64,000 bases of DNA from a virus. The stretch is from the IMG/VR virus record IMGVR_UViG_3300036790_000468, positions 62,001-126,000 of that record. One strand, given 5' to 3'. The position numbers were made by a program, and so were the translations under genes. Under the pieces are notes generated by a model. It saw only the letters and a list, made by a program, of their open reading frames with translations. It was not told the DNA's origin and did not search any database. Below are positions 1-64,000 of the stretch, one piece after another; position 1 is the first letter of the stretch, and each line of letters opens with the position of its first letter.

Positions 1-92
1 GGCACCATCGAGCGGGCCAGCTCCATCAGGCGCATCTCGTGCCGGTCGAGCGTCCTGCGGATCTCTCCGGCGCCCATCTCCTCCTCAGCCAC
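1..92 (-). CDS. Hypothetical phage protein, partial (runs off left edge)
   Basis: Only the first 30 codons are inside the window. A GTG at 92 is chosen because GGAGA lies about six bases upstream; an internal ATG at 77 sits almost on top of a GAGGAG and is less likely. The visible peptide is acidic at first, then alternates Arg and Leu (RRTLDRHEMRLMELARS) as in an amphipathic helix. It directly follows the endolysin in transcription order, so a small lysis accessory protein of XhlA type is possible but not shown. Confidence 0.5.
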   Translation of the reverse strand, partial: MAEEEMGAGEIRRTLDRHEMRLMELARSMV

Positions 93-140
93 GTGCGATC
101 TCCGGTCTCTCGGCCGAGGGCGACGGCAGACGATCTCAGG

Positions 141-1133
141 TCAGGGGTGGATCTTGAGCTTCGCGCTCGTGCGCGGCCCGACGATCCCGTCGACCAGCAG
201 CCGCGACTCGCGCTGGAACGCTGAGACCTCCTGCGCGGTGAGCGGACCGGCCACCGAGTCGGTGCCCCCGGCACCGAGGTGCTCGGCCGCGAGGGCCCGC
301 TGGACCACCAGGGTCCGGGCGACCAGCGCGCCCCACGTGTGCTCGCCGACGATCCCGTCGACCAGGAGCGCCGCCGCCTTCTGATACGCCTTGACGGCAG
401 CGAGGGTGTCGGGCCCGAACCGGGCGTCGACGCCCTTCGGATCCTGCCCGCCGAGCATCAGCGAGCGCTGCAGCACCTCCACCCAGTACCCGGACTCCCC
501 GAAGGACACCGTCGGCCGGCCCGCCGCGGCCGCCGACGGCGCGGGGGCCGGGGGCGACGGCATCCACAGCCCCGCGGTGGAGGCGGCCTCGTCCAGGTCG
601 ACGTCGACCCCGCCGAGAGTCGTGCCGTTGAGCACCTGCCGGATGGTGTACGCCGGCGCCCACTGACCCGAGGACCAGGCGTAGGTCTGCCACAGGTAGT
701 CGTAGCCCGCGGCGTGCGCCGCCTCGATCACCTCGTAGTCGCCGTACACCCCGACCAGAGCCTTGGAGCCCTCGGCGTCCGAGGCTCCGTGCAGGTAGTC
801 GAGCACCGACCCGATCTGGCCCGTCGTCGCATCCAGGTCGACCGCGAAGTAGATCGGCAGGCCGGCCGGGAACCCGAGGGCGCTGGCCTGGGCGCGCGCG
901 GTCCCCGCCTCCGCCAGGCCCTGGGCGTACCCGGCGAGCGGGGAGACACCGGTGGTCTCCCACACCAGCCCGATCCCGATCCCGACGGCGTGCAGGCCGT
1001 CGCGCTCCGAAGTGGTCAGGTTCTTGCTCGGGTCGGCGCTCACGTAGCGCATCGCGTAGGCGATTCCCGCGGCCTTGAGAGCGGCGGTGGACGGAAGGTC
1101 GAAGGCGTAGTCGACGCCGCGAACAGTGGTCAT
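141..1133 (-). CDS. Endolysin: DUF1906 glycoside-hydrolase-like domain plus two peptidoglycan-binding domains
   Basis: Predicted peptidoglycan hydrolase that opens the wall at lysis. Residues 1 to about 185 form a DUF1906 (Rv2525c-like) TIM-barrel domain, starting RGVDYAFDLPS, with FAVDLDATTGQ and YGDYEVIEAA strands and a closing GVDVDLDEA. A Pro/Ala linker (about 190-208) leads to two PG_binding_1 units, about 210-265 and 270-328, each ending in LLVDGIVGxxT. The 330-residue length and layout are typical of actinophage lysins. ATG at 1133 abuts the stop of the holin candidate at 1134, so the two are a lysis pair. Confidence 0.9.
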   Translation of the reverse strand: MTTVRGVDYAFDLPSTAALKAAGIAYAMRYVSADPSKNLTTSERDGLHAVGIGIGLVWETTGVSPLAGYAQGLAEAGTARAQASALGFPAGLPIYFAVDLDATTGQIGSVLDYLHGASDAEGSKALVGVYGDYEVIEAAHAAGYDYLWQTYAWSSGQWAPAYTIRQVLNGTTLGGVDVDLDEAASTAGLWMPSPPAPAPSAAAAGRPTVSFGESGYWVEVLQRSLMLGGQDPKGVDARFGPDTLAAVKAYQKAAALLVDGIVGEHTWGALVARTLVVQRALAAEHLGAGGTDSVAGPLTAQEVSAFQRESRLLVDGIVGPRTSAKLKIHP

Positions 1134-1622
1134 CTAGCTCTCCGGGGGATTGGTGGTGTCAGCGGACTGTGCCTTTGCGATCTCGGCGCGGGCCTTCGCA
1201 GCGACCTGGTCTACGTCCACGGCGAGCCGTTCGGCGACCGCCGCGATCACGGCGTCCTGGACGGCGAGGTGGATGGCAGCTTCGTGCTGGCCGTGCAGGA
1301 TCGCCTCGGTGTCGGCGAAGGCCTGGATGTTGCGCCGCTCGGCCGCCCGGCCGAGGACCACGGCGCCGACCATCAAGAGCGGAAGACTCCACAGCTGGAT
1401 CCAGTTGGACCAGTACAGGAGCGTGGCCTGCTCCGTCGTGAACACGGCGCCCAGCGCACCGTAGATCACGAATACGTAGGTGCACCACATCGTGCCGAAC
1501 ACGATCGTCGCCCGCGCCGCTACCCGGTCGTTGACCGAGACGCGCGTCTGCGCGAGGGTGACAGGGCCCTGAGCCGTGCGCCTCTCGACGTGCGGGTGCG
1601 GCGCGTGCTTGTAGAGGGTCAC
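1134..1622 (-). CDS. Putative holin (two-TM membrane protein)
   Basis: 162 residues with two hydrophobic segments, about 38-62 and 68-93, separated by a short loop, then a charged Ala-rich C-terminal helix (about 105-155). The position immediately upstream of the endolysin and the two-TM topology fit a holin that triggers lysis. The TM region also resembles small permease-like phage membrane proteins, so holin is inferred from context. The start overlaps the stop of the PLD-like gene by four bases. Confidence 0.6.
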
Positions 1623-2149
1623 TTCGCCGCCGCCCTCAGCATATGCGTGTGGATCACATCGACGCGGGCGCGCGCCTCGGCGGCGACGTGCGCGTCGCGG
1701 ATGACGGTGAGCTGGTTGTCCTGCAGCGACTCGCCGCTCCGCGACCAGTTCGTCGACCCGGTCACCACGTCCAGGCCGTCGACGATCACCAGTTTCATGT
1801 GCATGATCGCGCCGCGCTCGCTACGGCCGGTGGCGATCGAGTTGCCCGGGAAGGAGGACTTCGCCAGGAGCGCGCGCTCGTGAACGCCCCCGGCCTGCGA
1901 GGAGTCGAGGGTGAGCTGCACGAAGCAGTTCTCCGCGTCGAGCTGCTCGTGCAGCGCGGCCGCGAGCTCCTCGTCGTCGAACCCGTACATCGCGACCACC
2001 AGCGAGCGCTGCGCGGAGGCGATGAGTTCCACCAGGACGCCGTGGACGTCGTCAACGGGGCTGTAGAAGGTGCGCGTGGCGGCCGGGTAGCCTGGCGCGA
2101 ACCCGCCGGCCTTGTGCTTGTCGAGTGCGGCGAGGTCAGTGAGCGGCAC
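1619..2149 (-). CDS. Phospholipase D-like (HKD motif) protein
   Basis: 176 residues with one PLD/Nuc active-site motif near residue 117, [19 protein letters not shown], matching HxKxxxxD with the following GSxNW. The N-terminal part ([19 protein letters not shown]) is the usual first strand and helix of the fold. One motif means it would act as a dimer, as Nuc endonuclease does. The substrate (DNA or phospholipid) cannot be told. It sits between tail fibre and lysis genes, which suggests a late function such as host envelope or DNA attack. Confidence 0.75.
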
Positions 2150-2180
2150 GTGCCCGCCCTCCCTTCGGTGTGGGGCGCTG

Positions 2181-2705
2181 CTAGAGCGACGCCCAGATCA
2201 GCTCGAAGTAGTTGTTGTCCGCGGGGCTGTCGTTTGCCGTGGTGAATCCGGAGGCGAGGAGCTGCACGGCGAGCAGGTCGCCGGCGTTCGCCCGGACGAA
2301 GCCGGCGGCGGCGATGCCTTCGAAACCACCGATGGAGGCCGCGTTCGCGGAATGCAGGAGCGCTGTGGTGCCCGCCGCGCCGCCGTTTACTACGAGGCTC
2401 GGCGGCGTGCTGGGAAGAGCGGAAGACCCCCACTTGAACTGGGTGAAACAGAGGTACAAACCGCCCCAGGTCGGAGGGACGACCCAGTTGTGGTTGGTGC
2501 TGTTCCAACCTGAGTAGTTGTCCTCGACGGTGGGATAGTTGATGTTCGTCGCGGTGGTCACGGCGGTCGCGGTGGTGATCGAGCCTTTGAACCGCGGCGG
2601 CTGGATCATGGCGTTGATATAATCGCGGACCGAGTTCAAGAAGGCGCCGGTCTCGGTCTCCGAGACGGAGAACGTGCGCGGGTTCGGCTGCGAGAGGGCC
2701 ACCAT
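2181..2705 (-). CDS. Tail fibre/minor tail protein, C1q-like beta-sandwich
   Basis: 174 residues. The N-terminus (about 1-35) is a short adaptor with [17 protein letters not shown]; the rest is rich in Thr, Asn, Gly and aromatic residues, with the alternating pattern of a C1q/TNF-like jelly roll ([20 protein letters not shown], ending [11 protein letters not shown]). Such domains form trimers at fibre tips. It is in the tail block just downstream of the large minor tail gene, supporting a virion role. No catalytic motif is seen. Confidence 0.6.
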
Positions 2706-2726
2706 GGGGCTCGGACTCCTCCGGTG

Positions 2727-5700
2727 CTAGTAGGCGAGCCGCGTCGTGGCGGCGACCGTAGTGGGGTTGGTGACGCCGGCCGGCAGCGGGTCACACACGT
2801 AGTCGCCGGCCGAATGGTTGTGCGCCAGGTTCGCGCTCAGCGTGATCTGGCAGCTGGTGTAGTTGGGGAACGTGGTGGCTACCGAGGAGATCGTGGCCGC
2901 CTCGAAGTTCGAGGTCCCGGGGGAGAGCCAGATAGTGTCGCCCACGTTCCAGTTCTGACCGAGCGCGTTCACCTTCGAGTCCGCCAACGGGTTGACGGTG
3001 ATCGTGTTGGTCCCCGAACCGCCTCCGGAGGCGACGGTGGTGTAGGCGGCGCCGAGGACTGAGGAGGCGTCCCACGTGGTGGGGTCGGTGTAGCCGGCCG
3101 GCAGCGGCTCGCACACGATGGAGCCGGCAGCGTGGGTGAAGGCGAAGTTGGTCGCGAAATTCAAGGTCGCGCTCGTATAACCCAGGCTCGTCGACGGGAT
3201 CCCGCCCGCGGCCAGCGCCAGTGTCTCGGCCCGCGGCGTCCCGGGCTCGAACGTCAAGGAATAGCCGACCGGCAGCGACTGGCTCAATTTATTGACAGCC
3301 GCGTCGGGCAGCGCGGCGATCGTGGCGTGGCTCTGGCCGGAGGCGGCCTGGGCAGTGAGCGTGGTGTGCAGCGCCGCGAGCGTCCAGTACGTCGAGAGGT
3401 CGGCCGGCGAGAGCTGGAGGGTGACCTTGATCGAGCCCGTCTTCGGGTCCAGCGCCCAGGCGACCGACTCGATGAACCCGTCGACCGTGATGGGCGGCGC
3501 GCCGCCGTTGGGCCGGCGCATCAGGCGCACCCGCATGCCGATCTCCAGCTGCAGGCACATGTTGATCATGCCGGGGACGGCGGAGGGATGCAGCGTGACG
3601 TTGGGGATGCGCTGGCGCGCGACCGAGTAGCGCCCGGTGAGGTAGGCGGCCGCGGCCTGGGTCTCGGTGTACTGCGCCTGATTCATCGTCAGCTGCTGAA
3701 TGCGCGAGGAGGCGTACAGTTTCGCCGCGGCGGCCGAGTTCGCAGCGGTGATCTGCCCGGTGGAGTACTGGGTTACCTCCACTCCGGTGTAGAGGTGCGC
3801 CGGGTCGAAGTCGGTCTTGGCTACCTCGTACGGCCATTCGCCCAGGTAGTCGTGCTCGCCGAACACGAACATCGGGACGGTCTTGTCGTAGCGGTCGGTG
3901 CGCGCGGTCACCGTGATCGCCCCGGCACCGGACACGTAGCAGTTGCCTGATTCGGTCTGCGTGATGGTGTTGAGCGCCTGCAGCCCCGAGCCGCCCTGCG
4001 AGGCCACGCCGGCGGGCAGTGTCGCGGTGGAGACGGTGATGGCGGTGGCCCCGGCGATGTCGGTCGCCGGGCCCATGTCGGTGGTCGCGCCGTTCTCGAT
4101 CGCAGCAGCGCCGGTGTAGCCCATCCAGTCAAGGACCCGCTGCGCGCGCTGGCCGGTGGAATCCCCGGTGCTCGCCGTGCGCCACGAGTTGTAAAGGTTC
4201 GCGATCTGCGCGGCGGTGAGCGCGACCGGGAATTCGATCGCGTGGGCGAGGTTGCCGACGAGGCCGCTGTAGGCAGCGTTGGCGCCGTACACGATGAAGG
4301 CGCCGAGCACGTCGGAGGAAACCCCGGTCGGAGTCGGATTCGCCGCGACAGTGTGGGTGGCGACCTGGACCCCGTCGACATAAAAGTCGATCTCGAACGT
4401 GGTCCCGTTCACCACGATGCCCGCCTGGTGCCAGTTTCCGTCGCAGATGTTCACCGAGCCGCCGTAGCTGGCCCCGATCGTGTTATTGCTGACAGCGAGG
4501 GCTAGCTCACCAGTGGTGTTTCCGATCATGAAAAAGAACAGTGTGACAGACGACTGCGAGTTCGGCGGGTAGGCCATCCACAGCGTGTATGCGTCGAAAG
4601 TCGGAGGGATGGCCGACGCCTGGAAGGAGATCAGCCTCGTCCAACCGCCGGCGGTCGGCGGCCCCGGGGTCGCGCTCGTCTTCGCGATGTTGACGAAGGT
4701 CTCGGGGAACTGCAGGGGCGGAGTCTGGTTCGGGTCGTTGGCGAACGCGGCGCACGTGCCGGTGCTCCCCAGCACGCCGCCGCCCGCGACCGCCGCGGAC
4801 ACGGAGGTGCCGAGCGTGATCGAGCCGGCGCCCACCGCGCTGATCTCGATCGGGGCCGGCACCCGGTTCCCGCTGGTGTCGGCCACGGATGTACTGCCCG
4901 CCGGGTCAGCGAGTTGATAAAAGAAGTTCGGGCCGAGCGCGAGGACCTCGGCGACGAACGGGCTCGGGAGGATGTCTTGGGCGATCTGCGCGAACGCGTC
5001 CGAGCCGACCGCGACCAGTTTGCCGTAGGTGCCCGACAGCTCCCAGGACTGCGGCCAGCGCTCGACTGCGCCGGTGAAGACGAAATAGGTCGGGCCCGGG
5101 TCCGTCCAGGTACTTGCGGACGAGGCCTGCTCGAACTGCCAGCCGGTGTGGTAGATCGTGTTGCTCGCGGTCGTGGTGGCGGGCGTCGTAATGGTTTCGG
5201 AGATCACGGCCCACACCGCCCCGGCCGGGGCGGTGCCGGTGACGGTGACTCGGGAGGACCAGGAGCCGGCCGGGACGGTGACCGCGGTGCCGCTGGAGGT
5301 CGAGATCACGGCCCCGGCCATCGAGTACCAGGTGATCGCAGGGGTGACTTGGATCGTGGTGTCGGCGGAGGTGGTGCGCATCGTGTACCACGAGCCGGTG
5401 TATGGCTTGAGCGCGGTGACCTGGACGCAGTCCGGCTGGGGCCCGACGCTGGCCTGCCCGAGCCAGTTCCCGGCGTACAGGGTCGCGTTCGAGCTCGTGG
5501 TCCCGGCCGGCGTGGTCCACGCCAGCGCCATGGTGTGCCCGGTGGGTGCGGGCGTGAGGAACTGGCCCTGGGCGAGCGTGCCGGCACTCGTGCCCGCGGT
5601 GACCCAGTAGTTTCCGACGGCGTCGTTGATCAGGCTGATGGACGCGGACCCGGTGGCGATCGCGCGGGGGAGCAGGTTCGCGGAGAGGGTGTGCGGCATC

Positions 5701-6509
5701 TGCCACGGGGTGGGCGTCGAGGAGTTCTCCCACTGCAGCCCGTCGAGCTGCCAGGTGGTCGACGCCGAAAGCGTCCCCGACGCGATCTCGATCTTCAGGC
5801 TGGCCGAATAGGCGTTGCTGGGGGCCTGCCCGGAGACCGTCAGCTCGCTCCAGGTCCCGGCGCCGGAGGTGAGGGTGACCGGGCTGCCGGCGGGGCTCGA
5901 GATGTTGGTGCCGCTCAGGTCGTACCAGAGCACCGAGACGCCGCTCGAGACGCTGTTGCCGGCCGTGATCCGGGCCTGGGCCTGGAAGGAGTACTGATAG
6001 CCCGGGATGACCGGGACCTGCTGGAGCACCGCCACGGTCGTCCCGGCGCCCGCGCCGGAGGGCAGCACGGCCTGGTAGACCTGCGTGCCCTGATGCGCCG
6101 AGCCGCTCGCGACGATCGAGATCGGGTAGCCGGCGTCGTTGACCACGTGCATCCGAGCCGGGATCGTCCCGGAGAACCCGGTGCCCTCACCCGCCGTCGC
6201 CTGATCGACCGACAGGAGGTTCACGCCGGTCATCGCACGGATGCGGCACCCGCGATACGGCTGAATGTCCGGGTAGTACGGGCCCGCGGTGTTCTCCGGG
6301 TCCAGCGCACCGTCCGAGTTGGCGAGCGCGAAATTCCACATCCCGGTCGGGTTGGTGGCCAGCTCGTACTGCTGGCCCCGCTGGACCTTCCACGCCCACA
6401 GCACCCGCGCCGACAAGTCCGTCCACCACGGCGGGGTAAGGCCCTGGTTTGCCGGGGCGTTGAAGGAGAACTCGTAGAAGAGTCCCGCCGGCCACGTGGC
6501 GATAGACAC
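2727..6509 (-). CDS. Large minor tail protein with internal LamG/concanavalin-like domain
   Basis: 1260 residues following the tape measure gene. The first about 130 residues resemble a distal-tail/baseplate hub (SARVLWAWKVQRGQQYEL, then NSDGALDPEN). Two beta-sandwich carbohydrate-binding-like regions follow (about 130-280 and 300-470). A LamG-like lectin fold spans about 590-770 (ADTSGNRVPAP; CDGNWHQAGIVVNGTTFEI; GNLAHAIEFP; LTAAQIANLYNSW). After a hub-like region (about 830-1080) the C-terminus carries two repeats ending VCEPLPAGYTDPTT and VCDPLPAGVTNPTT. The sugar-binding modules suggest adsorption to host surface glycans. Confidence 0.8.
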   Translation of the reverse strand: MSIATWPAGLFYEFSFNAPANQGLTPPWWTDLSARVLWAWKVQRGQQYELATNPTGMWNFALANSDGALDPENTAGPYYPDIQPYRGCRIRAMTGVNLLSVDQATAGEGTGFSGTIPARMHVVNDAGYPISIVASGSAHQGTQVYQAVLPSGAGAGTTVAVLQQVPVIPGYQYSFQAQARITAGNSVSSGVSVLWYDLSGTNISSPAGSPVTLTSGAGTWSELTVSGQAPSNAYSASLKIEIASGTLSASTTWQLDGLQWENSSTPTPWQMPHTLSANLLPRAIATGSASISLINDAVGNYWVTAGTSAGTLAQGQFLTPAPTGHTMALAWTTPAGTTSSNATLYAGNWLGQASVGPQPDCVQVTALKPYTGSWYTMRTTSADTTIQVTPAITWYSMAGAVISTSSGTAVTVPAGSWSSRVTVTGTAPAGAVWAVISETITTPATTTASNTIYHTGWQFEQASSASTWTDPGPTYFVFTGAVERWPQSWELSGTYGKLVAVGSDAFAQIAQDILPSPFVAEVLALGPNFFYQLADPAGSTSVADTSGNRVPAPIEISAVGAGSITLGTSVSAAVAGGGVLGSTGTCAAFANDPNQTPPLQFPETFVNIAKTSATPGPPTAGGWTRLISFQASAIPPTFDAYTLWMAYPPNSQSSVTLFFFMIGNTTGELALAVSNNTIGASYGGSVNICDGNWHQAGIVVNGTTFEIDFYVDGVQVATHTVAANPTPTGVSSDVLGAFIVYGANAAYSGLVGNLAHAIEFPVALTAAQIANLYNSWRTASTGDSTGQRAQRVLDWMGYTGAAAIENGATTDMGPATDIAGATAITVSTATLPAGVASQGGSGLQALNTITQTESGNCYVSGAGAITVTARTDRYDKTVPMFVFGEHDYLGEWPYEVAKTDFDPAHLYTGVEVTQYSTGQITAANSAAAAKLYASSRIQQLTMNQAQYTETQAAAAYLTGRYSVARQRIPNVTLHPSAVPGMINMCLQLEIGMRVRLMRRPNGGAPPITVDGFIESVAWALDPKTGSIKVTLQLSPADLSTYWTLAALHTTLTAQAASGQSHATIAALPDAAVNKLSQSLPVGYSLTFEPGTPRAETLALAAGGIPSTSLGYTSATLNFATNFAFTHAAGSIVCEPLPAGYTDPTTWDASSVLGAAYTTVASGGGSGTNTITVNPLADSKVNALGQNWNVGDTIWLSPGTSNFEAATISSVATTFPNYTSCQITLSANLAHNHSAGDYVCDPLPAGVTNPTTVAATTRLAY

Positions 6510-6569
6510 GGCTCACCCCCCGCTCGCGCTGTAGAAGTCCCCGCCGGCCGGTCAGCGCCGTCAGGGCGC

Positions 6570-9500
6570 TTAGCCGTAGGCGAGGCCCGAGTAGGAGGTG
6601 CGCTGCTGGAACTGCAGGGTGTCGGTGCGCATCAGGTCCGACAGGTCGCTCTCATGGATCAGACTGCCGTCGATGTGGAAGTGGTTGTGCACCACCGCCG
6701 GGCCCCCGCCCCCCGAACTCGAGCCGAGCGCGGCGTGCGCGGTGACGTACCCGTCGGTAGCCGGGGTGAACTGCTCGATACCCTGCTCCCCCACGGTGTA
6801 GGTGACGCCGCCCTGCACCGGGCCGCCCGACGCGCGCGCCTGCTGCCCGCGCGGGAGGTCCGTCGAGGTGACGCCGCCGGAGGTGTTCTCGTAGATCGTG
6901 ACGGTGCCGGAGGAGGAGTTGATCCGCGAGATCAGCTGCGCGACGGCCTGCTCCGCCGGCCCGGGGTCCGCCGTAATGTCGATCTTCAGGTCCGAGAGGT
7001 TCTTGACCCCGAACAGCTCCAGGTTGAGCTGCTGGATCTGGCCCGCGGTCAGATGGGCCTTGCCCGCGGCCGTATCGAGCTGCCCGGCCATCTTCTGCAG
7101 CGCGGCATCGGCCTGCTGGGTCGATCCGGTCTGCTGGTAGATGTCCCCGGCCACCGTCAGCGCCTGCTGCGAGACGCCCTGAAACGCGGTGATGTTCTTC
7201 GCGCCGGCCGCGGTGTACTGGTCGACCGCGTCCTTCCCGCTCGTGATCGTCCCCGCCAGCCCGTCCAGGTCGGTCGTGAACGTGGCCTCCGCCGCGGTGG
7301 TCGAGCCGTACTGGCCGTACAGGGCGTTGAGCGCGCCGGTGTACGCGTTGGTCGCCTGCTGCGCCTGGGTGTAGGCAACCGAGGCGTTGATCGCGGCCTG
7401 CGAGATCATGCTCTGCCCGGCCAGCCCCGCGTTCAGGGCCTCGGCGTTGATCCGCGCGGTGACCGTGTTCGCACTCAAGGCCTCGCTCGCGGACTGCACG
7501 GCCTGGACGTACTCGTCGGTGCCGGGCACGAGCAGCGCCAGGTACTGCTGCTGCGCCGCAGCCGAGATCGCCTGCTGGCGCGCCTGGTACTGCAGGCTGG
7601 TCGCGCCCTCGTACACCGCCTGGGAGTACGACAGCGTCCCCGGAATCACGGTGTTGAGGTAGTTCTGCTGCGCGTCCGCGGTCACCAGCGCCTGCTGCGC
7701 CTGCTGCTGCATCTGCACCGTGGCGGTCTCCACCGCCGTCGAGAACGCGTTGGTGCCGGGCACGTCGTCGAGGATCGCCTGACGCTCGGCCTCGAGCTGG
7801 ATCTGCGCGTTCTGCACCTCGGTCGTGTACGCGCCCAGGTCCGAGGCGATCTGGCTGGCGGACATCCCCTGCGCCTGCATGGACTTGGTCAGCGCGTCGA
7901 ACTGCTCGGCGGCGAGTTCCGGATCGCTCTGGTAGAGCTGCGCGAGCGCGGTCCCGATGTCCTGGAGGCCCTGGGACCAGTGGCCGCCCGAGATGTTCGA
8001 GAGACCCACGAGCCCCGCTTCGAGCACCTGCAGGTTCGTCCCGCCCGTGAGCGTCGTGTCCGACAGGCCCAAGATCGCGGCCTCGACATTGCCCACACCC
8101 AGCGCCGTGTGGTCCCCCACCCCCGAGAGAGTGCTCAAGCTCGAGATGACCTGCGGGAGGTAGCCGATCAGGGAGAACGCAGCCATCTGGAGCATCCCCA
8201 TGTGGCCGCCCAGTCCGCCCACGCTCGCACCCGCGTGCGCGGCTGCAGCATCCACCCCCTCGATGTCGGAGGCCGCCTGCTTCAACGGGGCACCGGTCGT
8301 GCCGAGGTTCATCGCGAGCAGGTCTTGGCCCTGGAGCGAGCCCATCGACCGGGCGAGCGCCGCCGCGGCCTGATCTCCCTCAGCCTCCAGGGTGGCGAAG
8401 AACAGCTGCCACTGTGCGAGCTCCTGGGCGGTGAACGCGCTGGTGTCCGCTTCGATGCCGGTCAGAGCCTGGGTCATGGCCGTGGCCAGGTTGTCGGACA
8501 GGAACCGGCCGCCCTGGGAGATCGACTGGAACAGGACGTAAGACACGTCGGCCGAGCCCGCCTGCTCGGCCGCGGCGGCTTCGGCGGCCGCCAGGCCGGC
8601 AGTGAGCTCCTGCTCGTACGCCTCGGTCGCCTGCGCTGCGGCGAGCTGCAGCTGAACCTCGAGCTGCTGCTCGACGGCCTGCGCGAAGCCTTCGCCTCCG
8701 GCATCCGAAAGGACTGCCAGGCGTGCCTCGAGCTGCGCGACCATGCCCTCGGCGAACTCGACGCCGGCCGCTGCGCCGGCCGCGGCCGCGGGGTCTTCGG
8801 CGAAGACCGCGAGCGCCGCAGCCGCCGCCCCGGAGAAGAACCGGCCGAACGCGTTGCCGGCCGCGGCGCCTTCTTCGGCCACGACAGCCTGGGCGCCGCC
8901 GAGCTCCGTTTCGAGCTGATCGACCACTGCATTGGCGTAGTCGCGCCCGGCCTGCGCCCCTTCCTCCGCCGCGGCCTCGGGATCCTGGCCCAGGACGAGA
9001 CGCACCCCGGCGACAGCCTCGGAGAAGAACTGCGCGAACCGCCCCCCGGCCTCCGCGCCCTCCTCCCCGGCCTCCACCGCCAGCTCGACGAGCTGCTCGG
9101 TCACGGCCTGGCGCGCCTCGACGATCCGGGCGATCAGCCCGTCCGCTACCGGGGACCCGGTGGAGGCGACCAGCGCCTGCATCTCTTCGACCGCCGTCGC
9201 GGTCTGCTCCACCTGCTGCGCCAGCGCCTCGGCGACCTGCTCGCTCTCCGCCTCCACCGCCGAGGCGACCGTCGAGGTCAGCGTGCCGCGCATGGCCGAC
9301 GAGAGCGCGTCCACCTGGGCACCGGTGAGGCTGCCCCAGTCCAGCCCGACCATGCCCATGGTGATCGCGTCGGCGAACGCGGAGACGAACCCCGCGCCAG
9401 AGACCTCGGCCTGAGCCCTGACCTGTTCGGTCCAGCCCTCGATCCCGGCATCGGTGAGCGCTTCGAACTGCTCAGGCGTGATCACCAGGGCGGTGAGTTC

Positions 9501-10943
9501 CTCGCGGTACGCAATCCACGCGGCCTCTGCGGCCTGCTGAGCCCCGAGTTTCGACGCCCGAATCCAGGATGATCCGTTGCCCTGCAGGATGTTAGGGATC
9601 ATCGGGTCAGGGGGTGCCTGTGCCTCCTTGCCGCTGGCGAAGTCCTCGTAGTCCTGCTGCGTCTTGGCGACATTCGCACGCCAGTCGACTGAGGACGTGC
9701 TCATAGCCTCGGAGGCTCGTGCCGCAGCAGCCTCGACGCCCTGCTCGAGCGCATCGCCAAGGCTGGCCCCGACCTCCTCAGCGACCTGCGGAGCCTGCAC
9801 CTTGACCTGCTCGACGACCTCGGCAGCCACTGAGGCGCTGGCAGATCCGGCCGACGCGGCCACACGCGACTGGATCGAAACAGCCACCGCATCCAGTTCT
9901 GAACTTCCCGCCTCCAAGGCAAGCGCGAACTGCTCGATCAGCTTGCCGCCGGCGGCGGACCCGACGGCGCTCATCGCGTTGCTCAGCGGCTCCCCGACCG
10001 CGTCCGCGGTCCGGGCTGCAGCAGCCTCAGCGCCGCGGACCGCGCCGATGCGCACCGCGTCGATCAGCGCGCCGCCACCGCTTGTCCCCTGCGCGGCGAT
10101 CGCTCCCTCGAACGGCTCCCCGATGCTCTCAGCGATACTCGCCGCCGCCGCCTCGCCGGTCCCGGTGCCTCCGGCCTGCACGCTCGCGGTCAGCATCGCC
10201 CCGGCGATACGCCCTGCGCCGCGCAGAGCGTTGTTCAGCGGCTCGGCGATGGCCTCGGAGATCCTGGCGGCCGCGCTCTCCGCCTCTGAGACCCCGCCGA
10301 CACCGATGGCGGCCGCCAGCGCGGCCCCTGCCGCTATGCCCTCCGCCGGCAGCGCGGCGAGCCCCGCGGCGATCCCGGCCGCCAGGGCGTGCCCGGCCCC
10401 GGCCCCTTCAGCACCGGCCTGATCGTGCACGGGCGCGAGCCCGCCACTGATCTGCTCGCCGACCTCGGAGCCGAGGCTGCCGAGCTCGGAGGAGAAACCC
10501 TCCTCCAACGCCGCGGCCGCCTGCGCGCCGGCGGCTTCGAGCGAGTCGGCAAGCTGGTCGGGGCGCACGAGGTCCTGCGCGAGCACGTCTCCCGCGGCGC
10601 CCGCGCCCTCCGCGATCCCCTCGGCCAGCGCCTCCCCGCCCCTAAGGCCCGCGGCCGCGAGGCCCGCGTCGAGCTCGGTGCCCACGTCCTCGGCCAGAGC
10701 GGCACCGACGCCGCCCATCTGCTCGCCCAGCGCCTGGGCGATCTCGTCGGAGTTGAGCGAGCCCAGGTCCGCGCCCGAGAGGGACGCGGAGAGCCCGGCG
10801 CCGAGGTCGAGGGAGGCGAGGATCGACTCGATCTCGGCGGCGCCGGAGCGCACCGCGGCGATGTCGCGGTCCCACATCGACAAGAAATCGTCGTCGTTGC
10901 CGTCGAGACGGGCGACGACGGGGGGAAGCTGCTCGCCGGACAC
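6570..10943 (-). CDS. Tape measure protein
   Basis: 1457 residues, extremely Ala/Gly/Glu-rich with long coiled-coil and amphipathic helical stretches. It is the longest gene of the window, placed after the tail assembly chaperone and before the minor tail genes, which is the standard tape measure position. A hydrophobic segment near residues 910-940 (HMGMLQMAAFSLIGYLP) may be the membrane-active part. It sets tail length and is ejected into the host during infection. The C-terminal about 60 residues (VHNHFHIDGSLIHESDL) form the conserved end that meets the tail tip. Confidence 0.92.
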   Translation of the reverse strand: MSGEQLPPVVARLDGNDDDFLSMWDRDIAAVRSGAAEIESILASLDLGAGLSASLSGADLGSLNSDEIAQALGEQMGGVGAALAEDVGTELDAGLAAAGLRGGEALAEGIAEGAGAAGDVLAQDLVRPDQLADSLEAAGAQAAAALEEGFSSELGSLGSEVGEQISGGLAPVHDQAGAEGAGAGHALAAGIAAGLAALPAEGIAAGAALAAAIGVGGVSEAESAAARISEAIAEPLNNALRGAGRIAGAMLTASVQAGGTGTGEAAAASIAESIGEPFEGAIAAQGTSGGGALIDAVRIGAVRGAEAAAARTADAVGEPLSNAMSAVGSAAGGKLIEQFALALEAGSSELDAVAVSIQSRVAASAGSASASVAAEVVEQVKVQAPQVAEEVGASLGDALEQGVEAAAARASEAMSTSSVDWRANVAKTQQDYEDFASGKEAQAPPDPMIPNILQGNGSSWIRASKLGAQQAAEAAWIAYREELTALVITPEQFEALTDAGIEGWTEQVRAQAEVSGAGFVSAFADAITMGMVGLDWGSLTGAQVDALSSAMRGTLTSTVASAVEAESEQVAEALAQQVEQTATAVEEMQALVASTGSPVADGLIARIVEARQAVTEQLVELAVEAGEEGAEAGGRFAQFFSEAVAGVRLVLGQDPEAAAEEGAQAGRDYANAVVDQLETELGGAQAVVAEEGAAAGNAFGRFFSGAAAAALAVFAEDPAAAAGAAAGVEFAEGMVAQLEARLAVLSDAGGEGFAQAVEQQLEVQLQLAAAQATEAYEQELTAGLAAAEAAAAEQAGSADVSYVLFQSISQGGRFLSDNLATAMTQALTGIEADTSAFTAQELAQWQLFFATLEAEGDQAAAALARSMGSLQGQDLLAMNLGTTGAPLKQAASDIEGVDAAAAHAGASVGGLGGHMGMLQMAAFSLIGYLPQVISSLSTLSGVGDHTALGVGNVEAAILGLSDTTLTGGTNLQVLEAGLVGLSNISGGHWSQGLQDIGTALAQLYQSDPELAAEQFDALTKSMQAQGMSASQIASDLGAYTTEVQNAQIQLEAERQAILDDVPGTNAFSTAVETATVQMQQQAQQALVTADAQQNYLNTVIPGTLSYSQAVYEGATSLQYQARQQAISAAAQQQYLALLVPGTDEYVQAVQSASEALSANTVTARINAEALNAGLAGQSMISQAAINASVAYTQAQQATNAYTGALNALYGQYGSTTAAEATFTTDLDGLAGTITSGKDAVDQYTAAGAKNITAFQGVSQQALTVAGDIYQQTGSTQQADAALQKMAGQLDTAAGKAHLTAGQIQQLNLELFGVKNLSDLKIDITADPGPAEQAVAQLISRINSSSGTVTIYENTSGGVTSTDLPRGQQARASGGPVQGGVTYTVGEQGIEQFTPATDGYVTAHAALGSSSGGGGPAVVHNHFHIDGSLIHESDLSDLMRTDTLQFQQRTSYSGLAYG

Positions 10944-10946
10944 GAT

Positions 10947-11366
10947 CTACCCCCCGAACGCCTGGCGCCAGGCGGCCGCCATCTCTACCCCGATCGCATC
11001 GAGGGACGCGTCGATCGCGGGCTGAACATATGGCCGTTTCGGAAGGAAGGACTTGTGGTCCTTGCCGGCCCACCCGGAGAGCTCGTGGATGCGCGCGTAC
11101 ACCGTCGAGGGCCAGATCTCCGCGCTCGCCCCGGTCTCGGTCTCGAACGCTTCGGCGTAGACCTCGTCGTGCAGCAGCCCCGTGCGGTACGCGGGCGGCT
11201 CGCCCTGCGGTGCGACCGGCGGGTAGTGCAACCGATCAAGGTTGCTCTGAATCGCCGGCTTTACGATCTCATCCCCGCACCGCTCGACCCCGGCTACCGT
11301 GGCCGCGCGCACGCGCTCGCGCAGCGCCTGCATCGCCGCGATCGTCTCGAGATACTCGACGCTCAA
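10947..11366 (-). CDS. HK97 gp10-like tail completion/neck protein
   Basis: 139 residues read from a TTG at 11366 whose bases overlap the preceding TGA stop (TTGA). A helical N-terminus (YLETIAAMQALRERVRA) precedes a beta part with YRTGLLHDEV and ARIHELSGWAG, as in HK97-gp10-like proteins that cap or connect tails. Position between chaperone and tape measure is unusual, since gp10-like genes normally sit among the connectors. The start is set by the tight overlap; an internal ATG (MQALRE) is the alternative. Confidence 0.6.
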   Translation of the reverse strand: MSVEYLETIAAMQALRERVRAATVAGVERCGDEIVKPAIQSNLDRLHYPPVAPQGEPPAYRTGLLHDEVYAEAFETETGASAEIWPSTVYARIHELSGWAGKDHKSFLPKRPYVQPAIDASLDAIGVEMAAAWRQAFGG

Positions 11367-11596
11367 CCCCCGTGCACCTCCCTCAGCGACTTCACCACGG
11401 AGTCCCAGGTCGGGCCCATGCGCCGGTACTGCTCGGTGGCCCACCACGGCTGCGCGTCGACCACGGTCGCCGGCATGTTGTAGATCTTGAGCCACCACAG
11501 GTACTCGCTGATCTCCTCCTCGGGGGTCACCGGCCCGTCGTAGTCGACGGGGATCCCGGCCAGGCGCGCGGCTAGTCGCCGGCGCCCGCAGTAGGG
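11363..11596 (-). CDS. Tail assembly chaperone frameshift extension (T part)
   Basis: This frame lies -1 to the upstream chaperone and is open only from about 11605, after two in-frame stops, to TGA at 11363. It encodes a good-quality peptide (LAARLAGIPVDYDGP... EEEISEYLWWLKIYNM... WWATEQYRRMGPTW). It has no start codon before the coding-like part; the first is a GTG at 11530. Ribosome slippage from the upstream gene between about 11605 and 11575 is therefore likely, as in lambda G-T. The run TCCCCT (CCT re-pairing as CCC at 11596-11593) is the best slip site seen. Coordinates start at that site. Confidence 0.6.
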   Translation of the reverse strand, partial: PYCGRRRLAARLAGIPVDYDGPVTPEEEISEYLWWLKIYNMPATVVDAQPWWATEQYRRMGPTWDSVVKSLREVHGG

Positions 11597-12309
11597 GAGG
11601 TCGGATCACCCTCCTGCGCTTTGATCTCCTCAGGGGTCTTCGGCAGCGCCGGCGGGAACAGCGCGCGGCGGGCCGGGGCGAGCCCGGCCTGCAGCGCCAG
11701 GTCGTCGCCCCACGGCAGCTGCTCGAGCGAGTCCTCCCCGCCGTGCGCGTTCGGCAGCGCCAGCGGGTAGGACCAGTTCGTCACGAGCAGGGAGAGCAGC
11801 CCGGTGGTCAGGTCGTGCCCGGCCGTCGTGCCGTCGCCCGGCCTGATCGCCGAGTAGACGGTGCGCTTGTCGCCGCGGTTGAGCTCGTGCCAGTCGCGCA
11901 GCGCGATCCACGCCCCGGACGGCGTGTGGACCGTGGCGGCGCCGGTACTCGCATCGGCCTGCGCGCCCTCGTCGGACGCCGAGCGGAACAGTGCCTTGCG
12001 GATCGGCTCCACCGCGGACTGCAGGACGCCGTCATCGGCCCAGGAGAGCCGGTCCAGGGCGTCGGGAGCGGCGCTGGGCAGTGGGAGGTCGAAATCCCAG
12101 TAGGTGATCAGCAGGGTGAGCAGGCCCGTGCACGTCTCGAAGGCGGAGGTGCCTCCGTCTTCGCGGCGCGGGCAGTGCTCGAGCACCGCGCGCTTGTGGC
12201 CGCGGGTGAGCGAGCCCCACTCGCCGAGGGTGACGTGGTGGCCGGATGGGAGTGTGATGGTGCGCTCCGCGGTGTCGATGGCCGCCTCGGGCCCGCTCTC
12301 CTGCGTCAA
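11572..12309 (-). CDS. Tail assembly chaperone (G part) with internal domain duplication
   Basis: 245 residues from a TTG at 12309 with AAGGA about seven bases upstream. It sits between major tail protein and tape measure, the chaperone position. Two tandem copies of one domain are visible: about residues 17-112 and 122-222. Each has a TxPSG start, an LxxWxxLxRGxKR helix, TGLLxLLxTxW, a tryptophan turn (LSWADD / LPWGDD) and a final RxALF. The stop at 11572 lies inside a -1 frame that continues coding. It should bind the tape measure during tail assembly. Confidence 0.75.
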   Translation of the reverse strand: MTQESGPEAAIDTAERTITLPSGHHVTLGEWGSLTRGHKRAVLEHCPRREDGGTSAFETCTGLLTLLITYWDFDLPLPSAAPDALDRLSWADDGVLQSAVEPIRKALFRSASDEGAQADASTGAATVHTPSGAWIALRDWHELNRGDKRTVYSAIRPGDGTTAGHDLTTGLLSLLVTNWSYPLALPNAHGGEDSLEQLPWGDDLALQAGLAPARRALFPPALPKTPEEIKAQEGDPTSPTAGAGD

Positions 12310-12322
12310 ATCAGTATCCTTA

Positions 12323-13585
12323 TCAGTAGGTGTTGGGTGCGACGTTCGTCGTGATCGTGATCTTCAGCGGCGAGGAGCCGCCCGAGCCGCCCGCGTTGGT
12401 CGTGTTGAGCACGCACTTGAACGTGGTCTCGTAGCCCACCGCGGTCTTCGAGGTCTCCGGCTCGGCCGTCTCGAACGCCGCGAGCGCGATGTCGAACTGC
12501 ACGGCCAGCAGGTTCGTGCCCGACAGGCCGTTCGAAATCACGTACTGCAGCTGCGGCTGCGTATTGTTCAACATGTAGAGCAGCGCCGTCTCGTCCGGCG
12601 CGGCGGGAACCGTGATCTTCCCTGAGGCCGACAGGCCACCGCGCTGGATGATGTACGGCACCTGCGAGTTGTTCGCCGCGTAGTACACCCCGAGCTCGCG
12701 CTTGATGTCGATCTGCGCGTCCCCGGTCCAGCCCACCAGCGTCCCGCCCGAGGCCGGTCCGCCGATGCCCACCGCCGTCTGCCACGCCGGGATCGGCTTG
12801 ATCGACGTCCCGTTCGGGGTCGGCAGGGAGCCGAGCGTCACCGACGGGAAAGCCGTGGCCTGCCCGGTCCAGTTCAGCAGCGCGTTCTCCGGCTTGATCA
12901 TGAACGACATCTGCGAGAGCGACGCGCCAGGGTACTGGCGCGCGCCGGAGGTCGCGGTCGGGCCCAGGTAGTGCGTCAGGGTGTGCGACGGCGGCTGCGC
13001 CGGCGCCCCGGCCGTGTTGAGCAGGCTGAAAGCGTACTGATACGGGCCGGTCACCGGCACCACCGCGGCGGCGGACGCCTGTGCGAAGGCCAGACCGGAG
13101 GCCGGCGCGGAGATCGGGATCGTGTACGGGCCCGAACCGGTCGGCGAACCGGTCGTCACCACCACCGCGGTGGCGCCGCTGCCGATCTGTACGAGCGTCG
13201 ATGCCGGGATGGAGGCGACCGTCGAGATGCTCGTCGCGCCGGCCGCGGCCGCGGCGGAGAGAGTGGTCGACCCGGACCCGGTCGGGACCCCGGTGACGGC
13301 GAGGTCGCCCATCAGGTTGCGCAGGAAGAACCCGAGCCCGTCGACGAACACCGGGCCGCCGAGAGACAGGTTGCTCTTCTTCGTGCCCTGGATGATGTTG
13401 AACGCGTCGACCGCCATGCTCCCGCGCCACGCCTTGTCGTCCTCGAAGACGGGGACGTCCTTAGGCTTGAACGAGTCCAAGAGCTGGGTGAAGGTCATCG
13501 CGGTCGGGTTGCCCTGGAAGCTTTCGGCCCCGGAGATGCCGACGAACTGCTTGGACGGCGCCCAGGTGATGGGAGTGCTCGTCAT
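12323..13585 (-). CDS. Major tail (tube) protein with inserted beta module
   Basis: 420 residues. The N-terminal about 105 and C-terminal about 230 residues make a tail tube fold (FKPKDVPVFEDDKAWRGSM; TGDAQIDIKRELGVYYAANN). Residues about 105-185 are an insertion rich in Ala, Ser, Thr and Val (AAAAAGATSISTVASIPAS) that resembles modules in the connector at 14460 and in other structural genes of this window. It likely decorates the tube surface. The following chaperone and tape measure genes agree with the assignment. Confidence 0.8.
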   Translation of the reverse strand: MTSTPITWAPSKQFVGISGAESFQGNPTAMTFTQLLDSFKPKDVPVFEDDKAWRGSMAVDAFNIIQGTKKSNLSLGGPVFVDGLGFFLRNLMGDLAVTGVPTGSGSTTLSAAAAAGATSISTVASIPASTLVQIGSGATAVVVTTGSPTGSGPYTIPISAPASGLAFAQASAAAVVPVTGPYQYAFSLLNTAGAPAQPPSHTLTHYLGPTATSGARQYPGASLSQMSFMIKPENALLNWTGQATAFPSVTLGSLPTPNGTSIKPIPAWQTAVGIGGPASGGTLVGWTGDAQIDIKRELGVYYAANNSQVPYIIQRGGLSASGKITVPAAPDETALLYMLNNTQPQLQYVISNGLSGTNLLAVQFDIALAAFETAEPETSKTAVGYETTFKCVLNTTNAGGSGGSSPLKITITTNVAPNTY

Positions 13586-13586
13586 C

Positions 13587-13925
13587 TCAGGCCTCCTGCA
13601 CCGCTACCAGCGGCGCCTCGTTGTCCTTGGCCTGGTTGACCGGCAGATCCGTCGGCCGCCACCGTCCGTCCGGCGCCCCGTCCGGGAACGCGAACACGGT
13701 CGCCGGGAGTGCGGGGATGGCCGGGGACGCGAATACGCCCGGAGCCGCCTTGACCTCGGGGACCGCCGGGCGCGGCGGGTAGGCGGTGAGCGGAATGTGC
13801 GGGTACTGGGTCGGATCGCCCCAGGTGTACTCGTAGCGGTCGGTCGGCTCGGGCTCGCTCGCCGGCTCGGCGGCGGGCGTCTCGGTCGGCGCGGGGGCCG
13901 GAGGCTGGGACTTGGTTGCGGCCAC
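13587..13925 (-). CDS. Hypothetical Pro/Ala/Glu-rich protein between tail terminator and tail tube genes
   Basis: 112 residues from a GTG at 13925 with AGGAGG six bases upstream; an ATG start further upstream lacks a ribosome site. The first about 35 residues are a low-complexity Pro/Ala/Glu linker. The rest contains YEYTWGDPTQYPHIPLTAYPP and ends with a short hydrophobic part. Not recognised as a known family. Gene order suggests a virion component or assembly factor. Confidence 0.6.
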   Translation of the reverse strand: MAATKSQPPAPAPTETPAAEPASEPEPTDRYEYTWGDPTQYPHIPLTAYPPRPAVPEVKAAPGVFASPAIPALPATVFAFPDGAPDGRWRPTDLPVNQAKDNEAPLVAVQEA

Positions 13926-13953
13926 GATGGGCCTCCTGCCGGTCGGCGACCGG

Positions 13954-14460
13954 TCACGCGGTGATGATCTCCGTGCTGTAGAACCCGATCTCGGCGACCG
14001 CGCCGAGGGTGCCACCGCCGAGGGTGACGGGCTCCGACCAGTGGTAGTCCAGGTTGTACGGCGCCTCGCCGGCTGAGAGGATCGCGTCCGGGCGACCGAG
14101 GGTGCGGCCGCCCGAGCGGATCTGATCTAGCGTCGCCTCGAAGATGCGGTCGAAGTCGTCCTGCGCCCGGAGCCAGTCCGCGTCTCCGGTAGGGCTCGGC
14201 GCCCAGAAATTGAGGATCAAGCTAATCGGGTGGTCGATCTGTTTCTCGCCGCTCTCGGCCCCGCCGAACGCGAGGCGCTTCTCCCGGCCGCGGGCCCGGA
14301 CGTCGAGCAGTACGTAGCCCATCGCCCGCGCGGCGTTGTTGGAGGCGGTAAATTGCGGTGTCTGGAACGCCAGCTTGGCCGGGTAAACCTTGACCAGGCC
14401 TGGGATCTCGGCGGCCGTCAGCCAGTCGGCGGCCGCGTGGCGCACGAGCTCGCGGCTCAT
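13954..14460 (-). CDS. Tail terminator-like protein
   Basis: 168 residues, alpha/beta, with an N-terminal helix (ELVRHAAADWLTAAEIPGL), a strand with GYVLLDVRARGREKRLAFGG, an LILNFWAPS strand and an acidic helix. Size, order (after connector, before tail tube) and secondary structure pattern fit tail terminator or minor tail U-like proteins, which stop tube growth. Overlaps the stop of the connector gene by one base (TAATG). Family assignment is by context more than motif. Confidence 0.55.
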   Translation of the reverse strand: MSRELVRHAAADWLTAAEIPGLVKVYPAKLAFQTPQFTASNNAARAMGYVLLDVRARGREKRLAFGGAESGEKQIDHPISLILNFWAPSPTGDADWLRAQDDFDRIFEATLDQIRSGGRTLGRPDAILSAGEAPYNLDYHWSEPVTLGGGTLGAVAEIGFYSTEIITA

Positions 14461-15359
14461 TATGCGACCCGGATGTAGTCGCCGCGCACCAGGAACTGCT
14501 CGGCGGTCGCCAGGTCGCCGCCAGCGCCCAGCGGGTCCTTCCCGACCTTGACCGGCTCGGTCGAGTTCGCGATGATCGCGGCGTTCCCGCGCATTTTGCC
14601 CAGGGCCTGCACCGCGAGGACGACGGCCTCCTCGACGTCCAGCGGCAGCCCGGTGACTGCGGCCCCGGTCAGGTGGTTGTTGGCCAGCGGGGTCGCGAGC
14701 GTCAGGGTGTTGCCGGAGACCGAGGCGACGTTGAGCTGCTCGCTCGGGGCGCCGTCGCGCAGGAACACCGGGGTGAACCCGGGCAGCACCCCGATCGCCG
14801 AACCCACCGTGACGCTGGTCGCGCCGGCGGCCGCGGGAGCGGCGAGGGTGGTGACCGGGTAGCCGTTGCCGTAGCTGTACCTGATGAACAGCGGATAGCC
14901 GGGGGGCCCGAAGCCGCCGCCGAACTGCAGCGGACCCTGGCTCGACATAACCGGCACGCCTCCGGCCATCACCACGATGCGGGTCGGCTCGACGCTGCAG
15001 CCGGCCAGCGACGCCATCTCAGCCATGGTGGCCGGCGCTGTGCCTGACCAGAAATCGGTCAGCTCGATCACCGGGTGGTACCGCGGCCGGAAAATGATCT
15101 GCCCGTACTGATTCATTGCGGCCTGGCGCTGCTCGGTGTCGATCGTCGCGGCCAGCACCTGCATGCAGATCGAGTCCACCCACGTCGAGGCGCGCCCGAT
15201 CAGCTGGGTGAGCTGGTCCTCGCACTCCTGCGGCGTGCCTCCCGCCACGAGCGCGTCCCAAGGCGTGGGGGTGGGCGCCAGCTTGAACTGCTGGTTCGTC
15301 AGGTACGGGACATGCCGGGTCTGGGTCGTGAGCGTCGTGATGGCGGTCGGGGTCGTCAT
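14460..15359 (-). CDS. Head-tail connector/adaptor protein with inserted beta module
   Basis: 299 residues from ATG at 15359. The helical parts (about 35-75, QECEDQLTQLIGRASTWVDS, and about 235-299, VEEAVVLAVQALGKMRGNAA) match head completion adaptor proteins of the gp6/gp15 type. Between them, residues about 165-230 carry a beta module (AAGATSVTVGSAIGVLPGF; NVASVSGNTLTLATPL) of the kind found in many phage structural proteins. It joins portal to tail. Confidence 0.65.
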   Translation of the reverse strand: MTTPTAITTLTTQTRHVPYLTNQQFKLAPTPTPWDALVAGGTPQECEDQLTQLIGRASTWVDSICMQVLAATIDTEQRQAAMNQYGQIIFRPRYHPVIELTDFWSGTAPATMAEMASLAGCSVEPTRIVVMAGGVPVMSSQGPLQFGGGFGPPGYPLFIRYSYGNGYPVTTLAAPAAAGATSVTVGSAIGVLPGFTPVFLRDGAPSEQLNVASVSGNTLTLATPLANNHLTGAAVTGLPLDVEEAVVLAVQALGKMRGNAAIIANSTEPVKVGKDPLGAGGDLATAEQFLVRGDYIRVA

Positions 15360-15724
15360 CAGCTCACCACGATCGTCCCGGCGGGACGGATCACTGTCTC
15401 GGTCGCCGTGGCGATCGAGAGCCACACGTAGTAGGCCCCGGCCGTCAGCGCCGTCACGCCGCCGGTGCCGATCAGGCACTGTGCGACGTAGGAGCCGATG
15501 TCCGTGGTGTCCCAGGACGCCGCGACCCAGTCCCCAGTGGCCGGCGCGTTGATCCCGGCCTCGAACGCCATCCGCACCGTATAAGAGGTCGGATTGACCG
15601 GCTGTCCGCCGGACGCGGCGAAAACCGGCACCTGCAGGTACTCGGTGGACGCGCTCGAAAGCCTCTCCTGCACCACGCCTCCCACCTGCCACTTCGCGCG
15701 CGGCTGCCCGACGTCGATGAGCAT
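15359..15724 (-). CDS. Hypothetical virion protein (beta-rich)
   Basis: 121 residues, mostly predicted strands (EYLQVPVFAASGGQPVNP; TSYTVRMAFEAG; GAYYVWLSIATATETV), with no charged catalytic motif. The pattern resembles small immunoglobulin-like head or tail accessory domains. It overlaps the connector gene by one base and is co-transcribed with it. Probable decoration or connector accessory protein. Confidence 0.55.
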   Translation of the reverse strand: MLIDVGQPRAKWQVGGVVQERLSSASTEYLQVPVFAASGGQPVNPTSYTVRMAFEAGINAPATGDWVAASWDTTDIGSYVAQCLIGTGGVTALTAGAYYVWLSIATATETVIRPAGTIVVS

Positions 15725-15727
15725 CGG

Positions 15728-15991
15728 CTACTCGGTCGCGGCCGGGATGAAGGCCTCCGGCCAGTCCGGGCCGAGGACCACGGGGGCGCCGGCCGTGACG
15801 GGCCCTCCGACGGCGAGCGGCGCGGCGTACCAGGTGCCGTGCTCGCACCCGGCGCTCGCCGCGCCTTCGGGGAGTCCGCCCGGGAAACAGCCGTGGCAGT
15901 ACTCCGGCTCGGCCACGGCTGCGGCCGTAGGCGCTGGGGCCGGGGCCGGGGCCGGGGCCGGGTCAGTGCTCTTGTGTGGACGCGGCGGCAT
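15728..15991 (-). CDS. Small Pro/Ala-rich protein with Cys/His cluster
   Basis: 87 residues from ATG at 15991 behind GGGAGGG; a longer upstream reading lacks a ribosome site. After an (Ala-Pro) stretch encoded by tandem GGGGCC hexamers (about 15935-15960) it has YCHGCFPGG and a later GCEHGTWY, a possible zinc site. The first 29 bases overlap the end of the next upstream gene. Function unknown; it lies among the head genes. Confidence 0.6.
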   Translation of the reverse strand: MPPRPHKSTDPAPAPAPAPAPTAAAVAEPEYCHGCFPGGLPEGAASAGCEHGTWYAAPLAVGGPVTAGAPVVLGPDWPEAFIPAATE

Positions 15992-16250
15992 CGTTGCCCT
16001 CCCTGACGCACTCGCTCCCGCACCGGGAGCAGGACTTGAAGAAGGACCCGAAGCCGCAGGACGTGCAGCGGTAGCCGTTCTGGCGCCGGAACGCGCCGCG
16101 GAATGCCTGCCAGGAAGCCGGCAGGTTCGCCGACTTCGAATGGACCTTCGCGTCGGCCTCCGGCATCTCGAAGAACCCGTCGCGCGCGGCGTACTCGCGG
16201 CCGTTGATGACGGTGGCGACCTGGCGGCGGTCCTCGGCGGGCACGCGCAT
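15963..16250 (-). CDS. Small zinc-ribbon protein
   Basis: 95 residues from ATG at 16250 with AAGGAG correctly spaced; a longer reading upstream crosses the terminator at 16270. The C-terminus has CTSCGFGSFFKSCSRCGSEC, a CxxC-x8-CxxC knuckle. The N-terminal half is a compact alpha/beta segment (VATVINGREYAARDGFFEMP), similar to small head-gene-linked proteins in actinophages. Located just after the capsid terminator, so probably made at lower level. Confidence 0.65.
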   Translation of the reverse strand: MRVPAEDRRQVATVINGREYAARDGFFEMPEADAKVHSKSANLPASWQAFRGAFRRQNGYRCTSCGFGSFFKSCSRCGSECVREGNDAAASTQEH

Positions 16251-16269
16251 GCTGCTCCTTCGGGTACGG

Positions 16270-16303
16270 CGAAGGGCCGCACCTGTCGGGGTGCGGCCCT
16301 TCG
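16270..16303 (-). terminator. Strong hairpin terminator after major capsid gene
   Basis: A perfect 14 bp stem (CGAAGGGCCGCACC with its complement) and a six-base loop lie ten bases beyond the capsid stop. There is no long U run. It may let capsid mRNA accumulate above the downstream connector genes. Confidence 0.8.
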
Positions 16304-16312
16304 CGGTGTCGG

Positions 16313-18004
16313 CTACTCCACTCCGACCAGCGCGCCCATCCATGCGGGGGCGTAGTGGACGAGCGTGCCGTACTGGTAGGTGCTGGAGTCGTACGTCATC
16401 TGGATGTCCGGCCAGTCAATGGCCATGTACTCCTGCACGTTGACCGCCGCGACCGGCGCCGGGATCTGCGCGTCCGGGATCGGCAGCGAGACCGACCGGA
16501 CCATCGCGCACCCCGCCGGCATGTAGCGGTGCACCCGGATGTCCACCACGCGGCTCGTGGCCGGGTTGACGTACCCGGTCACGGTCGTCGACATCGTCAC
16601 GCCGGCATCGCCCGTGACCACGTTGGTGCGGTAGCCGGACGCGGCGCCGTTGGTGCCGCCGATCCGCATCAGCTGGTTGAGCTCGGTGCGGATCGCCGCG
16701 GTGAGCCACAGCTCCTCGGGGTCGGCGCCGTTGGCCGTGAACATCGTCGTGAACATCGTGTCGAACTCGACGCCGGGGTTCGCCGTCGAGAGCGTCCCGT
16801 TGATGCGCTTGAAGTACCCGGACTGAGCCGGGTCCGTCAGGATGCTCAAGAAACCGTCGTAGCCGTTCGGGTTCGCCGAGGTGTCGCTCGTCGACGGGTT
16901 GGCGCCCGAGGTGCCCGGCGTCGTGGTGATCGTGACCGAGTTGCCGATGAACGTGCCCTGGAAGTGGGCGTTGGTGGGCCCGGTGGTCGTACCGACGTAG
17001 TACGCGTAGCCGAGCGACCCGGACGGCTCGGTCCCGACCGTGATGGTGATGGCCGACGCGCTGGTCGTCGCACCGGTGTTGACCACGGTCGAGGGCACCG
17101 ACTCGAGTGACCCGCCGCCGGTCGAGGGGCCCGACAGGGCCGTGACGTACACGTAGTACGTCGCGTTCGCGATCGTGGCACCCGAGCCGGAGGCCACCGC
17201 GGTGATGGCGCCCGGCGCGGCGATCGCGCCCTCGTACCCGGTGCCAGAGCCGCGCCCGTAGAGCATGGCGCGCTCCTCGCCGAGCAGGTGCGCCCACAGC
17301 AGCGCCGTGCGGCTCAGCGCCCGCAGGTCGTCGAACCCGAGGCCGGCGAAGAAGGAGACCCAGTCGACCGCGTCGGAGAAACCGAGCTCGACGTAGCCGA
17401 CCGAGTGGGCGTCACCGGTGTAGGTGATCTTCGGCGGCCGGTTCAGGCTCAGACCGCCCCACGTCGACGTGGTCGAGGTCGACGAGAAGAACGGCAGCGC
17501 GCTCGCCGCACCGCCGGCGATACCGGCGTTCGTGTACGACAAGATCCGCTTGAACTGCCGGGCGTTGCCCTGGCCCTTGGGCCGCGGAATGCTGTTGCGC
17601 AGCGGCGTGTCGTGCGGCACCAGCTGCTTCGCCGGCGCTTCGAGGTCGTAGGGCACCAGGCCCTGGACCGTGGCGCCAGAGATGGCGTTGACCGGGCTCG
17701 TCGGAGTCCAGTCCTTCGTGATGTTGGACTTGAGCAGCTCCAGGTCCGCGGCCATCGCCGCGGCCTGGTCCCCGGTCAGGGACTTGGTCAGCGACTCGAG
17801 CGCCGCCGCCATCCGGTTCGGGTCCGCGATCGCCTTGATCAGCGTCTTGGAGTGCCGATCCCAGTGCAGGCGACCGGAGTCGGTCATCGCGAGCGACTCG
17901 GCCATCGCGCCCTTGAAGGCCTCCAGGCGCATCGCCTGCTCGGCCGGGCTGAGGGCGTCCGCGAACATCTGCTCGAGGATGCCCGCCGTCATACGGGAGG
18001 ACAT
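16313..18004 (-). CDS. Major capsid protein with inserted beta-sandwich domain
   Basis: 563 residues. The N-terminal about 100 residues are helical (AEQAMRLEAFKGAMAESLAM), possibly a retained scaffold-like arm. The core has HK97-type features (DLEAPAKQLVPHDTPLRNSI; DDLRALSRTALLWAHLLGEE; DPEELWLTAAIRTELNQL; IRVHRYMPAGCAMV). Residues about 265-400 are an Ig/FN3-like insertion (ATYYVYVTALSGPSTGGG). It follows the protease gene and precedes a strong terminator, as expected for the most abundant virion protein. Confidence 0.88.
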   Translation of the reverse strand: MSSRMTAGILEQMFADALSPAEQAMRLEAFKGAMAESLAMTDSGRLHWDRHSKTLIKAIADPNRMAAALESLTKSLTGDQAAAMAADLELLKSNITKDWTPTSPVNAISGATVQGLVPYDLEAPAKQLVPHDTPLRNSIPRPKGQGNARQFKRILSYTNAGIAGGAASALPFFSSTSTTSTWGGLSLNRPPKITYTGDAHSVGYVELGFSDAVDWVSFFAGLGFDDLRALSRTALLWAHLLGEERAMLYGRGSGTGYEGAIAAPGAITAVASGSGATIANATYYVYVTALSGPSTGGGSLESVPSTVVNTGATTSASAITITVGTEPSGSLGYAYYVGTTTGPTNAHFQGTFIGNSVTITTTPGTSGANPSTSDTSANPNGYDGFLSILTDPAQSGYFKRINGTLSTANPGVEFDTMFTTMFTANGADPEELWLTAAIRTELNQLMRIGGTNGAASGYRTNVVTGDAGVTMSTTVTGYVNPATSRVVDIRVHRYMPAGCAMVRSVSLPIPDAQIPAPVAAVNVQEYMAIDWPDIQMTYDSSTYQYGTLVHYAPAWMGALVGVE

Positions 18005-18046
18005 TTCGGGGTGCTCCGGCCGCGTGGCACGCGGCGTCGGGCTACG

Positions 18047-19846
18047 TCAGGAGGAGGATCCGGCCGTCTCTTCGGCCAGCGCCATGTAGGCCCGCCGGAT
18101 CGAGGGGTCACCGGTCTGCTGGGCGACGGACCGGTAGTAGGCCGCCTTGGTCAGGGTCTCGGGCTCCCGGCTCGGCGCCGTATCCGGCGCGATCAGCACG
18201 GGTCCGCCGGGAATCGGCGTGTCCAAGACCGTCTTCAGCTGGGTGCTGAGCGCCTCGATGCGCTCCTCCTGCTCCCGCTTGGTCTCGGTCAGCGCGGTCA
18301 CCGACTTGCTGAGGTCTGCGACCATCTTCACCAGATCGGTACCGCTCTGATCACCGATGGTAGCGCCGGTGGGGTCTACGGGGGAAGTACCTGCCGCCTT
18401 GGCCGCTGTGGCGGCTGTGGTGACGGCTTCCGCGTTGGGCTGAGCGCCACCGCTCATCTTCTTCGCCTTCTTCCGTGCCGCCTTCCGGGCGGCCTTGTCC
18501 CGATCGGCCTGCGCGGCATCGGCGATCGCCTGCGCGCCGTCGCCGGGCCCACCGGGCATGTTCTTGATGTCGTCGCCCCCGGAGTCCGGAGTCGGCGCGG
18601 GCCTGGTCGCGGTCGCCGCACCGATAGCACCCGCTACCCCGGACGGGCCGCCCGAGGCTCCCTTCGCGGTGTCCGAGCCGCCGGCCCAGTCGTCCGGCAG
18701 GAGGTTGGTGGCGCCCAGGGCCTTGGCGCGGGCGATGAGGTGTGCCTTGGCCTTGGCCTTGTCGCCGGTGTAGTTGCCCAGCCGGCCGACAGCCGAGCGC
18801 AAGTGGTCCCTGTCCGGGATTGGGAAATCACCGTTGGGCATGGCCACGCCCGACTTCGCGTATGCCCGGCGCTGCGCTGCGGTGAAGCTCTTGAAAAGGT
18901 CGGCTTCGACGTCCAGGCCGATGTAGACGATCGGGGCGCCGTCCTCGTCGAAGTCGTAGGGCTCGTCTGGATCGTCCGCCGCGGCCTGCTCGTTCTGCAG
19001 CCAGCACGTCACCGCGCTCACGGCCTGCAACAGGATCCGGATGTCGCAGGCCTCGTCCAAATACCCGGCGGCGAGCTCCTCGGCCTCGTTGCAGATGAGC
19101 TGACCGAGCAGCCGCATCACGGCCTTCCCGCCCGCGATGTCCGGCGCCTCGTCCTGCAGCCCGTCGGGCGCGACGGCCTTGATCGCGTCCTGGGGCAGGA
19201 GCGCGATGGCGCCGGCCCGGTCGCGCACTGCTGCCTTGCCGGCGACGGCGAGCGCGAGCTCCCGGTCAAAGGCTGGCGCGGTTGGCTCCGCGCCCTGCGG
19301 GTCGTCGACCATGGCCGCCTTCGCGAGGTCCCCGGCCTCGGCCGGCTCCCCGCTCTCGGGCTCGGCCTCGACCGGGGCCAGCTCGCTCGAGCCCTTGGCC
19401 GCCTTGGCGATCGCGACAGTAGCGGTCGGGTTGCACGGCCGGTCGACCAGGCTGAGCTCGACGATCGTGCCACCGACGATCCGCCCGCCCGGCGCGTCCG
19501 CGTCCTTGACCACGCGCGCGTTCCGGATCCCGATCGAGTAACCCTTGTACGTGCCGGTCTCGACCTTGTGCGCCGACTCGCGGTCGGTGATCAGGGACTT
19601 GACGAACCAGTCCTCACCCGACTGGCTCGTCTCGATACCGACACCGGCAGCGACGGGCCCGTGCATGGCGCGAAGGTTGCTCCAGCGGGCCCAGTCCGGC
19701 ATCGCCGACTTGAGCCACCCCGGGTCGCACACCTGCTCGTCCAGGTCAAGGTCCGGGCCCGTGGCCTTGCCGAACACCACGAGGTCGCCCTCGTCGGTGC
19801 GCTCGAACTTGACGATCTCGCCGGCAAAGGCGTGCACAAGCGACAC
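18047..19846 (-). CDS. Capsid maturation protease fused to scaffold-like region
   Basis: 599 residues from GTG at 19846 behind GAGGAGG. The N-terminal 140 residues are a serine protease domain of the XkdF/U35 kind: His62 in RAMHGPVAAG, Ser104 in KGYSIGIRN, then GGTIVELSLVDRP with Glu130. A DUF6582-like segment lies about 290-365 (RRAYAKSGVAMPNGDFPIPD; KAKAHLIARAKALG). The C-terminal part is Ala-rich and coiled-coil (TETKREQEERIEALSTQL), as in scaffold proteins. It lies between MuF-like and capsid genes. Confidence 0.85.
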   Translation of the reverse strand: MSLVHAFAGEIVKFERTDEGDLVVFGKATGPDLDLDEQVCDPGWLKSAMPDWARWSNLRAMHGPVAAGVGIETSQSGEDWFVKSLITDRESAHKVETGTYKGYSIGIRNARVVKDADAPGGRIVGGTIVELSLVDRPCNPTATVAIAKAAKGSSELAPVEAEPESGEPAEAGDLAKAAMVDDPQGAEPTAPAFDRELALAVAGKAAVRDRAGAIALLPQDAIKAVAPDGLQDEAPDIAGGKAVMRLLGQLICNEAEELAAGYLDEACDIRILLQAVSAVTCWLQNEQAAADDPDEPYDFDEDGAPIVYIGLDVEADLFKSFTAAQRRAYAKSGVAMPNGDFPIPDRDHLRSAVGRLGNYTGDKAKAKAHLIARAKALGATNLLPDDWAGGSDTAKGASGGPSGVAGAIGAATATRPAPTPDSGGDDIKNMPGGPGDGAQAIADAAQADRDKAARKAARKKAKKMSGGAQPNAEAVTTAATAAKAAGTSPVDPTGATIGDQSGTDLVKMVADLSKSVTALTETKREQEERIEALSTQLKTVLDTPIPGGPVLIAPDTAPSREPETLTKAAYYRSVAQQTGDPSIRRAYMALAEETAGSSS

Positions 19847-19880
19847 GGTCGCCTCCTCGCCGCGCTCGGCGGCCGATGGG

Positions 19881-20657
19881 TCAGGGTCGTGCTGGGTTGA
19901 GCACCGGCAGCAGCGCGCACCGGTCGTTCGGGTGGATCGGGGGCGCCGCGTCCCCGGACGGGAACGCCATGCCAACCTGGATGGCGCCTGCGGCCGCGTT
20001 CTCGTCGCAGGCCTTGCACACCCGCTCGTCCTCCGCAGTGGCCCAGAGGTGCTCGCGGATCCCAGCGCGCTGGTAGGCCGCGACGGTCGCCGCGGACTGC
20101 GCGGCGACGAGCTCGGTCAGCGCGAGCCGGTAGGCGCGGTCCGGATCCTCGAGGAACGCGTAGAACCGCGCCTTGATCTGGTCGGCGCCTTCGCCGCGGG
20201 CGACCGCGTCCGCCATGATCCGCGCCAGGGCCCGCAGGCGGGTGTTGGCGAGCTGCGCGGCCATGCTCTCCGCGCGGGCCTCGAACTGCCGGTACGCCGC
20301 GTCGTCCCCGATCGACTCGAGCAGGCGCCGGGTGACGCCCTGCTCGGTGCCCGGGCGCCACCCGCCCCAGTTCACAGAGTTCACCCCGTCGAGCGCTGCG
20401 GCCGCGGAGCGTACCCCGATCCAGTAGCCGTCCGCGTAGATCGCAGCGAGCAGCGGGGCGAGGATCGCGGCCAGGTGCAGCGCGACGCCGTGCGAGGCGA
20501 GAAACATCCCGAACGAGGCGATCCGCCCGCCCTCGAACGCGGGCCCGGGGACGGTCGGCTGGCCGAGCTCGGCGATCGCCGCGCCGGTGAGGAATCCGAG
20601 GTCGAGCGCCGCGAGGGCGGCGGTGATCTCAGCTGCCCAGTGCTGGGCGGCCTTCAC
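19881..20657 (-). CDS. MuF-like minor head protein
   Basis: 258 residues. The C-terminal 60 residues carry the Mu gpF signature: HLWATAEDERVCKACDENAA, a central FPSGDAAPPIHPNDRCALLP with the His-Pro-x-x-Arg-Cys end. The N-terminal two thirds are helical. It overlaps the portal stop by four bases and follows it, which is the usual portal-MuF order. It probably binds the portal inside the head. Confidence 0.85.
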   Translation of the reverse strand: MKAAQHWAAEITAALAALDLGFLTGAAIAELGQPTVPGPAFEGGRIASFGMFLASHGVALHLAAILAPLLAAIYADGYWIGVRSAAAALDGVNSVNWGGWRPGTEQGVTRRLLESIGDDAAYRQFEARAESMAAQLANTRLRALARIMADAVARGEGADQIKARFYAFLEDPDRAYRLALTELVAAQSAATVAAYQRAGIREHLWATAEDERVCKACDENAAAGAIQVGMAFPSGDAAPPIHPNDRCALLPVLNPARP

Positions 20658-23254
20658 ATCGACGCTGTGGCCGGCCCATCGCCGGCGCCCGCTTTTGGGC
20701 CCGGATCAGCGTCCTTACCGAAGACCGCGGTCACACCGACCGCGTCGGGCGCGACGATCCCCGCGTCCAGCGCCTGGTCGGTGAGCAGGTGCTCGAAGCG
20801 GAACGCCCGCTCGTGCGCCGCGGCGCCGCCCTTGGCCAGCCACCGCTGATAGGTGCTCGCCTCGGCCCAGCCCTCCGGGCTGATCGCCTTGTGGCTGGCC
20901 CGGGTGTCCTCGTCCTCGGTGGGGTGCTTGGGTTCGGGCCCGGAAGGGCTCGTGAGCTGCTGGTTGTGCAGCGTGTCCCACGGGCCGATCTCGGCATGGA
21001 CCTGGCCGACCCAGGCGAGCGCGGGCCGGCCGAGGTTGCGGAACGCGCTGGAACGGTGGTGGCCGTCGACCACGATGTCCTGCTCGCCGTGCGGGGTGCG
21101 CACGAGGATGATCGGGCTCTGTTTGCCCCTCTTGATCCGCTTCTCGAACCGGGCGACCTTCTCCGGCTCGTGCGCGGCCCGCCACGTGTCAGCGTTAGAA
21201 AAATCAATCTGGCGCAACGGCACCTCGACCGGGCCGCGCCAGTCCGCCTTGAGCACCCACCCGAGCGCGGAGCGCGGGTAGTCCGCCAGCAGCTGGTCGA
21301 ACACCGCGTGCGCGGCCTCGGCGCCGGACAGTACCTGGTCAACGGTGGCGCCCTTCGCTGCGGCGGAGGCCTTGGCCGGCTTGCCCTTCCCCGCCTTCGC
21401 CGGCTTTCCCGGCTTCGGCGCCTTCGGGCCCTTCCCGGTAGTGGGAGCGGCGTCTGACGACGCGCCAGCGCTGCGGGTCGGGGCCGGCTGGGCGGGCTGC
21501 CCGGGGTTGTCGCTGGCCGGTGGGGCGCCGGGGGTGTCCTCCTCCGGGCTCGCGCTGCCGGGGGCTGCACCGGCTTCGGGGCCGCCGGAGCCGGGGGGTG
21601 CCTGGGCAGGCTCGATGAGCATCCCGGGCGGCGCGGTCTCCGACGCGCCCTCCAGGAAAACTACGCCGCGTGCGGTCTGCAGCTGAGGCATGTCAGCCTC
21701 TTTAAACGCGTAGCGTGGCTTGCCCTGCCGGTCGCGGTCCTCGTTAATCGTCAGGCGCCCGGATTGGACCCGGTTCTGCGCCACCTCGTCCTGCGCGGCC
21801 TCGTCCTCGGACTCGAGTCCGAGGAATCGGAAGGTCAGCTCGGACGGCGCGTTGAGAAACGCCTGGGAGAGTTCGACGATGATCTCTTGGAGGGCCTCGG
21901 TCGTCGGCCTGGTGCCGATCCGGTACTGGATGTCCTCCTGGCCCTCGTGGAAGCCCGTCGAGCCCAGGCCTCCGGGCTCCTGGAACCCGAGCTCGGAGCT
22001 CATCAGGTCAAAGAACCCTGCGACCATTTTGATCAAGTGGAGGTCGTAGTCCGGCTTGTACTGCGACTCCAGGCTCGACGGGAGGACCGGCTTGAACCCC
22101 TTCGGCGGGATGACCACGCGCTGGCGGGCCGCGGTGTTCCCGGCCAGCTCGTCGTTGAGGTCCGCCTGCCACTGCCTGCGCTGGAGCAGGGTCAACTGCT
22201 CGCCGTTGTAGTCCGGCACGAGCCACGCGCGCGGGATCACCCCGTCGTCGTACTCCGAGAGCATCCAGCCCTGCCGGCGCAGGTACAGGCGCGCGGAGAC
22301 CAGCGCCTGCTCGACCGGCGGAAGCCCGTACGGCGACCCCTTCGGGCGCGGGTTCTCCCGGTGGTAGTAGAGCTGGTCGCCGATGTACGCGTTCGGGACG
22401 ACGATGCCCTGCGCGGTGCGCTCGAGCGTAGGTGTGAACTCGCCGCGGGGGAATCCGTAGAGCTCCTGCTGGTACGCGGGGTGCGGGGCGACCGGGAGCG
22501 CGCCGCGGTTGTCGCGTAGCGGCTTGATCGTGTCCCCGGAGATGATCTCCAGGTCGGTCACCGTGCGCCCGTAGGTCATCCGCGGGTAGACAGCGACCGC
22601 GTCCAGGGCGAGGTGGTCTTCGAGCAGGGCGTTGACCCACACGCCGAAGCTCATGTTGTTCGACTTCCAGGGCTTGCGCCAGAACTCGGTCAGTCGGCCG
22701 ATCTCCGGCTGCAGGCGCTGGCGCAGCTCGTACTCGACGTCGTCGCGAGAGGCGGTGCCGCGCGGGTGCGCGCCCATCGCGACCTCGATCGCGTCATCCG
22801 AGATCACCCACGCCCACCGCAAGCCTCGGATGTGCTTTTTGCGCAGCTGAATGCACCTGCGGATGATGTCGACATTCATCGACGCGCCGCGCAGCACGTG
22901 CCAGGGCAGCGGGCGCCCGGAGCCCGGGAGGTTGGCTCCGACGTCGTACTCGTCGATGCGCGGCTCCGGCCGCCCCGAACCGTCCGGGCGCGCCGGGTCG
23001 AGCGGCGCCGGAATCAGCGGGTGCATCGGGCCGAACGGCACGAGGTCCATCGGGTCGCGCGGCATCGCGCGCATCCCGTACATGCCCTCGCGCGGGATCT
23101 GGCCGGCGCCGGTGAGCGTGTTGATCGCGTCGAGCGCGCTCATCATCGCCGGCGCCGTCGCCGAGCGGTGGCTTGCGGCCGCGGCCCGCTGGGCGAGCGC
23201 GGGCGAAACCGACTTCCCCGCGATCCGGCTGCGGACCCGCGTGAGCACGCTCAT
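20654..23254 (-). CDS. Portal protein with C-terminal ParB/Srx-like domain
   Basis: 866 residues from ATG at 23254, overlapping the upstream stop (ATGA). Residues 1 to about 560 are a portal (RCIQLRKKHIRGLRWAW; GLPPVEQALVSARLYLRRQG; MMSSELGF-type stem with LMSSELGFQEPGG). A Pro/Ala/Gly/Lys linker (about 570-650) leads to a ParB-like domain at about 675-760: VPLRQIDFSNADTW, SPIILVRTPHGE, VVDGHHRSSAFRNLGRPALAW. About 100 further residues follow. The portal is the DNA-packaging and ejection channel; the role of the extra domain is unknown. Confidence 0.88.
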   Translation of the reverse strand: MSVLTRVRSRIAGKSVSPALAQRAAAASHRSATAPAMMSALDAINTLTGAGQIPREGMYGMRAMPRDPMDLVPFGPMHPLIPAPLDPARPDGSGRPEPRIDEYDVGANLPGSGRPLPWHVLRGASMNVDIIRRCIQLRKKHIRGLRWAWVISDDAIEVAMGAHPRGTASRDDVEYELRQRLQPEIGRLTEFWRKPWKSNNMSFGVWVNALLEDHLALDAVAVYPRMTYGRTVTDLEIISGDTIKPLRDNRGALPVAPHPAYQQELYGFPRGEFTPTLERTAQGIVVPNAYIGDQLYYHRENPRPKGSPYGLPPVEQALVSARLYLRRQGWMLSEYDDGVIPRAWLVPDYNGEQLTLLQRRQWQADLNDELAGNTAARQRVVIPPKGFKPVLPSSLESQYKPDYDLHLIKMVAGFFDLMSSELGFQEPGGLGSTGFHEGQEDIQYRIGTRPTTEALQEIIVELSQAFLNAPSELTFRFLGLESEDEAAQDEVAQNRVQSGRLTINEDRDRQGKPRYAFKEADMPQLQTARGVVFLEGASETAPPGMLIEPAQAPPGSGGPEAGAAPGSASPEEDTPGAPPASDNPGQPAQPAPTRSAGASSDAAPTTGKGPKAPKPGKPAKAGKGKPAKASAAAKGATVDQVLSGAEAAHAVFDQLLADYPRSALGWVLKADWRGPVEVPLRQIDFSNADTWRAAHEPEKVARFEKRIKRGKQSPIILVRTPHGEQDIVVDGHHRSSAFRNLGRPALAWVGQVHAEIGPWDTLHNQQLTSPSGPEPKHPTEDEDTRASHKAISPEGWAEASTYQRWLAKGGAAAHERAFRFEHLLTDQALDAGIVAPDAVGVTAVFGKDADPGPKAGAGDGPATASM

Positions 23255-23433
23255 GCGGGCCTCGCCGTCGGCCGGGTCGTGCGACCGGCTTCGATCGGCC
23301 GGCGGGCCCCCCCGCAGGCCGGGCACACCCAGACCACCGGGCCGCCGGTGCGCGAGCGCCGGGCCTCAGGGGCCTGCTGGGACGGGCAGTGCTCGCAGTA
23401 TGCGAACCACGGCAGGGGGCTCTTCTTCGCCAT
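23251..23433 (-). CDS. Small zinc-ribbon protein between terminase and portal
   Basis: 60 residues with CEHC near residue 13 and CPAC near residue 37, a CxxC-x20-CxxC zinc ribbon, and a basic C-terminus (RRPIEAGRTTRPTARPA). Start ATG at 23433; its TGA overlaps the portal ATG. Tight overlap with packaging genes suggests a packaging accessory, possibly nucleic-acid binding. Confidence 0.7.
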   Translation of the reverse strand: MAKKSPLPWFAYCEHCPSQQAPEARRSRTGGPVVWVCPACGGARRPIEAGRTTRPTARPA

Positions 23434-23436
23434 CGG

Positions 23437-24981
23437 TTACCCGCCTCCCTTACTCGCGGCCAGCTCGCTCATGTACTCGTCGGTCTCGGCGAAGTGGACG
23501 TAGAACCTCGCGAGCGCCTGGGTGGTCGCATCGACCCGGTCGTCGTGGCTCGCCCGCGGGAAACTGCAGAGCTCTTCGACGTAGTCGCCGATCCAGGGCG
23601 CCAGGGAGGGGTGCGGGAGGTGGACGTTGCGGGCCTCGAACAGCGGGCTCACGGCGTGCGCGCGGGCGAGCTTGGAGTCGACCGGGGTGATCGGGATCAG
23701 GCCCGGCACTTTGCGCCTCAATGTATTGATGACGGCGGGGCCGTTGGCCTTGTCCTCTACGAGGATCGCGATGGACTGCGGCCACTTGTGGTGCAGGGCC
23801 TCTGTGGCCTGGCAGGTGCTGGTGAAATCCAGTCGGTCATAGACCTGGTCGAGCAGGAAGCAGTCCGCGCCCCGCCGGCCCCACACCTGGCCGCACACGA
23901 AGTCCGAGCCATCGGTGTCCTTGAACGCCATGTCCCAGCTGGTGATCACCGAGTCCACGCCGAGAGCGCGCCAGGCTCCGTCCGGCATCTGGACGCAGCG
24001 CGGCTCCTCGTAGAACACGATGTGCTCGCGCTTGAAGACCGCGCCCTCACCCGGCGAGGGGCGGCCCTGATACAGCGCGTTGAAACCGCGCGCGCCGACC
24101 TGCCGGCGGATGCGCTCCCACATCCGGCGCGTGCGCAGCCGCGCGGAGCGCAGCCAGGTCCCCGGTTCCCGGCCGAGCGGGTCGGACTCGCCTTCCTCCG
24201 GCTTGTGGTCGGCCAGGGCCGGGATGTTGATGTGCGTCCACTCCTCGGCGGATTCCGAGGCGAGCAGTCGGCCGGCGAGATCATCCTCATGCCAGCGGGT
24301 CATCAGCAGCACGACGGAGCTGCCGGGGCCCAGCCGGGTCGCGCCGACCTCGGTCCACCAGGCCCACGCGTTCTCGCGGTAGGTCTCCGAGTCGGCCTCG
24401 GCGCGGCCCTTGACCGGGTCGTCGATGATCATGACATCGACGGGGCGCCCCGTCAGGGCGCCGCCGATGCCGACGGTGACGACGCCGCCCTGGTGGCCTT
24501 CGAGCTGCCACTCCTGCGCCGCGGAGGTGTCGCGCCGCACGGACAGGCCGAGCTCGGGGTGGCTCCAGATGTCGTTGCGGATCGCCCGGCCCCAGCGGCG
24601 CGCGATCCCCGCCTCGTAGGAGACGATCGCGATCCGCAACTCCGGATTGTGCAACAACAGCCACAGGGGAAAGGACCTTGATACTCTCTGGCTCTTGCCC
24701 TCCTGCGGGGGCATCGTCCAGATCAGCCGGTCCAGCGATCCGTCGTGGACCTTCCGGAGGTGCTCGTCGAGCAGTTCGAGCGCCTCGGTCTCGATCATCC
24801 GGAAATCGAGCCGCTTGGCCAGCGCGCCCGGGGTGGGCAGCGCGGCCGCCGAGCGCCGGCGCGCCTCGTCGCGCTCCCGGGCCCGCAGGACCCGGACGGC
24901 CTCGAGCTTCTGGAGGCGGCTAGGCTTCGGGCTCGCCGTAGGCCGCGACGAGGCGGGCGTACTCAGCGTCGAGGGCGTCAT
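23437..24981 (-). CDS. Terminase large subunit
   Basis: 514 residues. ATPase: Walker A PPQEGKS at 91-97, Walker B MIIDD at 184-188, followed by a coupling motif around LLMTRWHEDDLA. Nuclease: SWDMAFKDTDGSDF (first Asp near 345), LLDQVYDRLDF, EDKANGPAV and a final HDDRVDATTQALA. It powers DNA packaging and cuts the concatemer. The start overlaps the small subunit by 62 bases; a later in-frame start is possible because the first about 50 residues are low complexity. Confidence 0.93.
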   Translation of the reverse strand: MTPSTLSTPASSRPTASPKPSRLQKLEAVRVLRARERDEARRRSAAALPTPGALAKRLDFRMIETEALELLDEHLRKVHDGSLDRLIWTMPPQEGKSQRVSRSFPLWLLLHNPELRIAIVSYEAGIARRWGRAIRNDIWSHPELGLSVRRDTSAAQEWQLEGHQGGVVTVGIGGALTGRPVDVMIIDDPVKGRAEADSETYRENAWAWWTEVGATRLGPGSSVVLLMTRWHEDDLAGRLLASESAEEWTHINIPALADHKPEEGESDPLGREPGTWLRSARLRTRRMWERIRRQVGARGFNALYQGRPSPGEGAVFKREHIVFYEEPRCVQMPDGAWRALGVDSVITSWDMAFKDTDGSDFVCGQVWGRRGADCFLLDQVYDRLDFTSTCQATEALHHKWPQSIAILVEDKANGPAVINTLRRKVPGLIPITPVDSKLARAHAVSPLFEARNVHLPHPSLAPWIGDYVEELCSFPRASHDDRVDATTQALARFYVHFAETDEYMSELAASKGGG

Positions 24982-25432
24982 CGCTGATCCCCCCTGCAGC
25001 AGCCGGCTCCGTTCCCGGGTTGAGCTTCGCGACCCGCTCCTGGATCTTGACCATGCGGTCGATAGCGGCGTACCGCGGCGCGTAGTCGATCTTGAATGAG
25101 CCGTCCGGGTTCAACATCAACTTCCCGGCCTGGCTGTGCTCGTAGTGCACAGCCTCGAGAGCCTCCATCGCTTTCTCGGTCATGATCTCGAGTTGCAGCA
25201 TCTGCACCGCGCGCAGATCCTCGGCCGCCTCAGCCGGGATCGCGGCCAGCGCCGCGTTCACCGCCCGGCGGGCGTTGTGCCGGTCCCCGTACCCGAGCTC
25301 CTCGGCAATCCGCGGATATGAGATGCCGCGCGCCTTCATCCGGCAGGCCTCGGCGTCGCGCTCGGCGCTCTCCGGCGTGCGGGTATAGCGGCCGATCGAG
25401 TCACGGCCTTTGAGACCGCTGGTCTCGGTCAT
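24920..25432 (-). CDS. Terminase small subunit
   Basis: 170 residues, directly upstream of and overlapping the large subunit. An N-terminal helix-turn-helix (AEACRMKARGISYPRIAEELGY, then NARRAVNAAL) fits DNA recognition at the packaging site. A central helical part (LRAVQMLQLEIMTEKAMEAL) probably oligomerises. The final about 25 residues are acidic and may contact the motor. Beginning of the packaging/head operon on this strand. Confidence 0.8.
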   Translation of the reverse strand: MTETSGLKGRDSIGRYTRTPESAERDAEACRMKARGISYPRIAEELGYGDRHNARRAVNAALAAIPAEAAEDLRAVQMLQLEIMTEKAMEALEAVHYEHSQAGKLMLNPDGSFKIDYAPRYAAIDRMVKIQERVAKLNPGTEPAAAGGISDDALDAEYARLVAAYGEPEA

Positions 25433-25481
25433 GGCTGCCTCCCTCTCCGGCGGGGATGACGACGTGCGTGCCAGACGCTCG

Positions 25482-27485
25482 CTACGGGACGAGGGTCCAC
25501 GCCCAGGACGGCGTCCCGGAGTACGTCAGGGTGATCGAGTGGCCCGAGGGCACCGTGAAAGCCCCGGACGTCGAGAGTTGGTTGACACCGTCGATGGCGA
25601 CCTCGGTGACGGTGCCCCCGGCGAGGTGGATCTGCGCGTTGCGCCAGAACGGATTGAGCAGCGCAGTTCCGCTCGACGGGATGGTCGGTGGTGTGACGGG
25701 CCCGACGGCCTGGTCCAGGTTGGTGATCTCCAGGGCGATCGTGCCGTTGACGACGTCGACGGCGGTGGCGCCCGAGCTCATCGCGGCGCTCAGGCTCGCG
25801 CCGGAGTTGCCGTTGCTCGCGATCCCGATGCGCCCGACTGCCGGGGTGGTCGAGACGTCTTTGACGATCGCGCCGGAGCCCCATTCCACGTCGAGGCAGT
25901 TGATGTCGAGTTTGTTGAATCCGCCGTTGAGTACGACGAGGTTCACGCAGTTCTCGATCGAGACGTAGTCGAAGTGGTTGCGGTGCGGGAATCCCGACCC
26001 GGAGAAGGCGACGAGGCCGTCGTAGCAGTTGATCAGCCGTACGTTCGCGCCCTGAACGTGCTCGTAGACCTGCAGGCCGATCACGAGGCCTTCGCAGGAG
26101 AAGTTCCCGATGTTGCACTGGTCGTTGTTGCCAGGCAGTGGCATGGCGACCCCGAAAGCCCAGTTCGGGTCGGGGATCTGCGGGGCGCCGGTGGATGCGG
26201 AGAGCGCGAGCACCGCGGCGTTCGGCAGGTTGGCCGAGCCCATGCAACGGAAGTCCGCGCCGCAGATCTGCGGGTTCGTCGGCACCTCGATCGAGACGCC
26301 GTCCATCACGACCTGCACGTTCGACCACGAACTCGGGGGGTCGCCCATGAAGTGCGGGCTCGGACCGCCGATGACACTGACCTCACCGGTGGCCGGCAGG
26401 CTCGCTCCGGCCGCCCAGGTCGAACGCAGGACCGCGCCGGCGCGCTGCGGCGTGGTCTGCTCCCAGTTGTACAGAGCCGTCTGGTCGCGGGTGCCGACGA
26501 ACGCGAGGACGAGGTGCTGCGCCGACTGCGGCTGTGCGGGGATCGGCAGCTGCGCGGAGCCGAGGAACGTCGCCCCGTTGAAAGCCGCACCGGTGATCGG
26601 TGCCGAGGCCAGGAGGTAGGTGGCCGGGTCGAGCAGGATCTCGGCGTAGCCGTGGTTGGCGACCGCGTAGTTGAACGCCGCGGCGACCGCGGCGCGGATC
26701 GCGGCGGTGTCGTCCGTAGCGTTATCGCCCGCGGCGCCGTAGGCCTTCACATAGAACTGCCACGGCTCGTAGGGGTGGGTGTGGCCGCTGTCAGCGGCCA
26801 GCCCGAGAGAGCCAGCCGCCCCGACACCGACCGGCTCGATGTGCGCGGCGGTCCCGTCGATCTGGATGACGCCCGCCGCCGAGGTGGAGGCGCCCGGGGG
26901 AGCCGATGGAGTGCCGTGCTGGTGGTCCCCGCGCGAATAGGCACTCGCAGTACCCGGCGCTGACCCGATCCCGTAACTGGTCGCCGCCTGCACTGTCGAG
27001 GAGGGCGTTCCGCCGCCGCCTCCGCCGGGCTCCCAGCTCGCCGTCGACGAGCTCGTCGCTGTGAGCACGTTCCCGGCCTCGGGCGTCCCGGACGCGGCGA
27101 TCGGCGTGGTGGTCGTGATGACCGTCGATGCCGGCGGCAGCGGGGAGGCGGGGGAGAATTTTGAGACGTCGACGCTCTCGCCGAGGGTGGAGGGCAGCAG
27201 GACCGGGAACGCCCGGGTCGGGATGGGCCCGGTGAGGTACTCGGCGAAGTTCCAGACCCAGCCTGTCGGGATGAGGTTCTCGTTATCGGTGCACGGCAAC
27301 ATGATCGAGAATTTGCCGCCGTCGAGGTTGACCGTGACCGGGGCCGCGCGCAGGATCACCAGACCGGTCTGGTCGGTCAGGTCGTTGCTCGGGGTGAAGG
27401 TGACGCACCCGCCCATCGGGCCGCCGGCGCCGGTGGGGTAGGTGCCCGTGACCGTGATCAGTGTGAGGTCGTCCGGCAGCAGCAC
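25482..27485 (-). CDS. Tailspike/receptor-binding protein with right-handed beta-helix
   Basis: 667 residues from a GTG. Residues 1-100 form a beta adaptor (TLITVTGTYPTGAGGPMGG). About 100-240 is a Gly/Ser/Thr linker with collagen-fibre style GDHQHGTPSAPPGAS and SGHTHPY repeats. About 245-560 is a pectate-lyase-like beta-helix beginning FYVKAYGAAGDNATDDTAAI, with repeated short strands (NIGNFSCEGLVIGLQVYEH; NHFDYVSIENCVNLVVLNGG). A C-terminal beta domain closes it. Such spikes bind and often cleave surface polysaccharide. It lies upstream of terminase, away from the other tail genes. Confidence 0.8.
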   Translation of the reverse strand: MLLPDDLTLITVTGTYPTGAGGPMGGCVTFTPSNDLTDQTGLVILRAAPVTVNLDGGKFSIMLPCTDNENLIPTGWVWNFAEYLTGPIPTRAFPVLLPSTLGESVDVSKFSPASPLPPASTVITTTTPIAASGTPEAGNVLTATSSSTASWEPGGGGGGTPSSTVQAATSYGIGSAPGTASAYSRGDHQHGTPSAPPGASTSAAGVIQIDGTAAHIEPVGVGAAGSLGLAADSGHTHPYEPWQFYVKAYGAAGDNATDDTAAIRAAVAAAFNYAVANHGYAEILLDPATYLLASAPITGAAFNGATFLGSAQLPIPAQPQSAQHLVLAFVGTRDQTALYNWEQTTPQRAGAVLRSTWAAGASLPATGEVSVIGGPSPHFMGDPPSSWSNVQVVMDGVSIEVPTNPQICGADFRCMGSANLPNAAVLALSASTGAPQIPDPNWAFGVAMPLPGNNDQCNIGNFSCEGLVIGLQVYEHVQGANVRLINCYDGLVAFSGSGFPHRNHFDYVSIENCVNLVVLNGGFNKLDINCLDVEWGSGAIVKDVSTTPAVGRIGIASNGNSGASLSAAMSSGATAVDVVNGTIALEITNLDQAVGPVTPPTIPSSGTALLNPFWRNAQIHLAGGTVTEVAIDGVNQLSTSGAFTVPSGHSITLTYSGTPSWAWTLVP

Positions 27486-27525
27486 GCGTCACCGCCCCGG
27501 CCGCCAGGCTGCGGCACGTCTCGAG

Positions 27526-28020
27526 TCAGCGCGCGGGTGCGAGGCGAGCGATCTCGCTCGGCGTCACGTAGCCGGCCCACCTGCCGTCATTGAACAACTG
27601 CCACCCGCCGCGCCGCGCCGCCTCGTCGACCCACTGCGAGCAGATCATGTGGTGGGTCGAGCCGATGTAGGCGCGCAGGCCGGGGGCCGGGATGTGCAGC
27701 CGGTGCGCGGCGAGCGCCCCGTAGTCAAGGTACGAATACGGGGTGCCGAGCATGGCCCGGGCCGCGGCGACCACCGCGGTGCGGTACTCATCGGGGCACG
27801 GAACCCAGATGATGGACGCTGGCACATACTCGTCGAGGTCGAACTCCCGCGCTCCTCCGGGCTGCGCCTCACCAGCCCGGCCGCCCCCGAACGCCATGAG
27901 GCAGTGCTCGGCGGTGGTGAACCCGTCTCCGTTGGCCCACTCCAGGAGCTCGATCACGTGCCCGGCCTCGCCGCGGATCTGCGTGCACCCGATGTCGCCG
28001 GGCTGCGGGTCGTACGGCAT
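27526..28020 (-). CDS. Permuted NlpC/P60-like (YiiX type) hydrolase
   Basis: 164 residues. PGDIGCTQI and GEAGHVIELLEW supply the early strand and His21; TPYSYLDYGALAAHRL and HHMICSQWVDEAARRGG supply a helix with Cys127. His before Cys is the permuted NlpC/P60 order. Such enzymes cut peptidoglycan peptides or acyl/amide bonds. It follows the tailspike region in the genome and is directly adjacent (no gap) to the upstream gene, so it may be a virion-associated wall enzyme. Confidence 0.65.
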   Translation of the reverse strand: MPYDPQPGDIGCTQIRGEAGHVIELLEWANGDGFTTAEHCLMAFGGGRAGEAQPGGAREFDLDEYVPASIIWVPCPDEYRTAVVAAARAMLGTPYSYLDYGALAAHRLHIPAPGLRAYIGSTHHMICSQWVDEAARRGGWQLFNDGRWAGYVTPSEIARLAPAR

Positions 28021-28455
28021 CTACCCGTCCCCGCTCCCGGCCGGCGCCGGCTCCCCGACTCGCATCTCCGCCACGAGGTACCGGTGTCGGACAGTGCGGT
28101 ACCGCTCGCCGGTGAATTCGGCGTCCATCCGGTCGAGTTCCACTGCCTGCGCCGGGGTGAGGGTGCCTTGGTTCCCGAGCGAGCGGCGGCCGCGTTCGCA
28201 GTGCGCGCGGTACTCATCGGTTGGCACCGGCGTGAGCGGAGTGCCACGCAGCGGTTCTCCGCTCTCGTTGCAGAACTCGACGAGCTGACAGTGAACGAAC
28301 GTGTCGATACCCGCGTTCATGTGCAGCTCGAGCGCGCCTGGTAGAGGTTCGCCGCTGTCCGCGTCGACGATGCTGATGGCGCTCGTAGGGAGCAGTTCGC
28401 TGGGCGCGGCTGGCCATGTGATGATGACCCGGCCGTCGAAGTCCATCCGGCTCAT
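28021..28455 (-). CDS. Hypothetical protein
   Basis: 144 residues from ATG at 28455; a longer reading upstream overlaps the next gene and has no ribosome site. It begins with strands (RVIITWPAAPSELLPTS; ISIVDADSGEPLPGALEL) and a short His/Cys-containing segment (DTFVHCQLVEFCNESGEPL), then a charged helical part. Similar to no family I recognise. Co-transcribed with the NlpC-like and Tad2-domain genes. Confidence 0.6.
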   Translation of the reverse strand: MSRMDFDGRVIITWPAAPSELLPTSAISIVDADSGEPLPGALELHMNAGIDTFVHCQLVEFCNESGEPLRGTPLTPVPTDEYRAHCERGRRSLGNQGTLTPAQAVELDRMDAEFTGERYRTVRHRYLVAEMRVGEPAPAGSGDG

Positions 28456-28456
28456 C

Positions 28457-29080
28457 TCAGGCCGATTCATCGTTGGTGACGACGTACCAGTCCTCGGCGA
28501 GCACATCGCTTTGGGATGCGAGCCACGGCACGAGAGAGCCCTGCGCCGTCATGATGTCGATATGCGGCTTGTAGACGACCTGCTGGCCCACGAGCTCGGG
28601 GGCAGCGAGCCCCAGCGGCCGGTCGGCAATGACCGTGATCGTCGAGCCCGGCACCAGGATGAGCCACTGGCCGGGAGCGTTGAAGCCCTCGCGAGAGACC
28701 CGAGCACCGGCCCGCAGTGCGGCGACGGCGCGCCCGAAGTCCATCAGGCGACTGCTCTCAGTGAGGAAGTTGCCGATGGTCGCAGCGAGGGGGTGGGACG
28801 GCTGGTAGGCGACCGTACGGTAGCCGTTCTTGTTGGCCGCGGACCAGCGCTCGAGCTGCTCGGGGCTCGGCCGGTCCGCGAAAAGCGCGACCGAGGTGAG
28901 CCACAGTGTCTCGGCGCTGTCGCCGTGCACGCGCAGGTTCACGGGCTGCCGCTCGACTCCGTCGAGCTCGAACGGGTCTCCCCACGTCCTCACGACCAGC
29001 GCTGGGGCGATGTCGGAGCCGTTGTTCTGGCTCGGGTCGAGCAGGACGTGGACGACCTCGCCGATCCGTGCACCGTGCAT
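28457..29080 (-). CDS. Tad2/DUF2829-domain protein (candidate anti-Thoeris) with extra N-terminal domain
   Basis: 207 residues. The C-terminal part (about 113-202) has the Tad2 hallmarks in order: MDFGRAVAALRAGARVSREG, WLILVPGSTITV, then IDIMTAQGSLVPWLASQSD and LAEDWYVV. Known Tad2 proteins bind and sequester the cyclic-ADPR-type signal of Thoeris defence. The first about 100 residues are a separate beta-rich domain (HVLLDPSQNNGSDIAP; VNLRVHGDSAETLWLTSV), a module seen in actinophage hypothetical proteins. The fusion is longer than a usual Tad2 (about 90 residues). Activity is inferred from family. Confidence 0.85.
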   Translation of the reverse strand: MHGARIGEVVHVLLDPSQNNGSDIAPALVVRTWGDPFELDGVERQPVNLRVHGDSAETLWLTSVALFADRPSPEQLERWSAANKNGYRTVAYQPSHPLAATIGNFLTESSRLMDFGRAVAALRAGARVSREGFNAPGQWLILVPGSTITVIADRPLGLAAPELVGQQVVYKPHIDIMTAQGSLVPWLASQSDVLAEDWYVVTNDESA

Positions 29081-29082
29081 GC

Positions 29083-29349
29083 CTAGGCCTCCGGCGCGGC
29101 CGCGGGTGCCTCGGCCGGCACTGAAGGATCTGGTGCCGACGCCACGGTCACGCCGGTGACGGCGGTCTCGACGTCGTGTTCGGCGTCGGCTGCGACCTTC
29201 TCACCGTCGGCCTCAGCCTCGGTCTCGACGGCCGGAGCATCGCCCCTGAGCCTGTCGAAGACGGACCGGAAGGCGTCGGCGAGGTTGTGCTCCTCGTCCT
29301 CGAGCATCGAGATCAGCTTGTGCAGCTCGGTGAGCGCGGCGTTTGCCAT
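29083..29349 (-). CDS. Small acidic Ala/Glu-rich protein
   Basis: 88 residues, ATG at 29349 with GGAG upstream. An N-terminal helix (LTELHKLISMLEDEEHNLAD) is followed by an acidic low-complexity tail ending in Ala/Pro repeats. No family recognised. It sits two bases before the Tad2-domain gene, so the two are translated from one message. Confidence 0.6.
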   Translation of the reverse strand: MANAALTELHKLISMLEDEEHNLADAFRSVFDRLRGDAPAVETEAEADGEKVAADAEHDVETAVTGVTVASAPDPSVPAEAPAAAPEA

Positions 29350-29352
29350 GAG

Positions 29353-29556
29353 TTACTCCAGTTGGGAGAGGGGTTCGATGTCGCCGACACGGCGCAGCAG
29401 CACCTCAAGGCGCTGTCCTTGCCAGGACCCGGACATCAGGACGGTGCGGCCGTTGTCGATGACGGAGTCGAGCTGGACCTGCTGCTCGGAGCCGTATGGG
29501 TCGTTGCTGCGTACGGCGATGAGATCGCCGACGCGGGGAGGCCGGTAGAAAAGCAT
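29353..29556 (-). CDS. Hypothetical small protein (possible fragment of a longer, frameshifted gene)
   Basis: 67 residues, beta-rich (RVGDLIAVRSNDPYGSEQQ; TVLMSGSWQGQRLEVLLRRV). The ATG at 29556 has no clear ribosome site, and coding-like sequence continues upstream in the same frame (HEISPTATLAPIRAEQPT) without any start codon until a stop near 29690. This suggests that the true start lies upstream in another frame; see the region entry that follows. Confidence 0.55.
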   Translation of the reverse strand: MLFYRPPRVGDLIAVRSNDPYGSEQQVQLDSVIDNGRTVLMSGSWQGQRLEVLLRRVGDIEPLSQLE

Positions 29557-29964
29557 CTGGCGGTCCGCGGTGTGGGTCGGCTGCTCAGCCCGGATCGGTG
29601 CGAGGGTGGCGGTCGGGCTGATCTCGTGCTCCTGGTGGCGCGGGTCGTCGTGTGCTGTACGGGGGTTCCGGCGCGCTGCAGTGTTCCCTCACGAAACCGC
29701 GCCGGAAGAATGGGGGTGAGCGGTGCCCGGGCCGGTGTCGTTGGCTTTTCCGGGCCCAGTGGGCCCTCCACCTCGGCCGACCCGGGCAGCGGGGCGTTCA
29801 ATGCGTCGGCGGTTTCGCGTGATCGCTGCCGTCGGCGTCTCTGTGCGGTCCGCCCAAGGCCGCGGCGAGATCTATATCAGAAGTTTGAGGATGCCACGCA
29901 CATTTCAGCAGCCAGCGGGCCTGCAGCGCGGGTGCTGCTCCCGGAGCGTGGCCGCACCGTCCCG
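29557..29964. other. Region without a confident gene; possible frameshifted 5' part of the preceding gene
   Basis: On the minus strand a reading frame from ATG at 29801 (MNAPLPGSAEVEGPLGPEKP) is coding-like down to about 29655. From about 29650 the coding-like signal moves to the frame of the 29353-29556 gene. A one-base change around the repeat ACGACGACC would join them into one protein of about 148 residues. The part from 29802 to the first tRNA holds nothing I can name; an AT-rich patch near 29870-29885 could be a promoter. Confidence 0.35.
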
Positions 29965-30037
29965 TAGCCGCTGATGGGTTCGAACCACCGACAGCCTCTT
30001 TGTAGGAGAGGAGCTCTGCCAGCTGAGCTAAGCGGCC
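29965..30037 (-). tRNA. tRNA-Val (anticodon UAC), with C at position 33
   Basis: A full 73-base cloverleaf without CCA: acceptor GGCCGCT pairing with AGCGGCT (one G-U), D stem GCTC/GAGC, anticodon stem CCTCT/AGAGG, T arm GGTGG-TTCGAAC-CCATC. The anticodon loop reads CCTACAA, giving anticodon UAC but C instead of the near-universal U33. All other parts look intact. Confidence 0.85.
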
Positions 30038-30065
30038 GTGCCGACCGGTTCCGTCGGCCGGCGGG

Positions 30066-30138
30066 TGGACCAGCGCGGATTCGAACCGCGAACCTGTTCT
30101 CTGCCGAAGAGCCGCTCTGCCGTTGGAGCTACAGGCCC
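30066..30138 (-). tRNA. tRNA, probable anticodon GGC (Ala) with C at position 33
   Basis: 73 bases, no CCA encoded. Acceptor GGGCCTG/CTGGTCC has one U-U mismatch; D stem GCTC/GAGC; T arm CGCGG-TTCGAAT-CCGCG is perfect. The anticodon stem GCTCT/AGAAC has a C-A mismatch and the loop is TCGGCAG, so standard spacing gives GGC with C33. A shifted stem would give CGG, so the identity is uncertain. Confidence 0.7.
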
Positions 30139-30143
30139 AGGAG

Positions 30144-30217
30144 TAGCGGTTGCCGGCTCTGCCCCGGCGATCTCTGGGTTATGAGCCCAGCGAGATGACT
30201 AGCTTCTCCAAACCGCG
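30144..30217 (-). tRNA. tRNA-Met (anticodon CAU) with non-canonical T loop
   Basis: 74 bases. Acceptor GCGGTT pairs with AACCGC, with a C1 mismatch reminiscent of initiator tRNA. D arm GAGA/TCTC, anticodon stem CTGGG/CCCAG with loop CTCATAA (U33 present, anticodon CAU). The T stem GCCGG/CCGGC is perfect but its loop is GGCAGAG and lacks the TTC motif. Confidence 0.75.
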
Positions 30218-30267
30218 TAGAACGATGGTACGGCGCACCCGCCCAAGATCGCATCCGAATATGCGAA

Positions 30268-30291
30268 GAGCCGCCCAGCGGCGGGCGGCTC
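30268..30291 (-). terminator. Hairpin terminator between HTH gene and tRNA cluster
   Basis: Perfect 9 bp stem GAGCCGCCC with six-base loop AGCGGC. It lies about 75 bases beyond the stop of the minus-strand HTH gene and ahead of the tRNA genes, so it separates the regulator/protease operon from the late arm. Confidence 0.7.
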
Positions 30292-30366
30292 ATGCATTGC
30301 GGCGACTACTCACTGATTTCGGACGCACTGCTCCAGGGGCAGCATACGACGCCCGAACGGCGAGTA

Positions 30367-30636
30367 TCAAGTGGGACCCTCCGTCCGCCGTGGCCTGCCG
30401 AGGCGGCGCCGGATCCTGTCCCAGTTCTCGAGCGCGGCGCTGTGGCGTTCGGACTCGACGTTGACCACCTCGAACTCGTTGAACACCGCGCGTCCGGAGA
30501 CCGGGTCGATATAGCGAGGGAGCCGGCCGGCGGCGATCCAGCGTTCGATGGTGCGCCGGCTGCGGCCGGTGATCTCGATGACTTCGGCGAGCGTGAGGGG
30601 CTTGAACAGCGGGTCGTCGGCCGGCGGCGGGATCAC
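30367..30636 (-). CDS. MerR/excisionase-type helix-turn-helix protein
   Basis: 89 residues from GTG at 30636, overlapping the protease stop (GTGA). LTLAEVIEITGRSRRTIERW followed by AAGRLPRYIDPVSGRAVFNE is a winged HTH of the HTH_17/excisionase class. A charged helix with ENWDRIRRRLGRPRR follows. It could be an excisionase or a transcription regulator; no integrase is in the window to decide. Last gene of its operon, closed by the terminator at 30268. Confidence 0.75.
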   Translation of the reverse strand: MIPPPADDPLFKPLTLAEVIEITGRSRRTIERWIAAGRLPRYIDPVSGRAVFNEFEVVNVESERHSAALENWDRIRRRLGRPRRTEGPT

Positions 30637-31175
30637 GTCGAGGCCTTCGTCGAGACGTAGGTGAACGGGCCGCGCACTCCGGCGCTGAACCGCTCGGCCG
30701 CTTCCATCGCGGTGCGCAGCCGGGTGCGCGCGGGCCTGCCGAAGGTGGCGTGTAAGGCACCGAGGGCGTAGTCCTGGCCGCAGCCGATCGCGGTGAACGG
30801 CTCGGTGCCTTCGCCGACCGCGTAGTCGCTCCAGAGCTTGAACAGGCGCCCGTGCACTCCGATCAGGAGGATCATGTCGCCCGACTCGACCTCGTTCTCG
30901 CGCCTGGCGTGGCCTCCGTCCTTCAGGCAGGTGCGCGCGGCGTCGACGAAGTCGGTGGCCATGAACCGGGCCAGGTCGTCCTCGGGTTCTGGTACGTCGA
31001 AGGCGTACTGCAGGAGCTGGGCGGCGCGCAGGGACCCGGAGACGCCGAACACGTACGGCCCGTTGGCGAAAACCTTCCCGCCGGGACGCAGGTCCAGGCC
31101 CCAGCCGCTGGTGACGGCGGAGTCCCCGGCGAGGTGGACGCGTCCGGCGTGGATGAGTCCTGCGATGGCGGTCAC
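30633..31175 (-). CDS. Proteasome/HslV-like Ntn-hydrolase (threonine protease)
   Basis: 180 residues from GTG at 31175 with GGGAGGT upstream. After the initiator residue the chain begins TAIAGLIHAGRVHLAGDSAV. Counting that Thr as 1, Asp17 (GDSA) and Lys33 (RPGGKVF) are exactly where proteasome beta and HslV subunits have their triad. Later strands match the fold: YVFGVSGSLRAAQLL, GDMILLIGVHGRLFKLWSD, FTAIGCGQDYALGALHATF. Length is close to HslV (about 175). It would be a barrel-forming protease; no HslU-type ATPase is nearby, so partner and substrates are unknown. Confidence 0.82.
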   Translation of the reverse strand: MTAIAGLIHAGRVHLAGDSAVTSGWGLDLRPGGKVFANGPYVFGVSGSLRAAQLLQYAFDVPEPEDDLARFMATDFVDAARTCLKDGGHARRENEVESGDMILLIGVHGRLFKLWSDYAVGEGTEPFTAIGCGQDYALGALHATFGRPARTRLRTAMEAAERFSAGVRGPFTYVSTKAST

Positions 31176-32026
31176 GCGACCTCCCGCAGGAACGGCGGGA
31201 CGTCGTTGCCGAAGACCTCCGCGATCATTGCGGGCGAGACTTTGCCGCGGTCGCGCGCGGTGAGGGCCTGCTTCACCGTCTGCGCCTTGTACTCGGCGGC
31301 GGGCATCGTGAACTCGGGGCGGCACACGCGGCACCGAATGTACCCGGTGGGCACGCCGTGCTTGTCGAGCTGGTACTCGAGCGAGAGCTTGTCGCACTCG
31401 GGGCAGCGCACGCCCAGGCAGCGCTCGGGTTCGACCGGCTGGGTCTTGGTCATCAGCTGCAGACGCCGGTAGAGGGTGAGCAGCGTCTTGCCGATTCCGA
31501 GGCGCGCGTCGTGCTCTGGGTGCTCGGCGAGCACCCACGCGAGGTGCCGGCGCAGGAAGATGCTCGAGCGGAGGACCGTATGGAGCGGGTTGATGTGCGG
31601 CTCGCGGTCCGGCAGCGCGCGCGCCTTGCGGATCTTGTCCTCCCACTCGGCGACCCACTCGGCGAGCTCGTCCAGGGCGAAGGTCGCGGCCTGGTGCTCG
31701 TGCACGGCGCGTTCGCGGGTGCCGGCGACGATGCCCTGCGCCTCGGATGCGGCCGCGCCGATCCCGGAGTTGATCTCCATGCTGAGGCGCACCGCGAGCT
31801 CCGGGAGGTCTTGGAGGGCGCCGCGGATCGCGGTCGCGCACGGCGGGCACCACACCGGCTGCCCGTACCGGGGTGCGACCTCGTGGGGCTTACCGTCCTC
31901 GGCCTGGGTCCGCTCGGCGGCGCGGTATCCGGCGTTGCACCGGCCCGGGCACGGCTGGGAGTCAGGATGCTGGTATTCGGCCGGGGTGAGCGGGGGCGGG
32001 GGCGCGTTGCGGTAATCGCGTGGCAT
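31172..32026 (-). CDS. Hypothetical protein with two zinc-binding clusters
   Basis: 284 residues. N-terminal cluster: CPGRC near 26 and CPPC near 60. Central helical region (about 75-205) with an Arg/Leu-rich core (HTVLRSSIFLRRHLAWVLAE). C-terminal cluster: RCPECDKLS near 209 and RCRVCRPE near 231, then a helical tail (MIAEVFGNDVPPFLREVA) that could be HTH-like. Its TGA overlaps the protease GTG, so the two are translationally coupled and may work together; a substrate adaptor or regulator role is only a suggestion. Confidence 0.65.
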   Translation of the reverse strand: MPRDYRNAPPPPLTPAEYQHPDSQPCPGRCNAGYRAAERTQAEDGKPHEVAPRYGQPVWCPPCATAIRGALQDLPELAVRLSMEINSGIGAAASEAQGIVAGTRERAVHEHQAATFALDELAEWVAEWEDKIRKARALPDREPHINPLHTVLRSSIFLRRHLAWVLAEHPEHDARLGIGKTLLTLYRRLQLMTKTQPVEPERCLGVRCPECDKLSLEYQLDKHGVPTGYIRCRVCRPEFTMPAAEYKAQTVKQALTARDRGKVSPAMIAEVFGNDVPPFLREVA

Positions 32027-32205
32027 CGCACGACTCCAGGGTGAGGGCGGTACTGTGAGGAGTCGGCAACGATCACGCGAGGCCGTCGCAGTGACCGGCT
32101 GCGGCGGCCGAGATCGTTCTGCACATCGTGCGCCGTCGAGCCCTCCATACGCAAGTGCGCAAGGGGATGCGTGGCCAGGTGTTCACACGAGTGCGGAGGA
32201 GCGCC

Positions 32206-32706
32206 GTGAGCGAGGCAGCCGGCGCCATGGACGCGACCGAGCGGGCGTTCGCCGACCCGCGGCCGGGCGACACCTTCCAGGAGTTCTACAACCACCTGAT
32301 TTACATCGTGCGGGCCCAGGAGACTCTGGTGGCCGTCGTCGAGGCGTACCTGCCGTGCCGGCTGCCGCAGGACGGTCGGCTGCGGGTGTTCGCCTCGCGC
32401 GCCGAGTTCCGCGCCGCCTACAGCCACCAGGCGGGCCCGCGGCGCGACCGGCCGTTCATCCGCCTCACCGGCCGCGGAGCGGACGTGCACGGCTGGTACG
32501 AGGAGCTCGTCCTGCGCGCGGCGCCGGAGGCCGGCGAGGTGCTCGCGGCCGCGACTGCGGTCGACGTGGTCGAGGTGCTCGGCGAGCAGTTGCAGCGCTG
32601 GTTCGAGGCTGACGGGCTCGGGCGGATGGCGCCGGACCGGTGCCGCGAGCGTGCCCGCGAACTGCTCGCCCTGGTGGAGGGCGCGGGCTACGCCGCTGCG
32701 GCGTAG
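32206..32706 (+). CDS. Hypothetical protein
   Basis: 166 residues from GTG at 32206 with GGAGG seven bases upstream; an earlier ATG at 32128 has none. Mostly helical: ERAFADPRPGDTFQEFYNHL, then EAYLPCRLPQDGRLRVF, and a long helix (VVEVLGEQLQRWFEADGLGR). No family recognised. It is transcribed away from the zinc-cluster gene (divergent region 32027-32205) and converges on the GIY-YIG gene with an eight-base gap. Confidence 0.65.
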   Translation: MSEAAGAMDATERAFADPRPGDTFQEFYNHLIYIVRAQETLVAVVEAYLPCRLPQDGRLRVFASRAEFRAAYSHQAGPRRDRPFIRLTGRGADVHGWYEELVLRAAPEAGEVLAAATAVDVVEVLGEQLQRWFEADGLGRMAPDRCRERARELLALVEGAGYAAAA

Positions 32707-32714
32707 CTGATGGT

Positions 32715-33059
32715 CTAGCGCGTCATGGTGCCCTTGATGACGTCGCGGTACCAAGGGCTGAAGCCGACCTCGAAGGCCTTGGCCGAGACGTCCCTGCGTG
32801 CGTGCCGACGACCGTCGGCGCCGCGAACCATGATGTTGTAGCGCGGCGCCTCGGCGATGATGGCGAGGTCTTCCGCTTCTTCGGCCGCTGCGCGATCGTC
32901 GTGCCAAGCGAGGTCGACTCTCGCTACCTCGCGCCACCATCGCTTGCTGCCGCGGTGGGAGGACAGGCGTTCTTCCGGCCTGTTTGCAACGCCGATGTAG
33001 AGCAGCTCATCGTGCTCGTCAAAGAGCCGATAAACCGCAACTGGGCCAACGTGCGGCAC
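32715..33059 (-). CDS. GIY-YIG domain protein
   Basis: 114 residues. VYRLFDEHDELLYIGVA provides the GIY (here VYR) and YIG motifs with Tyr10 and Tyr21, followed by Arg27 in NRPEER and a catalytic-type Glu in AEEAEDLAI. A basic tail (GADGRRHARRDVSAKAFEVG) could bind DNA. Could be a stand-alone nuclease or a homing-type/regulatory protein. It directly abuts the small HTH gene upstream and is read with it. Confidence 0.75.
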   Translation of the reverse strand: MPHVGPVAVYRLFDEHDELLYIGVANRPEERLSSHRGSKRWWREVARVDLAWHDDRAAAEEAEDLAIIAEAPRYNIMVRGADGRRHARRDVSAKAFEVGFSPWYRDVIKGTMTR

Positions 33060-33284
33060 TCACTTCTCCCCTTTGTCGATGCTGGTCTCGCCCGGTTCGG
33101 AATCCACCTTGAGGGCTCGAGCAAGCATTTTGCGGATTCCTTCCGGGGTCATGCTGGCGTACGACGCGATCTGACGCAGTGACCTGCCGTCCGCGTGAGC
33201 CTCGAGCACAAGCTGCTCCAAAGCTTCCTGGCCAGCGGTGTTCTTCAACGCCTGCTTCTTGATTCGGCTGCCCACGTCCTCCAC
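33060..33284 (-). CDS. Small HTH DNA-binding protein
   Basis: 74 residues. A helical N-terminus (RIKKQALKNTAGQEALEQLV) leads to a helix-turn-helix: DGRSLRQIASYASMTPEGIR followed by KMLARALK. It is the first gene of a two-gene operon with the GIY-YIG gene. It faces a divergent operon across an intergenic region with two palindromes, so it is a natural candidate for the protein that binds them. Confidence 0.65.
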   Translation of the reverse strand: MEDVGSRIKKQALKNTAGQEALEQLVLEAHADGRSLRQIASYASMTPEGIRKMLARALKVDSEPGETSIDKGEK

Positions 33285-33346
33285 GCCTTAGATCATCTCA
33301 GGGACGAGGCCGTCAAGCCAGTGGACGGCGAGCGGAAACCGGCTGC

Positions 33347-33407
33347 GTCAACTCGGTTGACAGGCTCATCGTGCCCGGGCACACTCGGACTGTCAACTCA
33401 GTTGACA
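33347..33407. promoter_or_regulatory. Two palindromic operators overlapping divergent -35 elements
   Basis: GTCAACTCGGTTGAC (33347-33361) and TGTCAACTCAGTTGACA (33391-33407) share half site GTCAAC. Their centres are 45 bases apart, about four helical turns. Each ends in TTGAC(A), so the plus-strand -35 hexamers (33357-33362, 33402-33407) and a minus-strand -35 (33396-33391) are embedded in the operators. A bound protein would block both divergent operons. Confidence 0.7.
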
Positions 33408-33432
33408 CTCCGAGCCAGCCTGAGGAGCAGCG

Positions 33433-33864
33433 ATGGACCCCCTCGTCTTCCCGGCCCCGCAGGACCGCCTGCGCCGTGGCGCTAACCGGCGCACGCCGAC
33501 CGGCCGCGCTGCTCGCGTCCGCGTCGGCCGGCACGACTCGGTGGCCCGATACCGCGCGGTGCTCGAAGCGACCGCGCGCCGGGCTAACGGAATCAGGGCC
33601 ACCGCGGCCGCGTACCTGACCGGCCTCGGCGCCGACGCGGAGTTCATCCGCCGCTTTGCCTCCCAGTTCGGCAAGGCCGCCACCCGCATCCACCGCGACC
33701 GCCTGCACGCCGAGCCCGCGCTCGACGGGCTCGCGATCATCAGCGCCCGTGGACGCCACGGCGCGCGCCACCCGCGGCTGATCGAGGTCAACACCTATCC
33801 CGTGGCGATTTTGGCGCACGCCGCACGCTCCTATCCGCGCACCGCCACACTCATCGGAGCCTGA
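33433..33864 (+). CDS. Hypothetical basic protein, first gene of the envelope operon
   Basis: 143 residues, about one fifth Arg. ATG at 33433 has GAGGAG upstream. Helical stretches (RYRAVLEATARRANGIRATA; AAAYLTGLGADAEFIRRFAS) and a C-terminal beta part (LIEVNTYPVAILAHAARSY). Looks like a nucleic-acid-binding or structural protein, but no family is recognised. Placed right after the palindromic operators, so probably the regulated first gene. Confidence 0.6.
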   Translation: MDPLVFPAPQDRLRRGANRRTPTGRAARVRVGRHDSVARYRAVLEATARRANGIRATAAAYLTGLGADAEFIRRFASQFGKAATRIHRDRLHAEPALDGLAIISARGRHGARHPRLIEVNTYPVAILAHAARSYPRTATLIGA

Positions 33865-33875
33865 CGGGCCGTCAC
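33861..33875 (+). repeat. Copy 1 of a 15 bp palindromic intergenic repeat
   Basis: CTGACGGGCCGTCAC, containing the stop of the 33433 gene. The same 15 bases recur at 54581. The core TGACGG-G-CCGTCA is a near-perfect inverted repeat followed in both places by a second GC-rich arm. Confidence 0.5.
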
Positions 33876-33915
33876 CGCCCGTCACGCCCCGCAACCTCCC
33901 GAGAGGAGCACGGAA

Positions 33916-34440
33916 TTGCCCGCACCATCGTCCAAGGCGGCCACCGTCCTGCTGCCCGTGCGCATCGAGCCGCCCGGCAACGACCAGGTGCTGACCTCGT
34001 TCGGATTCCGCTTCGAGGCGCTGGATCCGGGCAACCGCCGCGAGCGCGCCGCAGTGCTCCCGGCCGGCTGGTCCCAGCGCCCCGGCAGCGTCCCGTCCGT
34101 CACGCGCCTGATCGACGAGCAGGAGCGCCCCCGGATCATGGTGGCCGAGGGCGGCGAGGGCGGCGCGTCGTTCATGCGGCTCGTCCCGCTCGCCCTGTAC
34201 GTCGCCGAGTGCTCCCGCCACGCGCGCGACGTGGTGACCGACCCCGACTGGGCGAGCGTCCCCGCGGTCGAACTGGCGGCCTCCGAACACCTCGAGCGCC
34301 TCATCCAGGCCGAGGACCTGTGGCGGCTGCGGATCGAGAAGGGCCACGCCACGGAGCTCGCGCGCCGGCGCATTGCTGCGATCGCCGCGCAGCAGCAGTG
34401 GTGCCGCGGCACCCTGATCAAGCTGGAGGCCGTCTCATGA
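33916..34440 (+). CDS. Hypothetical protein
   Basis: 174 residues from TTG at 33916 with GAGAGGAG upstream. N-terminal strands (ATVLLPVRIEPPGNDQVL; FGFRFEALDP), a middle part with PRIMVAEGGEGGASF and a helical C-terminus (HLERLIQAEDLWRLRIEKGH; ARRRIAAIAAQQQW). No family recognised. Its stop overlaps the ATG of the next gene (ATGA), linking it to the membrane-protein operon. Confidence 0.6.
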   Translation: MPAPSSKAATVLLPVRIEPPGNDQVLTSFGFRFEALDPGNRRERAAVLPAGWSQRPGSVPSVTRLIDEQERPRIMVAEGGEGGASFMRLVPLALYVAECSRHARDVVTDPDWASVPAVELAASEHLERLIQAEDLWRLRIEKGHATELARRRIAAIAAQQQWCRGTLIKLEAVS

Positions 34441-34970
34441 GCGGGCCGAGGCCTCACACTCCGACCCGGATGTGCCCGCACCGCTGGTGCAGGCGGCTGC
34501 ACACCGCAATGACGTTCGTCTCCCTCATCGCCATTGTCGTGATCATCACGCACACCACTACGGCATCGAACGCCGGCGCGGACGGCCGCTTCTACATCTA
34601 CACCGTGATCGTCGGCGTGATCGGCTACTGCGGGAGCCGGGCCGTGACCGGCACGACGGTGGCCCAGATGATGCGGGCCGACCTGAACGACAAGGCGCAC
34701 GGGATCGCGGTCTTGGTGCGGCCGGTGTGGGCTGCGATCGCGGCCTGCATGGACGGCCTGGTTGTCGCGGGCAGCTCGGCTTTCGTCGCTGCAGTGCTCG
34801 CGCAGTCCTCGGCGCCGCTCCTGCCGGCTGACGCGTCCATCTCGTTCGGCACGCTGGCGGCCGGGCTCAGCCTGCCGCTGTTCCGCGACTTCGCGCACAA
34901 GATGGCGACCAAGCCGGTCAAGCCGAAGCGTGTGCTCGTTCCGGCCGCTCAGAGCTTCGGAGGGGCCTGA
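34437..34970 (+). CDS. Multi-pass membrane protein
   Basis: 177 residues with three to four hydrophobic segments: about 23-43 (AMTFVSLIAIVVIITH), 52-72 (FYIYTVIVGVIGYCGSR), 88-122 (AVLVRPVWAAIAACMDGLVV) and a weaker one near 140. The basic tail (KPVKPKRVL) should be cytoplasmic. Not recognised. Overlaps both neighbours by one to four bases, so it is part of the same polycistron. Confidence 0.65.
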   Translation: MSGPRPHTPTRMCPHRWCRRLHTAMTFVSLIAIVVIITHTTTASNAGADGRFYIYTVIVGVIGYCGSRAVTGTTVAQMMRADLNDKAHGIAVLVRPVWAAIAACMDGLVVAGSSAFVAAVLAQSSAPLLPADASISFGTLAAGLSLPLFRDFAHKMATKPVKPKRVLVPAAQSFGGA

Positions 34971-35083
34971 TGGTGCGACGTCGCGACTACGTGCACACGA
35001 CCCCGGTGTGGTCACGCAACTGGTTCAAGTGGCTCATGTACTACGCGTTCTTCATCGCAGTGATCGTCGTGGTGACGCGCTAG
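34970..35083 (+). CDS. Micro-membrane protein (37 residues)
   Basis: ATG shares its A with the previous TGA (TGATG). The peptide has a basic start (MVRRRDYVHTTPVWSR), an aromatic belt (NWFKWLMYYAF) and one TM segment (FIAVIVVVTR). It is read in tight coupling with the larger membrane protein, which suggests a subunit or regulator of it. Confidence 0.6.
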   Translation: MVRRRDYVHTTPVWSRNWFKWLMYYAFFIAVIVVVTR

Positions 35084-35160
35084 CTGGCTTCTCGCGGCGC
35101 GCCGCAGTGCCCCCACGGCGCCTCATTTATCAATCCCCTTACGCAAGGAGTCGGTTCCGC

Positions 35161-35592
35161 ATGTCGATTTTCAACCCGGACGGTGACGTGCGGCCCGGTC
35201 GCGTCGTGACCTACGGGTGCCTGAGCATCCTCCTGATCATCGCGCTGCCGATCACTCTCTGGGTGGCCGGGGTGTTCACCTCCGGGGTGCGCGGCACCGG
35301 CAACGTCATCCAGCAGCGCAACTCGAGCACGAACCGGGTCGCACAGAACACCACGCTCAACAACGACTCCCAGACGGTCATCGCCGACCACCAGAAGATC
35401 ACGCAGATGTCGGCGATCCCCACCGGCCAGCTGACCCCGCAGGACCGGATGGACCTGCAGGGCGCCGAGCAGGTGTGCGACAGCGACGTCGCGGCCTACA
35501 ACGCCGCGGCCGCGAACATCCTCGCCCAGGGCCAGCTGCCCGACGCCCTGCCCCAGTCCTACGACGCTTCCACAGAATGCGAGCCCTCCTGA
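35161..35592 (+). CDS. Membrane-anchored extracytoplasmic protein
   Basis: 143 residues, ATG with AAGGAG upstream. TM segment about 18-41 (YGCLSILLIIALPITLWVAG), then an Asn/Gln/Ser-rich outer region (QQRNSSTNRVAQNTTLNN; VIADHQKITQMSAIPTGQL) and two Cys near the C-terminus (QVCDSD, TECEPS) that could form a disulphide. Not recognised. Its stop shares a base with the ATG of the lipoprotein gene, so they are likely partners at the cell surface. Confidence 0.65.
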   Translation: MSIFNPDGDVRPGRVVTYGCLSILLIIALPITLWVAGVFTSGVRGTGNVIQQRNSSTNRVAQNTTLNNDSQTVIADHQKITQMSAIPTGQLTPQDRMDLQGAEQVCDSDVAAYNAAAANILAQGQLPDALPQSYDASTECEPS

Positions 35593-36215
35593 TGACCAGC
35601 AAGACCCTGTCCCACAAGCGACGCGTGCGCGTGAGCGCCCTGCTCGCCGGCATCGCGCTCACGGTGGGCCTCACGGCCACCGCGTGCACCTCCTCCTCGA
35701 CGGCGACCAGCGCCCAGGGCGCGGTGGACACCTCCGACAGTCAGGCGCAGACCACGTTCAACGAGTTCAGCAGCGCAGTGCCCTACCCGTACACGCAGTG
35801 CTCGGGCAGCAAGTGCACGGCGGCGCCGCCCTCGGACCCGCTCGAGCGGCTCAACCTCGCGGCGCGGCTCAAGGAGTACAACTCGGCCGGCGACACCAAC
35901 TACGTCTACGTCTTCGGCTTCAACGGCCAGGTCCTCGGCTACTACGTGATCAAGGGGAAGGTCTCCTCGACCGGCTCGGAGATGACCTCCACCCAGCAGG
36001 TGACCAACTGCGGCACGGCGAACAACGGCGACAACGGCGGCTGCAGCGTGACCGACGCGATCGGCGACGACGGCTCCTACGGCCCGGAGGAGGGCGGCAG
36101 CTTCGGGGTGTTCTTCTTCACCTCGACCGGCACGCTGGTGGAGACCGACCAGCCGTTCATGGTCTCCTCGACCCCGATCGCCCTGTACTCGAGTGTCCCG
36201 CAGTTGGACAAGTAG
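35592..36215 (+). CDS. Putative secreted lipoprotein
   Basis: 207 residues. Basic n-region (SHKRRVRVS), hydrophobic h-region and lipobox-like ATAC with Cys32, so export and lipid anchoring are likely. The mature part is Ser/Thr-rich (SSSTATSAQG), then a folded domain with two Cys pairs (QCSGSKC; NCGTANNGDNGGC), a strand pair NYVYVFGFNGQVLGYYVIKG and a closing SFGVFFFTSTGTLVETDQPF. Resembles small actinobacterial surface lipoproteins of unknown role. It precedes the glycosyltransferase gene by 11 bases. Confidence 0.7.
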   Translation: MTSKTLSHKRRVRVSALLAGIALTVGLTATACTSSSTATSAQGAVDTSDSQAQTTFNEFSSAVPYPYTQCSGSKCTAAPPSDPLERLNLAARLKEYNSAGDTNYVYVFGFNGQVLGYYVIKGKVSSTGSEMTSTQQVTNCGTANNGDNGGCSVTDAIGDDGSYGPEEGGSFGVFFFTSTGTLVETDQPFMVSSTPIALYSSVPQLDK

Positions 36216-36226
36216 GTGTCGCGTCG

Positions 36227-37798
36227 ATGTCCCAGACGCTGACGGGCCCGGGCGCGCGCCGTGCCGCCCGGGCCTTTCCGTGGCCGCTGCTGGTGATCCT
36301 CGCCGTGCAGGTCGCGCTCGCCATACCGCTGATCACCTCTTCGGAGATCTTCTCCGACGAGGGCCTCTACCTCTACGCCGGGCACCAGATGCTCGCGCAC
36401 TGGGTCCACGGGGTGCCGGTGCAGGACTTCCAGACCTACTTCTCCGGCTCCCCGGCCATCTACCCGCCGCTCGCCGCGCTCGCCGACCACTTCGGCGGCT
36501 TGGCCGGCGCCCGGACGCTCTCGCTGGTCTTCATCCTCGCCACCACCGTCCTGCTCTACGCCACCACCGTGCGGCTGTTCAGCCGCAGCGCCGGGTACCT
36601 CGCCGCGCTGCTGTTCGCCTCGCTCGGGGGCACCCAGTTCCTCGCGGCGCTCGCGACGTACGACACGGTGTCGCTGTTCCTGCTCGCCGCCGCCGTTTAC
36701 CTGGCCGTGAGCTCCGGGTACCGCGAGGGGCTGTCCGCCTCCATGCGCGCGTTCGTCGCCTCCCCGCTTCTGGTCGCCCTGGCCAACGCGGCGAAGTACG
36801 CCTCGGCGCTGTGGGACCCGATCGTGATCGCGGTGATCGCGGTCGCCCCGCTCCTCGGCGGCGAGCGCGCCCGGCCCGCGTGGCGGCATGCCGCGCGGTA
36901 CACCGCGGTGCTCGCCACAGCCCTCGGCGCGGGCCTGCTGATCGGAAACGCCAAGTACTGGCGGGGGATCATGGACACGACCGTGGCCCGGACCCCGCAG
37001 CAGATCGGGGTGCCCACCCCGGCCGGGATTGTGCTGCACCTCGTGTGGGCGTGGATCGGCGTCGTGGTCGTCCTCGCCGCGGTGGGGCTGCTGCTCGTGC
37101 TCGCCCGCCCGCACCCGCACCGCGCCCCCATGGGAGTGGTCGCGGCCGCGCTGCTGGCCGGGTGCGTGCTCGCGCCCCTGAACCAGGCCCGCATCGAAAC
37201 CAGCGTCAGCCTGCAGAAACACGTGGTGTTCGGGGCCTGGTTCGGGTGCATCCTGGCCGGGCACGCCATCGCCTCCCTCGCCACCTCCCCGCTGCCGGCC
37301 CGCGCGCGCCGGGTGCGCCTGGCGGTGCTCGCCGCGGTGTTCGCGGCAGCGGCCGCCACGGTGCCCGCCGCCTATGCGACGCAGGTCCCGCAGTGGCATC
37401 AGTGGTCCGCCGAGAACCCGGCGTTCATCACCGCCCTGAAGCGGTACACGGTGCCGGGCGCCGGCCGGTACCTGATCGAGGGCCACATGGACATCACCGC
37501 CTACTACGTCGGGGACGTCACGAGCCTGCAATGGAAAGAGGCCGGCGGCGACGGCTACGACTACACCGACCCCGCCACCGGCCAGAGCGTCACCGGCGAC
37601 GCCGCGTATCAGCAGGCAGTCGCGGCCCGCGTCTTCACCTTGATCATCCTGGACGGCGGCGAGCCGACCGACACGGTCATCGAAGCCGCGATCTCCGCAG
37701 ACGCCGACTACCACGTCATCGCCCACCTGCCGCCCTCCAGCACGAACTCGTCCGCGGCCTACACCGTGTGGGCTCTGAACCCCGGGGGGAACCCGTGA
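36227..37798 (+). CDS. GT39/GT83-like membrane glycosyltransferase
   Basis: 523 residues with about ten TM helices. Asp44-Glu45 in SDEGLYLYAGH is the first-loop acidic motif of the GT-C fold (PMT/ArnT group), which transfers a sugar from a polyprenyl phosphate to an acceptor outside the membrane. Further loops carry FQTYFSGSPAIYPPLAALAD and KYASALWDPI. The C-terminal about 110 residues lie outside the membrane (GRYLIEGHMDITAYYVGDV). Acceptor could be protein or a surface glycan. Overlaps the next micro-gene (GTGA). Confidence 0.78.
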   Translation: MSQTLTGPGARRAARAFPWPLLVILAVQVALAIPLITSSEIFSDEGLYLYAGHQMLAHWVHGVPVQDFQTYFSGSPAIYPPLAALADHFGGLAGARTLSLVFILATTVLLYATTVRLFSRSAGYLAALLFASLGGTQFLAALATYDTVSLFLLAAAVYLAVSSGYREGLSASMRAFVASPLLVALANAAKYASALWDPIVIAVIAVAPLLGGERARPAWRHAARYTAVLATALGAGLLIGNAKYWRGIMDTTVARTPQQIGVPTPAGIVLHLVWAWIGVVVVLAAVGLLLVLARPHPHRAPMGVVAAALLAGCVLAPLNQARIETSVSLQKHVVFGAWFGCILAGHAIASLATSPLPARARRVRLAVLAAVFAAAAATVPAAYATQVPQWHQWSAENPAFITALKRYTVPGAGRYLIEGHMDITAYYVGDVTSLQWKEAGGDGYDYTDPATGQSVTGDAAYQQAVAARVFTLIILDGGEPTDTVIEAAISADADYHVIAHLPPSSTNSSAAYTVWALNPGGNP

Positions 37799-37914
37799 AC
37801 TCGCACCAGATCCTGGACGTCTCGGTCGCGGCGGGCAGCAGCGCGCTGATCCTCGCCGCCTGGGCGCTCATCCGCCTCACCTTCCGCCGCGGGCGCGGCC
37901 TGGAGGAGGCGTGA
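37795..37914 (+). CDS. Micro-membrane protein (39 residues) between the two glycosyltransferases
   Basis: GTG at 37795 overlaps the previous stop, and its own TGA overlaps the GTG of the synthase. Single TM helix (SSALILAAWALIRLTF) with a basic, then acidic tail (RRGRGLEEA). Tight coupling suggests a small accessory subunit of the synthase. Confidence 0.6.
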   Translation: MNSHQILDVSVAAGSSALILAAWALIRLTFRRGRGLEEA

Positions 37915-39929
37915 ACGCCCCGAGCTCCCGGGCGGCGCTGTGCTCGGACGGCTACGACATCCCGGCCGCGCACCTGCGCACCCGCCACTACACGCTGCTC
38001 GCCAGCCTCTGCCTCGGCGCCCTGACCGTGTGGCTCGGCTACCGCGCGGCCCAGGACACCGGCGCGATCACCGGCCACGACCACGCCGCGCTGGTGTGGA
38101 CCGTGCTGATGCTCGCGCTCTCGCACCAGACCGTGATCGCGTGGTTCGACCGGCCCTACACCGTCACCGACGAGCAGGCCCGCGAGCTCGCCCGGCTCTT
38201 CGTCGAGGTCTCCATCCCGGTCTACAACGAGTCGGTCGAGATCGTGGACCGCACGCTCTACGCCCTGACGGTCCAGACCAGACCGCCGCAGCGTGTCGTG
38301 CTGGTCGACGACGGCTCCGATGTCGACTACAGCGTCCTGCGCGTGTTCTGGGTGGCGCGGTTCCACGAGCTCGGGATCGAGCTGGTCTGGCACCGGCAGG
38401 CCAACGCCGGCAAGCGCCACGCCCAGGCGGTCGCGTTCCGGGCCGCGGGCGACGGGGTGATGGTCACGCTCGATTCCGACACCGCTCTGACCGCGACAGC
38501 GCTGGAAGAGATCCTCAAGCCCTTCGTCGACGCGCGCGTGTGGTCGGTCGCCGGGGTGGAGCTCGCCGCGAATCAGACCGCGAACATCCTCACCCGGATC
38601 AACGGGCTGCGGCAGGTCTCCTGGCAGATGGTGCAGTGCGCCGCGCTCAACCGCGTCGGCGGCATCATGGTCAACCGGGGTACGTTCGCCGCGTACCGCG
38701 CGCAGCTCGTGCGCGAGACCGTGGACGCCTACCTCGCCGAGACCTTCTGCGGCCGGCCGGTGAAGTACTCCGACGACAGCCTGCTCACGCTCTACGCGCT
38801 CGGGCGCGGGCGCGCCGTCCAGCAGTCCACCGCGTTCCAGCTCAGCGAGTACCCCGACCGGCTCTCCCACGCCCTGCGCCAGTGGGTGCGCTGGATGCGC
38901 GGCTCCACCATCCGCTCGATCTGGCGCGCCCGCTACCTGCGCCCCGGCTCCTACGCCTGGTGGATCAACCTGATCAACTGGTGGCAACTGGTGGTCTCCA
39001 CCGGTGCCTACGCGTACGTGTTCCTCGTGCTGCCGGTCGAAGGGCGCACCGCCCTCTCAGCGGTCGCGGCCGCGGTCGCCGCGTCCTACCTCGCCAACGC
39101 CCGCACCCTGCTCGTCGCCCGCACCGATCAGGACGCGCTCGCGCAGCTCGACACCTGGCTCCTCTCCCCGCTCGCCTGGGCCTGGTCGCTGCTGGTGCTG
39201 CGCCCGGTCCGGTTCTACGCGACCCTGACCTGCGCGAACAACGGATGGGGCACCAGGTCCGCGGTGGAGGTCGGCGAGCAGACCGGCCACAGCGCCCCCG
39301 CAGCGCCACCCCTGGGCGCACCCGCGCCGGTGTTCGCCACCGTCGCGCGACGCCCCGAGACCACGCTCGAGCTCGAGCGCGTCCCCGCGGTCTGGATCCC
39401 CGAACCCGCAGAGCCGCAACTCCCCGCAGGCACGGCGGTCATCCCGCGGGTTCCGGGCCGGCGCGCCCGCGCGGGCGGGCACCGCGGTGCGCGGCGCACG
39501 GTGTCGGGCGCGTCGCTCGCCGCTCTCGCCTTCATGGTCGCGGCCCTCGCCGGCGGCCTGGTGCTCGCGGTCACCGACCCCAGCTCCCCGAGCCTTGCGC
39601 CCCCGGCCGCGGCGAGCTCGCACGGGGCCGCGGCCGCGCCCTCGGTGTCCTCGGCCACGCTCGCCCCGGCACCGATGCCCGGCGTGGTGCGCGTGGCAGC
39701 ACCGCTGGCCACCAGCTCGCCGCCGACGGCGCCCGCCGCATCGACGCATCCGGGCGCCCCCGCCACCACCGCTGCAGCCCCGTCGACGCCGCCGGCGCGC
39801 ACCTCCGCGCCCGCGGCCAGCTCGAGCACCTCCGCGGCGCCGAGTCCCAGTGCGAGCAGCGCGCCGGCCAGCTCCCCGGCACCGTCCCCGTCCCTCCCGT
39901 CCGCAAGCCCGTCAGGAACAGCCTCATGA
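37911..39929 (+). CDS. Processive GT2 polysaccharide synthase (hyaluronan/cellulose synthase-like) with Ser/Pro-rich C-terminus
   Basis: 672 residues from GTG. Two TM helices (about 27-45, 58-76), then a cytosolic GT2 domain (about 95-330): SIPVYNES, LVDDGSD (Asp133-134), DSD at 188-190, YSDDS (Asp288-289) and QWVRW at 324-328, the full D,D,D,QxxRW set of processive synthases. C-terminal TM helices (about 345-435) form the secretion channel. Residues about 450-672 add a Pro/Ala region, one more TM (about 533-556) and a Ser/Pro/Ala tail. It would polymerise a nucleotide sugar and export the chain; the sugar is not known. Confidence 0.85.
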   Translation: MNAPSSRAALCSDGYDIPAAHLRTRHYTLLASLCLGALTVWLGYRAAQDTGAITGHDHAALVWTVLMLALSHQTVIAWFDRPYTVTDEQARELARLFVEVSIPVYNESVEIVDRTLYALTVQTRPPQRVVLVDDGSDVDYSVLRVFWVARFHELGIELVWHRQANAGKRHAQAVAFRAAGDGVMVTLDSDTALTATALEEILKPFVDARVWSVAGVELAANQTANILTRINGLRQVSWQMVQCAALNRVGGIMVNRGTFAAYRAQLVRETVDAYLAETFCGRPVKYSDDSLLTLYALGRGRAVQQSTAFQLSEYPDRLSHALRQWVRWMRGSTIRSIWRARYLRPGSYAWWINLINWWQLVVSTGAYAYVFLVLPVEGRTALSAVAAAVAASYLANARTLLVARTDQDALAQLDTWLLSPLAWAWSLLVLRPVRFYATLTCANNGWGTRSAVEVGEQTGHSAPAAPPLGAPAPVFATVARRPETTLELERVPAVWIPEPAEPQLPAGTAVIPRVPGRRARAGGHRGARRTVSGASLAALAFMVAALAGGLVLAVTDPSSPSLAPPAAASSHGAAAAPSVSSATLAPAPMPGVVRVAAPLATSSPPTAPAASTHPGAPATTAAAPSTPPARTSAPAASSSTSAAPSPSASSAPASSPAPSPSLPSASPSGTAS

Positions 39930-40951
39930 GAACCCGCGCCACCTCCCTCGTCGCCGCCATCGCCATCGTGGCCCTGCTCGCCATCGGGGCCGGAATCGCC
40001 GTCACCACGGGAGAACCCGCCGCGCCTGGGAACAGCCCTGCGGCGCCGAGCTCGAGCGCAGCGCCGAACACGGCGCCCGCCTCGCCGACGCCGCCACCGG
40101 TGATCCCGGTGACCGCACTGACCCATCCCGCCGGCAAGCTCGTCGGGGTGGCGCTGCCGGGCAGCTCCTCGGGGCTCGCCGCGTTCGCGGCCGCGTCGGG
40201 CACGAGCCCGGATGTGAACGAGACGTTCGTGAACTGGGGAGCGTTGTTCCCGACCGGGGACGCCACTACGGCGCTTGGCCAGGGCGCGTACACGCTGGTG
40301 TCCTGGCAGTCCGAGAACGAGCCGCTCGCCCGGATCGCCTCCGGGGCTGATGACGCGTACATCACGGCGTTCGCCCGGTCCGTCGCCGCGTTCCGCGACG
40401 CGGTGTACATCGACTTCGACCACGAGTTCAACGGCGACTGGTACCCGTGGGGCACCCAGGCCGTCTCCCCAGGCCAGTTCACGGCCGCGTGGCGGCACCT
40501 GCACCAGCTCTTCGACCAGGCCGGCGCGGCCAACGCGGTGTGGGTGTGGTCCCCGAACGTGGTGAACCCGGTCCCGGGCGTCGAGCTGGCCGCGTATTGG
40601 CCGGGCGCGGCCGAGGTCGATGTCGTCGGGATCGTCGGGTACTACACCGGCCAGCTCGGCGAATCCACCTACGCGGGCTTGTTCACCCGGACCGAGGGCC
40701 TCGTCGACGCATTCGCGCACAAGCCGTACCTGATCACCGAAGCAGGCGCGCAACAAGGGCCTGATAAGGCTGCGTGGGTCGCGGACCTGCTCGCCGGAGT
40801 GAAGAACGACCCCGGCATGCTCGGGGTGATCTACTTCGATGAGGGGAGCGCCCAGCACAAGCGCGCCGACTGGACCCTGGAAGACAGCGGCCCGGCCCTG
40901 GCAGCGTGGCGGGCCGGCGTGCGGGCGATGCCGCTCGCCCCGGCCGCATGA
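39926..40951 (+). CDS. Secreted GH26-like glycoside hydrolase
   Basis: 341 residues. Signal anchor at 5-27 (TSLVAAIAIVALLAIGAG), a Pro/Ser/Ala linker (30-62), then a TIM-barrel domain. YIDFDHEFNGDWYPWG gives the acid/base Glu167 and PYLITEAGA the nucleophile Glu272, as in GH26 mannanases and related beta-glycanases. VWVWSPNVVNPVPG and a GYYTG loop are also typical. Overlaps the synthase stop (ATGA). A hydrolase coupled to a synthase, as in cellulose operons, suggests trimming or release of the polymer made by the neighbour. Confidence 0.82.
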   Translation: MRTRATSLVAAIAIVALLAIGAGIAVTTGEPAAPGNSPAAPSSSAAPNTAPASPTPPPVIPVTALTHPAGKLVGVALPGSSSGLAAFAAASGTSPDVNETFVNWGALFPTGDATTALGQGAYTLVSWQSENEPLARIASGADDAYITAFARSVAAFRDAVYIDFDHEFNGDWYPWGTQAVSPGQFTAAWRHLHQLFDQAGAANAVWVWSPNVVNPVPGVELAAYWPGAAEVDVVGIVGYYTGQLGESTYAGLFTRTEGLVDAFAHKPYLITEAGAQQGPDKAAWVADLLAGVKNDPGMLGVIYFDEGSAQHKRADWTLEDSGPALAAWRAGVRAMPLAPAA

Positions 40952-41400
40952 GCCGCCCGCGCCGCTCGCGCGCCCACTGGCTGCTGCCGCTGTGCGCCCT
41001 GGGCGTCGCCGCCGTCATCGCCGGCGCTCACTCGCACGGGCTGGCCGAGGCGGTGTTCTACGGCCTCGCGATGGTGTGCAGCGGCGCCGTGTTCGGCGTG
41101 CTCGACGACCCGCCGGTGCCCTGGCACCGTCCCCAGCCGATGAGCACCCTGACGGTGTCGTCCACCACGGGGTTCCGCCGCGGCCAGCTCGTGTGCATCG
41201 GGGGCACCGAGGTGATGCTCATCGTCGGCGTCGGCCAGACGCAGCTCGCCGTGGTGCGCCCCACCCGCTGGCAGCTCGCCCGGATCCGCTGGCGCCGACG
41301 TATCGCGCGCTGGGCCAGCGCGCCGCTGCGCCGGTGCGCCACCCTCTGGTTTCTGCTGACCGAGGGCCGTGAGGACGATCCGGAAGACCGCTGGCTGTGA
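40948..41400 (+). CDS. Membrane protein with phage-type beta module
   Basis: 150 residues. Two TM helices (about 9-27, 32-51), then a small beta domain (STLTVSSTTGFRRGQLVCIG; TEVMLIVGVGQTQLAVV) like modules found in phage structural proteins, then a basic helical tail. Overlaps the hydrolase stop (ATGA). Last gene of the envelope operon. Confidence 0.65.
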   Translation: MSRPRRSRAHWLLPLCALGVAAVIAGAHSHGLAEAVFYGLAMVCSGAVFGVLDDPPVPWHRPQPMSTLTVSSTTGFRRGQLVCIGGTEVMLIVGVGQTQLAVVRPTRWQLARIRWRRRIARWASAPLRRCATLWFLLTEGREDDPEDRWL

Positions 41401-41425
41401 ATCCGGCGGCACCTAGCGCACACGG

Positions 41426-41956
41426 CTAGCGCCGAGCCCAACGCGGGCATGAGTGCGGCTCTCCGTGGATCCATGTGCCTGCGGTCTCATGGCAGCCGAT
41501 GTATACGTTGCGCCGGCCCCGAGGCAGCCGGTCGTCCGGATCCGGCTTGACGCGGCCGCGCAGGACAGGTGGCGCGGGGCGCTTCGGCAGCGTCGGGCTA
41601 CTTTGTGCGTCAGCGCCCAGAGCCTGCCGCATCCACTTCGCGAACTCCTCGGGACCATGCAGCCCGCTGCCGAGAAGTGACTCGTGCTCGAGCGGAGAGA
41701 CCGGCGCCGCCTCGATGGGAGCGCTGTCCAGCCACATCCCGGCCAACGCCTCGATCCCGGCCCGGGCGGACATGCGCGGCCCGGCTTCACGGGCGTTCTC
41801 GGCGATGTGCTCGAGCGCGCCGAGCGCGTCGTAGATCGCGTTGCACACGTTCGGCGCCGCGCCGGCCGCGCGCTGGACGCCGAGCTGCTCGCGGATCCAC
41901 TCGGCCTGATCGCGCGCGTACTGGCGCTGCGGGCCGTCGGGCTCAGCCATCATCAC
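41426..41956 (-). CDS. Hypothetical protein
   Basis: 176 residues; three consecutive Met at the start leave the exact start open. Helical N-terminal half (RDQAEWIREQLGVQRAAGAA; AIYDALGALEHIAENAREAG). The C-terminus has a possible metal site: VYIGCHETAGTWIHGE and PHSCPRW. Overlaps the upstream gene by 14 bases and converges on the envelope operon. Confidence 0.6.
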   Translation of the reverse strand: MMMAEPDGPQRQYARDQAEWIREQLGVQRAAGAAPNVCNAIYDALGALEHIAENAREAGPRMSARAGIEALAGMWLDSAPIEAAPVSPLEHESLLGSGLHGPEEFAKWMRQALGADAQSSPTLPKRPAPPVLRGRVKPDPDDRLPRGRRNVYIGCHETAGTWIHGEPHSCPRWARR

Positions 41957-42413
41957 TGCCGCCGGCCTGGGAACGTAGGTGCGCAGCGAGATCGGCGAAC
42001 GCGGACCCGTAGTTCCAGCCCTCGACCGAGAGCCCGGTGGGCACGTGGGTGAGTCGGATGCGTTCGATGCCGTCGCGCGTGAACGTCTCGACGCGGTAGT
42101 CCATCTGGCACTGTTCCTCGTGCAAGGGCGGTTGCGGAACTGGGGTTCTGGCCACGGGACAGCCGCGCCACGGCGCGTGCATCAAGCGCAGTTCGACGAG
42201 CCCGATGCCTTCGGCGATGTCCGCGGTGCGCGGGCCCGGGTGTGGCGGGTCGACGCGGCACGAGAGTTGCGGGCGGCACTGCTCGACGAGGAACGTGTGC
42301 CCGCTGACGATCACCTCTTGGCCGGCCCACAGCGCGGCGAGGTCGAACTCGACGTGGTCGTCGAAGGGCGCGTTCGGTGGGGCACCGTGCGAGATCGGCA
42401 TGATTCTCGGCAT
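41943..42413 (-). CDS. Hypothetical protein
   Basis: 156 residues with strands and scattered Cys/His (VIVSGHTFLVEQCRPQLSCR; APWRGCPVART). The C-terminal part (YRVETFTRDGIERIRLTHVP; LSVEGWNYGSAFADLAAHL) looks like a small alpha/beta domain. Not recognised. Its upstream region is now occupied by the IS element, which begins 58 bases away. Confidence 0.6.
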   Translation of the reverse strand: MPRIMPISHGAPPNAPFDDHVEFDLAALWAGQEVIVSGHTFLVEQCRPQLSCRVDPPHPGPRTADIAEGIGLVELRLMHAPWRGCPVARTPVPQPPLHEEQCQMDYRVETFTRDGIERIRLTHVPTGLSVEGWNYGSAFADLAAHLRSQAGGSDDG

Positions 42414-42470
42414 GATTCCCAGTCTGCCACCGGGCCCTGGCGGCCCATCAGGCTTTTCGATGCCCTTCGT

Positions 42471-42483
42471 CTGAAGTTTCGGA
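42471..42483 (+). repeat. IS left terminal inverted repeat
   Basis: CTGAAGTTTCGGA, exact inverted match to 43920-43932. It ends two bases before the transposase stop codon. Confidence 0.85.
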
Positions 42484-42484
42484 G

Positions 42485-43810
42485 TTACGCGGCGGTTGGT
42501 GTGCTGGTCAGCGCGGCGTGGTCGAATAGGTCGAGTGTGGTCTGAGCTGCGTGGACGCCGGTAATTCGGGCTCTGCGGAACGCGATGAGCATGTCGGCGA
42601 CCGAGACGGTGGTCTTCTTCCGGTACCAGGGGGCGTTGCTCCGGCGGGCGGCGACATCGCCGGAGGCGTCACCGGTCTTGGCGTACCACAGGACGAGGAT
42701 CGTCAGGCAGCACATGGTGAACGGGACGGTGCGCCGGACTGCTGCGGGCAGTCGGCTGGCGGCGTCTCCCGCGCCGAGCAGTTCCTTGCAGTCCTTAATC
42801 GTCTGCTCTTCGGACCACCGGTCGGAGTATCTGGCGGCGATGGTTTCCGGCGCGGCTGCGAGGTCGGTGGTGACCAGGGCAATGTCGTAGGGCTTCGTGG
42901 AGTCCAGGTCGCGGATCAGCACCACCCGGACCGGGGTGCGGTGCATGCTGCCCCACCACAGGCAGTCCACTTCGGCCAGCCACACGGTATCGATGACGCC
43001 GTAGCGGGTCACGGTGGTCTTGGTGAATCTCGCGGTGGCGGCGAGATCAGCCGGGGTGCCCAGCCGTTTGCCCTTCAACGCCGGGCGTCCACGGCGTCCG
43101 GTCGGCGGTGGCGGACCGTCGTAGAGGACTGCGTTGGAGGCGAGCCGGGAGGTGAACGTGACGTTGCCCGGCAGGTCGCGCCAGGCCGGGCCGCGGTACA
43201 GGGCGTCGGCCACCACGTGGATCTTCCGCTCGGGGAACGCCCGCGCGAGCAGGTTCACGATCTGGCGGGCCGCTTCGGTCTTCGAGCAGGTCGCCTCGGG
43301 GTTCGGCCGTTTCTTGGAGTTCGGGACGTGCAGCCGGAACAGCACCGGCAGGAACACCGCCCGGCACAGGAACGGCACGTGCACGACGATCCCGGCGACC
43401 ACGAAGCAGTTCCCGCGGCCGATCCCGTCGCGGCCTTTCGCCGAGCCGTCGTGCTGCCAGGCCGCGCCGTACACCTTCTTGCCGAACCGGTGGAACAAGG
43501 TGTCGTCCACTGCCACCGTCAACGCAGCTCCCCTCGGAGCGAACGCGGCCACGACCGCGTGGGCCAGCAGCAGCCCCAGGTTGTCGGGATCCCATGCCGC
43601 GTAGGCAAAGAACCAGTGCGCCCTCGACCAGTGAAGGCGCCCGGCGAGCCCGGCCGCGCTCCACATCCCGGTCACCGTCCGCGAACCGGTCGCCCCGAGC
43701 ACGCCGGTGACCAGCGCGGTGAACGTGAGATACGACGGTGCGCCGAACGCGCCACGGCACGCCGCCAACACTTCGGCCAGCCCGGCCGGTACCGTCAGAA
43801 ACGGAAGCAT
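42485..43810 (-). CDS. IS701-family DDE transposase
   Basis: 441 residues, full length for the family. First catalytic Asp region AVDDTLFHRFGKKVYGAAW, second Asp in HVVADALYRGPAW, and the Glu signature YSDRWSEEQTIKDCKELLG. N-terminal LTFTALVTGVLGATGSRTVT and WSRAHWFF are also usual. No frameshift or internal stop, so it may still be active. Confidence 0.9.
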   Translation of the reverse strand: MLPFLTVPAGLAEVLAACRGAFGAPSYLTFTALVTGVLGATGSRTVTGMWSAAGLAGRLHWSRAHWFFAYAAWDPDNLGLLLAHAVVAAFAPRGAALTVAVDDTLFHRFGKKVYGAAWQHDGSAKGRDGIGRGNCFVVAGIVVHVPFLCRAVFLPVLFRLHVPNSKKRPNPEATCSKTEAARQIVNLLARAFPERKIHVVADALYRGPAWRDLPGNVTFTSRLASNAVLYDGPPPPTGRRGRPALKGKRLGTPADLAATARFTKTTVTRYGVIDTVWLAEVDCLWWGSMHRTPVRVVLIRDLDSTKPYDIALVTTDLAAAPETIAARYSDRWSEEQTIKDCKELLGAGDAASRLPAAVRRTVPFTMCCLTILVLWYAKTGDASGDVAARRSNAPWYRKKTTVSVADMLIAFRRARITGVHAAQTTLDLFDHAALTSTPTAA

Positions 43811-43919
43811 GGGTGAAACCCCTTAGACCAGGGCGTTTACAAGTACACCCATGCTTCCGTCATGCCTGAAACCGATCGCACACCGCCACGCCGTAGATCA
43901 CTCCAAAGAGCTCACGAAG

Positions 43920-43932
43920 TCCGAAACTTCAG
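43920..43932 (-). repeat. IS right terminal inverted repeat
   Basis: TCCGAAACTTCAG, reverse complement of the left end. The inverted symmetry continues loosely into the flanks (CCCTTCG on the left, CGAAGGG on the right). Confidence 0.85.
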
Positions 43933-43991
43933 TACTCGAAGGGGTGATTCGCGCGCTGGAGCCCCTCCCCAAGCGCGCGGACGGGTAGGGT

Positions 43992-44294
43992 GTGGCTCGA
44001 CAATGGTGCGATCGCGGCGCGGTCTGGCTGAAACTGAACCTCAGCCAGACCGCGGAGCGAGACGAGGCGCTCAGCGCCAATGCGAGGCTGATGTACAAGC
44101 GCGACGACGCGGAGGCCGCGCTGGCTCACGCCGTCACCGAAATCCGCGGACTCATGGCCGCAGCCGAGAAACTCCTACTCGACTGGCCGAAGCCCGGCAC
44201 GCCAGCACACCGGCAGGCCGTGACCCGGGCCATCAGGTCGGTCGAAACGCTGCTCGCGCGCCTGCCAGCTACGGCAGAGGACGGTGCGTCATGA
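43992..44294 (+). CDS. Hypothetical coiled-coil protein
   Basis: 100 residues from GTG at 43992, 59 bases from the IS end; the N-terminus could have been altered by the insertion. A continuous helix (QTAERDEALSANARLMYKRD; AEAALAHAVTEIRGLMAAAE) suggests a small coiled coil, as in many actinophage early proteins. First of a coupled operon: its TGA overlaps the next ATG. Confidence 0.55.
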   Translation: MARQWCDRGAVWLKLNLSQTAERDEALSANARLMYKRDDAEAALAHAVTEIRGLMAAAEKLLLDWPKPGTPAHRQAVTRAIRSVETLLARLPATAEDGAS

Positions 44295-44629
44295 CCGCGA
44301 GCGCCGAGGAGCGCACCGAGTCCGCCCGCTGGATCGCCGGCCAAGTCAAGGATGCGGCCAGGGCCCAGCGCACCCTGTACGGCATGGCGAAGGTCGTCGT
44401 GGACGAACTCGACGACCTTGCCGCCGCGACCCTCACGCCCGAAGACGGGCACCTGCTCATGGCCGTCGCCCTGTTCATCGACCGGTTGGGCCCCGAACTT
44501 GCGAAGGTCGATCCGCGCTCGAAGGTCGCGGGAACCAACGCGCGCCTCCTGATGATGATCGGGGAGATCGCGTACAGCCGCACAGCCAATCCGCAGCAGG
44601 ACGAGCGCGACGACAAAGGAGCCCAGTGA
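44291..44629 (+). CDS. Hypothetical helical protein
   Basis: 112 residues, almost all helix (RWIAGQVKDAARAQRTLYGM; HLLMAVALFIDRLGPELAKV; NARLLMMIGEIAYSRTA). One segment is hydrophobic enough for a buried core but not clearly TM. No family recognised. Overlaps neighbours at both ends (ATGA and TGATG). Confidence 0.6.
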   Translation: MTASAEERTESARWIAGQVKDAARAQRTLYGMAKVVVDELDDLAAATLTPEDGHLLMAVALFIDRLGPELAKVDPRSKVAGTNARLLMMIGEIAYSRTANPQQDERDDKGAQ

Positions 44630-44805
44630 TGATGCTCGGATGGCTGTACCGCTGGCGGGAACGCCGGATCATGCGCGCATGGTCGCGCGAGGCCGCCGGA
44701 GACCGGGGGATCCTCGAGAAGTACTACGACTACGAAGACGCCGGGGACGGCGTCGTGGTCATGACGCCGAAGCGTGGCAGCGGCGAGGACGGAGACGCAT
44801 CGTGA
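44629..44805 (+). CDS. Small hypothetical protein (58 residues)
   Basis: ATG overlaps the previous stop. Basic/aromatic start (MLGWLYRWRERRIMRAWSRE), then acidic DYEDAGDGVVVMTPKRGSG. Not recognised; coupled to both neighbours. Confidence 0.55.
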   Translation: MMLGWLYRWRERRIMRAWSREAAGDRGILEKYYDYEDAGDGVVVMTPKRGSGEDGDAS

Positions 44806-44912
44806 GCACCCACTATCCGCCCGGCATGGACGGCGTCGAGCTCGAACACCTGTTCGACCCCGAAGCGATCCGGCGCACGCTGGGAGGCCGGCCGCGACCG
44901 GTGGGATCCTGA
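44802..44912 (+). CDS. Micro-protein (36 residues)
   Basis: GTG at 44802 in a GTGA overlap with the previous stop. Sequence features YPPGMDGVELEHLFDPEAIR and a short basic tail. Supported mainly by the overlap and codon quality. Confidence 0.45.
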   Translation: MSTHYPPGMDGVELEHLFDPEAIRRTLGGRPRPVGS

Positions 44913-44917
44913 CTTCC

Positions 44918-45511
44918 ATGCAGTGCCGCACCACCGCCAAGAGCGCCTACCGCTGCGACACCGACCTGCTCATCCGCGAGGTCCTCGAAGCCGCCCACGG
45001 GCTGTACGCGCGAACCGCCCGGGAACCGTGCCGGCTCTTCGTGCACCCGCTCGACGGACGCGCCCTGATCATGGCGCCGATCGGCACGTGGGGACCCGTA
45101 GTCGGCATCGACGCCGACAGCAGGCCGCGCTTCCGGAACATGGCCATGTTCTACGACCCGGAGATGCAGCCCGGCATGGCGCGCGTCGAGATATGCGACG
45201 GCTGCCTGTCGATGTGGCGTGACTGCGAGCACGGCACCCGCCGCGCCGCCGACCTCGAGGGCACTGCGCGGCTGATTGTCGACGCGCTCGCCGACCTCGG
45301 CGACGAATGGGCGCGCCCACGGCCGCGTGCGGGCGGCCTCGAGCCGACGGAAACCCGCGCACCGGAGACGCCGCCCGTGCCGGCCGGCAAGCGCACGCGG
45401 CGCCCGTCCAAGCGCGAGCTCGAGCGGCGAGCCGAGACCGCCGCACGCAAGGCCGCAGAGGCGACGAAGAAGGCCGAGAACGCCCGCCGGACACTCGAGG
45501 AGGGATCCTGA
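44918..45511 (+). CDS. Hypothetical protein with Cys-rich patch and Lys/Arg/Ala coiled-coil tail
   Basis: 197 residues. The folded part (1 to about 125) includes CRTTAKSAYRCDTDLLIREV, PCRLFVHPLDGRALIMAPIG and CDGCLSMWRDCEHGTRR, a CxxC...C-x2-H type zinc site. The C-terminal about 45 residues are a charged helix (KRELERRAETAARKAAEAT). Nucleic-acid binding is plausible but not shown. Confidence 0.6.
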   Translation: MQCRTTAKSAYRCDTDLLIREVLEAAHGLYARTAREPCRLFVHPLDGRALIMAPIGTWGPVVGIDADSRPRFRNMAMFYDPEMQPGMARVEICDGCLSMWRDCEHGTRRAADLEGTARLIVDALADLGDEWARPRPRAGGLEPTETRAPETPPVPAGKRTRRPSKRELERRAETAARKAAEATKKAENARRTLEEGS

Positions 45512-45515
45512 GCCC

Positions 45516-45848
45516 ATGACCATCGACCAATCCAGCATCGAGGACCAGGCCCAGGAAGCCGCCGAGCGCCGCTACAAGTCGCTCGACTCCCACATGTTCG
45601 TAGCCCTCAGCGGACTCATGCCGCACGAATCCCTCCGCCCCGCCACCGACGCCGCAACCGGTCTCGTCCGGCGGGAACTCGAGTCCACCTACGCGGCGCT
45701 CCTCGAGGCCAACGCCGCACGCGACGAAGCCCGCGACCTCGCGTACAAACTGCACGCCGCGCTCGATCTCGCCGTCATCGGCGCCGACCTGATCGCAGCC
45801 TGCGGGGTAGACCTCGACGCGCTGCCCGCATGGCTGAAGCAGCCGTGA
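45516..45848 (+). CDS. Hypothetical helical protein
   Basis: 110 residues, mainly helical (SIEDQAQEAAERRYKSLDSH; ELESTYAALLEANAARDEAR; DLAYKLHAALDLAVIGADLI). ATG at 45516 follows the previous stop by four bases. Not recognised; likely part of the same early operon. Confidence 0.6.
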   Translation: MTIDQSSIEDQAQEAAERRYKSLDSHMFVALSGLMPHESLRPATDAATGLVRRELESTYAALLEANAARDEARDLAYKLHAALDLAVIGADLIAACGVDLDALPAWLKQP

Positions 45849-46135
45849 CCGACGACGAACTGACGAACCAGCGCCTGGTCGACATCCTCGTGCTCCTGGC
45901 CCGCGAATACGCGACCGTCACCAACACCCTGTGCGCAGACCTGCGCGTGCCGAAAGACCTCCGCGACCAACTCGCCGCGCACACGGCCGAAGTGCTGGGC
46001 GAGTTGCCCGCGCGAGTCCAGCGCGCGGTCGATCCCGACTACGGGCTCGAAGACGCCAAGGTCGACTGGGCCGGGCGCGTCATCGCCGACGACCGCATGC
46101 CGCCCGGAGTTGAAGGGATCGGCAGCCATGACTGA
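45845..46135 (+). CDS. Hypothetical helical protein
   Basis: 96 residues from GTG at 45845 in a GTGA overlap with the previous stop; an ATG at 45830 is also possible. Helices TNQRLVDILVLLAREYATVT and LRDQLAAHTAEVLGELPARV, then an acidic end. Not recognised. Confidence 0.55.
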   Translation: MTDDELTNQRLVDILVLLAREYATVTNTLCADLRVPKDLRDQLAAHTAEVLGELPARVQRAVDPDYGLEDAKVDWAGRVIADDRMPPGVEGIGSHD

Positions 46136-46505
46136 GGTCGACAGGCCGGCCGCCCCGTCCGCGTTCACCGCGTGCTTCATCCTCGTGTCCGGCGCCCCGG
46201 ACCGTGAACGGATCCTCACCGACATCCGCTGCTACATCGACTTCCACGCGGCCGTGAACCCGCTCTCGCGCGGCCCGGTCCTCGCCGTCGACATTCCGCG
46301 CCACGATATCCCGCTCAGCGAGCCTTTGTACGCCGCCGAGCTGGCGCAGATGCTCCACAGGCTCCCGTGCGGCGCGCTCCTGGAGTGGCTCGTCCCACGG
46401 CGCGACGCGGCCCGCGCGTTCGGGTTGTACGCCGACTGGGACGAAATGGCGGTGCATCCGGACATCATGGAACTCGAGGACTCGCACCCGCCGTACGAGA
46501 GCTAG
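46128..46505 (+). CDS. Hypothetical protein
   Basis: 125 residues, alpha/beta (TACFILVSGAPDRERILTDI; GPVLAVDIPRHDIPLSEPLY; QMLHRLPCGALLEWLVPRRD). Not recognised. Last of the 43992 operon; its TAG stop shares the bases CTAG with the stop of the convergent HTH gene. Confidence 0.6.
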   Translation: MTEVDRPAAPSAFTACFILVSGAPDRERILTDIRCYIDFHAAVNPLSRGPVLAVDIPRHDIPLSEPLYAAELAQMLHRLPCGALLEWLVPRRDAARAFGLYADWDEMAVHPDIMELEDSHPPYES

Positions 46506-46813
46506 ACGTCGGGCCGCTCGCGCACCTCGAGGTTGCCGGGGTCGTTGTTGCGAGGGTCGCCGTCGCGGTGGTGGAGCTGCTTCGGCCGGCCGCCGCCGAC
46601 TCCCTTGCCGGGCCGCTTGGCCGCCCAGTCGCGGATCTCCTGCTCGCGGTCCGCCTTCCAGGCGGGTCGGCCGTCCAGGTCGTAGTCGGGCTTCGGGAAC
46701 GGATGGTTCTCGTATCGGCCTGCCGGCTTGGAGTGGGCGCGGTAGAACCGGAGCGTCTCGGTCTTCACGCCGAGGATTCCAGCTACGTCGCTGCTGCTGA
46801 GTACGTCGGTCAT
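46502..46813 (-). CDS. HTH protein with C-terminal HNH-like motif
   Basis: 103 residues; start ATG at 46813 or GTG at 46819 (AAGGAA upstream). N-terminal MerR-type HTH (LSSSDVAGILGVKTETLRFY). The C-terminus has LHHRDGDPRNNDPGNLEVR, the HH..N..N core of HNH endonucleases, but it ends about where the second zinc or metal half would begin. It may be a trimmed homing-type enzyme or a regulator. Divergent from the gene at 46922 across a strong promoter. Confidence 0.65.
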   Translation of the reverse strand: MTDVLSSSDVAGILGVKTETLRFYRAHSKPAGRYENHPFPKPDYDLDGRPAWKADREQEIRDWAAKRPGKGVGGGRPKQLHHRDGDPRNNDPGNLEVRERPDV

Positions 46814-46842
46814 GGTCACGAGTATTCCTTGCGCGCGCACCG

Positions 46843-46877
46843 TTGACAAGGTTTCTAGGTGGGGGTACTTTAGAAAC
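46843..46877 (+). promoter_or_regulatory. Sigma-70-type promoter with internal inverted-repeat operator
   Basis: TTGACA (46843-46848), exact 17-base spacer, TACTTT (46866-46871), leading to the gene at 46922. The arms GTTTCTA (46851-46857) and TAGAAAC (46871-46877) form an inverted repeat across the spacer and -10, centres 20 bases apart, suited to a dimeric repressor. Confidence 0.75.
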
Positions 46878-46921
46878 GTAGCCACCGCACCGATGGCAAT
46901 GAATCGACTGGGGAGCCGAAG

Positions 46922-47320
46922 ATGACCGCCAAGACCGCAGGCCAGAAGTTCACCGCCAGCATGGTCAAGAACCTCGGCATCGGCGGTCGGACCCGCGCCT
47001 ACCGCAACGGCCTCAGTCTCCGCGAGGACATCCTCGACGCGGTCGTCAACGCGACCACGATCCCCGGCTACTACAGCGAGCAGCGCACCGCCGAATTCCA
47101 GGTCGCCTACGCCTCGGTCAACGGCTACCGGGCCAACTCCGGCGGCAACCGAGTCGACGCGATCGTCGGCTGGTACCTGTGCGAAGGCCTGTCGATCTAC
47201 CAGTTCGTCAAGATGCTCGGCCGCATGGTCGACGCGGGCGTGACCACGAGCTACCAGGCCGAGCAGTTCTTCCGCGGACTGCGCGCCGAGGCTAACGCGG
47301 CCTACTCCGCCCGCTACTGA
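46922..47320 (+). CDS. Hypothetical protein under strong promoter
   Basis: 132 residues. ATG with GGGGAG upstream. Basic start (KTAGQKFTASMVKNLGIGGR), then helical AFQ-like segments (REDILDAVVNATTIPGYYSE; YLCEGLSIYQFVKMLGRMVD). Not recognised. The clean promoter and isolation from other genes suggest an early or strongly expressed protein. Confidence 0.65.
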   Translation: MTAKTAGQKFTASMVKNLGIGGRTRAYRNGLSLREDILDAVVNATTIPGYYSEQRTAEFQVAYASVNGYRANSGGNRVDAIVGWYLCEGLSIYQFVKMLGRMVDAGVTTSYQAEQFFRGLRAEANAAYSARY

Positions 47321-47338
47321 CCAACACTGTTTCGGGGG

Positions 47339-47429
47339 CCACCCGCCCAACCAGGGCGGTGGTCCACCACCGGGGGTCGCTCCCCACGGTGGTCCTCCTC
47401 GGGGAGACCCGAGCTCCCACCCAGGGAGC
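47339..47429 (+). other. Four consecutive stem-loops (candidate structured RNA)
   Basis: Stem 1: 47339-47362, CCACC-C-GCCC with GGGC-GGTGG. Stem 2: 47366-47393, ACCACCG plus inner GGGG/CCCC. Stem 3: 47398-47413, CTCGGG-GAGA-CCCGAG tetraloop. Stem 4: 47413-47429, GCTCCC/GGGAGC. They fill the 183-base gap between two plus-strand genes. Could be a terminator array, leader or small RNA. Confidence 0.55.
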
Positions 47430-47503
47430 CGGCACGGACCCCGGGGAGGCCATGGGACTTGCTCAACCCGTACAGCCACCGACCACCGAGCCGAGGAGTC
47501 ACG

Positions 47504-47848
47504 ATGACCGTCACGAATACCGCCGCGCAGACCTTCGCCCACGGCGACCTGATCCGCATCCCGACCGGCTACGTCGCCACCGTGAACCGCATGCACTACG
47601 CGGGCGACCGGCACCTGCGCGTCGAGTGCACCGACGGCACCTCCTGGATCGCCGCGAACTGCCAGGCGCTGACCGGCGACGGCAACGGCATCAAGGTCAC
47701 CTCCAGGGCTACCGGTCACGCTTACCTGGCCTGGGCGTACGGCACGTCTCACATGACGGCACGCTCCCTCCCCCTCGCCCCTGGAGACCGCGGACTCACC
47801 CTCACGAACGAGCGGTTCGCTGAGGAATTCCAGATCGCCAACTTCTGA
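47504..47848 (+). CDS. Hypothetical beta-rich protein
   Basis: 114 residues from ATG at 47504 with GAGGAG; an in-frame ATG at 47459 falls inside the structured region. Strands: HGDLIRIPTGYVATVNRMHY, DRHLRVECTDGTSWIAANCQ, GLTLTNERFAEEFQIANF. Small SH3/OB-like barrel possible. Its stop begins the repeated element described next. Confidence 0.6.
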   Translation: MTVTNTAAQTFAHGDLIRIPTGYVATVNRMHYAGDRHLRVECTDGTSWIAANCQALTGDGNGIKVTSRATGHAYLAWAYGTSHMTARSLPLAPGDRGLTLTNERFAEEFQIANF

Positions 47849-47917
47849 CCGGGCCGCGCGGCCCGGCGCCCGTCTCCCCGGGAACCGGCGCCCGCGCAGT
47901 CCGCCCGGCCCGGTCGC
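47846..47917 (+). repeat. Copy A of a structured intergenic repeat
   Basis: Starts at the TGA stop. CCGGGCCG-CG-CGGCCCGG palindrome, then GGCGCC, CTCCCCGGGAACC, GGCGCCCGCGCAGTCCG. Copy B at 54253 matches over about 66 bases with few changes, also starting at a TGA and followed by a plus-strand gene. Confidence 0.75.
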
Positions 47918-47980
47918 CCACGCGGCCGGGCACCGCCCGATACCGTCCAACCCGAGAGCGCGACGAAGGAGCCCCGGACC

Positions 47981-48814
47981 GTGAGCAGCGTCGATTTCAA
48001 GAGCGAGCACGCCGCCGCAAACCTGCGCGGCAGCGAAGGCCACTACCTCCAATCCCTGCCCGCCCACATCGCCATCGGGCTACTCAACCCCACCAGCTTC
48101 CGCGCCCGCGACTCTCTCGCCGGCATCATCGAGCCGGCGAGCCACCTCCTCACGCTCAACGACGCCGCGTTCGGCACGTTCTTCACCACCTCCTGGTTCA
48201 CGGACATCGGCGGCGAGTTCGCCTGGCGCGGCCAGCCGCTCGACACGTTCCAGATCTCCCTGAACACCGCCGTCGCCCTCGGCGGCGACCCGCTGCGCTT
48301 CGCCTGCCGCCTCGGCGCGAAGGGCTACCCGTACGTCGAGGGACCCAGCCGGGCATGGCTCGCCAGCATCATCGACGAGGGGCTGAGCACCGGCGTGTTC
48401 CGCAGCCCCGGCCAGGGCTGGGAAGAGGTCGCCGGGATGCTGCGGGAGCGGGACGACGAACCGGTGGTCATCACGTTCTCCGGGGACGGCGGCGGGTTCC
48501 CGTCCCCGTACCTCGGCGGCTGGTTCCCGGCGGAGCTCGGCGACGACTACTCGAAGCTGGCGGAGGGGCAGATCCCCGCATGGGAGGCCCGGCAGGACGA
48601 ATGGTACGAGTCCGGCGACGAGCCGATGAAGTGGCGCATCGCCGTCCAGGCGCTGCGATCGAGCCGGGATGGCCTGGAGATGCGGCCGGACACGTGGACG
48701 GACCTGTACTTCGGCCGCGGTATCACGGTGTTCGACCTGCTCGCGCACGACCGGGCCGAGCGGCTCGACCGGGCGTTCGGGATCGCCGGCGCGCTCGCGA
48801 CGAAGGAGAACTGA
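47981..48814 (+). CDS. Hypothetical protein
   Basis: 277 residues from GTG with AAGGAG upstream. Segments: HIAIGLLNPTSFRARDSLAG, FGTFFTTSWFTDIGGEFAW, LNTAVALGGDPLRFACRLG, then a Gly/Pro-rich middle and a helical end (MKWRIAVQALRSSRDGLEM; FDLLAHDRAERLDRAFGIAG). No family recognised; one of the longer early proteins. Preceded by repeat copy A. Confidence 0.65.
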   Translation: MSSVDFKSEHAAANLRGSEGHYLQSLPAHIAIGLLNPTSFRARDSLAGIIEPASHLLTLNDAAFGTFFTTSWFTDIGGEFAWRGQPLDTFQISLNTAVALGGDPLRFACRLGAKGYPYVEGPSRAWLASIIDEGLSTGVFRSPGQGWEEVAGMLRERDDEPVVITFSGDGGGFPSPYLGGWFPAELGDDYSKLAEGQIPAWEARQDEWYESGDEPMKWRIAVQALRSSRDGLEMRPDTWTDLYFGRGITVFDLLAHDRAERLDRAFGIAGALATKEN

Positions 48815-48816
48815 CT

Positions 48817-49101
48817 ATGAAGACCGTCTACAGCTGGGAAGTCCAAGAGCTTCAGCCGGGCGGCTGGTGGGCCAACCCCGGCAACCTCAACCGCGGCGTG
48901 TGCGGCGGCAAGAAGGGCGAGACCGACACGCCCGAGGAGCTCGCCCGCGAGATCGTCGAGTTCTACGTGCCCCGCCGCGGCGTCTACCGTGCCGCGATCT
49001 GGGACACGCTCGGCGTCGGCAAGCCCCCGATCCTCGTCGCCACCTGGAACGGGGACGGCACGATCGACGTGCGGCCGTACGAAGCGTTGACGGTGGCGTG
49101 A
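48817..49101 (+). CDS. Hypothetical alpha/beta protein
   Basis: 94 residues: YSWEVQELQPGGWWANPGN, TPEELAREIVEFYVPRRGVY, RAAIWDTLGVG, ILVATWNGDGTIDVRPYEA. Resembles small actinophage proteins of unknown function with a central helix flanked by strands. ATG follows the previous stop by three bases; its own stop overlaps the next start. Confidence 0.6.
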   Translation: MKTVYSWEVQELQPGGWWANPGNLNRGVCGGKKGETDTPEELAREIVEFYVPRRGVYRAAIWDTLGVGKPPILVATWNGDGTIDVRPYEALTVA

Positions 49102-49439
49102 CCATGGCCGAGGTCCCCGCGCACGTATGGTTCGACCCGAACACCGGACGACTGCAAGTCACCATCACCAGCGAAGAAAACTACAGCCACCGGCCCGAGA
49201 TCAAGACCGTCAACGCACGATTCGAATACCACGGCGGCTGGCACTGCGAACTCGCCCTATGGCCCGGCAAGCCGACGGTCGCCCGCGACCCCGACAGTGA
49301 GCAGCACGCCAAGGCCCTGCGCCGAGCCGAACAGGAGACCAGCATCCTGGTGGACCGCGTGCGCGCCGGGAACATCACGGTCGGCGACTTCCGGCCGCTG
49401 ATCGAAGCATTCAACGAACTGAAGGCCACGGGGGACTGA
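49098..49439 (+). CDS. Hypothetical protein
   Basis: 113 residues from GTG at 49098 (GTGA overlap); ATG at 49104 is the alternative. Beta N-terminal half (AHVWFDPNTGRLQVTITSE; VNARFEYHGGWHCELALWPG) and helical C-terminal half (QHAKALRRAEQETSILVDRV). Not recognised. Coupled to both neighbours. Confidence 0.6.
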   Translation: MTMAEVPAHVWFDPNTGRLQVTITSEENYSHRPEIKTVNARFEYHGGWHCELALWPGKPTVARDPDSEQHAKALRRAEQETSILVDRVRAGNITVGDFRPLIEAFNELKATGD

Positions 49440-49440
49440 C

Positions 49441-49614
49441 ATGCCGATCGTCATCGACGCTATCCAGGCCGTCCTCGCTGCCCTGCTGCTCCTGACTTGC
49501 ATGGACATCCTGGCGACGGCCGCGCCGCTCACCCGCAGCAGGCTGCTGCACCGGTACGCGAAACGCGTGTGGGCCATCGAGTGGGCGCTACACCTTCGCC
49601 GCGCCGGGAAATGA
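49441..49614 (+). CDS. Small single-TM protein (57 residues)
   Basis: ATG one base after the previous stop. TM helix at about 5-24 (IDAIQAVLAALLLLTCMDI), then a basic amphipathic tail (RSRLLHRYAKRVWAIEW). Membrane-associated early protein of unknown role. Confidence 0.55.
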   Translation: MPIVIDAIQAVLAALLLLTCMDILATAAPLTRSRLLHRYAKRVWAIEWALHLRRAGK

Positions 49615-49713
49615 GGGCGGCCCGGTCCGCGTCCCACCGCCGAACCGGGCCAGTCGGCCGTTTCCACGACCGACCCCACCATCATGCGCTCTTCGGGCCG
49701 GACCGCGAACCAA

Positions 49714-49866
49714 TCAGTCCCGGCTCATCGCGGTGCCTTCGAGATAGTCGGAGTCGTCCGGGTCGACGCACTCGGCCCACCGATCGGCGTCGAAAGGGTC
49801 ATATCCGGGCTTGAGTGCCGCGTCCTCGTCGGGCCGTTCTTGTGTTGCAGGCTCGTTCTCTGGCAT
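49714..49866 (-). CDS. Small acidic protein (50 residues)
   Basis: ATG at 49866 with GAGGAG correctly placed; upstream in-frame codons lie in the terminator and lack a site. Strongly acidic (ENEPATQERPDEDAALKPGY; DADRWAECVDPDDSDYLEG). Lone minus-strand gene inside a plus-strand stretch. Acidic micro-proteins of phages often mimic DNA, but nothing specific is seen here. Confidence 0.5.
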   Translation of the reverse strand: MPENEPATQERPDEDAALKPGYDPFDADRWAECVDPDDSDYLEGTAMSRD

Positions 49867-49931
49867 GTCGCTCCTCACGTAGCCGCCGGCGGTTATGCAG
49901 CGGGCACCGCCATCATCCGCCGCAATCGGCC

Positions 49932-49959
49932 GGCCCGCAGTCCATTGAGACTGCGGGCC
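49932..49959. terminator. Perfect 11 bp hairpin terminator
   Basis: GGCCCGCAGTC, loop CATTGA, GACTGCGGGCC, followed by TTCG on the plus strand. Probably ends the plus-strand operon that finishes at 49614. Confidence 0.7.
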
Positions 49960-50043
49960 TTCGCGCATCCCACCGCGGCTGTCAGCAGGCGGTGGCATTA
50001 TTGACTACATAAGCGAACGAACATGATCGAACCGGGAGGAAGC

Positions 50044-50391
50044 GTGCTCGAGACAATACCCGAAGCAGACCTCGGCGACCCCGCCGACTGGGACGAACTG
50101 CCCGAAGGCTTCACCGTGATCATCGCCACCGACCTCGAAGACCGCAGCTGGCACGTCGACACCTACGACGGCTGTGGCGTCGTCAACGTCATTGCCGCCG
50201 ACGGGACCGAGACCGGCGTCTGGCACAACGGCGGCGGCAAGATCTGGACCGGCATCGGCGACGGACACGGCTACTGCGCGAACCCCGTCCGGATCAACGT
50301 GGACGTCACCGACCCCGAGGCCATCGCCTGGGGCGCCGACCAAGAGATGCGCCGCCTCGGACTCGAACCCGGCAAGCCGAAGGAGGCGTGA
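50044..50391 (+). CDS. Hypothetical beta-rich protein
   Basis: 115 residues from GTG at 50044 directly behind GGGAGG; an ATG at 50023 lies before that site. Strands FTVIIATDLEDRSWHVDTYD, VVNVIAADGTETGVWHN, YCANPVRINVDVTDPE, then a short helix. Not recognised. First gene of a short plus-strand group. Confidence 0.6.
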   Translation: MLETIPEADLGDPADWDELPEGFTVIIATDLEDRSWHVDTYDGCGVVNVIAADGTETGVWHNGGGKIWTGIGDGHGYCANPVRINVDVTDPEAIAWGADQEMRRLGLEPGKPKEA

Positions 50392-51482
50392 TGGATGACG
50401 CCGAGGACACCTTCACCATTGCGGAACTGCGCGAGCGCCTCGTCAACCCGTCCGGCCCCGAGGACTGGTCGGACGTCATCGCGGCGCTCGCCGACCGGCT
50501 GAGTACCAGCCTGGAGAACCGGGCGGCCATGCCGATCGACGAAGCCGCGATCGTCCGCAACTTCGCCCACGCAGTCGGCGATATGGCTGTTGTCGTCGAC
50601 GGCTTCGTCGGTGACGTTGAGCACCACGAAGAGAACTGGGCGAAGATCCACGGCCACCTGCTCGAAGCCGCGAGCGGGCTCGGGTGGATCGCGGAAGGGT
50701 GGATCTGACTCGTGAGCGACAACGGGCCCCGCGCCCTGCTCGTTAAGTGCCGCAAGGACGAGGACTTCTACGTTGCCTGGTCCGAGGGCACCGAAGCGCC
50801 CGTCTGGTACGGCGCGGCAGCCGAGGCCCGAAAAGAGGGCTACACGCAGGAACGCATCGACCGCGCCGATGAGACCGGGACATCCTCGGTTCCCGGCTTC
50901 TACAGTTGGGATCATGACATCCTGCTCGCCGGCGTACTCGACCCGGATCGTCTGGCCGACCGGTGCCCGGTTCTGGTGGTCCGGGCCGAGAAACGGATGC
51001 GGATCCCGGGCCGCGAGCGCGTCGACGATCTCTTCGAGCTTTTCGGCGGATCCCGGGTAGGGCGTGCCATGGATCTTCCCACTGAACCGGAGCGAGCCCG
51101 CCGCCAGAGGCGGTGCCGGGGGCGTCTTTGTGCCTTCGCCAGGCTCCTGAGGACCAACCACCGGAACCGGGAATTCATGTAGAAGCGCTGGGAGCGCTGG
51201 GAGTGGAAACTCACGGAGCGCCCCACCGATACTGCGCACGCGGGCAAAGCCGGGCGGCATACCGTTGTCGCGCTCAATCGGCATCATCATGATCTCGGTC
51301 ATGTCGTCGACGCCGCACCGCACGGCGTCTGCTGGATTCATCACCAGGGCGACAGGCGTACGTCCACGGGCCAGCAGTCCTTGCTGCCACGTCGCGACGA
51401 GCTTCGCGAACCCCAGGGCCGGATGAGGTTCGCCGGGGGCATACGTCGTCCTCGGAAGGTCGTCGACGGGTTCGTCAGGCAT
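50271..51482 (-). CDS. Hypothetical protein; only the first about 185 codons look coding
   Basis: ATG at 51482 overlaps the stop of the upstream gene. From 51482 to about 50930 the frame is coding-like (GFAKLVATWQQGLLARGRTP; VALVMNPADAVRCGVDDMTE; EKLEEIVDALAARDPHPFLG). The formal stop is at 50271, but that part runs antisense to three well-supported plus-strand genes. The real protein was probably shorter and its 3' end replaced. Confidence 0.4.
   Translation of the reverse strand: MPDEPVDDLPRTTYAPGEPHPALGFAKLVATWQQGLLARGRTPVALVMNPADAVRCGVDDMTEIMMMPIERDNGMPPGFARVRSIGGALREFPLPALPALLHEFPVPVVGPQEPGEGTKTPPAPPLAAGSLRFSGKIHGTPYPGSAEKLEEIVDALAARDPHPFLGPDHQNRAPVGQTIRVEYAGEQDVMIPTVEAGNRGCPGLIGAVDAFLRVALFSGLGCRAVPDGRFGALGPGNVEVLVLAALNEQGAGPVVAHESDPPFRDPPEPARGFEQVAVDLRPVLFVVLNVTDEAVDDNSHIADCVGEVADDRGFVDRHGRPVLQAGTQPVGERRDDVRPVLGAGRVDEALAQFRNGEGVLGVIHHASFGLPGSSPRRRISWSAPQAMASGSVTSTLIRTGFAQ
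50388..50708 (+). CDS. Hypothetical protein
   Basis: 106 residues from GTG at 50388 (AAGGAGG upstream) or ATG at 50391; overlap with the previous TGA. Helical throughout (FTIAELRERLVNPSGPEDW; VRNFAHAVGDMAVVVDGFVG; KIHGHLLEAASGLGWIAEG). Not recognised. Confidence 0.6.
   Translation: MMDDAEDTFTIAELRERLVNPSGPEDWSDVIAALADRLSTSLENRAAMPIDEAAIVRNFAHAVGDMAVVVDGFVGDVEHHEENWAKIHGHLLEAASGLGWIAEGWI
50712..51182 (+). CDS. Hypothetical protein, C-terminal part doubtful
   Basis: 156 residues from GTG. The first about 75 residues are convincing (RALLVKCRKDEDFYVAWSEG; APVWYGAAAEARKEGYTQER; GTSSVPGFYSWDHD) and resemble small actinophage proteins with an FYVxWSxxxEAPxxxG motif. From about 50930 codon quality drops and the minus strand becomes the better coding strand, so the natural C-terminus may have been lost at a recombination joint. 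Confidence 0.55.
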   Translation: MSDNGPRALLVKCRKDEDFYVAWSEGTEAPVWYGAAAEARKEGYTQERIDRADETGTSSVPGFYSWDHDILLAGVLDPDRLADRCPVLVVRAEKRMRIPGRERVDDLFELFGGSRVGRAMDLPTEPERARRQRRCRGRLCAFARLLRTNHRNREFM

Positions 51483-51834
51483 CTACGGCCTCCATGGTCG
51501 CGACGAGCGTGTCCCAGCCAGCGCCGAGCGCCGCGATCTCCATAGCCGCCGCCGGGGGAGGTGTCGCGGTCCTGATGTACGCGCGGAGTGCCTCGGAGTG
51601 AGGGCACGTCAGGATCGCGTGCAGCCCCGGAGCGTCGGCGAACCAGGATGCCGTGACCGGGCCGAGCACGCGCGCAGCGCGGCAGTCCTCCAGGTGCCGG
51701 ATTGCCTCCGTGAACAGGTGCCGGCGCATCGCCTGCGGCCGGATGAACCACACCTCGTAGCCGGTGAGCGCGTCCCCGTGGAGGATCGCGAGGATTCCGG
51801 CGACGAGATGGTGCCTCGGCGCGGGGGCGGTCAC
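51475..51834 (-). CDS. Hypothetical protein
   Basis: 119 residues, alpha/beta (HHLVAGILAILHGDALTGYE; VWFIRPQAMRRHLFTEAIRH; CRAARVLGPVTASWF; LHAILTCPHSEALRAYIRTA). Looks like a small compact enzyme-like fold but no motif is recognised. Overlaps neighbours by four to eight bases in a minus-strand operon. Confidence 0.6.
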   Translation of the reverse strand: MTAPAPRHHLVAGILAILHGDALTGYEVWFIRPQAMRRHLFTEAIRHLEDCRAARVLGPVTASWFADAPGLHAILTCPHSEALRAYIRTATPPPAAAMEIAALGAGWDTLVATMEAVDA

Positions 51835-52640
51835 AGCTCAGGCCAGGTGTCGACGCGCACGGTGGTGACGTTCACCGGGAACGCGATATCAGGCCACTGC
51901 GGCGCGTAGGCGTAGGGGATGTCCCACTTCCACAGCATCCCGGCCTGCGTGGCGTACAAGGCTGAGGTGAGGCGTTCCTGGACGTCGGCGACCCACGTGT
52001 CGTGCTCGGTCTGCTCACACTGGCTGCACGGGAGCGCGGTGGACAGGATCGAGAGCCAGGAGTGGCGCCGGCCGCGCCGGTGCTCGCACGAGTCCAGGTC
52101 GCGCTCGACCAAGGCGGGGTGCTGCAGGAGGCAGATCTGCGCTTTCGTCCAGCCCGGGTCCCAGTTCCCGGCCATCCACCGCTCCAGGTGCTGGCTGGTG
52201 GGGAACGGGCCGATCCAGTGCTCGCCGGCCCCGAGCTTCCCGTCCCAGACCGTGAGCGCGACCGCGTCTGCCTCGCCGGGGGCCGCGAGCATGGTCTTCA
52301 CCTGGCGGCGGATCTGCTCGAGCGACTCCACCAGGAGCCCCGGCACCTTGGTGTCGAGCAGGCCGCGCAGGTGCGCTGCGAGCTCGATGATCCGGGGGGC
52401 GATGTCGTCGCCGACCTCCTCCTCGGCGAAGTAGCCGTCGGCAACCAGCGCGCGGCGCGCGTTGCGCAGCCGGGCGCGGGCGGCGAGCAGGCTCGTGTAG
52501 CCGGCGCGCTCGAGCACGAACTGCTGGTGGTCGGTGAGCATTCTGGCGAGGATCTCGTCGGCGCCTGCGGGGTCGCGCGTGATCCGGTTGCGGGCGTCCT
52601 CGATCAGGGCGGCGAGTTCGGTGGGGATGAGGTAGGACAC
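51831..52640 (-). CDS. Hypothetical protein with Cys/His cluster
   Basis: 269 residues from GTG at 52640. Helical first half (ELAALIEDARNRITRDPAGA; QFVLERAGYTSLLAARARLR; SLEQIRRQVKTMLAAPGEA). Second half has LTVWDGKLGAGEHWIGPFPT and a possible zinc site (DSCEHRRGRRHSW; ALPCSQCEQTEHDTW). Not recognised. In operon with the genes either side. Confidence 0.6.
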   Translation of the reverse strand: MSYLIPTELAALIEDARNRITRDPAGADEILARMLTDHQQFVLERAGYTSLLAARARLRNARRALVADGYFAEEEVGDDIAPRIIELAAHLRGLLDTKVPGLLVESLEQIRRQVKTMLAAPGEADAVALTVWDGKLGAGEHWIGPFPTSQHLERWMAGNWDPGWTKAQICLLQHPALVERDLDSCEHRRGRRHSWLSILSTALPCSQCEQTEHDTWVADVQERLTSALYATQAGMLWKWDIPYAYAPQWPDIAFPVNVTTVRVDTWPEL

Positions 52641-52642
52641 GG

Positions 52643-53284
52643 CTACTCCAGGCCTGCGTCGCGGTACACCGCCGGGACGCCGCCGCGGGAGATGTCGCTG
52701 GTGGTCAGTAGTGCGGTGCGGCCTAGGTCGGCGAAGCGCCGGAGGGTGAGGGGCTCGTCGTCGGGGGATGGCCACAGGCCGATGATGCGGATGCCGTAGT
52801 GCTCGGCCCACTGGGTCGCGGTGCGCTCGAGCGCGTGCGGGGGCGCGGCCAGGTTGGCGCGCTGCTCCTCGATGGGCAGGCCGGCGACGGCGCGTTCGAG
52901 GGTGGCCTCGTAGCCGGGTGGGCACGGGTCGCCGAACGCGGGTCGCTGGTCGCCGAGCTCGAATCCGACGATGGCGTAGGCGCTGCGGATGCACGGGACG
53001 GTGCCGGGCTGGCCGCCGCCGTCGAGCCAGGCGGCGACGGCGGTGCGGCAGTCGTCCTCGGTGATCGCGACGGTGTTGTCCGGCATTTTGATCTCGTCGA
53101 GGATGACGGTGATCTCGGCGATGCCGGCCGCGTCGGGGCGCGAGCCCATGTCGAACGCGACGACGCCGTGGTGGCGCTGGCCGGTGCGGGCGTCCTCGAA
53201 CCGCAGGAGGTGCCCGGCGACAGGCACGATCGCGTCGCCGGGCGCGCGCATGACGGGCGGGACGGTGGCGATCAGCTGGCCCAT
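52643..53284 (-). CDS. Hypothetical protein
   Basis: 213 residues if ATG at 53284 is used; an ATG at 53329 would add 15. No good ribosome site marks either. Strand-rich N-terminal half (GQLIATVPPVMRAPGDAIVP; HHGVVAFDMGSRPDA; EITVILDEIKMPDNTVAITE), then helices ending YGIRIIGLWPSPDDEPL and a short C-terminal domain. No family recognised. Confidence 0.6.
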   Translation of the reverse strand: MGQLIATVPPVMRAPGDAIVPVAGHLLRFEDARTGQRHHGVVAFDMGSRPDAAGIAEITVILDEIKMPDNTVAITEDDCRTAVAAWLDGGGQPGTVPCIRSAYAIVGFELGDQRPAFGDPCPPGYEATLERAVAGLPIEEQRANLAAPPHALERTATQWAEHYGIRIIGLWPSPDDEPLTLRRFADLGRTALLTTSDISRGGVPAVYRDAGLE

Positions 53285-53399
53285 GATCGGCAGCTCACGC
53301 CTGGTGATGGAGGGTGGAGGTGTGCCCATGGCCGGATGGTGGCACGGGCGTCGGAGGAGCGTTGGGGGTGCGCGGAAACCGCCCACCAGGGGGTGACGG

Positions 53400-53633
53400 T
53401 CAGTCGGCGGCGGGTGTTGAGCTCGTCTTCGGCCGGCCGCGGGGCTTCTCGGGCGGCCAGTGTCCGTCGAGTGAGTGCAGGAAGCCTTCCGGGTCGGCGG
53501 CGAGGGCGTTCAGGCATGCGGAGATGAAGCCGCGCATCGCGAGGTCGTGCTCGGTGAGTACAGCCTGGGCGCTCGCGAGCGCGTCGGCCGGCGGTCTGAC
53601 GGTGAGGGGCGGGTCGGCGTGTTGGCTGGCCAT
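53400..53633 (-). CDS. Small protein with AT-hook-like tail
   Basis: 77 residues from ATG at 53633. Helical body (ADALASAQAVLTEHDLAMRG; FISACLNALAADPEGFLH) and C-terminal KPRGRPKTSS, an AT-hook-like RGRP core. Its start is 17 bases from a pair of palindromic operators, so it may be the regulator of the divergent gene. Confidence 0.6.
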   Translation of the reverse strand: MASQHADPPLTVRPPADALASAQAVLTEHDLAMRGFISACLNALAADPEGFLHSLDGHWPPEKPRGRPKTSSTPAAD

Positions 53634-53649
53634 GGGGAAATCTTCGCAC

Positions 53650-53702
53650 AAGTGGCTTGCCACTTCCAGGGCGCTCGTGTCATATTAAGTGGCAAGCCAC
53701 TT
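53650..53702 (+). promoter_or_regulatory. Promoter bracketed by two AGTGGC-NN-GCCACT operators
   Basis: AAGTGGCTTGCCACTT (53650-53665) and AAGTGGCAAGCCACTT (53687-53702) are perfect 16 bp palindromes, centres 37 bases apart. A promoter TTGCCA (53657-53662), 18-base spacer, CATATT (53681-53686) lies between: operator 1 covers the -35, operator 2 begins just after the -10 over the start point. Strong repression is expected. Confidence 0.8.
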
Positions 53703-53724
53703 TCTAAGTGCAAGGGAGCGCATC

Positions 53725-54255
53725 ATGGCCTACAGCGACATCCGCGACCGGCTCACCCCCAACCGGTTCGAGGTGCGCCAGCACAGCACACGCGCGGACG
53801 GCATCACGCCGCGCTTCGGGGTCTGGGACAACGAGCTCGGCGCCTGGGCGCGCGTCAACCTCGGCTACGTGTACATCACCCTGCTGAAGGAGGCGGCGCA
53901 GGAAGCGGCCGACCGGCGCAACGCGATCAGCGCCCAGCGCCCGATGCTCGACGTTGCCGCCCCCGGCATCCACGAGATCTTCACCGTGAACAGCTCCGAG
54001 TCCACGGCCGGGCGCGTGTTCACCACCGGCCGGGACGCGAAGGGCCGCTTCGCGAGCTCCTACCGGCACGTGCGGCTCTACATCACGCCCCGCGGTCACT
54101 GGTACCGCGGGGACGACGCTCCGGACGACTTCCACAACGACATCCTGTGCCGCGGCTGCGGCCACCACGGCCACTTCCCCTACATCCTCGACTACAAGCC
54201 GTGTTCGAAGCCGGCGACCTCCGCCGACGTCATCGCAGCTCTGCGCGCGAGCTGA
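53725..54255 (+). CDS. Hypothetical protein with Cys/His motif, controlled by the palindromic operators
   Basis: 176 residues from ATG at 53725 with GGGAG. N-terminal part RDRLTPNRFEVRQHSTRADG and WARVNLGYVYITLLKEAAQE; the C-terminus has ILCRGCGHHGHFPYILDY, a CxxC-HH-x-H zinc-like patch. Not recognised. Its stop begins repeat copy B. Confidence 0.65.
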   Translation: MAYSDIRDRLTPNRFEVRQHSTRADGITPRFGVWDNELGAWARVNLGYVYITLLKEAAQEAADRRNAISAQRPMLDVAAPGIHEIFTVNSSESTAGRVFTTGRDAKGRFASSYRHVRLYITPRGHWYRGDDAPDDFHNDILCRGCGHHGHFPYILDYKPCSKPATSADVIAALRAS

Positions 54256-54325
54256 CCGGGCCGCGTGGGCACCGGCGCCTATCTCCCTGGGAACCGGCGC
54301 CCGCGCAGTCCGGCCAGCCGGCCAG
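54253..54325 (+). repeat. Copy B of the structured intergenic repeat
   Basis: Starts at the TGA of the 53725 gene. Nearly the same as 47846-47917, including CTCCCTGGGAACC followed by GGCGCCCGCGCAGTCCG. The first hairpin is kept by CCGG-GCC pairing with GGC-A-CCGG although its bases differ from copy A. Confidence 0.75.
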
Positions 54326-54351
54326 ACAACAAGCACCAGGAGGGGAACATC

Positions 54352-54576
54352 GTGACCGTCACCACCTACCGCGCCGCCATCGTCGTCCTGCTGATCGCCG
54401 TCGCCGCGCTGGCCACCGTCGCCGGCATCGTGCTGAGTCGCCCGAGCGCGCCGGGCGCGCCCGCGAGCGCCACCGACGTTACCGTCAGCAGCTTCAACGA
54501 CGGCTTCAGCGACAGCAAGGCGGACGACTGCGAGCAGGGCTTCGCCGCTGCCTGCGCGTGGCTGAAGTCGAACTGA
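54352..54576 (+). CDS. Small exported/membrane-anchored protein
   Basis: 74 residues from GTG behind AGGAGGGG. TM segment about 7-29 (RAAIVVLLIAVAALATVAGI), then a Ser/Ala linker and a C-terminal domain with two Cys (DDCEQGFAAACAWLKSN). Role unknown; surface location fits superinfection or envelope functions. Confidence 0.6.
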   Translation: MTVTTYRAAIVVLLIAVAALATVAGIVLSRPSAPGAPASATDVTVSSFNDGFSDSKADDCEQGFAAACAWLKSN

Positions 54577-54580
54577 TCCA

Positions 54581-54595
54581 CTGACGGGCCGTCAC
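54581..54595 (+). repeat. Copy 2 of the 15 bp palindromic intergenic repeat
   Basis: CTGACGGGCCGTCAC, identical to 33861-33875, five bases beyond a stop codon and followed by GCGGGCGTTACGC. Confidence 0.5.
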
Positions 54596-54642
54596 GCGGG
54601 CGTTACGCTAGTCCCAACCGGTACTTGAATCAGGAGGCAGAC

Positions 54643-55119
54643 ATGCGCAATACGCGCCGAGAGTTCGAGACGATCACCAACGGGCCCGCCCTGGAGCCCG
54701 CGGCACTGACGGAGGCGCTCGATGCGTGGGCGCGGGCCGACGGCGGCCGCGTGACCGCCGCGGTGGTGCACCTGCTCACGAAGGCCGGCCTTGCGGAGAG
54801 CTGGCCGATGTTCAGCGAGCACCTCTCGATCCAGCTGTTCACGGACCCGGACGACCCGGAAGGGGAGGCGTATCCGGTGGCGCGGGTGCTGGAGTGGTCG
54901 GCGCTGCACAACGCGATCCCGACGAACGAGGTGGGGAAGTCCGCGTTCGCGATGTTCGTCTACGCCCGGGCGCTGGGGGACCGCGGGTTCGTGGTGTGCC
55001 TCTCGGACCTGCTCGAGGGGATGGAGCCGCGCACGCGCCGGGTGGTGCACGAGGCGAACGCGATCCGGTTCGCGCTGCCGGTGGACCCGGAGTGGAAGAA
55101 GCACGGGAAGCAGCCCTAG
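54643..55119 (+). CDS. Hypothetical protein
   Basis: 158 residues from ATG with AGGAGG. Mostly helical (PAALTEALDAWARADGGRVT; AAVVHLLTKAGLAESWPMFS; RVLEWSALHNAIPTNEVGKS) with a strand pair LSIQLFTDPDDPEGEAYPV. Last plus-strand gene; converges on DUF397 across a terminator. Not recognised. Confidence 0.6.
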   Translation: MRNTRREFETITNGPALEPAALTEALDAWARADGGRVTAAVVHLLTKAGLAESWPMFSEHLSIQLFTDPDDPEGEAYPVARVLEWSALHNAIPTNEVGKSAFAMFVYARALGDRGFVVCLSDLLEGMEPRTRRVVHEANAIRFALPVDPEWKKHGKQP

Positions 55120-55120
55120 A

Positions 55121-55172
55121 CGCGGGAGCGCCGCCCCTGCCGCGGTGAGCGGTGGGGGCGGCGCGGTCTCGC
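55121..55172. terminator. Bidirectional terminator between convergent genes
   Basis: GCGCCGCCCC (55128-55137) pairs with GGGGCGGCGC (55155-55164), with an inner CCGC/GCGG stem and an outer CGCG pair. It lies exactly between a plus-strand and a minus-strand gene end. Confidence 0.75.
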
Positions 55173-55176
55173 GGGG

Positions 55177-55377
55177 TTAGACGAGGTCGTCGAACTCGCC
55201 GTCCTTGGCGCCGGCCAGGAACGCTGCGAGCTCGGCCCGGGTGTAGGCGATCGGGGCCTGCTCGGGCCGGTTGCTGTTGCGGATCGCGACGCCGTCGCGG
55301 GTGGGGGCGATTTCTACGCAGTTGCCGCTGGCGCCGGAGTGGGTGCTCTTGCGCCAGGGGCCGGTGATCTCAGACAT
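55177..55377 (-). CDS. DUF397 protein
   Basis: 66 residues from ATG at 55377 with AAAGGA; a longer reading is unsupported. Clear DUF397 pattern: GPWRKSTHSGASGNCVEIA, then VAIRNSNRP and FLAGAKDGEFDDL at the end. The family is nearly confined to Actinobacteria, where members sit beside XRE/DUF5753 regulators and affect development (BldB relatives). In a phage it may bind and modulate a host regulator. It is preceded by a gene-free 136-base region, probably its promoter. Confidence 0.88.
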   Translation of the reverse strand: MSEITGPWRKSTHSGASGNCVEIAPTRDGVAIRNSNRPEQAPIAYTRAELAAFLAGAKDGEFDDLV

Positions 55378-55513
55378 GTGTGATCCTTTCGGGCGGTGGG
55401 CGTTGGTTCCGACGCTATCCAGTGATCGTGCAACGTGCATCAGCATTCGCATAATTCGCCTGGGGCGCACGGTAGCGTACGCCAGCGCGCACGGTGCGTC
55501 GCCGCACCACCCC

Positions 55514-55795
55514 TCACTGCCGACCGGCCGGATCGATCGTGAACCAGGCCACGTCCTCCTCGTCGACCTCGAACGAGCGCAGTACCCCGGCCATCGGCCC
55601 GGGCCCTCGGATCACCACCACCTTCCCCACCGACACCTGCAGCCGGGCCACATCCAGCAGCCGGGACGCGTTCGTGATCTGCCCGGAGATCAGCGCAGGC
55701 TCCCCGTGGCCCCCGTCGAGCGGCAGGTACCCGCTCACCGAGTACCAGCCGACCCGCGCCCCCTCCAACCGCGCCGGAGTGCTCTCGCCGCTCAC
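55514..55795 (-). CDS. Hypothetical beta-rich protein
   Basis: 93 residues from GTG at 55795, in a GTGA overlap with the previous stop. Strands: RVGWYSVSGYLPLDG, PALISGQITNASRLLDV, LQVSVGKVVVIRGPGPMAG, LRSFEVDEEDVAWFTIDP. Not recognised. Confidence 0.6.
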   Translation of the reverse strand: MSGESTPARLEGARVGWYSVSGYLPLDGGHGEPALISGQITNASRLLDVARLQVSVGKVVVIRGPGPMAGVLRSFEVDEEDVAWFTIDPAGRQ

Positions 55796-56355
55796 GCGCT
55801 GGCCGCCCTTCCGACGAGCACCAGGTGCCATTCCACGCCGCCCCACGCTCCCCGGTTCGCCTCCTTGGTCCGCTGCACGCGCTTCCCCTCCCGGTTCAGG
55901 CGCCTCGCGGCGTCATGGAGTCTGGCGCGCTCGACCTCGAGCAGCCTCGCGGCCTCTGACTCCTCCAGGCGGCCGCCGTTCTCGCGCAGCAGCTGCTCGA
56001 GCGCTTTGTCGAGATGGGCGGTGCGCCAATAGTGCGCCTTGACGCTGCAGGAGTTCGAGCAGTACTGGCGCGGTTCGGGCTTGACCGAGACGATCGCGAC
56101 TTCGCAGCGCGGGCCGGCGCACTGGCGTACGGCGACCGGCGGGCAGGTGCACTCCCCGCAGGTCTTGGTGTGCCGGTCGTAGACCCACAGGCCTTCCTCG
56201 GCCGTCTCGGGGCGCGCCCGCGGGATCTCGCGCCACAGGCCGCGCGCCATGACCTCGTACAGGGCGCCGAGGTTCAGGAGGGTCTCGTGGTCCCCGGCGC
56301 GCCGCAGCGCGCGCAGCATATCGACGGTCTCAGTATCCGTGTATTGATCCATCAC
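55792..56355 (-). CDS. Zinc-finger protein with winged-helix-like C-terminus
   Basis: 187 residues. Two Cys clusters: TCGECTCPP near 67, and RQCAGPRCEVAIV with YCSNSCSVKAHYWR near 80-110, the latter like the CGNR/treble-clef finger CxxxxC...CxxxC-x4-YWR. The C-terminal part (LEESEAARLLEVERARLHDA; ARRLNREGKRVQR) looks like a helix-turn-helix. Probable nucleic-acid-binding protein. Confidence 0.65.
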   Translation of the reverse strand: MMDQYTDTETVDMLRALRRAGDHETLLNLGALYEVMARGLWREIPRARPETAEEGLWVYDRHTKTCGECTCPPVAVRQCAGPRCEVAIVSVKPEPRQYCSNSCSVKAHYWRTAHLDKALEQLLRENGGRLEESEAARLLEVERARLHDAARRLNREGKRVQRTKEANRGAWGGVEWHLVLVGRAASA

Positions 56356-56802
56356 TCAGTCCTTCCAGCCCGGCACCATGGTCACCGGGATCCCGGCGGC
56401 CTCCCACACCGCGGCGACCCGCGGCTGGTCCTCGTGCGCCGCCACCACCTCGTACCGGCGCGCGATCTTCGCGAGGATCTCCGCCTTCACCACCGCGTCC
56501 GCCCTCCCGTCGTGCTGGGCCCGCATCCACATCGCCTCCGACGGCACCTGGTGCAGCGCCAGCCACCACGCCGTGACGTGCCGGTACAGGGGCGCGGCCT
56601 CGCGCGCGGTAACGATGAGGACCGCCAGCCCCGCTGCGGCGTCGCGCCGGGCGTCCTCCACCACCCAGGAGTGCGGCGGGCAGTCGATCGAGGCCATGTG
56701 GAACGCGTGGAACCTTCCGGGCCCGTGGATCAAGTGGCGGATCCCGGAGACGTCGACGAGGGTCCCGTCGACGTCGTAGATAGACGCGAGCGGCCGGCTC
56801 AC
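56356..56802 (-). CDS. HAD-family polynucleotide phosphatase-like protein
   Basis: 148 residues from GTG at 56802 in a GTGA overlap with the upstream stop. HAD motif I is YDVDGTLVDV (Asp10, Asp12), motif II VLIVTARE (Thr65), a Lys in VVKAEILAKI, and motif IV HEDQPRVAAVW. The arrangement, with WWLALHQVPSEAMWMR, follows the 3'-phosphatase half of T4-type polynucleotide kinase. It would remove 3' or cyclic phosphates from cut nucleic acid ends. No kinase domain is present. Coupled to the RlaP-like gene. Confidence 0.75.
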   Translation of the reverse strand: MSRPLASIYDVDGTLVDVSGIRHLIHGPGRFHAFHMASIDCPPHSWVVEDARRDAAAGLAVLIVTAREAAPLYRHVTAWWLALHQVPSEAMWMRAQHDGRADAVVKAEILAKIARRYEVVAAHEDQPRVAAVWEAAGIPVTMVPGWKD

Positions 56803-57500
56803 ACCGACTCCCGCGCATCCTGGTAGAACTCGGCGCGCACCCGGTTGATCCACGCCTGCACGACTTCGGTGCGCGGCTCGGCCGGCAGCACGCTGCGCGC
56901 GGTCGAGAAACGCTCCTCGGCCACCGCCATGTACGGGGCCGCCGCCTGCGGGTCGGCCGCGACGCGCTCGCCGAAGTCCAGGTAGCGCTGCGGATCCTCC
57001 AGGCGGATGTGCAGCCGGCCGGTGGTGTAGAGCTCGTAGCCCTGCTCCACCAGGCGCATCAGGTGCCGCGCGTGCTTGGCGGTACGCCGGTCCGGGATGT
57101 CGCTCTTGAACCGACCGCTGGTCAGGAGCTTGCGGAACTGCTGGCTGGCGTACCCGAGGTACGCGTCCCGGGTACGGCGCGCGCTCAGGAACGCCGTGCG
57201 GTGCTCGACGAGCTCGGCGCCGAGCGGGGTCTGGACCTCGTAGTCCTCGAGCCAGAGGATCTCCGCCGCGGTCGGATTGCCGCCCAGGATCAGCTTCGCT
57301 GCCTTTGCGACCTCGTGCAGCGTCAGGTCCGGATGGGTCGTCACGTGCGAGTCGCGGTGCGGGCCGAGCGAGAACAGCCGCTCGGTATCCCACGCGAAGA
57401 TCCCGAGCCGGTCCACGTCCGAGTCCGGGCCCGCCAGCCCGTACGCCGTCGAGCCGACAACGCCCTGCAGCAGGACGTGCATCCCGTCATCCGAGTCCAC
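56799..57500 (-). CDS. RlaP-like nucleotidyltransferase (RNA repair associated, Pol-beta fold)
   Basis: 233 residues. GVVGSTAYGLAGPDSDVDRL carries the GS...Y...DSDxD catalytic pattern of the Pol-beta superfamily (Ser17, Asp28, Asp30). HEVAKAAKLILGGNPTAAEI, YLGYASQQFRKLL and a central HARHLMRLVEQGYELYTTG are typical of the RlaP (PF10127) family, named for its link to RNA-repair ligases and kinases. Overlaps the phosphatase gene. Substrate unproven; tRNA or RNA end repair is the likely theme. Confidence 0.8.
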   Translation of the reverse strand: MDSDDGMHVLLQGVVGSTAYGLAGPDSDVDRLGIFAWDTERLFSLGPHRDSHVTTHPDLTLHEVAKAAKLILGGNPTAAEILWLEDYEVQTPLGAELVEHRTAFLSARRTRDAYLGYASQQFRKLLTSGRFKSDIPDRRTAKHARHLMRLVEQGYELYTTGRLHIRLEDPQRYLDFGERVAADPQAAAPYMAVAEERFSTARSVLPAEPRTEVVQAWINRVRAEFYQDARESV

Positions 57501-57966
57501 TGGTTGCTCCGTTCGATTCGATGGTCAGACAGGCCGGGCAGCGCGCGGGGCCGGCGAGCGTCGCCTCGATCGCGGCCCGGGTGAAGGCGAGCACGGGCTC
57601 GCGCTCGGGCGGCAGCGGCATATGGAAGCGCAGGGAGGTCTCCGACACCCGCAGCGGATGCTCGGGGCTCTCGCGGGTGAAGAAGCCGACCGGGAACCCG
57701 GTGAGCAAAGCGAGGCGCAGCAGCTCCTCCCACTCCGGATACAGCTGCCCGGCCTCCCACAGGTCCACGGCCGGCTCCTGGGTGCCGCAGGCCTCGTCGA
57801 CCTCCGGGCCGTCCAGCTCTCGCACATCCAGGGCCGTGGTGACCCAGTAGGGGACGGTGAGCCCCGCGTGCCACAGGCGGTGAGCCTCGGCTGCGCCGGG
57901 GCCGGCCGCGATCGCGGCGAGCTCGGCGCGGTCCACCTCGTCGTGCAGCGCGATCGCGTGCTGCAC
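57487..57966 (-). CDS. XRE-like HTH protein (conserved actinophage type)
   Basis: 159 residues if read from GTG at 57966; no ribosome site is evident and coding-like sequence may continue upstream. HRLWHAGLTVPYWVTTALDV and GPEVDEACGTQEPAVDLWEA then LYPEWEELLRLALLTGFPVG resemble a degenerate XRE helix-turn-helix in which LA..TG.PVGFF is the end of the fold. C-terminal CPACLTIES is a half zinc site. Possible regulator or DUF397 partner. Confidence 0.55.
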   Translation of the reverse strand: MQHAIALHDEVDRAELAAIAAGPGAAEAHRLWHAGLTVPYWVTTALDVRELDGPEVDEACGTQEPAVDLWEAGQLYPEWEELLRLALLTGFPVGFFTRESPEHPLRVSETSLRFHMPLPPEREPVLAFTRAAIEATLAGPARCPACLTIESNGATSGLG

Positions 57967-58042
57967 GCTGTCGGCCGGGCGAGGCCTGCGCGGCGCTGTG
58001 CGTCGACGCGGGCGCGCGGCGGGGACGGTGGGCCGCTGGTAC

Positions 58043-58261
58043 TCAGCGGCGCCGGGCGGCGTAGGCGCGGCCTCCTTTGGCCGGCGCGTGTCGCTCAGCC
58101 GGGGCGCCGGTGGCCGCGCGGTCCGCGCAGACCTTGTGGCAGGGGCTGTCGTTGGCCGGATGGCGCAGGAGCGCGGGCCGGCCGCAGAGCCGGCAAGGTG
58201 CCGGGTCCGCGACGCGGGCGTGGGACCAGTCCCACAGGCGGTCGTCGATGTTGGGGGCCAT
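58043..58261 (-). CDS. Small zinc-finger protein
   Basis: 72 residues from ATG at 58261. CRLCGRPALLRHPANDSPCH followed by KVCAD gives a C-x2-C...C-H-x2-C cluster. The C-terminus is basic (RHAPAKGGRAYAARRR). Common type among actinophage early genes; probably nucleic-acid binding. Confidence 0.65.
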   Translation of the reverse strand: MAPNIDDRLWDWSHARVADPAPCRLCGRPALLRHPANDSPCHKVCADRAATGAPAERHAPAKGGRAYAARRR

Positions 58262-58295
58262 GGGATCCTCGGGGCGGGAGTCCTGGGGTGCGGGG

Positions 58296-58913
58296 TCATG
58301 GATGCTCAGGGCCTGATGTCATGGGCTTCGAGCTTCCGATGCCGCCGGCGGTGAGCAGCTGCTGTGCGGAGGCGTTGACGATGTTCCATGCCGAGTCGTC
58401 GGGATCCTCGGTGAGCTGGAAAGCCGCAAGGGACGCGAGGGACTGGGCGATGAGAAGGATCGAGCTGTACGCCCCATTGCGCTGGTCGCGGTAGATCGTG
58501 GCGGCAGTGCGGGCGTGGTCGCGGCCGGTTTCTGCAGCGGCGAGCTGCCCGTAGTACACCGGGTCTTGAGCTGCGGCGTGCTGTGCGAGCTCGGCAAACC
58601 AGCGGCGGTTGGCCGTATCCAGGCCGGCCTCGAGTTCGGCGACGCGCGCCGTGAGCCGCTTCACGGTTGGGGAGTGGACTAAGCAGACATCGCCCGGCCC
58701 CTCGAACGAGCAGCAGCACTTGCCGTTGTCCGGCATTGAGATCAGCTTGGCCTGCAGCTCGTCAACGTGCTGCGTGAGCCGCTTGACTTCGGTCAGCAGC
58801 TCGCGGCGGTGGCGTTCGGCCGAGTTCGGGTGCGCGTCGTTGATGAACGGGTCGCAGATCCGGTCGATGGTCTGGATCTCGGCGAGCCGGTCTGGTGCCA
58901 TGGGCTCGGTCAC
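58296..58913 (-). CDS. Hypothetical coiled-coil protein
   Basis: 205 residues from GTG at 58913 touching the previous stop; longer readings lack a site. Two helical parts with heptads (RHRRELLTEVKRLTQHVDEL; VKRLTARVAELEAGLDTANR) separated by a Cys-rich loop (GKCCCSFEGPGDVCLVHS). C-terminal part has SILLIAQSLASLAAFQLTED. The layout is common in Streptomyces phages; function unknown. Confidence 0.65.
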   Translation of the reverse strand: MTEPMAPDRLAEIQTIDRICDPFINDAHPNSAERHRRELLTEVKRLTQHVDELQAKLISMPDNGKCCCSFEGPGDVCLVHSPTVKRLTARVAELEAGLDTANRRWFAELAQHAAAQDPVYYGQLAAAETGRDHARTAATIYRDQRNGAYSSILLIAQSLASLAAFQLTEDPDDSAWNIVNASAQQLLTAGGIGSSKPMTSGPEHP

Positions 58914-59149
58914 TACAGGGCCTTTCCGGCGCGGTATCCGGCGAGCCAGAGCCAGCACCCGCTGCAGTCGATGTCGTCGTCTTCGGGATCGAACGCGACC
59001 GTGAGCGGGAGCGCCGGGTCCGCGCGATCGCACACCGGCTTCGTGCCGGTGGTGGTGAAGTGCACGGGGACGGCCGCGAGAACGCCCTCTGTCGTGCTGT
59101 CGGCGTGGGCGGTGAAGTGGGCCGAGGTGGCGGCGGGAGACTCAGGCAC
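58913..59149 (-). CDS. Hypothetical small protein with Cys pair
   Basis: 78 residues from GTG at 59149, overlapping the upstream stop by eight bases. Contains SAHFTAHADSTTEG, VHFTTTGTKPVCDRA and DDIDCSGCWLWLAGYRAG. The Cys residues may bind metal. Not recognised. Confidence 0.55.
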   Translation of the reverse strand: MPESPAATSAHFTAHADSTTEGVLAAVPVHFTTTGTKPVCDRADPALPLTVAFDPEDDDIDCSGCWLWLAGYRAGKAL

Positions 59150-59549
59150 CGGACACCGCCTCGGCATCGACCACGAGATCCAACTCGCCCGCGTCGAAGG
59201 CGGCCAGGTCGAAGGCGGCCAGGCCATCCCGGACATCACGGCTGTCGAACTGCACGGCGAACTCTCCGACGTCTCCGGAGATCACCGTGCCAGTTCGGCC
59301 GAGGAACCGGCGGTCACCGCGCACGTCCCGGGCCACGATGACCCGGTCGCCCTTCTTGAACGGGGGCGCCGACTCGGCCCCCTTGTGCGCGTCGGTCTTG
59401 TCCTCGAGATCCCGGGCGAGCATGTCGATGTACCCGAGCAGTTCCTCGCGGTGGGTACGGGCGTGGTCGCAGGCGAGTTCGCCGCGCTGCTCCTGGAGCA
59501 TGTGCGCGCGGATCTCCTCGATGCGCTCGGCGACAGGGCCAGTCCTCAT
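59142..59549 (-). CDS. Hypothetical protein with KOW/SH3-like domain
   Basis: 135 residues from ATG at 59549, in an ATGA overlap. Helical N-terminus (RIEEIRAHMLQEQRGELACD; REELLGYIDMLARDLEDKT), then FKKGDRVIVARDVRG, RFLGRTGTVISGDVGEFAV and VQFDS, the strand pattern of KOW/SH3-like barrels found in RNA- or protein-binding factors. Not a known phage family. Confidence 0.6.
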   Translation of the reverse strand: MRTGPVAERIEEIRAHMLQEQRGELACDHARTHREELLGYIDMLARDLEDKTDAHKGAESAPPFKKGDRVIVARDVRGDRRFLGRTGTVISGDVGEFAVQFDSRDVRDGLAAFDLAAFDAGELDLVVDAEAVSGA

Positions 59550-59935
59550 CGGGACGCCTCCGCCTCGGTGGCAGCCGGCGCGTCGAAGAAGTCGATCGTC
59601 CGACCGGCCGCAAGGTCTGCGACAAGCCGCCGCAGCCGGTCCAGGGCGTTGTTCGCGTCGAACAGCACCTCGGACTCGTAGCCGTCCAGGCCCAGGAGTT
59701 CGGATGCCGTCTCGGAGATCTGGACATCCTCCGCGAGGGGCGTACCCGGGTAGATGGTCACGGTGTCGCTGTAGAAGTGGAGCTGCGCGTCGGGGTAAGT
59801 GAGGGCGACCGCGTGGCCCGCGAAGCAGTAGGCGGTCCCGCATTCGGTCTGCTTGGACCACATGGACTGGTCCCACGTGTCCGGGTTGGCCTCGATGTGC
59901 GCGAGGGTGCGCTCAAGCAGGTCGACGTTCGTCAT
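59546..59935 (-). CDS. Hypothetical protein (conserved actinophage type)
   Basis: 129 residues from ATG at 59935 with GGGAGGA. Begins LLERTLAHIEANPDTWDQSM, then CGTAYCFAGHAVAL, SETASELLGLDGYESEVLFD and NNALDRLRRLVADLAAG. The pattern (helix, short Cys/His loop TAYCFAGHA, helices) is seen in many Streptomyces phage proteins of unknown function. Coupled to both neighbours. Confidence 0.7.
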   Translation of the reverse strand: MTNVDLLERTLAHIEANPDTWDQSMWSKQTECGTAYCFAGHAVALTYPDAQLHFYSDTVTIYPGTPLAEDVQISETASELLGLDGYESEVLFDANNALDRLRRLVADLAAGRTIDFFDAPAATEAEASR

Positions 59936-60123
59936 CAGTTCCTCCCGGTTTCGCCGCGCACGATGTCGGAGGCGCGGCCGATCCCGTCGCGCCAGCCGCA
60001 CGAGCGCTGGGACGAGGGCGGGCACGCGCAGCCGGGCGCGGGCTTGTTCATGAACACTTCGAGTTCGCAGGCGAGGCGGCGGCGCAGGATCTCCTCGAAC
60101 ACGGGCAGGCCGGCGGTGGTCAC
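59935..60123 (-). CDS. Small Cys-rich protein
   Basis: 62 residues from GTG at 60123 (GTGA overlap). FEEILRRRLACELEVFMNKP, then GCACPPSSQRSCGW, four Cys that could bind zinc. Not recognised. Confidence 0.55.
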   Translation of the reverse strand: MTTAGLPVFEEILRRRLACELEVFMNKPAPGCACPPSSQRSCGWRDGIGRASDIVRGETGRN

Positions 60124-60556
60124 CGGCCACCGGCCTCGGTGGCGGCAGTGGGGCGCTCTTCGCTCCAGGGCAGCGCAACGGTGATCTCGACGAGGTTCAG
60201 GGCCCGGTTTGTCTCGACGTTCCGCATTGCCCGGCCGCAGAACTGGCCGGCGAACCTGACGACCTGGCCGTCTGCGGCGTCCGTCAGCGTCACCTCGGCG
60301 CGGACGGTGCCGGTCAGGTTGGGCATGAGAAAGAGGTCTTTGAACAGCTGCTGGGTCAGTTCAGAGACCGGTTCGGGCTGCCCGCGTTCGCCTTCGAGTT
60401 CGGCGACGCGCGCGGTGAGCCGGTCGCGGTCGGCGAGCAGCGTCTTCGCCACGCGGTAGCCGACGCCAGCGGGGTTCCATTCGGGAGGCGGTCGGCGACG
60501 CGGTCCGCTGCTGCGCGGATCTCGGCGATCCGCTGCCCGCTGATCGGCGCGGTCAC
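60120..60556 (-). pseudogene. Hypothetical protein gene with single-base frameshift
   Basis: GTG at 60556 (GTGA overlap) starts a convincing N-terminus (VTAPISGQRIAEIRAAADRV). At about 60480, within CCTCCCGAATGG, the coding signal moves -1 to PEWNPAGVGYRVAKTLLADR and LTARVAELEGERGQPEP, ending at 60120. Adding one C would give RLPEWNPAGV in one frame. So either a true mutation, a sequencing error or slippage. The intact protein would be a coiled-coil plus a beta domain (TGTVRAEVTLTDAADGQVV; LNLVEITVALPW). Confidence 0.6.
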
Positions 60557-60951
60557 GAGGCGCCACCAGCGGCGGCAAGGCGCGCGATCCGCTGGTACTT
60601 CTCGGGAGTGGTGTGGCCATCCCAGATGGTGGAGTCGTCGCGTTCGACGTGCTCGAACAGGCTCAGGTCGTTCTCGCCGACGTGCCACGAGCACTGGCCG
60701 GTGGGGAGCTCGACGTAGACGACGACCCAGCCGGGCTCGCTGGCGTCGCCGTAGTTCCAGGTCGACGGGTAGAGCGCGGCGAGCAGCGCGACGAGGTGGG
60801 CGCGCTCGCGGTAGGCGCCGTTCGTGGCGTTGATCTGCTGGCCGAGCTCGTCATAGGCGGTCTCCCACTCCCCGTACCAGTATTCGATCTGCTGGTCGGG
60901 GGTCTTGATGTCGTGGGGTTCGAGGGCGAGTCGGTCGGCGTGGTCGGTCAC
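60553..60951 (-). CDS. Hypothetical protein (conserved actinophage type)
   Basis: 132 residues from GTG at 60951 with AGGAA. IEYWYGEWETAYDELGQQIN, RAHLVALLAALYPSTW, PGWVVVYVELPTGQCSWHVG, and a WDGHTTPEKYQRI ending. The strand pattern VVYVELPTGQxSWH and WDGHxTxEKYxR recurs in many Streptomyces phage proteins. Function unknown. Confidence 0.7.
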   Translation of the reverse strand: MTDHADRLALEPHDIKTPDQQIEYWYGEWETAYDELGQQINATNGAYRERAHLVALLAALYPSTWNYGDASEPGWVVVYVELPTGQCSWHVGENDLSLFEHVERDDSTIWDGHTTPEKYQRIARLAAAGGAS

Positions 60952-61202
60952 GGCTGATTCCTGTCGGTGTCGGGGGTGGTTCGCGGGTCGCTGACGAGCC
61001 AGTATCCGCGCAGCCCTCGGTGGTTGTTGTGGCTGATCTTCAGGCCGAAGACGACCTCGGTGGCGGGATCGTCGGCGCAGGTGACGACGGTGCAGTAGGC
61101 GTGCCGGGTGTCCGTGCGCTCGATGCGGATGGTGCGGCCCTTGTTGCCGGTGTGGGTGTCGGCCCAGATCTGGCCGCGGCGGACGCCGTCGGGGGCGTTC
61201 AT
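60948..61202 (-). CDS. Hypothetical small beta protein
   Basis: 84 residues from ATG at 61202. VRRGQIWADTHTGNKGRTIR, TDTRHAYCTVVTCADD, and GLKISHNNHRGLRGYWLVS give a small barrel like those in actinophage early proteins. Overlaps both neighbours by four bases. Confidence 0.65.
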   Translation of the reverse strand: MNAPDGVRRGQIWADTHTGNKGRTIRIERTDTRHAYCTVVTCADDPATEVVFGLKISHNNHRGLRGYWLVSDPRTTPDTDRNQP

Positions 61203-61453
61203 GCCCGGTTCCCGCCGTTGGTGTCGTGCTCGGCCAGCCATGCGCGCGCTTCGGCGGTGCCGCACTTGCCGGGCTCGCTGCCAGCGGTGAAGTGCGCCTG
61301 GCAGTCGCCGCGGTAGAACACACATTCGTCGTCCTGGTGGTCGACGAGGCGGCGCAGGTGCGTGAACGCCTCGAGGAGGTCGCGTGCTGCCTTGCGGGCC
61401 GCGGTCTCGAGGCGCAGGGCGATGCAGGCGCCCTCGCGGGGCTGAGGGGTCAC
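61199..61453 (-). CDS. Hypothetical small protein with Cys residues
   Basis: 84 residues from GTG at 61453. Helical first half (CIALRLETAARKAARDLLEA; HLRRLVDHQDDECVF) and second half with CQAHFTAGSEPGKCGTAEA. Possible zinc site. Not recognised. Confidence 0.6.
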   Translation of the reverse strand: MTPQPREGACIALRLETAARKAARDLLEAFTHLRRLVDHQDDECVFYRGDCQAHFTAGSEPGKCGTAEARAWLAEHDTNGGNRA

Positions 61454-61920
61454 GGTCGGTTCCCTTCTGCTGCGGTGTGGGGTGTCCAGGGCTTGCTGCG
61501 GCCCGGGTTTCCCTCGGCGGCGCGGACTTCGGCGTCGGTGGCGTCGCGGTGCAGGCCGTGCTTGCGGTACCAGGCGGCGTCCTGCGTCTGGAGCCGGGCC
61601 ATCCACTGCGGGCGCGTCTCGCCGGGGCGCTGGCGGCGTGCGGCTGGCTGTTCCGGGCGGCGTTCGGCGTCGGCTCCGGCGATGTGCTGCGCGGCGTCGA
61701 GCTCGCGCTGCTCGTCGGCGACGAGGCGGGATATGTGGACCGGGAGCAGGTAGTCGGTGGTCGTCGAGTAGTGCTTGACGACCGCGGCGGCGCAGGCCGG
61801 GAAGGCGAGGCCGCGGAGCGCCTGCTGCCACATGGTGATGTCGAGCTCGCCGATGGTGCGCTTGTCGAAGGACGCGGCGATGGTGAGCACGTTGTTGGCC
61901 TGGTCGAAGGTGAGGGTCAT
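61450..61920 (-). CDS. Candidate helicase loader (G39P-like)
   Basis: 156 residues from ATG at 61920 with GGGAGA. The first about 80 residues (FDKRTIGELDITMWQQALRG; FPACAAAVVKHYSTTTDYLL; VHISRLVADEQREL) match the small helical N-terminal domain of phage helicase loaders such as SPP1 G39P. The rest is a disordered basic tail, as expected for the helicase-binding part. It is read right after the HTH initiator candidate, a usual replication pair. Confidence 0.6.
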   Translation of the reverse strand: MTLTFDQANNVLTIAASFDKRTIGELDITMWQQALRGLAFPACAAAVVKHYSTTTDYLLPVHISRLVADEQRELDAAQHIAGADAERRPEQPAARRQRPGETRPQWMARLQTQDAAWYRKHGLHRDATDAEVRAAEGNPGRSKPWTPHTAAEGNRP

Positions 61921-62864
61921 GGTTCGATCTCCCGGAAGGCGCCGGGCAGCGCGACGGGCTGCTGGGAGGCGGGGGTGCCGTTGAGGGCGCCGAGTAGGGG
62001 GTCTTGGCCGTTGGCGATGCGCTGCTTGAGCCTGGCGAGGGCTTCTTGGCCTTGGGCGGCGCGCAGGTCGCTGGTGGCCGGTTTCGCGGCGGTGGGGGCA
62101 GTGGCGCGCAGGACTCGGTTCAGTTCCTGCTCGAGCCGGGGGACGGTGATGGGGCTACCGACGGCGCGGGCGGCATTCGCAATTGATTTCGGGTCGTGGC
62201 CGACGGCGAGGAGCTTTTCGACGGCATTGCACGACGCGAAGAATGCGCGTGTTCCTCCGGCGGGTTTGATGGGGAGTTGTTCCCACCACCATTGGATGAT
62301 CTGTTTGGCGAGCGTGGCGCGCTGGTGGGTCTCGGGGTCGAGGGGTGCGTCCGGCTTGGCGGTCCGTGCGGCGCGCTTGCGCGGTGCAGCGAGGGGAGAA
62401 GACGAAGTCTTCTCTTGGGTAGTTGGTTCAAGGACGGTTTGTCGGACGTGTACGTCCGGTCTCGCTGCCGTGTATGACCGGTCGTAGGTGTCCGGTTGGA
62501 CGTCGGTGACCGGTCGTGCATGTCCGGCTGGACTTCCATGACCGGTCGTAGGTGTCCGGTCAGAATCGACTGTTTCGCGGAGTTCCATCGCGAGGTCCCA
62601 GACGATCGGGCGCTTCATCGGCGGCAGGTGGGCGACGAGCCTTTGATCCCCCCGGCGGATCAATCCGAGCTCTTCTAATTCCGTCAGGTCCCTGCGAATC
62701 TGCCGATCTGTTTTTCGCGCGTATTTCCCGAGAGTCGCCTGTGCGGCACGGGCGCCGCGGCCTTCGTGATCGGCGTGGTTGGCGAGCCCCATCAGCGTTC
62801 CGAAGGCGTTCGCGGGCAGCCCGGGCGCGTCGTTCAGGACCCAGGCCATCGCTTCCAAGCTCAC
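61917..62864 (-). CDS. Replication initiator-like HTH protein
   Basis: 315 residues from GTG at 62864, in a GTGA overlap with the upstream stop and GGAGG eight bases before; an ATG at 62891 lacks such a site. Residues 1-90 are a winged helix (GTLMGLANHADHEGRGARAA; TLGKYARKTDRQIRRDLTEL; LGLIRRGDQRLVAHLPP), the HTH_36/phage O-like type that binds the origin. The middle is a low-complexity linker with short repeats; about 185-260 is helical (RATLAKQIIQWWWEQLPIKP), likely for loader or helicase contact. Confidence 0.75.
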   Translation of the reverse strand: MSLEAMAWVLNDAPGLPANAFGTLMGLANHADHEGRGARAAQATLGKYARKTDRQIRRDLTELEELGLIRRGDQRLVAHLPPMKRPIVWDLAMELRETVDSDRTPTTGHGSPAGHARPVTDVQPDTYDRSYTAARPDVHVRQTVLEPTTQEKTSSSPLAAPRKRAARTAKPDAPLDPETHQRATLAKQIIQWWWEQLPIKPAGGTRAFFASCNAVEKLLAVGHDPKSIANAARAVGSPITVPRLEQELNRVLRATAPTAAKPATSDLRAAQGQEALARLKQRIANGQDPLLGALNGTPASQQPVALPGAFREIEP

Positions 62865-63187
62865 CCGCCGTACCTCCGGTCGTTGCGCCATGGCACGAGC
62901 AGGTCGCCGTTGGACCCGGGCGGCGGTCCGGAGCGGATCCGCGGCATCGGCGCGGTGTCGCCGAGCGGCCCGAGCTGGGCGCCGTGCAGGCGGCGCCCGA
63001 GGTCGGCGATGATGGCGCGCTGCTCGACGTTCTGCCGGGCCACGGCGCGCGCGTGGTGGGTCAGGGCCGCGCTGTCGCCAGCGAGGTCATCGACCTTCCT
63101 GCGGAGCCTGCTGATCTCCTCGAGCGCGGCGGCGTGCTCGGCCTGGAGGGCGGCGTGGCGGGCGCGCAGGCCCCTGCGGATGCGCAT
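62861..63187 (-). CDS. Hypothetical coiled-coil protein
   Basis: 108 residues from ATG at 63187, overlapping the previous stop. HAALQAEHAAALEEISRLRR, VDDLAGDSAALTHHARAVAR and NVEQRAIIADLGRRLHGAQ form a long coiled coil; the C-terminus is Pro/Gly-rich and basic. Directly upstream of the replication initiator in the operon. Confidence 0.65.
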   Translation of the reverse strand: MRIRRGLRARHAALQAEHAAALEEISRLRRKVDDLAGDSAALTHHARAVARQNVEQRAIIADLGRRLHGAQLGPLGDTAPMPRIRSGPPPGSNGDLLVPWRNDRRYGG

Positions 63188-63528
63188 CAGCGTGCTCCGT
63201 TCTCGTTCTCGTTCTCGTCGCCCCACTTGCGGCACTCGCTGCACAGCGGCACGCGGGTCGTGCGGTGCCACTCGAACCCGGACTCCGTGCCGTGGGTCGC
63301 GGCGCCGGTGTGCTTGGCCCGGCACGGTCCGGTGTCCTCGATGCCGGGCAGCGGCTGGTAAGGGTCGGCCAGGCCGAGGGCGGCGAGGGCGAGTACCGCA
63401 AGCTCGGGCGGGAGGGCGGCGCGGGTGTAGGCCTCGCACGCGGCCTTCTCGGCGGGGGTGTTCTCGGCGTGTCCGAGTGCTGCGGCCTTCGCGGTGAGCT
63501 GCTCGGGGACGAGCTCGTCGAGCGGCAT
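63187..63528 (-). CDS. Hypothetical protein with C-terminal zinc-like site
   Basis: 113 residues from ATG at 63528 (TGATG overlap). Helical N-terminus (LDELVPEQLTAKAAALGHAE), hydrophobic LPPELAVLALAALGLADP, then GPCRAKHTGAAT and RVPLCSECRKWGD with Cys/His ligands, ending in an Asn-Glu repeat from TCTCGT hexamers. Not recognised; typical actinophage early gene. Confidence 0.65.
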   Translation of the reverse strand: MPLDELVPEQLTAKAAALGHAENTPAEKAACEAYTRAALPPELAVLALAALGLADPYQPLPGIEDTGPCRAKHTGAATHGTESGFEWHRTTRVPLCSECRKWGDENENENGAR

Positions 63529-63785
63529 CACGCACCCCCGGTGCACGCCGCGCAGTCGCAGCGCTCACGCCGGCGCACCACGACCGCCAGCAGCAGCAGG
63601 AACCCGGCCACGATCACGAGGACCACGGCCGCGGCCAGGTCCCGGCCGACGATGGCCAGCACCGAGGCCAGGATCACGGCGAGCTGCAGCAGCGTGACGC
63701 CGCACCGGGCCCTTGTGCGTGAGGCGGTCAGGGCGGCGGCGACGGACAGGGCCATCGCGGCGCCGGAAAGGATGAGGGCCGGCAT
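63528..63785 (-). CDS. Small membrane protein
   Basis: 85 residues from ATG at 63785. TM segments about 2-20 and two more between about 30 and 68 (LLQLAVILASVLAIVG; AAAVVLVIVAGFLLLLAVV), then a cytoplasmic CDCAAC motif. Role unknown. Confidence 0.65.
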   Translation of the reverse strand: MPALILSGAAMALSVAAALTASRTRARCGVTLLQLAVILASVLAIVGRDLAAAVVLVIVAGFLLLLAVVVRRRERCDCAACTGGA

Positions 63786-63994
63786 CAGGCGCCGTCGCCC
63801 GGCTCGTCGTCCTCGTCATCCGCGTACCAGTCGGCCTCCGAAGGCTCCTCCTGCAGCGGCCGCAGGGCGTCGTCTTTCGCCTCCTGGTGCCAGTCCCGCT
63901 CCGGCTCCGGCTCGGGGTCGGCGGGGGTGTCGTAGCACTCGCTGTCGGGGTCGTAGTGGGGGGTGATCAGGTCGTCGTCGTACGTGTCGGACAT
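63785..63994 (-). CDS. Small strongly acidic protein
   Basis: 69 residues from ATG at 63994, close to the right edge; overlaps the membrane-protein start by one base. More than a third Asp/Glu (DSECYDTPADPEPEPERDWH; ADWYADDEDDEPGDG). Not recognised. Confidence 0.6.
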   Translation of the reverse strand: MSDTYDDDLITPHYDPDSECYDTPADPEPEPERDWHQEAKDDALRPLQEEPSEADWYADDEDDEPGDGA

Positions 63995-64000
63995 CGGAGG

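Follow-up and report, generated by a model that had tools for sequence, protein, structure and literature searches.

We identified a four-gene module that is best explained, taken as a whole, as a polysaccharide operon through which a temperate actinobacteriophage achieves lysogenic conversion, a reading to which we assign a probability of roughly 0.6. The module lies at positions 36227-40951 of the window, by which we mean the whole 64,000-nucleotide stretch analysed (bases 62001-126000 of a 127.5-kb IMG/VR record). It encodes a putative GT-C-type glycosyltransferase, a micro-protein with a single transmembrane (TM) segment, a predicted GT2 polysaccharide synthase and a predicted GH26 hydrolase. 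This gene set very probably serves to synthesise a sugar polymer at the host cell surface and to trim it afterwards, and the operon probably gives a new coat to bacteria in which the phage lies dormant. Recoating of lysogens is favored because the GT2-GH26 pair often lies beside a phage integration gene, and integrase-adjacent sites are the classical place of lysogenic-conversion genes. Since the window operon itself has no adjoining integrase, the argument for lysogeny rests on its relatives.

The module is embedded in a block of nine genes on the plus strand (34437-41400), which an earlier note on this DNA had described as coupled. The genes are present; at six of their eight internal junctions neighbouring genes share 1 or 4 bases, and gaps of 77 bp and 11 bp make up the other two. 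The first gene (34437-34970) overlaps its upstream neighbour (33916-34440) by 4 bp and the next gene (34970-35083) by 1 bp, within TGATG. The 77 bp gap separates the latter from 35161-35592, which overlaps 35592-36215 by 1 bp; the 11 bp gap then precedes 36227-37798, and every following junction (36227-37798, 37795-37914, 37911-39929, 39926-40951 and 40948-41400) is a 4 bp overlap. Because a terminator-like stem occurs at 35107-35121, inside the larger gap, the nine genes may not share one transcript. The idea that the block is one ancient unit was rejected, as synteny elsewhere extends only over 36227-40951. These four genes form the conserved core, genes 34437-36215 lie outside it, and the nine-gene operon of the earlier note therefore stands as a set of genes but not as a conserved unit, the rest being separate actinophage genes. 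No match to PHROGs was obtained for any of ten operon proteins.

Among the genes outside the core, 34437-34970 encodes a 177-aa membrane protein with a homologue downstream of the module in a related phage contig (L137; 34%, E 9e-14). For the adjacent gene call, a 37-aa single-TM protein (34970-35083), no conserved link to the module was found. The single-TM protein encoded at 35161-35592 has a polar external domain and lies directly upstream of a putative lipoprotein gene (35592-36215); homologues of both, the latter at 59%, are likewise adjacent in L026. Membrane-protein genes are placed similarly in several phages. The family of the putative lipoprotein is common in Arthrobacter and Microbacterium phages, where it occurs without GT2, and the lipobox of the window protein (ATAC) is weak. 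At the other end of the block, 40948-41400 encodes a 150-aa protein with two TM stretches that is translationally coupled to GH26, and a search for its relatives found none.

The operon is phage-borne, and its carrier is a phage of an actinobacterium. To the left of the block are packaging, tail and lysis genes, among them those for a portal protein, an endolysin and the terminase large subunit (23437-24798, minus strand; phrog_38, 1.8e-106), and to the right are phage replication, kinase and excisionase-like genes. The operon occupies the middle of the phage genome, with late genes on one side and early genes on the other, and runs on the strand opposite to the late genes of the window. No integrase gene adjoins it in the window, where only an excisionase-like HTH gene lies about 4 kb upstream (30367-30636, minus strand; phrog_66, 2.6e-7). 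The full record contains two phage packaging modules with two different terminases, the second (phrog_2) at 33.4-34.6 kb of the record, as well as one serine and one tyrosine integrase and an antirepressor gene. The two phage modules are separated by AICE-like genes (FtsK/SpoIIIE and regulators), and the record most plausibly represents a pair of adjacent prophages or one composite element, with the operon in the second phage.

The catalytic motifs cited in the earlier note, namely D,D,D,QxxRW in GT2, SDEGLY in GT-C and both catalytic Glu residues in GH26, are all present where expected. The gene at 37911-39929 encodes a predicted processive-type GT2 synthase, an assignment drawn from Pfam, NCBIfam and phmmer searches and from an AF2 model compared by Foldseek. 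Residues 1-455 form the synthase and are followed by a Pro/Ser/Ala-rich tail with an extra TM segment. Its motifs are DDGS at 133, DSD at 188, SDDS at 287 and QWVRW at 324, giving D133, D134, D188, D190, D288, D289 and QxxRW as key residues, and an alignment of 49 sequences shows no or almost no variation at the catalytic residues. The motifs DDG, DxD, QxxRW and WGTR of class I hyaluronan synthases (HAS) are present. The protein matches PF13641 above the cut-off (3.8e-13). The best NCBIfam model is NodC (TIGR04242, 2.6e-26), with 92.5 bits relative to an equivalog cut-off of 550; PgaC/IcaA (TIGR03937) reaches 35 bits relative to a curated cut-off of 422, BcsA (TIGR03030) reaches 22 bits relative to 699, and PilZ was absent in the Pfam search.

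Comparison by phmmer recovered Chlorella virus HAS at 6e-12, and the only PDB sequence matches are hyaluronan synthases, in entries listed as Chlorella virus HAS. The AF2 model (pLDDT 90.5, pTM 0.90) gave HAS structures at all of ranks 1-13 in Foldseek (2e-18 to 1e-17, TM-score 0.54-0.67), and cellulose and chitin synthases rank after them. As modelled, the protein is HAS/NodC-like, with HAS as the best structural match. A cellulose-synthase identity was rejected on scores and fold. The earlier note had drawn an analogy to the hyaluronan synthase of chlorella viruses, which this structural comparison backs, and to the logic of cellulose-type operons, which applies to the pairing of synthase and hydrolase but not to the type of synthase. 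Class I HAS make an alternating GlcNAc-GlcA polymer, and UDP-glucose dehydrogenase is common, though not obligatory, in their operons. The window operon lacks a gene for this or another UDP-sugar dehydrogenase; a UDP-glucose dehydrogenase gene lies near approximately 24 other GT2 loci.

The hydrolase gene (39926-40951) encodes a predicted GH26 endo-glycanase that is CtLic26A-like and membrane-anchored or secreted, with an N-terminal TM or signal segment followed by a Pro/Ser linker. It matches PF02156 at 1.1e-10 (41.8 bits versus a gathering score of 20.2), and phmmer finds CtLic26A lichenase, the nearest solved structure, listed as endoglucanase H, at 1.3e-27. The residues assigned as acid/base and nucleophile, E167 and E272, fall in the motifs HEFNG (166) and ITEAG (270); they are invariant in the GH26 alignment and align in 11 homologues and CtLic26A. 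Loss of catalytic residues in homologues of GT2 and GH26, which the earlier note had named as evidence that would count against it, was looked for, and the residues are conserved. Known GH26 substrates are mannan, beta-1,3-xylan and mixed-linkage glucan, which do not fit a hyaluronan-type product, and this was counted against our main reading.

The first gene of the module (36227-37798) encodes a putative PMT/ArnT-like GT-C membrane glycosyltransferase, which would depend on a polyprenyl-phosphate sugar. It has about nine hydrophobic stretches, and SDEGLY (43) lies in the first external loop. Its match to PF13231 (PMT_2; 2.6e-4, 21.7 bits) is below the gathering score of 26.1, and the best fold matches of its low-confidence AF2 model (pLDDT 57) are AglB, OST and ArnT. 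Homologues occupy the same module position in the phage contigs L016 (50%) and L137 (55%) and in the cellular loci L072 (33%) and L049 (38%), and there were no matches among annotated phages.

The micro-protein (37795-37914) consists of 39 aa with a single TM segment and the basic C-terminal tail IRLTFRRGRG, and its gene overlaps both neighbours by 4 bp. Most loci with GT2 relatives have a short TM protein with a basic FRRG-type tail immediately upstream of the synthase. In an automatic test, such equivalents abut 78 of 107 GT2 genes versus 22 of 821 control genes, and an L[AP]xTG motif is found in 64 of the 78 but in none of the 22. The usual relative is a free-standing sortase-type signal (LAxTG-TM-FRRG), often with only about 6-10 residues ahead of the motif; in Actinomyces, the TM-FKRG segment is fused to GT2 as its N-terminus. 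On sequence, the window protein belongs to the FRRG-tail series and lacks LAxTG (compare NHKQVIDVLVAGGSF...FGFRRGK in L137 with SHQILDVSVAAGSS...LTFRRGR in the window). It does not match NF058583, the NCBIfam model of LAXTG small proteins, whose motif is absent from it, and its relatives match this model weakly, below the cut-off. These comparisons define the micro-protein as a conserved GT2 partner across Actinobacteria and Saccharibacteria, an addition to what the earlier note proposed. A class E sortase gene adjoins two Pseudonocardia plasmid loci, and a homologue is present in an Actinomycetospora locus (L048). No description of the LAxTG micro-protein/GT2 pair was found in the open-licence literature.

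LAxTG is absent from all nine micro-proteins linked to GH26 versus 5 of 63 others (Fisher 2e-8, without phylogeny). Once phylogeny is counted only four independent pairs remain (p 0.125), and this exclusion is therefore a lead, not a result. It may be that GT2 and the micro-protein of Actinobacteria and Saccharibacteria together constitute a polysaccharide synthase of a two-component type not described before, whose polymer has two fates: in the LAxTG form, sortase E would tie the micro-protein and the nascent polysaccharide covalently to peptidoglycan, whereas forms that have lost LAxTG, such as that of the phage operon, would have a dedicated GH26 to cut the polymer, the phages having taken this version for lysogenic conversion. 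We regard this combined proposal as speculative and, as a whole, unlikely.

Relatives of GT2 in viral and genome collections were found by alignment search, whereas single-sequence scans found none. Two other phage contigs, drawn from different metagenomes, have GT-C, micro-protein, GT2 and GH26 in identical order: L016 is a tailed phage of 202 kb that encodes a terminase, a portal, a tape measure protein and an integrase, and L137, at 120 kb, encodes a terminase. Alignment search identified 22 viral GH26 loci, with GT2 directly upstream in 12, including all ten best matches, and GT-C also present in six of these 12. Close GT2-GH26 adjacency is seen in about 15 virus records, counting the window, L043 and the mangrove virus GX15bay; no fewer than ten such records have a recognisable terminase gene, and the junction is usually a 4-bp overlap. 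The pairing of GT2 and GH26 noticed in this one stretch of DNA is thus recurrent in phages. Moreover, two distinct GT2 families are paired with GH26, the second occurring with GT-C and GH26 in L138-L141 and with GH26 in L145, and the GT2 tree needs at least four changes in the GH26 link. In five records (L139, L140, L141, L155 and L157) a divergent integrase gene adjoins the module start or lies no more than a few kb from it, accompanied in L139-L141 by repressor and/or excisionase-type HTH genes. In L153 the module follows an XRE repressor homologue, and lysis genes are also close to the module in L029 and L155. The full module is found on a Streptomyces chromosome (L072), in the interval from truA to rplM/rpsI (flanks recognised by eye) and with a UDP-glucose dehydrogenase gene, so a cellular counterpart exists; the full gene set is also present in a Trebonia MAG (L049).

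What follows on enzyme activity, polymer identity, lysogen expression, the micro-protein as a subunit, and the surface effect with its benefit is inferred. GT2 would use cytosolic UDP-sugars to build a beta-linked glycan and extrude it through the host membrane, with the micro-protein as its membrane subunit. On the outer side of the membrane, GT-C would transfer a sugar to it from a lipid-linked donor; alternatively, GT-C would make an anchor. The membrane-anchored GH26 would cut the new polymer for length control or release. The lysogen envelope would thereby be changed, most likely to the benefit of the prophage; receptors may be masked from other phages, or hyphal or spore surfaces altered. 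Intact active sites, the HAS-like structure, the module in independent phages, the conserved micro-protein/GT2 pairing, the integrase-proximal placement in several relatives, the cellular counterpart in Streptomyces, and the integrases and antirepressor encoded in the record were counted for this reading. The sub-threshold Pfam match of GT-C, the missing UDP-sugar dehydrogenase gene and the absence of an adjoining integrase gene in the window were counted against it.

A role in the lytic cycle, in which the infected cell is coated at once against co-infecting phages or a surface polymer is weakened or cut at release, would agree with the position of the window operon between late and early genes and with the lysis genes near the module in L029 and L155. 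Chlorella viruses offer a structural precedent, and cell coating has been suggested for them. However, the integrase- or repressor-adjacent placement of five modules (L139-L141, L155 and L157) and the orientation of the window operon against the late genes make this role rather unlikely. It is improbable that the operon is host chromosomal or integrative-element DNA, acquired by mis-assembly or carried as a neutral passenger. The record is composite in its terminases, integrases and AICE-like genes, the GC content of the module is 0.732 versus 0.700, and chromosomes and plasmids of actinobacteria commonly carry the GT2 and micro-protein pair. Against this, the operon lies within one phage, from packaging to replication genes, the gene order is identical in the two phage contigs, and the catalytic residues are under constraint. 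Host contamination, including the assembly chimera that the earlier note had raised against its own proposal, is judged unlikely because the module recurs in other phages.

An auxiliary metabolic role, in which GH26 would feed the host from environmental polysaccharide and GT2 would be incidental, has its precedent in mangrove virus GX15bay (MK557849), in which a GT2 gene overlaps by 26 bp the next gene, for a TM-anchored GH26, and a second GH26 gene comes after; the study of this virus reads such genes as carbon-degradation genes and putative carbon AMGs (PMC6460857). The GX15bay GT2 is 25% identical to that of the window, and GT-C and the micro-protein were not recognised there. We consider such a role quite improbable, given that GH26 follows a membrane GT2 of either family, mostly with coupled starts, in about 15 virus records, and bears an N-terminal membrane segment. 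Because adjacency to a membrane synthase repeats across phages, synthesis and trimming are favored over carbon degradation for GX15bay-type genes as well. Decoration of the virion or of phage proteins, rather than the cell, would suit GT-C enzymes, which include protein O-glycosyltransferases. However, this is highly improbable with a membrane-embedded processive-type GT2 in place of a soluble protein glycosyltransferase, and a hydrolase that sits outside the membrane.

The proposed lysogenic conversion of the surface by a synthase-hydrolase operon has partial parallels in known systems. Chlorella virus HAS (CvHAS), a class I HAS that is the best structure and sequence match of GT2, is also a virus-encoded membrane polysaccharide synthase, but GT2 is only 16-20% identical to HAS, phage-borne, and coupled to GH26, GT-C and the micro-protein. 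NodC, a chitooligosaccharide synthase, is the best NCBIfam match, but the window operon has no nod genes and includes a membrane-associated GH26 partner. Bacterial cellulose (bcs) operons combine a synthase with a cognate hydrolase; BcsB, PilZ and GH8 were not found here, and GT2 is nearer to HAS. Streptomyces phage Kromp encodes a TM-FRRG micro-protein and a GT2 (gp78-gp79, 45% identical), with relatives on actinobacterial plasmids and ICEs; in contrast to the window, the Kromp micro-protein has LAxTG, and neither GH26 nor GT-C was found there. Serotype-converting prophage operons of the gtrABC type change the surface glycan of lysogens with a GT-C enzyme encoded near the integrase. They resemble the window operon in this respect, but they glucosylate existing O-antigen, whereas the window encodes a processive-type synthase and a glycanase. 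In Actinoplanes, wpsE belongs to a polysaccharide cluster with GH26, but in a Wzx/Wzy setting (PMC13390465), and prophage predictions in Curtobacterium include cell-wall polysaccharide gene clusters (PMC9862828). A phage synthase-hydrolase operon was not found described in the open-licence literature, in agreement with the earlier note, although the GX15bay and Kromp genes were already in public records.

Where phages are known to modify the surface sugars of their hosts, they attach groups to polymers already present. Building and trimming a new polymer, as this portable operon appears to do, would be another strategy, and that the operon recurs with two distinct GT2 families suggests selection for it. 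The operon argues against a simple carbon-degradation reading of viral GH26 genes, and its relatives indicate a widespread, uncharacterised pair of synthase and micro-protein with a sortase-type signal. It also offers a possible account of how soil actinobacteria come to be immune to superinfection or to change their surface.

The IMG/VR record from which the window is drawn is not one single viral genome. It carries two terminase large subunit genes that differ from each other (contig 33378-34640, and contig 85485-86903, which is window 23437-24798) and two integrase genes, and AICE-like FtsK and regulator genes lie between its two phage modules. Each module holds one copy of an 876-bp segment (window 60511-61383 and contig 35954-36829, the latter being L004:15954-16829). 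The two copies are 99% identical, which points to recent DNA exchange between the modules.

A short-period tandem repeat (CACCTGGCCGT...) is common to both ends of the contig (L003:1-400 and L007:2285-2504), whose opening 133 bases match its closing 133 at 99% identity. The element may therefore be circular, or the assembly may have broken at this tandem repeat.

The tRNA-Val and tRNA-Ala genes at window 29964-30139 adjoin the excisionase-like gene, and could be phage tRNAs or the marker of an attachment site. Just downstream of the operon, a 441-aa gene (window 42485-43810) was judged transposase-like by eye; it has no PHROG match, and a simple search found no terminal inverted repeat. The lipoprotein family represented at window 35161-36215, and in L127, L128 and L129, occurs widely among phages of Arthrobacter and Microbacterium, where a membrane-protein gene lies upstream in several cases and no glycan module is found nearby.

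In L043, a phage contig, the GT2 gene is broken into two reading frames (L043:1330-2623), reflecting either a frameshift or a sequencing error, and the GH26 gene downstream is intact. The Streptomyces genome bearing the chromosomal module has a second GH26 and GT2 pairing (L166, G037:C19:58000-71000), accompanied by a 37-aa TM protein, one acyltransferase-3-like protein, one GH16-like protein, and two proteins that, read by eye, resemble PL8 polysaccharide lyases.

Free-standing proteins of 50-70 aa are encoded upstream of GT2 in loci L008, L010, L011 and L013-L126 (for example, L008:8717-8887 and L010:8801-8968). The sortase signal (LAxTG, TM and FRRG tail) makes up nearly the whole of each protein. 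The GT2 enzymes translationally coupled to them are HAS/NodC-like, and the hosts of these pairs are Actinobacteria and Saccharibacteria. In Actinomyces, a micro-protein of this type and GT2 form one fused protein.
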